From positions 1 through 34,098 of the forward strand of contig JAURQB010000162.1 in NCBI GenBank assembly GCA_030836365.1: a stretch of DNA of 34,098 nucleotides, given 5' to 3'. This DNA is from Bdellovibrionota bacterium (GTDB lineage Bacteria > Bdellovibrionota > Bacteriovoracia > Bacteriovoracales > Bacteriovoracaceae). Below the pieces are notes generated by a model. That model had not been told where the DNA came from. It saw only the letters and a list, made by a program, of their open reading frames with translations, and ran no database searches. Below, in pieces: positions 1 to 34,098 of this stretch (its first letter is position 1; each line of letters starts with the position of its first letter). A program made the translations under genes and the position numbers.

Positions 1-1
1 A

Positions 2-295
2 GCTACAAAAAAGAAGGCTACGAAGAAAAAAGCTACAAAGAAAAAAGTAGCGAAGAAAAAAGTAGCGAAGAAAAAGGTAGCGAAGAAAAAGGTAGCTAAA
101 AAAGCTGCTAAAAAGAAAGCTACTAAGAAAAAAGCTACTAAAAAGAAAGCTACGAAGAAAAAAGTAGCGAAGAAAAAGGTAGCGAAGAAAAAGGTAGCTA
201 AAAAAGCTACGAAGAAGAAAGCTACAAAGAAAAAAGCAGCGAAAAAATCTACAAAGAAAAAAGTTGCTAAAAAAAGAGTAGCAAAGAAAAAATAA
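2..295 (+). CDS. Histone H1-like Lys/Ala-rich protein, C-terminal part (5' partial, runs off window start)
   Basis: Uninterrupted frame from position 2 to TAA at 293-295: ATKKKATKKKATKKKVAKKKVAKKK...KKRVAKKK*. Pentapeptide (A/V)(T/A)KKK repeats typical of bacterial H1-like DNA-binding tails. Absent from the ORF track because it has no internal start. Confidence 0.85.
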   Translation, partial: ATKKKATKKKATKKKVAKKKVAKKKVAKKKVAKKAAKKKATKKKATKKKATKKKVAKKKVAKKKVAKKATKKKATKKKAAKKSTKKKVAKKRVAKKK

Positions 296-337
296 ATAAT
301 TATGCCTCAGCTTGTCTGGGGCTTATTTTATTTATCT

Positions 338-365
338 AAGCCCCTGAATTCAGGGGCTTTTTTGT
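338..365 (+). terminator. Rho-independent terminator after the histone-like gene
   Basis: Perfect palindrome AAGCCCCTGAATTCAGGGGCTT (338-359) followed by a T-run. Confidence 0.85.
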
Positions 366-457
366 GCCAAAAATTCAAATTTACAAAAATAATTATTCCT
401 GATAGTCTCGCCGCGAAAAACCCGTAAATATGAAGACTTACCAAAGGTAGAGAGAAA

Positions 458-1909
458 ATGACTAGTAGCGGCTTAGGTGTAAGAACAAACGATCTAAAAG
501 AAGAGGTCATTGTTGACCCAACAACTGGCGAAAAAAGTGTGAAAGTCGGTGATATAAATTTTCCGGCAAGGAAAGTTTGGATGAAAACATTTGGTTGCCA
601 AATGAACTATCACGATTCCGAAAGAATTTTATCTCACCTCAAAGATTTAAACTTTACCCACACAGAAGACCTAAACAATGCTGATTTAGTGCTCTTCAAT
701 ACTTGCGCGATAAGAGATCTCTCTAACAATAAATTTTATTCACAGCTAGGCGAGATCAAGCATGCGAAGAAAAAGAAAAATAGTTTAGTTGTTGGTGTCG
801 GCGGTTGTGTTGCCCAAACAGAGGGAAAAGAGCTTGTTAAAAAATACGAGCACCTTGACTTTGCTTTTGGAACGGATGTCATTGATACAATTAATGATAT
901 GGTTTACCGCGTATATGCAGGTGATAATAAATTTACAATTAATTCATGGGATAGAAGCGAGAACTTCTCTATTGAAACGAAGATTAACCATGGTACCCCT
1001 CAAGCTTTCGTTAACATTATAAAAGGTTGTAATAAATACTGCTCATATTGTATTGTTCCCTACACTAGGGGCAAGGAGCGATCACGTCTCAAAAGTGAAG
1101 TTGTCGACGATGTCAGAAAGCTTGTTGAATATCAAGGGGTCCAAGAGGTCACTCTTTTAGGGCAAAATGTTAATTCCTATGGGAAGGAAAACAATGAGTC
1201 TCTGGCCGAGCTTATCACAGACCTGGATCAAATTAATGGATTGGAGCTAATTCGTTATACCACTAGTCACCCTTATGATGTTAGTGATGAGTTAATTCAA
1301 GTTCATGGAGAATCAAAGAAGTTATCAAAACATTTACACCTTCCCGTTCAGTCTGGTTCAAATACAGTGCTGGAGCGAATGCTTCGAGAGTACACGATGG
1401 AGCACTATCTTGGCTTGCTTGATAAACTTAGAAAAGCTCAGCCTGAAATAGTTCTAAGTACCGACATCATTGTTGGTTTCGTAAATGAAACACAAGAAGA
1501 GTTTGAGGCAACTCTTGATCTTTTGGATAAGGCTCAATTTGATTCAATTTATAGTTATGCTTATTCAATGAGAAATAAAACAAGGGCGTCAAAAATGGTT
1601 GATCATCTCTCTGATGAAGTACGAGGAGAGAGATTAAGGCATCTTCAAAAGTATCAATTAGGAATTCAAGAAAAAATTCGTCAAGGCTTAGTTGGGCAAG
1701 AGTTCAGAGTGCTCGTTGATGGTACTTCAAACATGGGTGGAGTAAAGAAATGGAAAGGCCGAACAAACTGCAATAGGGTAGTTCACTTTCTGCCAACTAA
1801 CGAAGAACAAAATCTACTTTGGAATTGGGTTGATGTTCGGGTGATTTCGGCAACTGCTTTGTCTTGCCAAGGAGAGTTACTCCACACTTTGGGCAGAAAA
1901 CTACAATAA
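458..1909 (+). CDS. miaB: tRNA-2-methylthio-N6-dimethylallyladenosine synthase MiaB
   Basis: Radical SAM motif CNKYCSYCIVPYTRGKERSR; N-terminal MTTase Cys residues (TFGCQMNYHDSE, NTCAIRD, GGCVAQ); C-terminal TRAM-like region. Exact start uncertain. Confidence 0.93.
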   Translation: MTSSGLGVRTNDLKEEVIVDPTTGEKSVKVGDINFPARKVWMKTFGCQMNYHDSERILSHLKDLNFTHTEDLNNADLVLFNTCAIRDLSNNKFYSQLGEIKHAKKKKNSLVVGVGGCVAQTEGKELVKKYEHLDFAFGTDVIDTINDMVYRVYAGDNKFTINSWDRSENFSIETKINHGTPQAFVNIIKGCNKYCSYCIVPYTRGKERSRLKSEVVDDVRKLVEYQGVQEVTLLGQNVNSYGKENNESLAELITDLDQINGLELIRYTTSHPYDVSDELIQVHGESKKLSKHLHLPVQSGSNTVLERMLREYTMEHYLGLLDKLRKAQPEIVLSTDIIVGFVNETQEEFEATLDLLDKAQFDSIYSYAYSMRNKTRASKMVDHLSDEVRGERLRHLQKYQLGIQEKIRQGLVGQEFRVLVDGTSNMGGVKKWKGRTNCNRVVHFLPTNEEQNLLWNWVDVRVISATALSCQGELLHTLGRKLQ

Positions 1910-1945
1910 TTTTAGTTTTTTTCAAATTCAGTATATTATTGATGA

Positions 1946-2554
1946 ATGAAGATAATCATTTCAATAATACTATTTATCCCTTCTGTATGCTTGTCATTCG
2001 TCGAAACAGACTTGAACTTCGTCTACGATAAACAAATATTTGGAGCAGCGAGAGACAATTTTCAAGTCTCTAGAACCTACAATTTAAACCTGGCGTGGTA
2101 CTTAACAGGTCGAACTGCTCTTGAAGTAGGTTATGGATTGGGAACAATTAGAACAACTGAGAATTCAAGTTATGAAATTGATGGGACAGGACTTGAAATC
2201 TACGGCCATGAAAATACAGTGAAAAATATTTATTACTCTGTTGGCATTAGGCAATCCTTTGCCGCGAGAAGCTCATTTTTGAGACCCATGATCTCACTAG
2301 GCTATGCGAAACAAGAGATTACTGACCAAACGTCATATAAAATTCGAGTCATTGGCCAGCAAGAGGGTGGAACCCTCGAGCAAGAGGCTGAATTAATGGA
2401 AAGTGACTCCGTTTTTGCGACGCTCGCCTTAACAATTCGATTATCTCAATTTTTTTCCATCAAAACGTCAGTGCAAACAGTTTTTCCTGGGTTTGAATTT
2501 GAAAAAGCTAGGGATGATTTAAAGTATATGGCCGGTATTATGTGGGTTTTTTAA
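1946..2554 (+). CDS. Outer-membrane beta-barrel domain protein (putative)
   Basis: N-terminal signal peptide (MKIIISIILFIPSVCLSF) and alternating hydrophobic/aromatic strands ending in a C-terminal aromatic (GIMWVF). Confidence 0.7.
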   Translation: MKIIISIILFIPSVCLSFVETDLNFVYDKQIFGAARDNFQVSRTYNLNLAWYLTGRTALEVGYGLGTIRTTENSSYEIDGTGLEIYGHENTVKNIYYSVGIRQSFAARSSFLRPMISLGYAKQEITDQTSYKIRVIGQQEGGTLEQEAELMESDSVFATLALTIRLSQFFSIKTSVQTVFPGFEFEKARDDLKYMAGIMWVF

Positions 2555-2557
2555 AAG

Positions 2558-3604
2558 GTGAAATTACTAATCCTTTTCTTAATAACAAGCTCTTGTATTA
2601 GTTGTGCAAAGCTTACCTATTTAACTTCTCAATCCATAGAGCAAATAAAACTTATTTCAACAGGTGACCCCATTAACGAGGTGATTAATTCGACCGCGAG
2701 AACTGAGCAAGAAAGAGTAAAACTACAAAATATTTTAAAGTACAAAATTTTTTTTTCTGAGTACTTAGGAGAAGAGCTTGGTGATACTTATTCCAAGGTA
2801 ATATTTCTCGATAGGGAAAATGTATCTCAATTAGTCATTAGCTCAAGCTGGGAGCAAATTAAGCCTCTTAAAGAGTGTTTTTTAGTTGTTGGTTGTTTTC
2901 CTTACCTGGGTTTCTTTGAGAAAGAGGATGCTATTCATTACCGTGATAAAATGCGAAAGAATGGTTTTAGCTCGCACATAAGGCCAGTTAATGCTTATTC
3001 AACCCTAGGCCATTTTAGTGATCGAGTGCTTTCTTCATTTTTTAATTATTCAGAAGCAGGACTAGCCAATTTAATCTTTCACGAACTTGTGCATTCAAAA
3101 ATTTTTTTCAAAAATGGAGTAAGCTTTAATGAAAATATTGCGAATTTTATCGCAGAAGAGCTCGTTTCTATCTATTTTAAAAAAACGATAAATGATCAGG
3201 ATCAAGAGCAAAAGATAAGACTTATTCATCAAAAGGTTAATCAAATGATCACAAAAAAGGTAGATGAGATCAACAGAAGTATGGAGACTGTCTCAAGTAA
3301 CGAGAAAAAGAATACGATGAAAGAATCTATTATTAAGAATTTTGGGAACAAATTTCGTTCGGATTTGATTGAAACTTGTAAAGAGCATGATGTAAAAGAA
3401 AGTATATGTTTATCTTATGATAGGAAGTGGACGCCAAGTAAACTTGCTGCGATTGGCACGTATAGTATGTTGCAAGATTCAATAAGGGCATATTATCGAC
3501 AAAGGTTTACCGACATCAGATCATTTTACAAGTATTTAAAATCCGAGTATCTTAAGGGCACTCAATCTAATGAAATGATTAATTTGATTAACCAAAAGCA
3601 GTAA
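2558..3604 (+). CDS. Predicted zinc aminopeptidase, COG4324-like, lipoprotein signal
   Basis: GTG start; lipobox-like SSCISC; FHELVHSKIFFKNGVSFNENIANFIAEE gives HExxH plus FNExxA, the arrangement of COG4324 predicted aminopeptidases. Confidence 0.75.
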   Translation: MKLLILFLITSSCISCAKLTYLTSQSIEQIKLISTGDPINEVINSTARTEQERVKLQNILKYKIFFSEYLGEELGDTYSKVIFLDRENVSQLVISSSWEQIKPLKECFLVVGCFPYLGFFEKEDAIHYRDKMRKNGFSSHIRPVNAYSTLGHFSDRVLSSFFNYSEAGLANLIFHELVHSKIFFKNGVSFNENIANFIAEELVSIYFKKTINDQDQEQKIRLIHQKVNQMITKKVDEINRSMETVSSNEKKNTMKESIIKNFGNKFRSDLIETCKEHDVKESICLSYDRKWTPSKLAAIGTYSMLQDSIRAYYRQRFTDIRSFYKYLKSEYLKGTQSNEMINLINQKQ

Positions 3605-3608
3605 AAAC

Positions 3609-4571
3609 ATGTCACGACATATTATATTTATTGATCCCCTGGAAAAATTGGTACCTAAAAAAGATAGTAGTTTACTTCTCGCGCACGAATTAAAAAAAGC
3701 AGGCGAAGACGTAAACATTTTATTTAAGGATAATTTATTTTTGTTTACTGAGTTTGGACAAAAGTTATCCGTTTCCTTATTTCAATCTCAAATAAACGAC
3801 GACTTCTATTTGGATAATTTTTCAATCCAAGACGAGCTTGAAATTGAGTTAAATGAAAAAGATATTATTCACATGAGACTTGAGCCTCCATTTGACCTTA
3901 GCTACATGAGAAGTTTATGGATGCTGAACTATTTAAAGAAAAATAATGGCTGCAAAATTATCAATGATCCTTCAGGTATTCTTTTAAATAACGAGAAAAT
4001 ATCGAGTTTTCTTTCAGATGATTATATTGATACGTTTATTGGTTCCTCCTGTTTAAAGTTCCTAGAATTTGTAGATAGATACAAATCTATAGGTAGCGCA
4101 TCTCTTATTTTAAAACCAATTGATTTATTTCAAGGAATTGGGGTAAAGAAAGTTAACCTCGATCAAACTAAAGAAGAGCTTTCTCATATATTTTTAGAAA
4201 TGGTTAAAGAGTTTAAAGGCCCTGTCATGGTGCAGCCATTTCAAGAAGAAATTATTAAAGGTGAAATTAGATCTATATATTTTGATAATAAGCTTATTGG
4301 GGCAATCAAAAAAGTTCCGGTTGAAGGAAGCTTTCTTGCTAATATTGCCCAGGGCGCGAGTTTTGAAAAGCATCACCTGACACCAAAGCAAACTCAAAAC
4401 TGTGAAAAGGTTTGTTCCGAACTGGGAGAATCCGTTCCATGGGTTGCATTTGATATTATTGGTGATCGAATCTCAGAGGTCAATGTGACTTGTCCTGGAT
4501 TATTAGTCGAGGTCAGTAAGGCAGAGAAGCGAAACCTGGCCGCCGATATCGTTTCAAGTTTATTACATTAA
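3609..4571 (+). CDS. gshB: Glutathione synthase-like ATP-grasp protein
   Basis: N-terminal FIDPLEKLVPKKDSSLLLAHELKKAGEDV, RLEPPFD, LKPIDLFQGIGV, and C-terminal EVNVTCPGLLVEV match the GshB layout. Confidence 0.78.
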   Translation: MSRHIIFIDPLEKLVPKKDSSLLLAHELKKAGEDVNILFKDNLFLFTEFGQKLSVSLFQSQINDDFYLDNFSIQDELEIELNEKDIIHMRLEPPFDLSYMRSLWMLNYLKKNNGCKIINDPSGILLNNEKISSFLSDDYIDTFIGSSCLKFLEFVDRYKSIGSASLILKPIDLFQGIGVKKVNLDQTKEELSHIFLEMVKEFKGPVMVQPFQEEIIKGEIRSIYFDNKLIGAIKKVPVEGSFLANIAQGASFEKHHLTPKQTQNCEKVCSELGESVPWVAFDIIGDRISEVNVTCPGLLVEVSKAEKRNLAADIVSSLLH

Positions 4572-4631
4572 TAAATCATCATTCGGATAAGTTAATCTAG
4601 CATCATTTAAATAGATTAATGTGAAGTCAGT

Positions 4632-5387
4632 TTATTGAGGAATATCTTTTGTGTGATCCGTGGCAATTTGAAGCCCTACACTAAAGCAATCATTTGCCCA
4701 GACAAAGGAAAATGGACAATAGATTTCATAATTGCTGTCATTTACATCTTTCGCATAGGTACATGAGTAGTCCCATTTTGCATCCAGGATTTCAATAATA
4801 AATGGCTCACTGGACTGAGGGATTGAAAACTCATGGACTTCACTGCATCCATCGACTGAAATATCATCAAAAATATGAGTGGATTGATATCCATATGCTC
4901 CTTCAACTTTTATACCTACTTTAACCTGCAGTTTTTGATAATTAATGGGAAGCATTTTGCATTCTTCATTTGTTGAAGTTGTTTCTCCCTGTCCTGGAGA
5001 AGGGTTGGCAAGTACACGGATATTTAATCTTGAATCAGTTAAAAATATTTCCTGATCTCCTGCGCCTTGAAAATTTGGATCATCTTTTGAAGACCACTGA
5101 ACAACTCCTGATCCTTCATTGCCTTTGCCAATAATAGGTGAAATCGTAATATAATTATTACTACTATCCCCTGTTCCATCTGCGTAGCAATTGCTTGAGC
5201 TGCCCGTTGTTGAGCCTCCAGACTTTGATGGATCAATCACATTGCTGACGTCATCAGTATTGTCAGAGTTTCCTTCTTCTGTGTCAGTAGTTGAACCTAC
5301 GGAGTCGACCTGATTTACTTTTCGATCGCAGCCAATTGAAAAACTAAGAAGTGTTAGTAGAGCAATTAAGTATGGAATATTCTTCAT
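4632..5387 (-). CDS. Hypothetical lipoprotein with acidic Ser/Thr/Asp/Asn linker
   Basis: Signal peptide with lipobox-like FSIGC, then low-complexity linker and a Cys-containing globular region. Confidence 0.7.
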   Translation of the reverse strand: MKNIPYLIALLTLLSFSIGCDRKVNQVDSVGSTTDTEEGNSDNTDDVSNVIDPSKSGGSTTGSSSNCYADGTGDSSNNYITISPIIGKGNEGSGVVQWSSKDDPNFQGAGDQEIFLTDSRLNIRVLANPSPGQGETTSTNEECKMLPINYQKLQVKVGIKVEGAYGYQSTHIFDDISVDGCSEVHEFSIPQSSEPFIIEILDAKWDYSCTYAKDVNDSNYEIYCPFSFVWANDCFSVGLQIATDHTKDIPQ

Positions 5388-5506
5388 GTGTAACCTCTTA
5401 TTCCTAATCGGTTAATTGTGCATAATATGAAGAAATTTTTATTTATATGTTGAAAACTTGCAGGGTTTTTCCCAATAAAATAAATTTATCGGTAAAATGG
5501 TAATTG

Positions 5507-5854
5507 ATGGAAAAAGCAACCTTAAATCTTAGTAAACAAGTAAGTATTCTTGCAGACTATTTAAAAATAAATAGAAGAGAGATTTACAAAGTTAAAACGA
5601 ACTATCTTTTAACTTCGTTCGAAGACGAAAAAATGTTTAGAGTAATGGTAAAACATTATATTAGAATGAAAAAGCCTCATGTTCCGAAACAGTTTTTAAA
5701 AATGGAGTGGATTGTGACGGTTCTATTTTTTGGTCTAGGCATAGACTTAGCTCATATCTCTGATCTAATTGAAAAGCCTTTAAACCAGGTAAAGATTTAT
5801 TTTTTTTCAGGTAAACATAAATTATTGATAATGGAAGAAAGTGAAAGAATGTAA
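5507..5854 (+). CDS. Small hypothetical protein, weak resemblance to sigma factor region 4 (HTH)
   Basis: ORF with TTG (5504) or ATG (5507) start; the C-terminal segment FFGLGIDLAHISDLIEKPLNQVKIYFFSGKHKLL has the hydrophobic pattern of ECF region 4. Overlaps the next gene. Confidence 0.6.
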   Translation: MEKATLNLSKQVSILADYLKINRREIYKVKTNYLLTSFEDEKMFRVMVKHYIRMKKPHVPKQFLKMEWIVTVLFFGLGIDLAHISDLIEKPLNQVKIYFFSGKHKLLIMEESERM

Positions 5855-6026
5855 GCTAAAGAGCTATATTCAAGATAAAGGAGAGTTCTCTCTATCTCTT
5901 GAGGTCGATTTATCTAAGCATTTAGAGACCTGTGAGCTGTGCAAAGACATATACCTGAATAAAATCAAAGAGAATAAAAAGCTGAAAGACTTTTTCAAAG
6001 ATTTATATTTAACCCATAGTAAATAG
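5841..6026 (+). CDS. Small zinc-finger-like protein (anti-sigma zinc-finger type motif)
   Basis: HLETCELC (HxxxCxxC) as in putative zinc-finger anti-sigma factors; overlaps the upstream ORF by 14 bp. Confidence 0.6.
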   Translation: MKECKLKSYIQDKGEFSLSLEVDLSKHLETCELCKDIYLNKIKENKKLKDFFKDLYLTHSK

Positions 6027-6684
6027 TAAAAGTTTGATCTTTTGCAATTAGTTCCTTAGGGGGATTTTGAATGATACGTATTTTCTCAAGTGAGCGGAGA
6101 AATTTCTCCTGAACTCTATCATTGTTTGCCCATTTTAGAATTTTTAAATGTTGAGCATGACCATTCTTGTCAAATATAATTTTACCCATCATCAGTTCAC
6201 TTTCTATTATTTCGCCATTTTGAAATAGTTCAAAAAAATTTAAATTGAGTTGATTAAAATATGATTCCATTATTCTTTGGTAGAAAGAGTAGTACTTATT
6301 TTTTTCAAGCTCTTTGCCTTTTGAGTTTGTAATGGCAACACTGCCAACTTGCATTCTATGGCCTGTATTAGCGCTTTCCTGAGAGACAGACATTTTTATA
6401 ATGTCATTAATTGAAGCTTCCGCACTCTTATATTGTCTTTTGTTTTTGATCGCTTGTTTAAAATTATTGGTTTTTGTTTTCTGAACCTTGGAGCGCTTAG
6501 GCTTGTACGCCCTGCTATTCAAAGGCCGAAGATTGATTTTAAGTGGTATTGACTGGAGGGGGGTCGTGTCTTTTGAGCTCGTTAAAATTTGAGTTTCTTT
6601 ATTTAATTCATTATTGGTCGTAATTAGTCCCAGATGAATAATAAGAGAGAGGACAAGACAAGTAAAAGCTCTATTTCCTGACAT
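5995..6684 (-). CDS. TonB-like protein (energy transducer family, divergent)
   Basis: Single N-terminal TM (FTCLVLSLIIHLGLI), basic linker, C-terminal TonB-type domain (YYSFYQRIMESYF...GKIIFDKNGHAQHLKILKW...NPPKELIAKDQTFTIYYGL). Confidence 0.65.
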   Translation of the reverse strand: MSGNRAFTCLVLSLIIHLGLITTNNELNKETQILTSSKDTTPLQSIPLKINLRPLNSRAYKPKRSKVQKTKTNNFKQAIKNKRQYKSAEASINDIIKMSVSQESANTGHRMQVGSVAITNSKGKELEKNKYYSFYQRIMESYFNQLNLNFFELFQNGEIIESELMMGKIIFDKNGHAQHLKILKWANNDRVQEKFLRSLEKIRIIQNPPKELIAKDQTFTIYYGLNINL

Positions 6685-6816
6685 CCTAAAACCCTATCAA
6701 CGGCTGTTTTAGTCTGCAATTTAATTTAACGTAAATAGGGATTATTTATCACTCTTGACTACAATATAAGCTCAGGAGAGAATTGTATCAGCGTTTTTCA
6801 CCAGGATGGTTGAGAT

Positions 6817-7959
6817 ATGAAAGGAATTTTGAATAAGAAAGCTACTCTCTTTAAAACAATGATTACATCATTGTCATTATCCATAGTAGGCTCCTGGGGG
6901 GCTTTTTATTGGTTAACGACTAGTATAGGAGATGTTAATTTAAGTATGGAGGGCCTGAGTACCTGTTTCTCTAGGGTCTCACAAAACTATAGCGGTAAAA
7001 TGATTGGCCCAAATCAACCTTATACATCGTCCAGTTTTTACAAAGTTACTGAGGAGTGTTTCTCGGATTTAGAAAAGGTAATAAACAATTCATTTTTTAT
7101 AAAACTCAACAAATCTGTAAATAAAAACTTTGAAGAGCTAGTTAAAAAATCATATTGGTTTCATCGCGATTCTATTGTTGAAAACGAGTTTACAGCTGTA
7201 AAAGACGGCAAAGTTGCTAGTATGACTAAAAACTTTCAAGAAATTGAATCCGTTTATGAATTAGTTAGTGAAGAAGTCTCGTCAATTCGGTCTGAATTAA
7301 ATTCAAGAAAAAAATGGGTATTTTCATTAGGTTTATTTTCCGTTCTATCGATGGCCTTTATCTCTTTATTTGGACTAAGCCGTAAGGATAATGAGAGAGT
7401 TACAAGTGCTCGTATTGATGATGTCTCTCAAAAAGAAATTGAAAAGCTGACGCGTCCATTGGTAGAACAAATAGCAGTCTCAACACAAGGGACAGTTTCA
7501 AAATCGACGATATCTGATCAAGTCACCTTATCTCCTGGGCCTGAAAAGTTTGATACATTTTTTAATCGATTTCTTCGTCTCATTGCCCCAAGACTTATAA
7601 GAAAAGGTATTAATTTTGACTTTTCTGTCGATACGGGAATACCTAGAGTCATGAATCCCGAACAAACTCATCGAAATCTAGAAATATTTTTTGAAAGAGC
7701 AACGAATTTTAACCTCTCAGGGGGGAGGGTAACTCGGATAGATTGTTATCAGTTACATTCCAAAAAAACTGAATTAAGATTTTATGACAATGGTGTGTGT
7801 CTAATTAACTCTCTTAAAAATTTTAAGAATGTACGTGCGAGTAATGGTCTTGTATTGGGAGTAGAGATGAAGCAGATTATTTCTTCATCGAGGAAAGGTA
7901 AAATTAAATCTATTTTTAAAGGAAAGAAAAAAGATTTAATGCGGGAATTACAAATCTAG
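6817..7959 (+). CDS. Membrane protein with two TM segments and degenerate HATPase_c-like C-terminus
   Basis: TM1 near residue 20 and TM2 near residue 170 flank a putative periplasmic helical domain; C-terminus MNPEQTHRNLEIFFERATNF...LRFYDNGVCL...NGLVLGVEMKQII resembles a histidine kinase ATPase domain. Confidence 0.65.
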   Translation: MKGILNKKATLFKTMITSLSLSIVGSWGAFYWLTTSIGDVNLSMEGLSTCFSRVSQNYSGKMIGPNQPYTSSSFYKVTEECFSDLEKVINNSFFIKLNKSVNKNFEELVKKSYWFHRDSIVENEFTAVKDGKVASMTKNFQEIESVYELVSEEVSSIRSELNSRKKWVFSLGLFSVLSMAFISLFGLSRKDNERVTSARIDDVSQKEIEKLTRPLVEQIAVSTQGTVSKSTISDQVTLSPGPEKFDTFFNRFLRLIAPRLIRKGINFDFSVDTGIPRVMNPEQTHRNLEIFFERATNFNLSGGRVTRIDCYQLHSKKTELRFYDNGVCLINSLKNFKNVRASNGLVLGVEMKQIISSSRKGKIKSIFKGKKKDLMRELQI

Positions 7960-9557
7960 AGTATCACTTTCGATCGTTGATAGAAGTTTGGAGTGCTTAA
8001 AATTAATTCATTAATTAATTTACGTACACTCTCAAAGTGATAATTCCTTTTAATTAAATGGTTAATGATTCTCTCATAAATAATATTATTATCACTCGTG
8101 GAGTAAAATGATAGATCTGCCATCATATTTCCAATTTGCTTTGCTATATTAAATATATCGAGCAAGGTGATGTTAACGAGAGAATCAGTTGAGATTTCAT
8201 CCCTGATAATTTTTAAACATATAGTTTGCCAGCTCTTTTCCTCTTGATATTGCGATTTTTTAACTAGGTCTAAATACAAATCACACTTCCTAAACGGATT
8301 AAAAACTTTTGATGAAAAGTAGCCAATGTAATTAGTATAAATTAAATAACCTAAGATCTTTTCGGACGTCGCTGGCAAGGGAGTTTTATTTTGTATTAGG
8401 TTTGAGACATGAAAACCGGCAATAATAGAAATCCTATTGATAGAATAGCTAGGGCAGTAATAGCTATTTGTGCCTGCGATGTGAAATAATTCACCTTGAT
8501 GGATAAGTCCTTCGTAAAATTCTCGAACTTCATTATTTAAATTTAGCTGATTAATTTTTTCAATGATAGTCTCAAGGGATGTGTGGTCATATATGTTAAA
8601 GTCTTCAAGCTCCTCATCTTGCAGCTGAAAATTAAGGGTGTCATTCAATTGCCGACAAAGATAAAGGAAATTTTCATAAACATTCCCATTAAATGATTTT
8701 AATCCAGTTTCAATAATATAATCATGAAGGTCAAACTCCGGATCGTCACAAAGATTCTCATACCAATAGATCATTGATTCATACTTAATCCACGGAGGGG
8801 AGTTTTGTAAGCTAAACTCTTTATTTGAAAACTTAACAATAATACTTTCGGACGCTAATTTCTCGTCAGCTTCCTCGTAAATACGCCAATAAATCTCTTC
8901 AAGATTTTGATGAATGACTATTTGAGAAATAGGACTAGAACAAAGATCTTTAGTTAATTTGGGTAATCTGTCGGGTAAAATATGAAGCTCTCCGAACAAA
9001 ACAAAAAAATGTTGATATTGATTATTCGAGATGTTTTTTGCAATGACTGATGCAGCCTCTTTGTCTCGATTTGCTAATGGGCCTTCAGAATTTAGAGCGA
9101 TAATGTTAAAACCATTCTCTTTTGCTAATTGAAAAAATACCTTATAGTGAATCCAAGGAAAACGCCAAGATTCTTTATAATTGATTGTCTCTAGAAATTC
9201 TCTTTCTGTAATAATATTGCGTAAGTAGTTGTCTATTGCTTTTTGATGTTTGATGTGAACAAACTCTACTCCGATGGCCATATTATTTGTTTTCGTAAAA
9301 AAAGTTTTTAATAATCTTTCGAGGTTTTTTGAGCTTTGGTCAAATGTATGGAAGTCACCTAGGTATATCACTTGAGATTGATGTATTGACTTTAAAATCT
9401 CGGAGATATCAACTATTGAAAAAGCTTTGCTCTCGTATGAATTCATTGCTTTACTGTATTCTTTTAATTCTTCTGGAATATATTCAAGGTATTCTAATGC
9501 CTTTTTTTTAGTTGTTCGGTGAATTTCAAGCCGTGACTTTTTTATATTAAGTTTCAT
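7956..9557 (-). CDS. ChaN-family (Tiki/haem-binding superfamily) protein with long C-terminal extension
   Basis: VIYLGDFHTFDQS, GVEFVHIKHQKAIDNYL, NRDKEAASVIAKNI and FVLFGELHILPDRLPK match the ChaN/COG3016 pattern; no obvious signal peptide. Confidence 0.75.
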   Translation of the reverse strand: MKLNIKKSRLEIHRTTKKKALEYLEYIPEELKEYSKAMNSYESKAFSIVDISEILKSIHQSQVIYLGDFHTFDQSSKNLERLLKTFFTKTNNMAIGVEFVHIKHQKAIDNYLRNIITEREFLETINYKESWRFPWIHYKVFFQLAKENGFNIIALNSEGPLANRDKEAASVIAKNISNNQYQHFFVLFGELHILPDRLPKLTKDLCSSPISQIVIHQNLEEIYWRIYEEADEKLASESIIVKFSNKEFSLQNSPPWIKYESMIYWYENLCDDPEFDLHDYIIETGLKSFNGNVYENFLYLCRQLNDTLNFQLQDEELEDFNIYDHTSLETIIEKINQLNLNNEVREFYEGLIHQGELFHIAGTNSYYCPSYSINRISIIAGFHVSNLIQNKTPLPATSEKILGYLIYTNYIGYFSSKVFNPFRKCDLYLDLVKKSQYQEEKSWQTICLKIIRDEISTDSLVNITLLDIFNIAKQIGNMMADLSFYSTSDNNIIYERIINHLIKRNYHFESVRKLINELILSTPNFYQRSKVIL

Positions 9558-9636
9558 TATTTTTTCATCGTTATTAAGAATTATTATAGAAGAATCTATA
9601 AAAAATGAAATAGTTAATATGTCATAGAGGTGAAGG

Positions 9637-12411
9637 CTATAAAATTAAACCAGTAATGACATCATTAATTAGCTCCGTAGATTTTTGTTGATACGTTGCT
9701 AATGTTATCGATTTTTCTTTTCCTTCATCGACAATAGAGTCGAGATCTTTGGCAGAAGGAATTTTTAACGTTTGAAGAATATCGGCGGGTTTGAATTCGT
9801 TAAATTGATTTAATATCTGGTGAGTAAATTCAATTAAATTTTCAGAAGAGAAGATACTGAGAGAGCAATCAGAACCACTCATTAGGTCAATTCGGTTTTG
9901 TCCATTATTGGGATCTTTAATAAGTTGGGTATTAGAGACAGGGGAGTATAACTTAAGTTTGTCGTTTGTTTTAAATTCGACATAAGCATCTGGATTATTT
10001 GGGTAAATACTGGTCAAGTTTAGTTTTATTATCTTTTGAAGAAATTCTTGATCCTTAACGTTTACTTTTGACGCCATCTTTTTGTCTTTGGAGTTAATAT
10101 GTTGTAACTTCATCTTTAGGTGCGAAAGGCAAGAAAGCGTGATAGAGGTGTCAAGGTCTTGAAACTCCCTAGCGTCATCTAAGAAAAGGCTGAGTCTCTC
10201 ATTTAATTGCTCAATTGATAATGCTTGCAGTTGATCTACTGATAAATTTAAAATATTAAAACTTGATGGAAGGTCCTGCTTAAACTCGATATTTGCGGTG
10301 GTATAAAACTTTTTTGGCACTAGTAGGGAGCGAATTTTACTTTTTATTTTAGTCGTGGCGCCACCAAGGGTTAGTTTGATAATCTGCCTGCCGATGCTTG
10401 AATTAAAATATTCTCTAAATATATTAATGTTAAGACTTCTAACAAGTGGGGTCAGGTTATAATATTGAAAAAAGGCTTCACCATATTTTTGTTTTTTTGC
10501 CTCAAGAGTATCCGAAGGAATTATCTCTATTGAGCTAGCAAGATAATCAGGAGTATGAACAATTAGTACATAAGGCGAAGTATTTTGAATATCATCCGAT
10601 GCGAAAAGGTAGTGCTTTTCATTCGTTTGATTTGTTCTTGATTCATTTGTTTCAATTTTAAAGAAATTATCCAAAGTCAGAGAGTTTGTTGCCAGATTCT
10701 TATAAAAATTTGGGTGAGTAATGGAGTTTTGGGACTGATTTTCATTTTCTAAAATTTTGCCATCAAGAACGACACTTTGGTGAAATTTGACAACAAAACC
10801 TCGCGCCAGGTCCTTTTGGTAGATCGGAGTAGTTGGCTTTTTATGTTTCCAAATATTTTTGAGCTCAGTTGAAAATAATTGCATCAATTGAAATTGACTA
10901 AGCTTGCCCTCTAATTGAAATGACAGATGACTAGACTTATTTCGGTCCCTTTCGTTTACAGTATAATTATTGAGATGTTCTTTTTTTGAAAAGATATAAA
11001 TGTGATCTGGAACTTCGCCCTTATTTCTGAGGCTTTCAAGGTTGAATTCAGCTTCAAGGTGAGCAACCTCTAATAACTGTTTTACCTTTTCTTGGTAGCT
11101 TGGGACAAATAACTTTTGATTAGTCAGAATAATGAGATAGCCACCATTGATAAGTTGATTTATTTCATTACTAATTTGCGTCGTAAGGTAGTGATGAGGG
11201 TTCTTTTTTGGTAGATCAAGCAAATTTAAAACGACTCGATGATATAGAGGTTTCTTTTTTTCTGTGTTTAAACCATCAAATAAGTTTGTCTGTCCAAATT
11301 CAGCATTGTCATTCGCACAGACTTTTTCCTTCTCCTTGTAGACCTCAATTATATACTTTACTGGATTTTTTCCATAAGTCGTCGCAAGTTGTATTAGGAA
11401 AGATAAAAATTGTAACTCGTGACAGTACTTTATATATGGGTCATTTTTATCTCTTTGGGTAAAATTGGGAAAGATTAGATTTTTCCAGCCTCTTGGGTCA
11501 GAGCTATTTTGAGCGAGCCAATGAGATTGAGAAAGACTTGTTACATGTTGGCCCGAAAAGTTTACTGATAAAACATCTTGATTTTTTAATTCACTTACAT
11601 TTCTTTCTTCAATCCAATTAGGAAAGTGGATCAGTAATTCGTTTATCAATTTACCAAACTCTTGGTGAGAGATGGAGTGTGGGTAAGTTGTTTTTTGCGT
11701 TTTAAGGTAGTTTGAAAAGGAAGTAATTTTCATCAATTCTGTTATGGAAATGGTTTCCAGAACTTTAACGATTGATACTATTTTTAAATTAGTCGTCGAA
11801 GAGGGCCTGTACCAACTATAACTATTTTTTTGTAAGCTTTTAATAGTTATATTATTTTGGCTGGTTGCTTTAAACACCTTCTGGAAAAAATAGCTTGGGT
11901 TTTTTAGCAGATGCTCATTTAATTCAATTTGCAAGCTCTCGCTAAGCTTTGAAAGAAACTTAATTTTATAGAGGTAAAGAGTAACACTTTTAAAACTAGA
12001 GACTTTAATAAAATCCAATACGATTGAATTCATCTTGTTTGTTGGTAATGATATTTCTCTTAAAAGAAAGTCTGGTTTCTCTAAAAAAGAAGGATTGATC
12101 TTACTATTATTTTCATGGCAATAAGTTTTGAACTGTTCAAAGATAAGCTCTTGCAAGGATCTGTTTGCCTGAGATAAGCCTCGAAACTGCTGAATGCAAT
12201 CAGACCAAAGTTTCATTAATATTTTTTTTACCTTAATACCATTTTTGGAAATTAAGCTCTGTCCTGACCACCCTGGTGTAAAGAAATCGCCAGGGTTAAA
12301 ATCATTTTTATTATCGTGTTTTTCAAGTGAATATGCGTGTGCGCTCCCTCCCCTAATTGGTTGGGCAGAGTCGTTCAGCCAGTCAATTGCTTTAAATGAG
12401 TTTTGCTTCAC
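9637..12411 (-). CDS. Large hypothetical protein; possible degenerate N6-methylase/specificity-like fold
   Basis: Long ORF (924 aa). Segments INGGYLIILTNQKLFVPSYQEKVKQLLEVAHLEAEFNLESLRNKGEVPDHIYIFSKK and YFNSSIGRQIIKLTLGGATTKIKSKIRSLLVPKKF resemble N6-methylase and TRD regions. Confidence 0.8.
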   Translation of the reverse strand: MKQNSFKAIDWLNDSAQPIRGGSAHAYSLEKHDNKNDFNPGDFFTPGWSGQSLISKNGIKVKKILMKLWSDCIQQFRGLSQANRSLQELIFEQFKTYCHENNSKINPSFLEKPDFLLREISLPTNKMNSIVLDFIKVSSFKSVTLYLYKIKFLSKLSESLQIELNEHLLKNPSYFFQKVFKATSQNNITIKSLQKNSYSWYRPSSTTNLKIVSIVKVLETISITELMKITSFSNYLKTQKTTYPHSISHQEFGKLINELLIHFPNWIEERNVSELKNQDVLSVNFSGQHVTSLSQSHWLAQNSSDPRGWKNLIFPNFTQRDKNDPYIKYCHELQFLSFLIQLATTYGKNPVKYIIEVYKEKEKVCANDNAEFGQTNLFDGLNTEKKKPLYHRVVLNLLDLPKKNPHHYLTTQISNEINQLINGGYLIILTNQKLFVPSYQEKVKQLLEVAHLEAEFNLESLRNKGEVPDHIYIFSKKEHLNNYTVNERDRNKSSHLSFQLEGKLSQFQLMQLFSTELKNIWKHKKPTTPIYQKDLARGFVVKFHQSVVLDGKILENENQSQNSITHPNFYKNLATNSLTLDNFFKIETNESRTNQTNEKHYLFASDDIQNTSPYVLIVHTPDYLASSIEIIPSDTLEAKKQKYGEAFFQYYNLTPLVRSLNINIFREYFNSSIGRQIIKLTLGGATTKIKSKIRSLLVPKKFYTTANIEFKQDLPSSFNILNLSVDQLQALSIEQLNERLSLFLDDAREFQDLDTSITLSCLSHLKMKLQHINSKDKKMASKVNVKDQEFLQKIIKLNLTSIYPNNPDAYVEFKTNDKLKLYSPVSNTQLIKDPNNGQNRIDLMSGSDCSLSIFSSENLIEFTHQILNQFNEFKPADILQTLKIPSAKDLDSIVDEGKEKSITLATYQQKSTELINDVITGLIL

Positions 12412-12580
12412 TTGAGTTATTCATTTACCTTAAATTAAAACGAAACAAAAATTTACAGAATTGAGATGGTCTTGTCATGAAAAAATTGTATGAAAACGAT
12501 AAGTTAGAAAATTTAAGAAATCGATTGTTGCGGAGATTATTATCTGCTATTCTGCGTTAAATTTATAAGGAAGTTTTCAC

Positions 12581-13159
12581 GTGTCGCTTAAGATTATGGG
12601 AGGCCTATTTAGAGGTCTCAATTTGCAAGTAAATGACCGAATAACTAGGCCAACTGGTGTTCTATTAAAGCGAAAAGTTTTTGATGCCAGGCAAAGATTT
12701 GATGGCGTGCATTTTTATGACCTGTGCGCTGGGTCGGGGGCTGTTGGGTTAGAAGCTTCTAGTCGCGGCGCAGAATCTGTTACGTTGGTTGAGGAGAATT
12801 TACTTGCTATTCGACTAATTAAATCTTCCGTCGATTTGATCAAAAAGCGTTTTGAAGTTAGCTCATTTGGTAAAATATTTGTTGTCAAAAAGTCAGTTGT
12901 TAGTTGGTTGCCATTTTTCTTCGCAAGCGCTTCATCTAGTTCAAATATTGTCTTTTTTGATCCACCATACGAAGATTCAAAACTCTATGATAGGGTGCTG
13001 GATTTATTTGAACTCTCTGATTACAAGGGAGAGCTTTGGATCGAGTATGACTTAAAGGCAAAAGAGAGCGTTTTGGTCAAGATCAATGATGCGTACGAAA
13101 AAAGAGGAATCAAAAAGTACACTCATGGGCAGCACTCGATTTGTCTTTTACAGTTTTGA
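12581..13159 (+). CDS. rsmD: 16S rRNA (guanine(966)-N(2))-methyltransferase RsmD
   Basis: GTG start with AAGGA RBS; FYDLCAGSGAVGLEASSRGA (motif I) and VFFDPPYEDSKLY (motif IV). Confidence 0.9.
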   Translation: MSLKIMGGLFRGLNLQVNDRITRPTGVLLKRKVFDARQRFDGVHFYDLCAGSGAVGLEASSRGAESVTLVEENLLAIRLIKSSVDLIKKRFEVSSFGKIFVVKKSVVSWLPFFFASASSSSNIVFFDPPYEDSKLYDRVLDLFELSDYKGELWIEYDLKAKESVLVKINDAYEKRGIKKYTHGQHSICLLQF

Positions 13160-13247
13160 CCTCGCATTTAAATTAATAATCCCTGATTGTAATTTCTCAT
13201 CAAACCACGTTACTATTAAGCGCCTCATTTTATTAAGGAAAGAAAAA

Positions 13248-14468
13248 ATGAAAGTTAGTGAACGAGTATTAAACTTCCAAGAAAGCGTGACGCTAAAGTT
13301 AAATGCGGAAGTCGTTAAGATGCAGGAGCATGGCCAAAAAGTAATTAACCTTACTGCAGGACAGTTGCCCTTTAAGCCTGATCACGAATTTATTAAAAAC
13401 ATAAAACAGGAATCAAATTTTTTAAAGTCTTTTCAATATTCACCAGTCGCAGGTTTTCCTGAGTTGAGAGATAAAATTAAAAGTTGGAGTAGTGAACAGA
13501 GAAGAGTGTCCTTAGATGATAAAGATGTAATTATTTCTAGTGGGGCTAAGCACGTCATCTCCAACGTCCTTTGTAGTTTAATAAACCCTGGTGATGAAGT
13601 GATTATTATCGCTCCTTACTGGGTGTCTTACCCGGCGATGATTAATCTTTTTGGAGGCGTTACCAAAGTCGTGAATAGTGATTTTTACGATCATTATTGC
13701 CCTGATATTGATGGAGTCAAAGCGGCCATAACAAATAAGACAAAAGCTATCATTGTTAATTCGCCGAATAATCCAGTGGGAACTGTATATAAAAGTGAAT
13801 GGATGGAATCTTTTGCGAGCTTAATGAAAGATCACCCTAACATAAATCTCATTAGTGATGAGATTTATAAAGAGTTAAATTATTACGATCCTGAGCCTAG
13901 CTATTTCTACCAGTCGGAACCAGAGTTGTTAGATAGAACGATTATTATTTCAGGTATTTCAAAAATTATGGCCTCTACAGGCTTAAGAATTGGTTGGGCA
14001 ATCGGGCCGAAGAGTTTCATTAAGAAAGTTTCAACACTTCAGGGGCAAACCACGTCAGGAGCGAGCTCTCTTGTTCAATTGGCGCTTCTTAATTATGACT
14101 TCAATCTCTTAGATAATTATCTTGATCCAATAAAAAATCATCTAAGAAAAAATGCAAATACTTTAAGAGACAAGCTAAGGGAAAATAACCTTGCTCATAA
14201 ATGGTATCAGGTTGATGGGGCTTTTTATTATCTGCTTGATCTAAGAAATTTACCTATAATGGACCACTTAAAAAATGGAGATGATAACGGTGACTATGCG
14301 ACAGAGGTTTGCCAAAAAATATTAGCCGATGCAGGTGTGGCAATGGTTCCTGGTAGTGATTTTGGAGCACCCAATACAGCTCGCTTAAGCCTCGTAGCAA
14401 ATAATGAGATTTTTTCAGAGGCAATACAAAAAATTATTGAATGCGTACTAAAAAAAAAAGTAAATTAG
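13248..14468 (+). CDS. Pyridoxal-phosphate class I/II aminotransferase (aspartate aminotransferase-like)
   Basis: IVNSPNNPVGTVY, LISDEIYKELNY, SGISKIMASTGLRIGW. Start reassigned to ATG 13248 (AAGGA RBS), which removes the artefactual overlap with rsmD in the 13086 ORF. Confidence 0.9.
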   Translation: MKVSERVLNFQESVTLKLNAEVVKMQEHGQKVINLTAGQLPFKPDHEFIKNIKQESNFLKSFQYSPVAGFPELRDKIKSWSSEQRRVSLDDKDVIISSGAKHVISNVLCSLINPGDEVIIIAPYWVSYPAMINLFGGVTKVVNSDFYDHYCPDIDGVKAAITNKTKAIIVNSPNNPVGTVYKSEWMESFASLMKDHPNINLISDEIYKELNYYDPEPSYFYQSEPELLDRTIIISGISKIMASTGLRIGWAIGPKSFIKKVSTLQGQTTSGASSLVQLALLNYDFNLLDNYLDPIKNHLRKNANTLRDKLRENNLAHKWYQVDGAFYYLLDLRNLPIMDHLKNGDDNGDYATEVCQKILADAGVAMVPGSDFGAPNTARLSLVANNEIFSEAIQKIIECVLKKKVN

Positions 14469-14472
14469 TAAA

Positions 14473-15471
14473 ATGAGGAAGGTGATCACACTTATAATCT
14501 TAAGTCTCTTATTCATCTCCTGTGGGTTTGACGCCCAAGAAGAAAGAGATCAAGCAATCCTTTCCGCCAATATTCAATTGAGTGAGCGAAATTGTAACGA
14601 GGCCATAAAAGCGTTGCAGGCCGTGCCTTTTACTTGGAAGGATCCAACCTTTTTGAGGACGTTCTCTCTTGCTTACGCATGCAAAGGAAATTTTAATGTT
14701 GTAACTCTTTTTAGTGATGATCTTCCTTTATTTGGATCTGTTGCCAATTCACCACTTGGTGGACTCTCACGCTTTTCAACAAGTAGCGATATGAAGTCTC
14801 CAACAGACACTGATTATCTAAATATTTTCACGGGCCTAAACTACCTTCTTTATGCAGGAGGTATTGATTCAGATGAAGATCCAACACCTGCAAAAAGAGA
14901 CGCCGTATTTGAACTGCAAGAAGTTCAAGAGATGGAAATGCTTGCTTTTTACGAGTTACTCGTTAATCTTGGTCGCTTTTTATACTATTTTGGAAACGCT
15001 GATGAAGATGGGATAAAAGGTGATGGGCTTCAATCCAATAAATGTTTTATCGTCTATGATAATCTTCCATTAGAGGGATCGGCTTTCTTTTTAAGAGATT
15101 ATCTAGATATAGGACTTACAGGGTCCTGTTCGAAAGCAAGGGCTGCTGATTCCGGTCATGAATATTTATATAATGCTGACGATGGTTCTAGAAATACGGA
15201 GGCCCTTTGTGAAGGGGTTGTATTAATTAATAATTTTTTTGAATTATTGCCAAGAGTGCTAAGTAGTATCGCCGGTAGTGACTTCGATGCAATTGATGAT
15301 ATTTCTGGAGTGCTTGAGATACAGCTTGATGTTGTTGAAAATGTAAAATCAGGTTTAAGAGAAAAAGTGGGTGAAGTTCTTAGTTACGATTTATGTGTTA
15401 GCAATAATCAAAATGATGATACGTTTCTACAGTTTTATTATGCCTTTATCGCTGAGGTACTTTTTAGATGA
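14473..15471 (+). CDS. Hypothetical lipoprotein
   Basis: Lipobox LFISC after short hydrophobic N-terminus; overlaps the next gene by ATGA. Confidence 0.75.
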   Translation: MRKVITLIILSLLFISCGFDAQEERDQAILSANIQLSERNCNEAIKALQAVPFTWKDPTFLRTFSLAYACKGNFNVVTLFSDDLPLFGSVANSPLGGLSRFSTSSDMKSPTDTDYLNIFTGLNYLLYAGGIDSDEDPTPAKRDAVFELQEVQEMEMLAFYELLVNLGRFLYYFGNADEDGIKGDGLQSNKCFIVYDNLPLEGSAFFLRDYLDIGLTGSCSKARAADSGHEYLYNADDGSRNTEALCEGVVLINNFFELLPRVLSSIAGSDFDAIDDISGVLEIQLDVVENVKSGLREKVGEVLSYDLCVSNNQNDDTFLQFYYAFIAEVLFR

Positions 15472-16616
15472 TTCTGTCTTTAGTGATTTTTCTGATTTCA
15501 ACTTCTGCGGTTTCAAACGAAATACCTTATTTTATTCGAAGCCCAAAAGCTTTGCTAATGGGGGATGCATTTTCTGTCGCAGGCGATGATGAGTTTGCCA
15601 TGTATTATAATCCGGCAACACTCGGTAATGGGAACCTTATTGAGTTTTCGGTCATTAACCCAGTTTTTTCCCTACCTAACCTGTTAGATGATTTTGAAAA
15701 GTTTAATGATCTACCGAATGATCCTGTAGATATTGCGGCAGCAATTATGAATACACCGCTTAATATTCAAACAATGGGTGGACCTACGCTAAAATTTGGG
15801 CCTGTTGGATTCGGCCTACTGGCAAACATGTCGACGAATTTCATTTTACGAAACGTGATATACCCTCAGTTAGAAATTGATTATAAATTTGATAAGGGTT
15901 TTATCACCTCCTATGCTCATAGCTGGGGAAGGGGTGGGAAATATGAAAAATATAATCCGTATAAAAGAAAAAAACTAAGCTCAAGCGGATATCGGTTCTC
16001 TATTGGTTTTTCTGCTAAGTATGTTGATCGAACCGTTCTTTCTGGAAATTACTCACTTTTCGGTGTTCGTTTGCTGAATGAAGTTACGGCCGGTGCGGGT
16101 GATTTATCTCAGGTGCGTGAGAATCTTGGTTATGCGAGGGGCTCGGCTTGGGGGTTCGATACAGGTGCAACTTTCTTGTATTCAACGGGAAACTCGGAGT
16201 TTTCAGCTGGTATTTCAATTCTAGATATTGCCGGGACTAATTATAAGCGAGAAAGTGGAACCGCGAGTATTAATGAGCAGCCAATGATTGTGAGTACGGG
16301 GATTAGCTTCTCACAAAAAGTTGCGGGTCTTAGTTATCGACTCTCGATGGACTTGCATCCCATTAATAGCGGTTATGACTTCATGAGAAAACTCCATGTT
16401 GGCTCAGAGTTTACGTTAAATGCTTTTAAGCCGTTTTTAGATTTTTTAATCGGTTATAGTGCAGGATATTTAAGTTATGGAGTGCAAGTCGATATTTTAT
16501 TACTGAAAATTACAGCTGGGTTCTACGGTGTTGAGATAGGGGGAAAATATCGTGAGCAAGAAGCAGAAAGGTTTGTTATTCAGCTATCCTTATTAGATTT
16601 CGCTTACGATATCTAG
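15468..16616 (+). CDS. Outer-membrane protein, FadL/PorV-like beta-barrel (putative)
   Basis: Signal peptide then SPKALLMGDAFSVAGDDEFAMYYNPATLG, the typical N-terminus of OmpP1/FadL/PorV-type barrels; start overlaps upstream stop (ATGA). Confidence 0.75.
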   Translation: MILSLVIFLISTSAVSNEIPYFIRSPKALLMGDAFSVAGDDEFAMYYNPATLGNGNLIEFSVINPVFSLPNLLDDFEKFNDLPNDPVDIAAAIMNTPLNIQTMGGPTLKFGPVGFGLLANMSTNFILRNVIYPQLEIDYKFDKGFITSYAHSWGRGGKYEKYNPYKRKKLSSSGYRFSIGFSAKYVDRTVLSGNYSLFGVRLLNEVTAGAGDLSQVRENLGYARGSAWGFDTGATFLYSTGNSEFSAGISILDIAGTNYKRESGTASINEQPMIVSTGISFSQKVAGLSYRLSMDLHPINSGYDFMRKLHVGSEFTLNAFKPFLDFLIGYSAGYLSYGVQVDILLLKITAGFYGVEIGGKYREQEAERFVIQLSLLDFAYDI

Positions 16617-16700
16617 CATTTGATTTTTTTCATTTTTCATTTATTTACATTTTCCCACCAGAGAGTCACAATTTAAGGAACGCCAATTCAAGGAGTAGAT

Positions 16701-18011
16701 TTGGAAAAAGTTTTTGTATTAGATACCAATGTTCTATTAATTGACCCTCTTGCGATCATGAAGTTTGGATCAGGCAATATTGTCTATATACCACTGATCG
16801 TTGTTGAGGAAGTTGACCGATTTAAAAAAGATCAAAATGAAAATGGACGTAATGCTCGGCACTTTAGCCGTTTAGTTGATGAGCTCAGGCAAAAAGGCCC
16901 AGTGGCAGAAGGTATTGAAATGGAAAATGGGGGGCAACTCATTATCTCTATCGATACAAAAACAAAGTTTCAAAATCTTGAAGTTTTAGACTTAAGTGTA
17001 AATGATAATATTATTTTAACCTCGGCCCTTTCTTGGAAAGAAAAAAGTCACGATGTCAGCATCATTTCAAAAGACATTAATTTGCGTCTGAAGGCAGACG
17101 TTTTAGGTTTGAATGCAGAGGATTATGGTAAGCATAACGTCACTCTGGATGAGCTTTATTCAGGAAGTCGAGAGTTGGGCGTATCTAATGATATTTTACT
17201 GAAATTTGAAAAAGAGCGATTTATTCCTAAAGAAGAGCTTGATATGGACGGAATTTTTCCAAATGAATATGTGCTCATTTGTGAAGAAAATAATCCTAGG
17301 CATCGCATTCCCGGCCGATATTCAGAGCAAAAAGGGGGAGTTGTTCCTCTTATTACAATGAGAGAAGGAATTTGGGGAATTTATCCTAAAAACTTAGAGC
17401 AGCAATTTGCTTTCGATGCCCTTTTAAATGATGAGGTAAAGCTTGTCAGCCTGACGGGAAAAGCTGGAACAGGTAAGACTTTGCTTGCAATCGCTGCAGG
17501 GTTGGAACTAACTATATCACAAGAGCGCTACTCTAGAGTCCTTGTTAGCCGCCCCGTTCAGCCAATGGGAAAAGATATTGGTTTTCTCCCCGGTGATGTA
17601 AACGATAAATTAGGCCCATGGATGCAGCCGATTTTTGATAATATGGACTTTCTTTTTGGACGAGATCGAACAGGAACTAGCTGGGAGGAGTTGATTAATC
17701 AAGGCCTTCTCCATATTGAGCCGCTAACTTATATACGCGGCAGGTCAATTCCAAAGCAATATTTGATTGTTGATGAATCTCAAAACCTTTCTCCTCATGA
17801 GATTAAGACCATTGTGACAAGAGCGGGGGAAGGAACGAAAATAGTTTTAACTGGAGACTGCGAACAGATTGACAGTCCTTACCTTGATTCTATAAATAAT
17901 GGTCTGGCCCATTGTATTGAACGCCTAAAGGGGTCTGAAATAATTGGGCACATGATGTTAAAGGTCGGAGAGAGGTCTCCACTATCGGAGATTGCCTCTC
18001 AGTTACTATGA
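16701..18011 (+). CDS. PhoH-family ATPase with N-terminal PIN domain
   Basis: TTG start with AAGGAG RBS; PIN domain FVLDTNVLLIDP...IVVEEVDRFK; PhoH Walker A SLTGKAGTGKTLLA and IVDESQNLSPHEIKTIVTRAG...GDCEQID. Confidence 0.92.
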   Translation: MEKVFVLDTNVLLIDPLAIMKFGSGNIVYIPLIVVEEVDRFKKDQNENGRNARHFSRLVDELRQKGPVAEGIEMENGGQLIISIDTKTKFQNLEVLDLSVNDNIILTSALSWKEKSHDVSIISKDINLRLKADVLGLNAEDYGKHNVTLDELYSGSRELGVSNDILLKFEKERFIPKEELDMDGIFPNEYVLICEENNPRHRIPGRYSEQKGGVVPLITMREGIWGIYPKNLEQQFAFDALLNDEVKLVSLTGKAGTGKTLLAIAAGLELTISQERYSRVLVSRPVQPMGKDIGFLPGDVNDKLGPWMQPIFDNMDFLFGRDRTGTSWEELINQGLLHIEPLTYIRGRSIPKQYLIVDESQNLSPHEIKTIVTRAGEGTKIVLTGDCEQIDSPYLDSINNGLAHCIERLKGSEIIGHMMLKVGERSPLSEIASQLL

Positions 18012-18562
18012 TTCCATTAAAGCTGAGAAGAAAACATTTGAGAGCTCCTTTGCACACCTTCTTTTTGTTTAAGGGCGAAAAAGGTGTGCAAAAAGGTATT
18101 GTTGAGAACATTTCGGAGGGAGGGCTTCTTCTTAGGGCCGATCATTCATCTTTTGGAGGATCATCCTTTAGTGTTTTTTTTGATTTACCAGAGATAGCTA
18201 ATTTCTCTAACATGCCCATCTCTGAAATTATGTCTCTCTGTAGCGAAAACTTCAGACATCGAGTATTTAATGCCGAAATAGAGGCGAAGAGAGAAGTAAA
18301 ACTTGATGAGGGCCAAACTTTAATTGGCTGTGAGTTTTTACGGATAGATGATGAACCTCAAGCATTAATTAAAAAATATGTGAGTAATTATGCCTCAAAT
18401 ATTATCTTTACCTTGTCCCTATTTGAGCAAGGCACACATCGAAGAGATGTACAGGATTTAATTAAAAAGTCATTGAGCCTGTTGAATTATCCTCGCATCG
18501 AAAATTTGTCCGAGCTGAGACAGCGCTTGCTTCATGACTATCAAAGTTTGGAAAGTCTTTAA
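18008..18562 (+). CDS. PilZ domain protein (putative c-di-GMP effector)
   Basis: RRKHLRAPL then NISEGGLLLRA, i.e. RxxxR plus (D/N)xSxxG; ATGA overlap with phoH. Confidence 0.8.
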   Translation: MIPLKLRRKHLRAPLHTFFLFKGEKGVQKGIVENISEGGLLLRADHSSFGGSSFSVFFDLPEIANFSNMPISEIMSLCSENFRHRVFNAEIEAKREVKLDEGQTLIGCEFLRIDDEPQALIKKYVSNYASNIIFTLSLFEQGTHRRDVQDLIKKSLSLLNYPRIENLSELRQRLLHDYQSLESL

Positions 18563-18592
18563 AACCTAATTTACTACTAATTTTATAGAAGG

Positions 18593-18778
18593 TTATTTAC
18601 CACTTAATCTTTTATTAAGTTCATCAATGATAATTTTTGAATCTGCCAGTTTTTCAGATGAAATCTTTCCCTCTGATTGTAGTACTGCTTCAGCGCAATC
18701 TGCTTCTTTGATTAAGTGAGAAAGTGGAAGTTTTGTGTAGTAGTCGACCTTGTCGATTCTTGTCATGTTTGTTGTCAT
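18593..18778 (-). CDS. Small hypothetical protein (61 aa)
   Basis: Intergenic ORF with AGGGG-type RBS upstream of ATG; no antisense conflict. Confidence 0.55.
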   Translation of the reverse strand: MTTNMTRIDKVDYYTKLPLSHLIKEADCAEAVLQSEGKISSEKLADSKIIIDELNKRLSGK

Positions 18779-18986
18779 TATTTGTCCCCTAAAAAAAGAT
18801 AATTCTTTGCATGCTAGAGACGGTCAGGCAAAAAAAAATCCTAACTATTTATAATTATATAATTTTTACCTATTAGGGGCGCAAAATTTACACGCCTTCT
18901 TTCAATATTTTATCGCCAATGTGTTGGAGTAGAAAATATTACATTAGAGGTACTCAGATTGTATTTTTCATTATTTATTAGTCACT

Positions 18987-19784
18987 ATGAGTCTTGATTT
19001 AACGACAACAAATATTAAGAACAATATCAGACCTTGGGTTAATGATACCCTTAGGCAGGACCTTTTTAGGTTGAAGGAGCTTATTCCCAAAGAGCTTGGC
19101 ATGCCTTTAAAAGAAATTTCATTTCAAAGTAATGTTCCAGAATCTATTCTTAATGAGATTGCCGATGGAAAAACTCTTATTTCAGATTCAACAATTTATC
19201 GATTTTATAAATTCTTTTTTAAAGTCGTTGACCAGGCAGCACTTGGAATTAGGCATGAGTGGATTAGGTTAAAGTTTTTAAAAGAAAAACTAGAAAAAGA
19301 TGGCGAAATAAATAATTCCATCGAAGCTTCTCTTGAAGGCTCTAGCGTGTTGAGAAAAATATATTTAGAAACAAGGCTTCACCCAGTTAAAGAAAAACAG
19401 ATTGTTTCACGTTATGGAGATGATGGAAGAATAGCTTTAGAAGTTTTGGAAAGTTATGAATTAATCAAGTTTAATTCGAGTACCGAGGTATACAAGTTAA
19501 CCAATCGTTCAATTTCTAAAAATCCTGCCTTGTTGAAAAAATTAATGATTGATTGCGTATCGATGGGTGTAAATGTTGATAAGCTATGGGGGATTGGAGA
19601 TAACACCTGTTTTTATGGGATGGAGTGGGTAAGCCAAGAGTCCTTTGAAAAAATATTGAACATCATGGATAAGGCAAAAAATGAAATAAGAATGTGCTTA
19701 GAAGAAGATAATGGAGAGAGGAACATCCCATTAATCGCTCTCGGTGCGATAGATAAATTTAAAAGTAGGACGTTAGAGGATTAG
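18987..19784 (+). CDS. TIGR02147-like putative transcriptional regulator
   Basis: N-terminal HTH-like segment (MPLKEISFQSNVPESILNEIADGKTLISDSTIYRFYKFF) plus a winged-helix-like region; length and layout resemble Bdellovibrio/Fibrobacter TIGR02147 proteins. Confidence 0.5.
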   Translation: MSLDLTTTNIKNNIRPWVNDTLRQDLFRLKELIPKELGMPLKEISFQSNVPESILNEIADGKTLISDSTIYRFYKFFFKVVDQAALGIRHEWIRLKFLKEKLEKDGEINNSIEASLEGSSVLRKIYLETRLHPVKEKQIVSRYGDDGRIALEVLESYELIKFNSSTEVYKLTNRSISKNPALLKKLMIDCVSMGVNVDKLWGIGDNTCFYGMEWVSQESFEKILNIMDKAKNEIRMCLEEDNGERNIPLIALGAIDKFKSRTLED

Positions 19785-19785
19785 G

Positions 19786-20289
19786 ATGAAAAGTATTTTA
19801 TTATTAGTAAGTTTATTATTTTCATTAAGTTCATTTAGTGGAACATCTATTATCTCTTTGGAGACTCAGGAGATTTTTAGTAATCTTGGGTATGATAACT
19901 CCGATACAGTGATGCTCAAGTCAGGAGACTTTGGAGAAGGTGGCGGAGGCAATCGTCCGATTAAAGAAATTAATGCTTCTGGGGAGAGTCAAGAATCGAT
20001 TGTCTATTATTATCCTGTAAGTTATCGACTTAGTTTTAATCAATTAAGTGATCAGTTAAAGAAAAAAGTCCCGCTGCATACGGTTCGAGTTTTTAACATT
20101 ATGGGACAAGGTAAAATCTTAAGTCTTGCAATGGATGATATTTTTTCATTTGATTTAACTTTCGAAGAGTTAATTGATCTGAACAACATGAGTTTAAAAA
20201 ATATATCTTCAATTATAACGATGGATGGAGAGCTATACTTTCCAACAGATATTGTTTCAATTGAGATCGAAGCAATTATTGAGCCATAG
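19786..20289 (+). CDS. Small secreted protein with Gly-rich motif
   Basis: Signal peptide MKSILLLVSLLFSLSSFSG; internal GDFGEGGGGNRP; starts 1 nt after the preceding stop. Confidence 0.7.
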   Translation: MKSILLLVSLLFSLSSFSGTSIISLETQEIFSNLGYDNSDTVMLKSGDFGEGGGGNRPIKEINASGESQESIVYYYPVSYRLSFNQLSDQLKKKVPLHTVRVFNIMGQGKILSLAMDDIFSFDLTFEELIDLNNMSLKNISSIITMDGELYFPTDIVSIEIEAIIEP

Positions 20290-20878
20290 ATTTTTTATTT
20301 TTCTTTTTAAAGAAGTACCAGGCAGCAAGAGCGATCAAAACGATGGAAAATAGAATAATATTTCCTTTTTTGACGTATTCGATAACCGTCTCTCCAAAGC
20401 TAAAATAGAGGTTAAAAAATAATGTGCATGATATTGTGCATGCGATCAGGTCTGATAGAGCGAATTTGAAAAAATTCATTTTTCCCAGACCGGCCGTTAA
20501 GAAAAGTCCATTACGAACACCAAATGGGATAAAGCGTCCGAGCATTAATGTGATCATTCCAAACCTTTGATAAAAGTCTGAAACTTTATCTACTTTTTCT
20601 TGGCTAATCATTTTCGCAAAAAATTTAATTTTCCAAATTTTTGGGCCGAGTGTTCTTCCTAGCCAGTAACAAATCAAGTCACTAAAGTAAGCACCAGCAA
20701 ATACTCCAGCGAATAATTGATATTTTAATTCAGGGTTTTTACTGGCGAGCAAACCACTAATGAAAAGCATCGCATCCTCTGAGACGGGAATATTCAATCC
20801 TGCAAGTAGTAAAGAGCCAAATATTATCCAATGTGCATATTGAACGTGTGATTGAATGTAGACTAATAGCTCTTCCAT
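20276..20878 (-). CDS. DedA family membrane protein
   Basis: Typical DedA layout: NIPVSEDAMLFISG, GAYFSDLICYWLGR, RFIPFGVRNGLFLTAGLGKMNFFKF, multiple TMs. Confidence 0.85.
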   Translation of the reverse strand: MEELLVYIQSHVQYAHWIIFGSLLLAGLNIPVSEDAMLFISGLLASKNPELKYQLFAGVFAGAYFSDLICYWLGRTLGPKIWKIKFFAKMISQEKVDKVSDFYQRFGMITLMLGRFIPFGVRNGLFLTAGLGKMNFFKFALSDLIACTISCTLFFNLYFSFGETVIEYVKKGNIILFSIVLIALAAWYFFKKKNKKSMAQ

Positions 20879-20888
20879 TGTTTACTCC

Positions 20889-20918
20889 AAAAAAAGGGGA
20901 GTCCATTTAAGACTCCCC
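20889..20918 (-). terminator. Rho-independent terminator of the peroxiredoxin gene
   Basis: Stem GGGGAGTC (20896-20903)/GACTCCCC (20911-20918) with an A-run at 20889-20895 that reads as a T-run on the minus strand. Confidence 0.8.
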
Positions 20919-20946
20919 AAAAAATTAAAAGTAATTTTATTTTAAA

Positions 20947-21555
20947 TTATTTGCTGTGTTTTCCAAACCATTCTTTTGAACCAGTTGGATCTGGTTTCAT
21001 TGAGTCTGACCCAGAAGTCCAACCAGCTGGACATACTTCGCCGTGCTTCGCTGTGAATTGGTAAGCTTCAACAAGTCTTAAAGCTTCATCAACATTACGG
21101 CCAACAGATAGGTTGTTGATTGTTGAATGTTGAACTACATCGTTGTCATCAATGATGTAAAGCGCTCTTAAAGCAACGCCCGCTTCTTCGATAAGTGCGC
21201 CGAAGCTTCTTGCTACGTCTTTGTTAACGTCCGCAAGAATAGGGAAGTTTACTTGTCCAATTCCACCATCATTTCTTGCTTGTTTTGTCCAAGCTAGGTG
21301 AGAAAACTTTGAGTCAATTGAGCTAGCGATTACTTCGCAGCCAAGTGCCTTAAATTTTTCAACAGCTTCAGAGAAAGCAACAATTTCTGTTGGGCATACA
21401 AATGTGAAATCGAGTGGGTAAAAGAATAGAACTTTCCACTTTCCTTTGTAATCGTCAGAAGATAGAGATTGAAAATCTTGTCCAACTAGAGCGTCTGCTT
21501 TCCAAGTTGGAGATGTTTTTCCAACAAGTCTTGTTGGGTTTACTTCATTAGTCAT
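20947..21555 (-). CDS. 2-Cys peroxiredoxin (AhpC/TSA family)
   Basis: FYPLDFTFVCPTEIVAFSE and GEVCPAGWTSGSDSMKPDP; start reassigned to ATG at 21555 (MTNEVNPTR) with a nearby RBS, dropping 19 residues from the ORF-track call. Confidence 0.92.
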   Translation of the reverse strand: MTNEVNPTRLVGKTSPTWKADALVGQDFQSLSSDDYKGKWKVLFFYPLDFTFVCPTEIVAFSEAVEKFKALGCEVIASSIDSKFSHLAWTKQARNDGGIGQVNFPILADVNKDVARSFGALIEEAGVALRALYIIDDNDVVQHSTINNLSVGRNVDEALRLVEAYQFTAKHGEVCPAGWTSGSDSMKPDPTGSKEWFGKHSK

Positions 21556-21814
21556 ATTGTACTCCTGGTTAAATATACTAGGTTTAATTTCGACAAGAGT
21601 AGGCGAGAGCACTTAAAAAAACAACCCTAGAAGAGGGAATAAATAACACTTGTAGAGGGAAAATTGATGATTGATATTGGCACTATGCTTCACTTTGAAA
21701 ATTGATTGCTCACAATAGGAGAAAAGTTGATTGTTTTGGTAAATATTTTTGATACTTTAGTCGATAAGATTCAAAATTAGTCTTGCTAATTTCTAAAACG
21801 GAGAGAGTTAATAA

Positions 21815-22420
21815 ATGAAATCGCCAAATATGTATATTCCTAATCCAATTGTAATTGAACAAACCGCTAGAGGTGAGCGCCAATATGACATATATAGTCG
21901 TTTGCTTTTAGACCGCATTGTCTTTTTAGGAACTCAAGTTAATGACACGGTAGCAAACTTGATCATTGCCCAACTCCTTTTTCTTGAGCAATCTGACCCA
22001 GAGGCACCTGTTCATTTTTATATAAATAGCCCAGGTGGATCAGTCTACGCAGGTCTTGGTATATATGATGTTATGCAATACATTTCATGCCCCGTTTACA
22101 CTTATTGTGTTGGACTTGCTGCTTCTATGGGAAGCTTGCTGTTAACAGCGGGAGAAAAAGGCAATCGTTTCGCGATGCCTCACTCAAGAATTATGATTCA
22201 TCAACCGCTTGGTGGTGCCCAAGGGCAATGTTCAGATATCCAGATCCAGGCTAAAGAAATTCAAGATTTAAAAACTCAACTTAATAACATTTACATCAAG
22301 CACTCAGCTATTGATATGAATATGGATAAAATTGTAGACGCTACAGACCGAGATAATTATTTGACGCCGCAAGAGTCAATTGACATGGGGCTTATAGACT
22401 CTGTCATTGAGAGAAAGTAG
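21815..22420 (+). CDS. clpP: ATP-dependent Clp protease proteolytic subunit
   Basis: [42 protein letters not shown]. Confidence 0.97.
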
Positions 22421-22471
22421 GTTTCGAAGGGACCGTTTTAAAAGAATTTATTATTAGATAAGGTTAAAAAT

Positions 22472-23770
22472 ATGGCACAAGAAAAAAATCGATCACTAAA
22501 CTGTAACTTTTGCGGCAAGTCCCAAAAGGAAGTGAAAAAACTTATCGCTGGGCCGGGTGTTTATATTTGTGATGAATGTATTGATTTGTGTACAGATATT
22601 ATTCAAGAAGACGTTACACAGTCGCAAAGCAAAGCGACGATGGAGAGTGTTCCAAAGCCTCACGAAATTAAAAACCATCTCGATAGCTATGTGATTGGCC
22701 AGGATCGCGCAAAAAAAATTATTTCAGTTGCCGTCCATAATCACTACAAAAGGATTTCTAAAAACATTGGAAATAAAAATGGTGATGTAGAATTGGCAAA
22801 ATCTAATATTCTTTTGGCCGGACCAACAGGCTCGGGTAAAACTCTTATTGCTCAATCATTGGCAAAATACTTAAATGTGCCTTTCGCTATTGCGGATGCT
22901 ACTTCATTAACAGAAGCCGGTTACGTGGGAGAGGATGTTGAAAATATTCTTTTGAACCTTCTTCAAAATTGTGACTATGATATTGAGCGTGCAGAACGAG
23001 GCATTGTTTACATTGATGAAATTGATAAAATTGCTAAAAAATCGGAAAATCCTTCGATAACAAGAGATGTCTCAGGTGAAGGTGTTCAGCAGGCGCTACT
23101 AAAATTAATTGAGGGCACAGTGGCGCAGGTTCCTCCGAAGGGTGGCCGAAAACATCCCCAGCAAGAATTTCTTCAAGTTAATACAAAAAATATCTTATTC
23201 ATTGTCGCTGGAGCGTTCGTTGGTCTCGATAAAATCATTGAAAATAGAATGACGAAAAGACCTATGGGCTTAATGACCAAAGATGATAAAAAAGAAAAAT
23301 CAGTCATTGAAAAATATGGTGGTATCGAAGTTGAGGACTTAAGTAAGTTTGGATTGATTCCTGAATTTATTGGCCGTCTTCCAGTAAATGCTATGCTTCA
23401 AGAGCTAGATGAAGAAGCACTTATTCAAATTTTAACGAAACCCAAAAATGCGATTACAAAGCAATATCAAAAACTGTTTGAATTAGATGGTATTGAGCTC
23501 GAATTTAATGAGGACGCACTAAAAGAAGTTGCCCATGTGGCAATGGAAAAAAAGACTGGTGCCCGTGGACTGCGTGCAATTCTTGAGCAAACGATGCTTG
23601 ATGTAATGTATGACATACCTTCAAATGAAAAAGTGAATAAGGTTGTTGTGACACTTGATTCAATTAGAGGATCTTCTCCCCCGGAAGTTCATGAAGGGCC
23701 TAAAAAAGTGTTTGAGGCAGAAAAGGGAGCTGGTGTCATCGGGAAAGGAAGCATTGAGTCAGCAAGCTGA
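22472..23770 (+). CDS. clpX: ATP-dependent Clp protease ATP-binding subunit ClpX
   Basis: N-terminal zinc domain [30 protein letters not shown]; Walker A GPTGSGKT; sensor/ClpP-binding regions; downstream of clpP. Confidence 0.97.
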
Positions 23771-24015
23771 TTAAGTTAAAAATTTCTTACACAAACTTTT
23801 TTTAGATTTCTCTTGATTTCTACTTGCTGGACTTGTTATTAAAATATTCTAATAAAAACAACGGCTTAGCCGTTACTTCTGTACGTAATAATTAAATATA
23901 AAATTTTTAGGCGGAATTTTCCTTTTTTCACTTGCTTTGACCTGAGTTTAGAAGTGGGTGAAAATATTAAGACTGGGCCGTCTCGCCCAAGTGAATAAAT
24001 AGTGCAGGAGGTGCT

Positions 24016-26433
24016 ATGTCAGACACGAAGTCCAATTCGGCAAAGAAATACCCATTATTACCCCTTCGCGATGTAATTATTTTTCCTCACATGGTTGTTC
24101 CATTATTTGTTGGAAGAGAGAAATCAATTGCAGCACTTGAGGCAGCATCAAAAAATAATAACGAGCTGTTTCTAGTTACTCAAAAGGATGCAAGCGTTCT
24201 AAATCCGGACAGAGAAGATGTTCATGATATTGGTACCGTCGTCAACATCATTCAAATGCTAAGGCTTCCAGATAATACAATTAAAGTTTTAATTGAAGGT
24301 AAGAGACGTGCTAAGATTGAAAACTTTGCAAATGATAAAGATGGATACTCTGCTGCGGTTGTTACTTGCGAAGATGTTTTAGATGATCAAGTTAAAGTAG
24401 AAGCATCTGTTAGAAGTTTAAAAAATATTTTTGAATCATACGTAAAACTTAATAAAAGAATTCCTCCTGAGCTTTTAATGAGTATTTCCGCGATTACTGA
24501 TCCTTCAAGACTTGCAGATATTGTCGTTGCGCACTTGAGTATGAAGATTGAAGAGAAGCAAGAAATTCTTGATGCACTTAATGTATCTGTTCGCTTAGAA
24601 AAACTCCTTGAAAAAATGCAAGGTGAAATTGAAATTATTAATGTTGAGAAAAAAATTCGTACTCGAGTTAAAACTCAAATGGAGAAGTCTCAAAAAGAGT
24701 ACTATCTCAATGAGCAAATGAATGCGATTCAAAAAGAGCTCGGCCAAAAAGACGATGGCAAAACGGAGCTTCAAGAATTAGAAGATAGGCTTGAAGCGAA
24801 AAAGATGCCTGAAGAGGCGAGAGAGAAAGCTCGTAAAGAAATCAAAAAATTAAAATCGATGTCACCAATGTCAGCAGAAGCTGCTGTTGTGAGAAATTAT
24901 GTGGATTGGATGATCAATCTTCCATGGCATGAGTACACGGTTGATGACAACTCAATTGCAAAAGCAAAAGACATTCTCGAAGAACAACATTATGGACTAA
25001 AAGATGTAAAAGAAAGAATGGTTGAATATCTTGCTGTTAGAAGTTTAATCGGAGATGAGCTTGAGGGAAGAGGAACGATTCTTTGTCTTGTCGGGCCACC
25101 AGGTGTAGGTAAGACAAGTATTGCGAAATCACTTGCTGAATCTTTAGGTCGTAAATTTGTTCGAATTTCCCTGGGCGGTGTTCGAGACGAAAGTGAGATC
25201 AGAGGGCACAGAAGAACATATGTGGGTGCGATGCCTGGAAAGATTATTTCTGCATTGAAAAAAGCGGGTACATCAAATCCTGTCATTCTTTTAGATGAAA
25301 TTGATAAAATGAATAGTGATTTTAGAGGGGACCCTGCAAGTGCAATGTTAGAGGTTCTTGACCCTGAACAAAATAAAACTTTTGGTGATCATTATATAGA
25401 AGTTGAATATGATCTTTCAAAGGTGATGTTTGTGATGACGGCAAATGACCTTGGCAGTATTCCAGGACCACTAAGAGATAGAATGGAAGTGATGCAAATT
25501 CCAGGTTACACGCCGAATGAAAAACTGCAAATTGCTAAGCAGTACTTGGTAAGTAAGGCGGTCAGAAATAATGGTCTTGATAATTACACACTCAACCTTA
25601 AAGATGATTCTATTGAGAGTATCATTTCTCATTACACCAAAGAATCAGGAGTAAGAGAGCTAGAGCGAGTTATTAATACAGTAGCTAGAAAAATTGCGAC
25701 TGATGTAGTCACAAAAGAGTACAAAGAAGGCAAAAAGTTTACTGTCAATACTACTCAATTGGGGAAACTGCTTGGTCCCAAAAAATTTGATAAAACCGAT
25801 ATTGAGGTAGAGCCTCAAGTTGGTCTCGTTAATGGGTTGGCCTGGACTTCGGTTGGTGGAGAGCTTCTGCATATTGAAGTTGTCACGGTATCAGGAAATG
25901 GGAAGATTCAAATTACTGGAAAGCTTGGCGAAGTGATGCAAGAGTCTGCTCGAGCTGCTTTAAGCTATGTTCGCTCTATTAGTGATCGTCTTGGTATTGA
26001 TGCCGAGTGGTATGAGAAGAATGATATTCATATCCACGTACCAGAAGGTGCGACGCCAAAGGATGGCCCAAGTGCAGGGATTACGATGGTGTCGGCATTA
26101 ACATCGGCGATTACAGGCATTAAGGTTTTTCAAGATGTGGCGATGACGGGAGAGGTAACCATTAGGGGACGAGTACTTCCCATTGGCGGATTAAAAGAGA
26201 AGCTTCTTGCTGCAAAGCAAGCGGGGATTAATAAGGTTCTTATTCCACAAAGAAACTCTAAAGATCTCTCTGATATTCCAAAGGAAATTAAGCAAGGTAT
26301 CGAAATTGTGGCCTGTACTCATGCGGAAGAGGTGCTAAAGCATGCGCTTAATTTGAGCCGGCCAGAGACTTTTATGAAGGTTGTGGGACTAAAGGTTATA
26401 GATCCACAAAATCAAATGGAAGTAGCGAACTAG
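24016..26433 (+). CDS. lon: ATP-dependent Lon protease
   Basis: PLLPLRDVIIFPHMVVPLFVGREKS, GPPGVGKTSIAKS, catalytic GPSAGITM and the following Lys region. Confidence 0.97.
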   Translation: MSDTKSNSAKKYPLLPLRDVIIFPHMVVPLFVGREKSIAALEAASKNNNELFLVTQKDASVLNPDREDVHDIGTVVNIIQMLRLPDNTIKVLIEGKRRAKIENFANDKDGYSAAVVTCEDVLDDQVKVEASVRSLKNIFESYVKLNKRIPPELLMSISAITDPSRLADIVVAHLSMKIEEKQEILDALNVSVRLEKLLEKMQGEIEIINVEKKIRTRVKTQMEKSQKEYYLNEQMNAIQKELGQKDDGKTELQELEDRLEAKKMPEEAREKARKEIKKLKSMSPMSAEAAVVRNYVDWMINLPWHEYTVDDNSIAKAKDILEEQHYGLKDVKERMVEYLAVRSLIGDELEGRGTILCLVGPPGVGKTSIAKSLAESLGRKFVRISLGGVRDESEIRGHRRTYVGAMPGKIISALKKAGTSNPVILLDEIDKMNSDFRGDPASAMLEVLDPEQNKTFGDHYIEVEYDLSKVMFVMTANDLGSIPGPLRDRMEVMQIPGYTPNEKLQIAKQYLVSKAVRNNGLDNYTLNLKDDSIESIISHYTKESGVRELERVINTVARKIATDVVTKEYKEGKKFTVNTTQLGKLLGPKKFDKTDIEVEPQVGLVNGLAWTSVGGELLHIEVVTVSGNGKIQITGKLGEVMQESARAALSYVRSISDRLGIDAEWYEKNDIHIHVPEGATPKDGPSAGITMVSALTSAITGIKVFQDVAMTGEVTIRGRVLPIGGLKEKLLAAKQAGINKVLIPQRNSKDLSDIPKEIKQGIEIVACTHAEEVLKHALNLSRPETFMKVVGLKVIDPQNQMEVAN

Positions 26434-26453
26434 AATTATTATCAAATTTTTTT

Positions 26454-26486
26454 GAAAAAAAGGAGGTGATATTCACCTCCTTTTTT
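26454..26486 (+). terminator. Rho-independent terminator after lon
   Basis: AGGAGGTGA-TAT-TCACCTCCT perfect stem flanked by A-run and T-run. Confidence 0.9.
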
Positions 26487-26530
26487 ATTGACAGCCTGAG
26501 CGTTTTTACTTAAATTGGTGCCTTCACTGA

Positions 26531-26605
26531 GGGCGTGTAGCTCAGTGGGAGAGCGCTGCCCTTACAAGGCAGATGTCGCAGGTTCAATCCCTGCCACGCC
26601 CACCA
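26531..26605 (+). tRNA. tRNA-Val (anticodon UAC), CCA encoded
   Basis: Acceptor GGGCGTG/CACGCCC, anticodon arm CTGCC-CTTACAA-GGCAG (anticodon TAC at 26563-26565), T arm GCAGGTTCAATCCCTGC, terminal ACCA. Confidence 0.95.
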
Positions 26606-26628
26606 TTAAAACTCAAATTAATATTTAA

Positions 26629-28569
26629 TTAAGGTTCACCCCATTTTGCACATACGACAAAAATATTATCAGGCTCTTTGGCTCGTCCTGTGCATCTACA
26701 TTGATATGCATTGTCATTAGGGATAGGGTGACTGATTTCAATCGATCCACCATCACAATCACAACCTCCTCCGATTACGATGGAGTCAAGTAGGACATCA
26801 CTACACTTAGGACTTATATCTCTGTCACTTTCAACAGCAAACTCAACTTGGAATGTGGCATTTATTTTGCCTGGGCTGATTTTCGCAGCTGCCGAAATAT
26901 CGGTATCAGTAATTGTTCCATTCTGTATGTCTGACGTGCTGATGGTATTGTTCAGTATATCATGAGTTGTGATTGTGCTATTTTTTATATCATCAGTTGT
27001 GATTGTCTCATCTTTGATATCAATTGATGTAATGGAATCATTTAAGATAGAGGCGCTATCAACTGCATCAATTAGAGTTAAAGTCCCATTAACTTCTAGG
27101 GTGGCTCCATCTTTTATGTTTATACGACTTCCACTCTCTACAGATAATGTTGAGTTATGATGAATGGTAGTTGTTCTTAGGTCAACAGTATTTGAAAATT
27201 CAGTAGCACCGGTAACGGTACCACCATCGGTCAGACTTAAAAAAGTATCCTTAATATTTCCTGTTAATCCAGTGAGGTAACCAAGCTCTGATACTCTTAT
27301 TGTTGACGTCGTAATTTGTCCATTCAATAGAGAGGATATTAAAACGAAGCCTTGATTTGTTAAAGGCGCAAGCTTACTCAAAGCGATTGCTGCAGCAGCT
27401 GCGATGTCATCGTTAACGATAGTGCCGTCTTGAATTTTATCTGATCCAATATCGTTGATAGAAATGGTATTCGTCACTGAATCAAAACTAAGAGGGGGGG
27501 CGGCCGTAATTGACAAGCTATCAGTGGCAATATCACTAAAAGATGTCCAGGAGACTTCACCGTCACCATCGGTTACCAGCACTTGATTTACTGAACCATC
27601 TCCTTCGGGAAACTGGTAAGCACCACCAACACTGAGTTCGGAAACACCAAGGCTGCCATTGCTATGAATGTAAAAAATTTCTTTTACACCTTGCTTGAAT
27701 GATAAACCCGCGCCAGCTGCTTCAATTGTATATTCACTATCCGCATCCTCGTTTATATTAAAGCCAATTTTCCCTCCATTAGCGCCAAACGAATCTATAA
27801 TGAGCTCTTCAATAATAGTCAATGTCCCATCGCCTTCATCGAATTGAGGGATTTGACCAGGGCCGTTTCCGACATCTATGTTTAATATTCCGCTCTCGGT
27901 AATTTCATCGCCCTTATTTGCAAACCCAGTATTTAGCAATATGCTTTCAACTGCTCCATCTGAGGATTGCAGGGTGGCAAAATCAACGGGGATCCATGAG
28001 TTTAGGTCACCACTCCAGGTGACAACTTGGCCATCAGATGCGTTTTCGTGATGAAGTTTATCAAAGGTGATTGCACCATCCTCTATCTTCGCCGTTGTGA
28101 TACTTTCGTCGGCAATCTTGTTAGTGGTGATTGCTCCGTCCTCGATTTTAATTTCGGTGATTGCCCCGTCTGCAACAGTAAATGAAAGAGGAACGATAGC
28201 GGCACCGGTTGCAGTACTAAGTATTAATTCTATAACGCTGTTGGAAAGTAAGTTAAACTCGGAGGTAAGGGAGTAGGTGGCTTCTATTGACGTGCTTGTT
28301 TGTGAGTTTAGGGTTAGCTCTGCTTTTTTGCTTTCAGAGTTTTTTATTTGAACTTTTTCAATTCGTTGAAAGTTTTTTCCATTTATAGTGAAAGTGGAAG
28401 AGTCCTGATCAAAAAAAACTGATTGAACGATCAGCCGATTACTTGATAGAGTCCCTCCCGGGAGAGACATTGTCGCAACAGCAGTTTCCTCTTCTTTATT
28501 ACAAGAAAATAAGGTGATCGTTGCGAGAGCAATAATAAATAGACTCGAACATTTTTTTAACATCAACAA
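26629..28569 (-). CDS. Lipoprotein with tail-fibre/adhesin-like repeat stalk
   Basis: Lipobox LFSC; repeats DGAITEIKIEDGAITTNKIADESITTAKIEDGAIT and SITSIDIKDETITTDDIKNSTITTHDILNNTISTSDIQNGTITDTDI; Cys-rich C-terminus. Confidence 0.85.
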   Translation of the reverse strand: MLMLKKCSSLFIIALATITLFSCNKEEETAVATMSLPGGTLSSNRLIVQSVFFDQDSSTFTINGKNFQRIEKVQIKNSESKKAELTLNSQTSTSIEATYSLTSEFNLLSNSVIELILSTATGAAIVPLSFTVADGAITEIKIEDGAITTNKIADESITTAKIEDGAITFDKLHHENASDGQVVTWSGDLNSWIPVDFATLQSSDGAVESILLNTGFANKGDEITESGILNIDVGNGPGQIPQFDEGDGTLTIIEELIIDSFGANGGKIGFNINEDADSEYTIEAAGAGLSFKQGVKEIFYIHSNGSLGVSELSVGGAYQFPEGDGSVNQVLVTDGDGEVSWTSFSDIATDSLSITAAPPLSFDSVTNTISINDIGSDKIQDGTIVNDDIAAAAAIALSKLAPLTNQGFVLISSLLNGQITTSTIRVSELGYLTGLTGNIKDTFLSLTDGGTVTGATEFSNTVDLRTTTIHHNSTLSVESGSRINIKDGATLEVNGTLTLIDAVDSASILNDSITSIDIKDETITTDDIKNSTITTHDILNNTISTSDIQNGTITDTDISAAAKISPGKINATFQVEFAVESDRDISPKCSDVLLDSIVIGGGCDCDGGSIEISHPIPNDNAYQCRCTGRAKEPDNIFVVCAKWGEP

Positions 28570-28799
28570 CCTATCGGAAATCAGCTTAAATACCTAACAT
28601 TTTAATGACTTATAATTGAGTTATTCTAGTGCAGTATTGGGATTGTAAAATGTATGTTTTTTCAAAGATTCTAACGTCTAACTAAAAGTTTAGTGATTAT
28701 ACGTGTTTAAGGAGTTAAAATCCAAGTTCTGAAATATAATACTTTTTAAACAAAAATTATTGATACGAGAAATTTGAAATAATTAGTAGGCAGTTATTC

Positions 28800-31094
28800 A
28801 TGGGAAAACAAAACTTGGTTAGCAGTATCATCAATTCAATTATCAAGCATCCGCTAAAATATATGGCGACTTGCGTTCTGGTTTCAGTCTTTCTTATTCC
28901 TCATTTATTAAAAATTGAAAGTGATTTTGGCGTGAGGATATGGTTTCGAACAACTGATCCGTTGATAAAAGACCTAAATGAATTAGAGAGAAAATTTGGA
29001 AATGATGAAAAAGTTATCTTGGCGTTACATTCTCCTGATGGAATTTTTCAAAAAGATAAAATAGAGCTCTTACAGAAATTAACGGAAGAGCTTTGGCAGA
29101 TCCCCCAAATTCTAAGAGTGGACTCATTAACAAATTATAATTACTCAATTTCAGAGGGAGAGGACCTGATCACGGCCCCATTTTTTGATGAGTATGAAGA
29201 ATTAACTGATGATTACGTCACCTCTAGAAAAGAGTTGGCCCAAAACGATAAGATCATTCTGAATCAATTTGTTAGTAAAGACTTTAAAACGGCCGTTTTA
29301 TTTGGATCGATTGTCCCTGTCTTAGATGGAGGAAGTCCAAAGTATCGAGTAATTGCGCAAGAGATTAAAAATATTCGTACGAAGTATAAGAAATTAAACC
29401 CTGATGTTAGTTTTCACTCTGTCGGTGCGGCCAGCTATAATGATGCGTATAGAGAGGTTTCAGAAAATGATATAAAGGTGATGATCCCAATTGATTTATT
29501 ATTGATGATTCTCTTCCTCTTTTTTATCTTTAGAAGATTTGAAGCAATTGTCATCCCCACAGGTCTAGTCGCGGTCACGATTTTGATGACGTTTGGAACG
29601 AGTGGATTACTCCATTTTAAATATGATAATTTAAGTGCTGCAATTCCAGGGATTCTAATTGCTATTTGTATGGCCGACTCTGTGCATGTGCTTGCTACTT
29701 TTTATCGTAGCCTCAAGGGAGGTGCTTCAAAAGAAGAGGCAATGAAAAGTAGTTTGCATAAAAATTTTATGCCAACGTTTCTTACTTCAGTTTCAACGAT
29801 GATTGGCTTTTTTAGTCTTGTGTCCACTGAATTAATTCCCGTTCAGAATCTTGGCATCCTTGCAGGTCTAGGAACTTTTTATGCATGGATGTTTACAATA
29901 TTCTTTTGCGTTCCTTTGTTGAAGTTTATCCCCATTAAGCAGGTTTCTCTTGCTAAATCCAAAGAGGTTAGCCCAGAAGCAACTTCAAGATATATTCAAT
30001 GGATAAATCGAAATAAAAATCCGATTTTTTACATTTTTTCTATTCTCTCTGTCACTGCATTAATACTTGGTGCTCAAAATAAAGTGAATGCGGACCCTCT
30101 AAAACACTTTGATAAAAAGTTAAAAATTTCAAAAGACACAAATTTTCTTCTAAAGATTTTTAACGGTCTTGGTGGCCCGAATGTCATGGTTGATAGCGGG
30201 GGCGTTGATGGGATAAAAGATCCACGATTTATGGAGAAGGTAGAATTATTTAGGGCGTACGTTGAAAATCTGGAAGTAGTTAATAAGGTCACCAGTATTA
30301 CAGCAACTGTAAAAGACTTGAATAAGAAATTAAATAATAATTCACCTGAATATGATGCAATTCCGGATTCAAAAAATAAAATAGCGGAGACTCTTCTTCT
30401 ATATACAATGGGACTTCCTCAAGGAATGGGAATCAATGATCAAGTAAGTGTTGATAATAGGTTTATCAAACTGGTTATTTTATGGAATCTTCATGATGCA
30501 GAAACTTCGCTGCAGTTAATTGAGGAGCTAAATAAAAAAGCCACAGAGATTGGCTTAGATATAAATATCACAGGTAAGATTGTTTTATATCATCGAATGG
30601 TCAATTACATTGTAAGCTCATTTTTTCGCTCCATTGGATTAGCGCTCGTGCTAATTTCCATTATGTTAATTATTGTTTTAAAGAGCTGGAGAATTGGAAC
30701 TTTATCGCTTTTACCAAATGTGGTTCCGCTTTTATTTGGTTTAGGGTTAATGACCTTGGCCTCAATTTACATCGATATCGGAACATCCATTGTGATCTCA
30801 GTTTGTTTGGGGATTGCTGTGGATGATACAATTCATTTTCTCAGCCATTACCGAACGTTAACTTCGTCTGGCTTAACGCCAGTTAAAGCTCTGGAAAAGG
30901 TGTTTGTTCATACTGCTCCAGCGCTCGTGTTTACGACCATAATCCTGACCGTTTGCTTCGGTTGTTTTATTTTTGCGAACTTCGTTCCAAATATTAATTT
31001 TGGTATTCTTTGTTCAATCATACTAACCTTTGCCCTATTAGTTGACTTAATTTATCTGCCAGCAATTATTTTAAAATTTAACGTTTCAAAATAA
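28800..31094 (+). CDS. MMPL/RND-family transporter (Patched-like)
   Basis: Two repeats of a large extracytoplasmic loop plus about 6 TMs; motif-like ICMADSVHVLATF and LGIAVDDTIHFLSHYR. Confidence 0.88.
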   Translation: MGKQNLVSSIINSIIKHPLKYMATCVLVSVFLIPHLLKIESDFGVRIWFRTTDPLIKDLNELERKFGNDEKVILALHSPDGIFQKDKIELLQKLTEELWQIPQILRVDSLTNYNYSISEGEDLITAPFFDEYEELTDDYVTSRKELAQNDKIILNQFVSKDFKTAVLFGSIVPVLDGGSPKYRVIAQEIKNIRTKYKKLNPDVSFHSVGAASYNDAYREVSENDIKVMIPIDLLLMILFLFFIFRRFEAIVIPTGLVAVTILMTFGTSGLLHFKYDNLSAAIPGILIAICMADSVHVLATFYRSLKGGASKEEAMKSSLHKNFMPTFLTSVSTMIGFFSLVSTELIPVQNLGILAGLGTFYAWMFTIFFCVPLLKFIPIKQVSLAKSKEVSPEATSRYIQWINRNKNPIFYIFSILSVTALILGAQNKVNADPLKHFDKKLKISKDTNFLLKIFNGLGGPNVMVDSGGVDGIKDPRFMEKVELFRAYVENLEVVNKVTSITATVKDLNKKLNNNSPEYDAIPDSKNKIAETLLLYTMGLPQGMGINDQVSVDNRFIKLVILWNLHDAETSLQLIEELNKKATEIGLDINITGKIVLYHRMVNYIVSSFFRSIGLALVLISIMLIIVLKSWRIGTLSLLPNVVPLLFGLGLMTLASIYIDIGTSIVISVCLGIAVDDTIHFLSHYRTLTSSGLTPVKALEKVFVHTAPALVFTTIILTVCFGCFIFANFVPNINFGILCSIILTFALLVDLIYLPAIILKFNVSK

Positions 31095-31165
31095 GAAAAT
31101 ATTTCTCCCTAAATCAAATTTATCAAAAGTGAAACAATAGATGAGTATTGATTGTGGGAGATCTT

Positions 31166-32182
31166 ATGAGAATTCTTTTTGTATTATTAATTTCAATTCA
31201 AGCCAACGCTTACTTTAATGCAAATGAGGTAAAACAATCTATTTCAAAAAAAGATATTGATGTGAAAATCGCTAAAAAATGGTTTGATCATTACTATGCT
31301 AAAGGGAGTGAGGATTTTCAGACTGCTTTTGATCGAGGTGATCAGTACAAAAAAAGTATTGAATTAGTTCTTAAACGATATCAAGTTCCTGTTGATTTCT
31401 ATTATTTAGCAATGACTGAAAGTTATTTTAATAATCACGCACGCTCACACAAGGAAGCCGTTGGCTTGTGGCAATTTATTCCAAGCACGGCCGAGAATTA
31501 CGGATTAATTGTTACAGAGCAAATTGATGAACGTCGGCATCCTATTAAATCAACAATTGCAGCAGCAAAATATTTGCGTGATCTGCATAATATTTTTCAA
31601 GATTGGACGCTAGCAGCTGCAGCTTACAATTGCGGGGAATATCGAGTTTTACGAGCAATTAAAAAAGGCGGAACGCGATCTTTTGCGAAACTTGCTGAAA
31701 TGAAATTGTTACCAGATGAAACAATTAACTATGTAAGTAAATTTTGGGTCACACGAGAAATTGATGCCAAAATAAGAAAAAAATCATTGATGGTTTCTAA
31801 AGATCGATATTTGGATTCTGGTACGATTACAATTAAATCAATGGGGACAAAACTCGAGACATTAAGTCTAATTTCTGAATTATCAATGGATGAGATTATT
31901 TCTTACAATCCAGGAATCACTAGAAAAATGAGTAGCTTTCCGAAGAATTTTAATCTCTACTTGCCCCGAGCTAATGCGAGTTTGTATTCAAGCTTCATTA
32001 GGCAAAATGGAGTTGTTAGTAAAGTTACTAGACCAGAAGCATTGCATCTTTGGGGGATAAAAGATTCAGTCAAGGGAGATGATATTAAAATCACCTTCAT
32101 TTCACCACAGCAAATTAAAATTAAGAATATGAGAACAAAAGAAGAAACAATTATTAATAAAAAAGAATTATCAAAAATCTAA
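31166..32182 (+). CDS. Lytic transglycosylase, SLT domain (MltD-like)
   Basis: Start reassigned to ATG 31166 (signal peptide MRILFVLLISIQANA); PVDFYYLAMTESYFNNHARSHKEAVGLWQFIPSTAENYGL...AAAAYNCGEYRV. Confidence 0.88.
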   Translation: MRILFVLLISIQANAYFNANEVKQSISKKDIDVKIAKKWFDHYYAKGSEDFQTAFDRGDQYKKSIELVLKRYQVPVDFYYLAMTESYFNNHARSHKEAVGLWQFIPSTAENYGLIVTEQIDERRHPIKSTIAAAKYLRDLHNIFQDWTLAAAAYNCGEYRVLRAIKKGGTRSFAKLAEMKLLPDETINYVSKFWVTREIDAKIRKKSLMVSKDRYLDSGTITIKSMGTKLETLSLISELSMDEIISYNPGITRKMSSFPKNFNLYLPRANASLYSSFIRQNGVVSKVTRPEALHLWGIKDSVKGDDIKITFISPQQIKIKNMRTKEETIINKKELSKI

Positions 32183-32214
32183 TATTAATAAAAAAGAATT
32201 ATCAAAAATCTAAT
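32152..32214. repeat. Exact 31-bp tandem duplication across a convergent gene junction
   Basis: TATTAATAAAAAAGAATTATCAAAAATCTAA at 32152-32182 and again at 32183-32213 (match extends 1 nt to 32214). Confidence 0.95.
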
Positions 32215-32588
32215 TCAACTCCATACGAACTCGCTAAATCACGAACAGATGATTCAAAAAACTTTTGATCAAAAAGAATGCTTACGACGCTTGGTTGAAA
32301 GTTATTCTCTATCGAGCAACCGTCAAGGCATTTAAAATCTGGGCTTAATGCCTCTACTTTTTTTATCGGTAACTTGTGATCAAAGCCACCATACCACTTA
32401 AAAAAGTCTTCAATTCTTGAAACGAGCCTTGTATTAATCTCATCTTGAAGGTCATTTTCAAGGTTATAAATAAAAATGCTAGACTCTTTTTTCTTCCCAT
32501 CAAAATATAGGTAGACCTTACCAGATGTCTTTAATTCAAGAGAGGTATTAAAACATTTTGGACAATATGAATGCTTAGTCAAAATCAT
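32202..32588 (-). CDS. Hypothetical protein with N-terminal CxxC
   Basis: Intergenic ORF; SYCPKCFN suggests a metal-binding knuckle. Confidence 0.65.
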   Translation of the reverse strand: MILTKHSYCPKCFNTSLELKTSGKVYLYFDGKKKESSIFIYNLENDLQDEINTRLVSRIEDFFKWYGGFDHKLPIKKVEALSPDFKCLDGCSIENNFQPSVVSILFDQKFFESSVRDLASSYGVELDF

Positions 32589-32670
32589 GATTTATTGTAA
32601 CATGATATTTTCCCTTTTAACTATAGGCAGTTATAATAATGATCGACACTTTTTACCTAAGGATAATTAT

Positions 32671-33507
32671 ATGTTCGGTGATTCAAGAAATATTGAAGTT
32701 GATCAAGGATTTTTTTTAAATAGTGAGATTTACGAAAATGGTAAATCGGAATGGATTATTGTCACTCATGGCATCGGAGAACATCTTGGTAGGCATCAGT
32801 ATTTAGTTAACTTGCTTCGAGAAAAATATAATGTTTGCTTCTATGATCTTAGAGGTCATGGAAAAAGCGATGGAAAACCTGGTTATATTGATTCATTTGA
32901 CTTGTATATTAGTGACCTTGGGCAAATTGTCGATTTTTTAAAGCAAGAGTACAGAGCAGAGAGAGTTTCTCTTTTTGGCCACTCAATGGGAGGGTTGATT
33001 ACAGCAGCATTTACTCAACAAAAAGGAGATATTTATGAACCAGAAAAAGTTTTCATCAATGCTCCTCCAGTTAAGGTTCCAGGCCCTTTAGGAAAAATTG
33101 TTGATTGTATACCGTTTAGTGGGATTAAAAAGTTGGACAGCATATCAGGTGGTTTATATTTAAAAGGACTCGTTGATTTAGGTTTTCTGTCCCATGATAA
33201 GACTGTTGGAGAGGACTATGTCGCTGATCCCCTAAATAGATTATCCCTAAACACAAAATTGTTAATTGGAATGATTAGGTGTTCTCGAGAAACTTTTTCA
33301 AAACCAATTTCCCCAAAGACAAAAATGTACTGTTGTGTTGGGTCTGCTGACGCTGTCGTTGATCCTCAAGCTGTAATTAACTACTTTTCAAGCACTGAAA
33401 AAAATGTAAGGTTGAAAGTGATTGATGGTGCTTATCATGAAATTCACAACGAGATTGATAAATATCAAAAACCTTATTTTGAATATATTCAAGAATCACT
33501 TAATTAA
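32671..33507 (+). CDS. Alpha/beta hydrolase, monoacylglycerol lipase-like
   Basis: VTHGIGEHLGRH, YDLRGHGKSDGKPGYIDSF, SLFGHSMGGLI (GxSxG), DAVVDP, YHEIHNE. Start reassigned to ATG 32671 with AAGGA RBS; the 32587 ORF start would overlap the divergent gene. Confidence 0.85.
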   Translation: MFGDSRNIEVDQGFFLNSEIYENGKSEWIIVTHGIGEHLGRHQYLVNLLREKYNVCFYDLRGHGKSDGKPGYIDSFDLYISDLGQIVDFLKQEYRAERVSLFGHSMGGLITAAFTQQKGDIYEPEKVFINAPPVKVPGPLGKIVDCIPFSGIKKLDSISGGLYLKGLVDLGFLSHDKTVGEDYVADPLNRLSLNTKLLIGMIRCSRETFSKPISPKTKMYCCVGSADAVVDPQAVINYFSSTEKNVRLKVIDGAYHEIHNEIDKYQKPYFEYIQESLN

Positions 33508-34098
33508 ATTTTTTGATTTGAAATATTCTTTTCAATATTTTTAATTCTTATTACTGCTGGAGGATGAGAGTCGTAGAAGTTGCTAAAAACCTCATCCGGC
33601 GCTAAAGCACCATAATTAAATTTATACAGTTTGATTAATGCGGATTTTAGGTCCTCTCCTGATGTAAGCTTGCAGGCAAAGTCGTCTGCCTCAAATTCAT
33701 TTTTTCGAGAAAAAATATTGCTCAAGGGAGAGAGTAAAAAGCTATAAATGGGGGCAATCATCGTAAATAAAATGATCGCAGCCGCCGGAACTTTTGTGTT
33801 TAGCCCATGCCCCACTAGAAATTCGCTACTGGAAATCGCAATTGACAATAAATAAAATACGACAAGCATTGTAAAAACAGAGATGATCATTGATTTAATA
33901 ATATGCTTCTTTTTAAAATGACCTAGTTCATGAGCAAGAATGGCGAGAATTTCTTTATTATCCATTTGCTCAAGCAGGGTATCAAAAAAGACAATTCTCT
34001 TACTTTTTCCAAATCCAGTGAAATAGGCGTTTCCGTGCGAGCTTCTTTTTGATGCATCCATTGTAAAGATTTCTTTTGCATTAAAATTGATTTTCTTA
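33504..34098 (-). CDS. M48 family (Ste24/CAAX prenyl protease-like) metalloprotease, 5' partial
   Basis: DASKRSSHGNAYFTGFGKSKRIVFFDTLLEQM and ILAHELGHFKKKHI; frame stays open to the window edge (KKINFNAKEIFTMDASKRSSH), so the 34061 start is not the real one. Confidence 0.9.
   Translation of the reverse strand, partial: KKINFNAKEIFTMDASKRSSHGNAYFTGFGKSKRIVFFDTLLEQMDNKEILAILAHELGHFKKKHIIKSMIISVFTMLVVFYLLSIAISSSEFLVGHGLNTKVPAAAIILFTMIAPIYSFLLSPLSNIFSRKNEFEADDFACKLTSGEDLKSALIKLYKFNYGALAPDEVFSNFYDSHPPAVIRIKNIEKNISNQKI

Follow-up and report, generated by a model that had tools for sequence, protein, structure and literature searches.

The locus raises the question of what a protein with the outline of a DNA methyltransferase, and without its catalytic motifs, does in the cell. 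The window, i.e., the whole stretch of DNA analysed here (34,098 nucleotides), lies on a contig whose source genome is 68% complete. In the first-pass annotation, a 924-aa open reading frame was noticed, with no strand named, and was thought to resemble an N6-adenine DNA methylase with a specificity module that could have become a non-catalytic DNA-binding protein. We confirmed the frame and found it on the minus strand, running from a GTG start at 12411 down to 9637 (Table 1). Our preferred reading, to which we give a probability of about 0.5, is that this pseudo-methyltransferase derives from a methylase, has no catalytic activity, and binds DNA while tethered to the sliding clamp DnaN; both DNA binding and clamp binding are inferred.

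Table 1. Features of the pseudo-methyltransferase gene and its neighbours in the window
Feature	Positions	Strand	Basis
CDS, 924-aa pseudo-methyltransferase, GTG start	9637..12411	-	Orthologues with open frames throughout
F-x-A-x-x-W-L motif, conserved, disordered N-terminus, residues 6-12, W11 invariant	12376..12396	-	Alignments; model pLDDT <50
PGWxGESLxSK motif, conserved, residues 46-56, mostly low-confidence sequence	12244..12276	-	Alignments, model
N-terminal helical domain, YSWYRPS signature, residues 56-267	11611..12246	-	Model secondary structure
Methyltransferase-like Rossmann core, residues 243-482	10966..11685	-	Separate model, pLDDT 90, pTM 0.87; Foldseek
SAM motif I relic VLSVNFSGQHV, residues 280-290	11542..11574	-	Aligned with FDPTMGSGNFL / FSPTLRDGS of orthologues
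Putative beta-clamp (DnaN) binding motif QTNLF, residues 374-378, disordered loop	11278..11292	-	Alignment; no binding data
Catalytic motif IV strand relic, residues 390-403, YHRVVLNLLDLPKK where ..NPPY is expected	11203..11244	-	Orthologue motif comparison
First segment of the first-pass annotation, residues 421-478, strand-helix-strand after motif IV	10978..11151	-	Alignment, model
TRD-like domain, residues 488-705, conserved like the core	10297..10950	-	Identity; sub-threshold TaqI_C in orthologues
Second segment of the first-pass annotation, TRD ending, residues 668-702	10306..10410	-	Alignment
C-terminal domain, residues 706-924, start mainly helical, least conserved part	9640..10296	-	Model, conservation
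ChaN/Tiki-domain gene, downstream of the pseudo-methyltransferase gene	7956..9557	-	Pfam PF04187, E 1.9e-20
rsmD, divergent, conserved neighbour across the phylum	12581..13159	+	Synteny reading

Structure prediction had been set beforehand as a test that could refute the likeness to methylases. When the full AlphaFold model (pLDDT 79.8, pTM 0.67) was compared with the PDB, all 50 of the matches listed were N6-adenine DNA methyltransferase-type proteins, with E values from 6e-6, and Foldseek comparison of the isolated core with the PDB likewise gave class-I methyltransferases in 50 of the 50 matches listed. By query length, the best TM-score of the core was 0.46 and those of the full protein were 0.15-0.25; such low full-protein and moderate core scores indicate that the fold has strongly diverged. 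A Rossmann methyltransferase fold is thus demonstrated at the level of prediction, and the likeness withstood the test. The protein itself matches none of the models of Pfam, NCBIfam, PADLOC or PHROG, and a scan of viral contigs found no relative. Neither single proteins nor the class profile found more than chance-level matches when compared with Pfam, NCBIfam, PADLOC, PHROGs and PDB sequences; TERT_C (0.0058), for instance, lay far below its cut-off.

Genomes were compared under family labels f1 to f25, the class of the window being f1. The class profile did not match active methyltransferases directly at a significant level (E 0.13), so the link to them runs through the orthologues of other families. 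Profile comparison joined the class to the f4, f5, f10 and f13 orthologues (E 3.7e-14 over 730 columns), the f8 group to the same orthologues (4.7e-37), and these orthologues to active Eco57I-like methyltransferases (E 3.3e-28). The f4/f5 orthologues passed the Pfam cut-off for Eco57I (best E 4.2e-16 among five tested), and one of them also passed those for N6_Mtase and MmeI_Mtase, which bears out the methylase likeness first read from the window. The two segments on which that reading had relied, INGGYLIILTNQKLF...FSKKE and YFNSSIGRQIIKLTLGGATTKIKSKIRSLLVPKKF, are both present and belong to the best conserved regions of the 29- and 39-sequence alignments, which is more than chance. The second, read as a TRD ending, is conserved in sequence; a TaqI_C specificity-domain match coincides with it, found in f4 orthologues and only below its cut-off, and the assignment to a TRD fold is tentative. 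The core fold is shared with gamma-type N6-adenine DNA methyltransferases carrying a TRD (M.BseCI 7qw7, CamA 7lni, BpuSI 3s1s, and LlaBIII 4xqk), and the order of helical domain, core, and TRD is that of the gamma-type enzymes (Pfam Eco57I, N6_Mtase, TaqI_C). Methyltransferase ancestry is well supported by these profile comparisons and models.

The motifs needed for catalysis have departed from those of the gamma-type enzymes to different degrees. Motif I remains recognisable as a FDPTMGSGNFL-type sequence in the f4/f5 orthologues, in which CPPE or APPE replaces NPPY at motif IV. The two sites read VLNLCASSGFFL and ILNLCAGSGQFL in f13; the f10 orthologues have IFNPIAGAGSLL and HFPD, those of f8, f12, f15, f19, and f25 are FSPTLRDGS-like at motif I, and those of f20, f17, and f24 have decayed further. 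In the Bacteriovoracia, LNTKFxGDxL stands at the site of motif I, with G287 as its single invariant glycine, and YDRIVLNLxxLPKKN at that of motif IV. The lack of a SAM motif I, first noticed in the window protein, holds for its class, motif I being kept in the f4/f5 orthologues only. The missing NPPY/DPPY proved general: none of the orthologues read has [NDS]PP[YFW] at the catalytic position, CPPE/APPE being nearest. Among 14 ordinary methyltransferases fetched from the phylum (13 from the class and one from f6), all 14 had [NDS]PP[YFW], and motif I was canonical in 12. As judged from the aligned motifs, loss of the catalytic motifs in the family is established, and absence of methyltransferase activity is inferred from it. 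Together with the predicted Rossmann fold, the lack of NPPY in homologues supports the view of a non-catalytic, methylase-derived protein.

Motif loss alone does not prove inactivity, and with motif I kept in f4/f5, a cryptic methyltransferase using an unusual catalytic motif (LNLxxLPKKN or CPPE) can still be imagined. We consider it very improbable, as the class has lost both motifs and the motif IV replacements of the different lineages are unrelated in sequence. In B. subtilis DnmA, the laboratory mutation Y465A in motif IV abolished methylation and left DNA binding intact (PMC7261158), whereas the pseudo-methyltransferase lacks motif IV naturally. The family thus displays a stepwise loss of catalysis, with motif IV gone everywhere and motif I retained in one clade, and offers a clear case for studying how an enzyme is converted into a structural DNA protein.

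Bacteriovoracia, to which named relatives assign the window (family Bacteriovoracaceae), is the class of Bacteriovorax and Halobacteriovorax and includes known predators. Using a 29-sequence profile over 129 of its genomes, 73 of them good, we found the gene in 125 of the 129 and in all 73 good ones, nearly always as a single copy; it is a single-copy core gene of the class. Genomes G126 and G078 each have two full-length copies on separate contigs, which may reflect contamination or real duplication, and a 1.6-Mb genome (G029) carries a strongly diverged, shortened orthologue of 764 aa (L101 4758-7052). Three pairs of closely related species with unsaturated dS gave dN of ~0.04-0.06 against dS of ~0.8-1.3, substitution rates that demonstrate strong purifying selection among such species. 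TRDs of restriction systems diversify, whereas the TRD-like domain of the pseudo-methyltransferase is conserved equally with the core (mean identity 0.425 and 0.423, respectively). PF02384 (N6_Mtase) genes are patchy in the class and absent from 21 of the 73 good genomes, all of which have the pseudo-methyltransferase. The gene is not part of a restriction-modification or BREX system, since there are no partner genes nearby, the neighbourhood is fixed, and all 73 good genomes carry it; PADLOC gave no match for the window protein. The catalytic motifs are gone, as they would be in a decaying restriction-modification remnant, which is hardly tenable, being refuted by the presence in 73 of 73 good genomes, the full-length frames, purifying selection, and the fixed place. 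Compared with gamma-type methyltransferases, the family is without motif IV (in all orthologues read), without a nuclease, and without the arms-race diversity of the TRD, and the class is also without motif I.

No restriction subunit had been noticed near the gene, and we found the same: the gene is surrounded by housekeeping genes whose order is conserved, and the gene order from miaB to phoH around the locus is common to most relatives. In the class, rsmD is the divergent gene on one side, in most cases separated by a single small gene. The window lacks coaD (13159-13240), which nearly all relatives read have between rsmD and the gene for aspartate aminotransferase. Elsewhere in the phylum, in families reached via weak matches, the orthologues are ORFs of ~860-1010 aa, mostly divergent from rsmD-coaD-aspC; YSWY is common to nearly all orthologues of the phylum. 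An orthologue is divergent to rsmD in f1, f5, f8, f10, f12, f13, f15, f17, f19, f20, f24, and f25; in f4, it is near rsmD, one or more genes away. The rsmD neighbourhood was without the gene in f2, f3, f6 (inferred to be Bdellovibrionaceae-like), f7, f9, f11, f18, and f21. The gene tree kept the families mostly apart, as expected under vertical descent.

On the other side, a ChaN-domain gene is the next same-strand gene in 33 of 48 loci, most gaps being 22-58 bp, and it is likely to be co-transcribed with the pseudo-methyltransferase gene. The ChaN/Tiki-domain protein of the window (7956-9557) has a long remainder without a Pfam family. A ChaN-like gene also occurs in f8, f17, and f20, where it follows a gene for a ~240-aa protein. 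Proteins of this size stand directly after the orthologue in other families (L096 10322-11044, L097 5670-6377, L138 10228-11010, L184 7513-8220, and L185 7271-8056); the L097 protein, the only one scanned, matched no Pfam family, and no such gene was seen in the window. These neighbours, the conserved disordered N-terminal motifs, and the low net charge (the little net positive charge of the TRD was counted against DNA binding) would fit a scaffold or regulator that does not bind DNA and uses the fold for protein-protein contacts, e.g., with the ChaN-like protein or, in other families, the ~240-aa partner. We regard this as quite unlikely, because the core and TRD-like domain stay the best conserved parts, the lysine-rich TRD end included, and because one group has another gene than ChaN in the next position, so that ChaN is no obligate partner.

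The evidence for clamp tethering is a near-invariant Q-x-[S/N]-[L/F/M]-[F/L] in the disordered loop ahead of the dead motif IV. It follows the helix 350-370 and precedes the motif IV strand, where the model of the core is least confident (pLDDT ~51 over residues 371-380). Position 1 is Q in 38 of 39 sequences and position 5 is F or L in all 39, mostly as QxS[LFM]F, while the flanks are 22-23% conserved. Q..[hydrophobic][hydrophobic] was matched by 37 of 39 alignment rows and a stricter form by 27. Since a shuffle control gave 0.54 expected strict matches per shuffled protein, a lone match means nothing; the aligned conservation does count, and among 15 syntenic families no other block of this kind was present, the 14 further families having none. 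The published clamp-binding consensus is QL[S/D]LF, more generally QxxLF, and QLSLPL binds tightly to E. coli DnaN (PMC12309361). The family thus carries a conserved, exposed peptide of this type, and physical binding to DnaN is inferred.

Related peptides are found elsewhere. QLSLDL, QLDLDL, QLTLDL, or QLDFGF stands near the N-terminus in six of six f4/f5 orthologues, a DQLSLNL-like peptide occurs in 21 of 21 f8-type orthologues, and Q-x-x-L-x-L in those of f12; no clear clamp-like peptide was found in the f10, f17, f20, and f24 orthologues. Y-family polymerases from three genomes of the class carry QLNFL, QLELF, QLSLF, and QIDLF. Because 4 of 12 active methyltransferases likewise have a loose form of the pattern between their motifs I and IV, the motif outside the class and f4/f5, for example in f8/f12, may be structural. 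Such chance peptides, and the subfamilies without a clear one, leave room for a site-specific transcription or nucleoid factor, also a non-catalytic methylase-derived DNA-binder, with no tie to the replisome and a QxSLF loop that binds otherwise or is structural. The methylase fold, inactivity, and conserved TRD would suit it equally. We hold it to be unlikely, though not to be dismissed: an isolated five-residue island in a disordered loop, with near-invariant ends and weakly conserved flanks, is typical of a docking motif, and the f4/f5 orthologues have similar peptides elsewhere in the protein.

Under the preferred reading of a clamp-tethered, non-catalytic DNA-binding protein, the ancestor was an Eco57I/type IIG-like enzyme, a gamma-type N6-adenine DNA methyltransferase to which a target-recognition domain was fused. 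Catalysis (motif IV) was lost early and, in the lineage of the window, SAM binding (motif I) as well, while the gene stayed in the core genome by vertical inheritance, as sequence and model show. The methyltransferase/TRD cleft most likely still binds DNA without methylating it, the exposed QxSLF peptide would tether the protein to the beta sliding clamp DnaN, and a further partner probably docks on the N-terminus, which is conserved and disordered (FxAxxWL, PGWxGESLxSK). Tethering could direct the protein to DNA that has just been replicated, with control of replication, marking of the nascent strand, and organisation of the chromosome as examples of possible roles. DNA binding, clamp tethering, and a role in replication are all inferred. 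Only tentatively, and at less than even odds, do we go further and propose that, early in the history of the phylum, a DNA methyltransferase became a core protein without enzymatic function, one that travels with the replication clamp and reads DNA at fixed sites once the fork has passed. If true, many genomes that have no matching methylase would possess a DNA-reading factor linked to the replisome. Clamp binding, if it occurs, would mean that a group with bacterial predators among its members has a hitherto unknown component near the replication fork.

Known systems share parts of this picture. The orphan core methyltransferases CamA (C. difficile) and DnmA/YeeA (B. subtilis) are solitary, chromosomally conserved, and without a cognate nuclease; the pseudo-methyltransferase is likewise solitary and conserved, but these are active enzymes. 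METTL14 and DNMT3L are eukaryotic dead methyltransferase paralogues that serve an active partner. They too keep the fold without catalysis, but many genomes with the pseudo-methyltransferase have no N6_Mtase gene at all. Hda and Y-family polymerases are clamp-tethered by QxxLF or QLSLxL-type peptides similar to that of the family; unlike them, the pseudo-methyltransferase has no ATPase or polymerase domain, and its clamp binding is only inferred. To our knowledge, no bacterial replication or nucleoid protein resembles a clamp-riding, site-reading dead methylase, and we know of no catalytically dead DNA methyltransferase that a whole bacterial class and much of the phylum around it retain as a core gene. 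Literature searches for a dead DNA methyltransferase kept as a class-wide core gene returned none, and nothing on this family.

We also assigned the start codon of each orthologue as the start nearest the conserved N-terminal motif. It is TTG or GTG in ~42 of 49 orthologues, 37 of them TTG (window 12411 and loci L031-L084), and the conservation of a weak start codon suggests that translation of the pseudo-methyltransferase is low or controlled.
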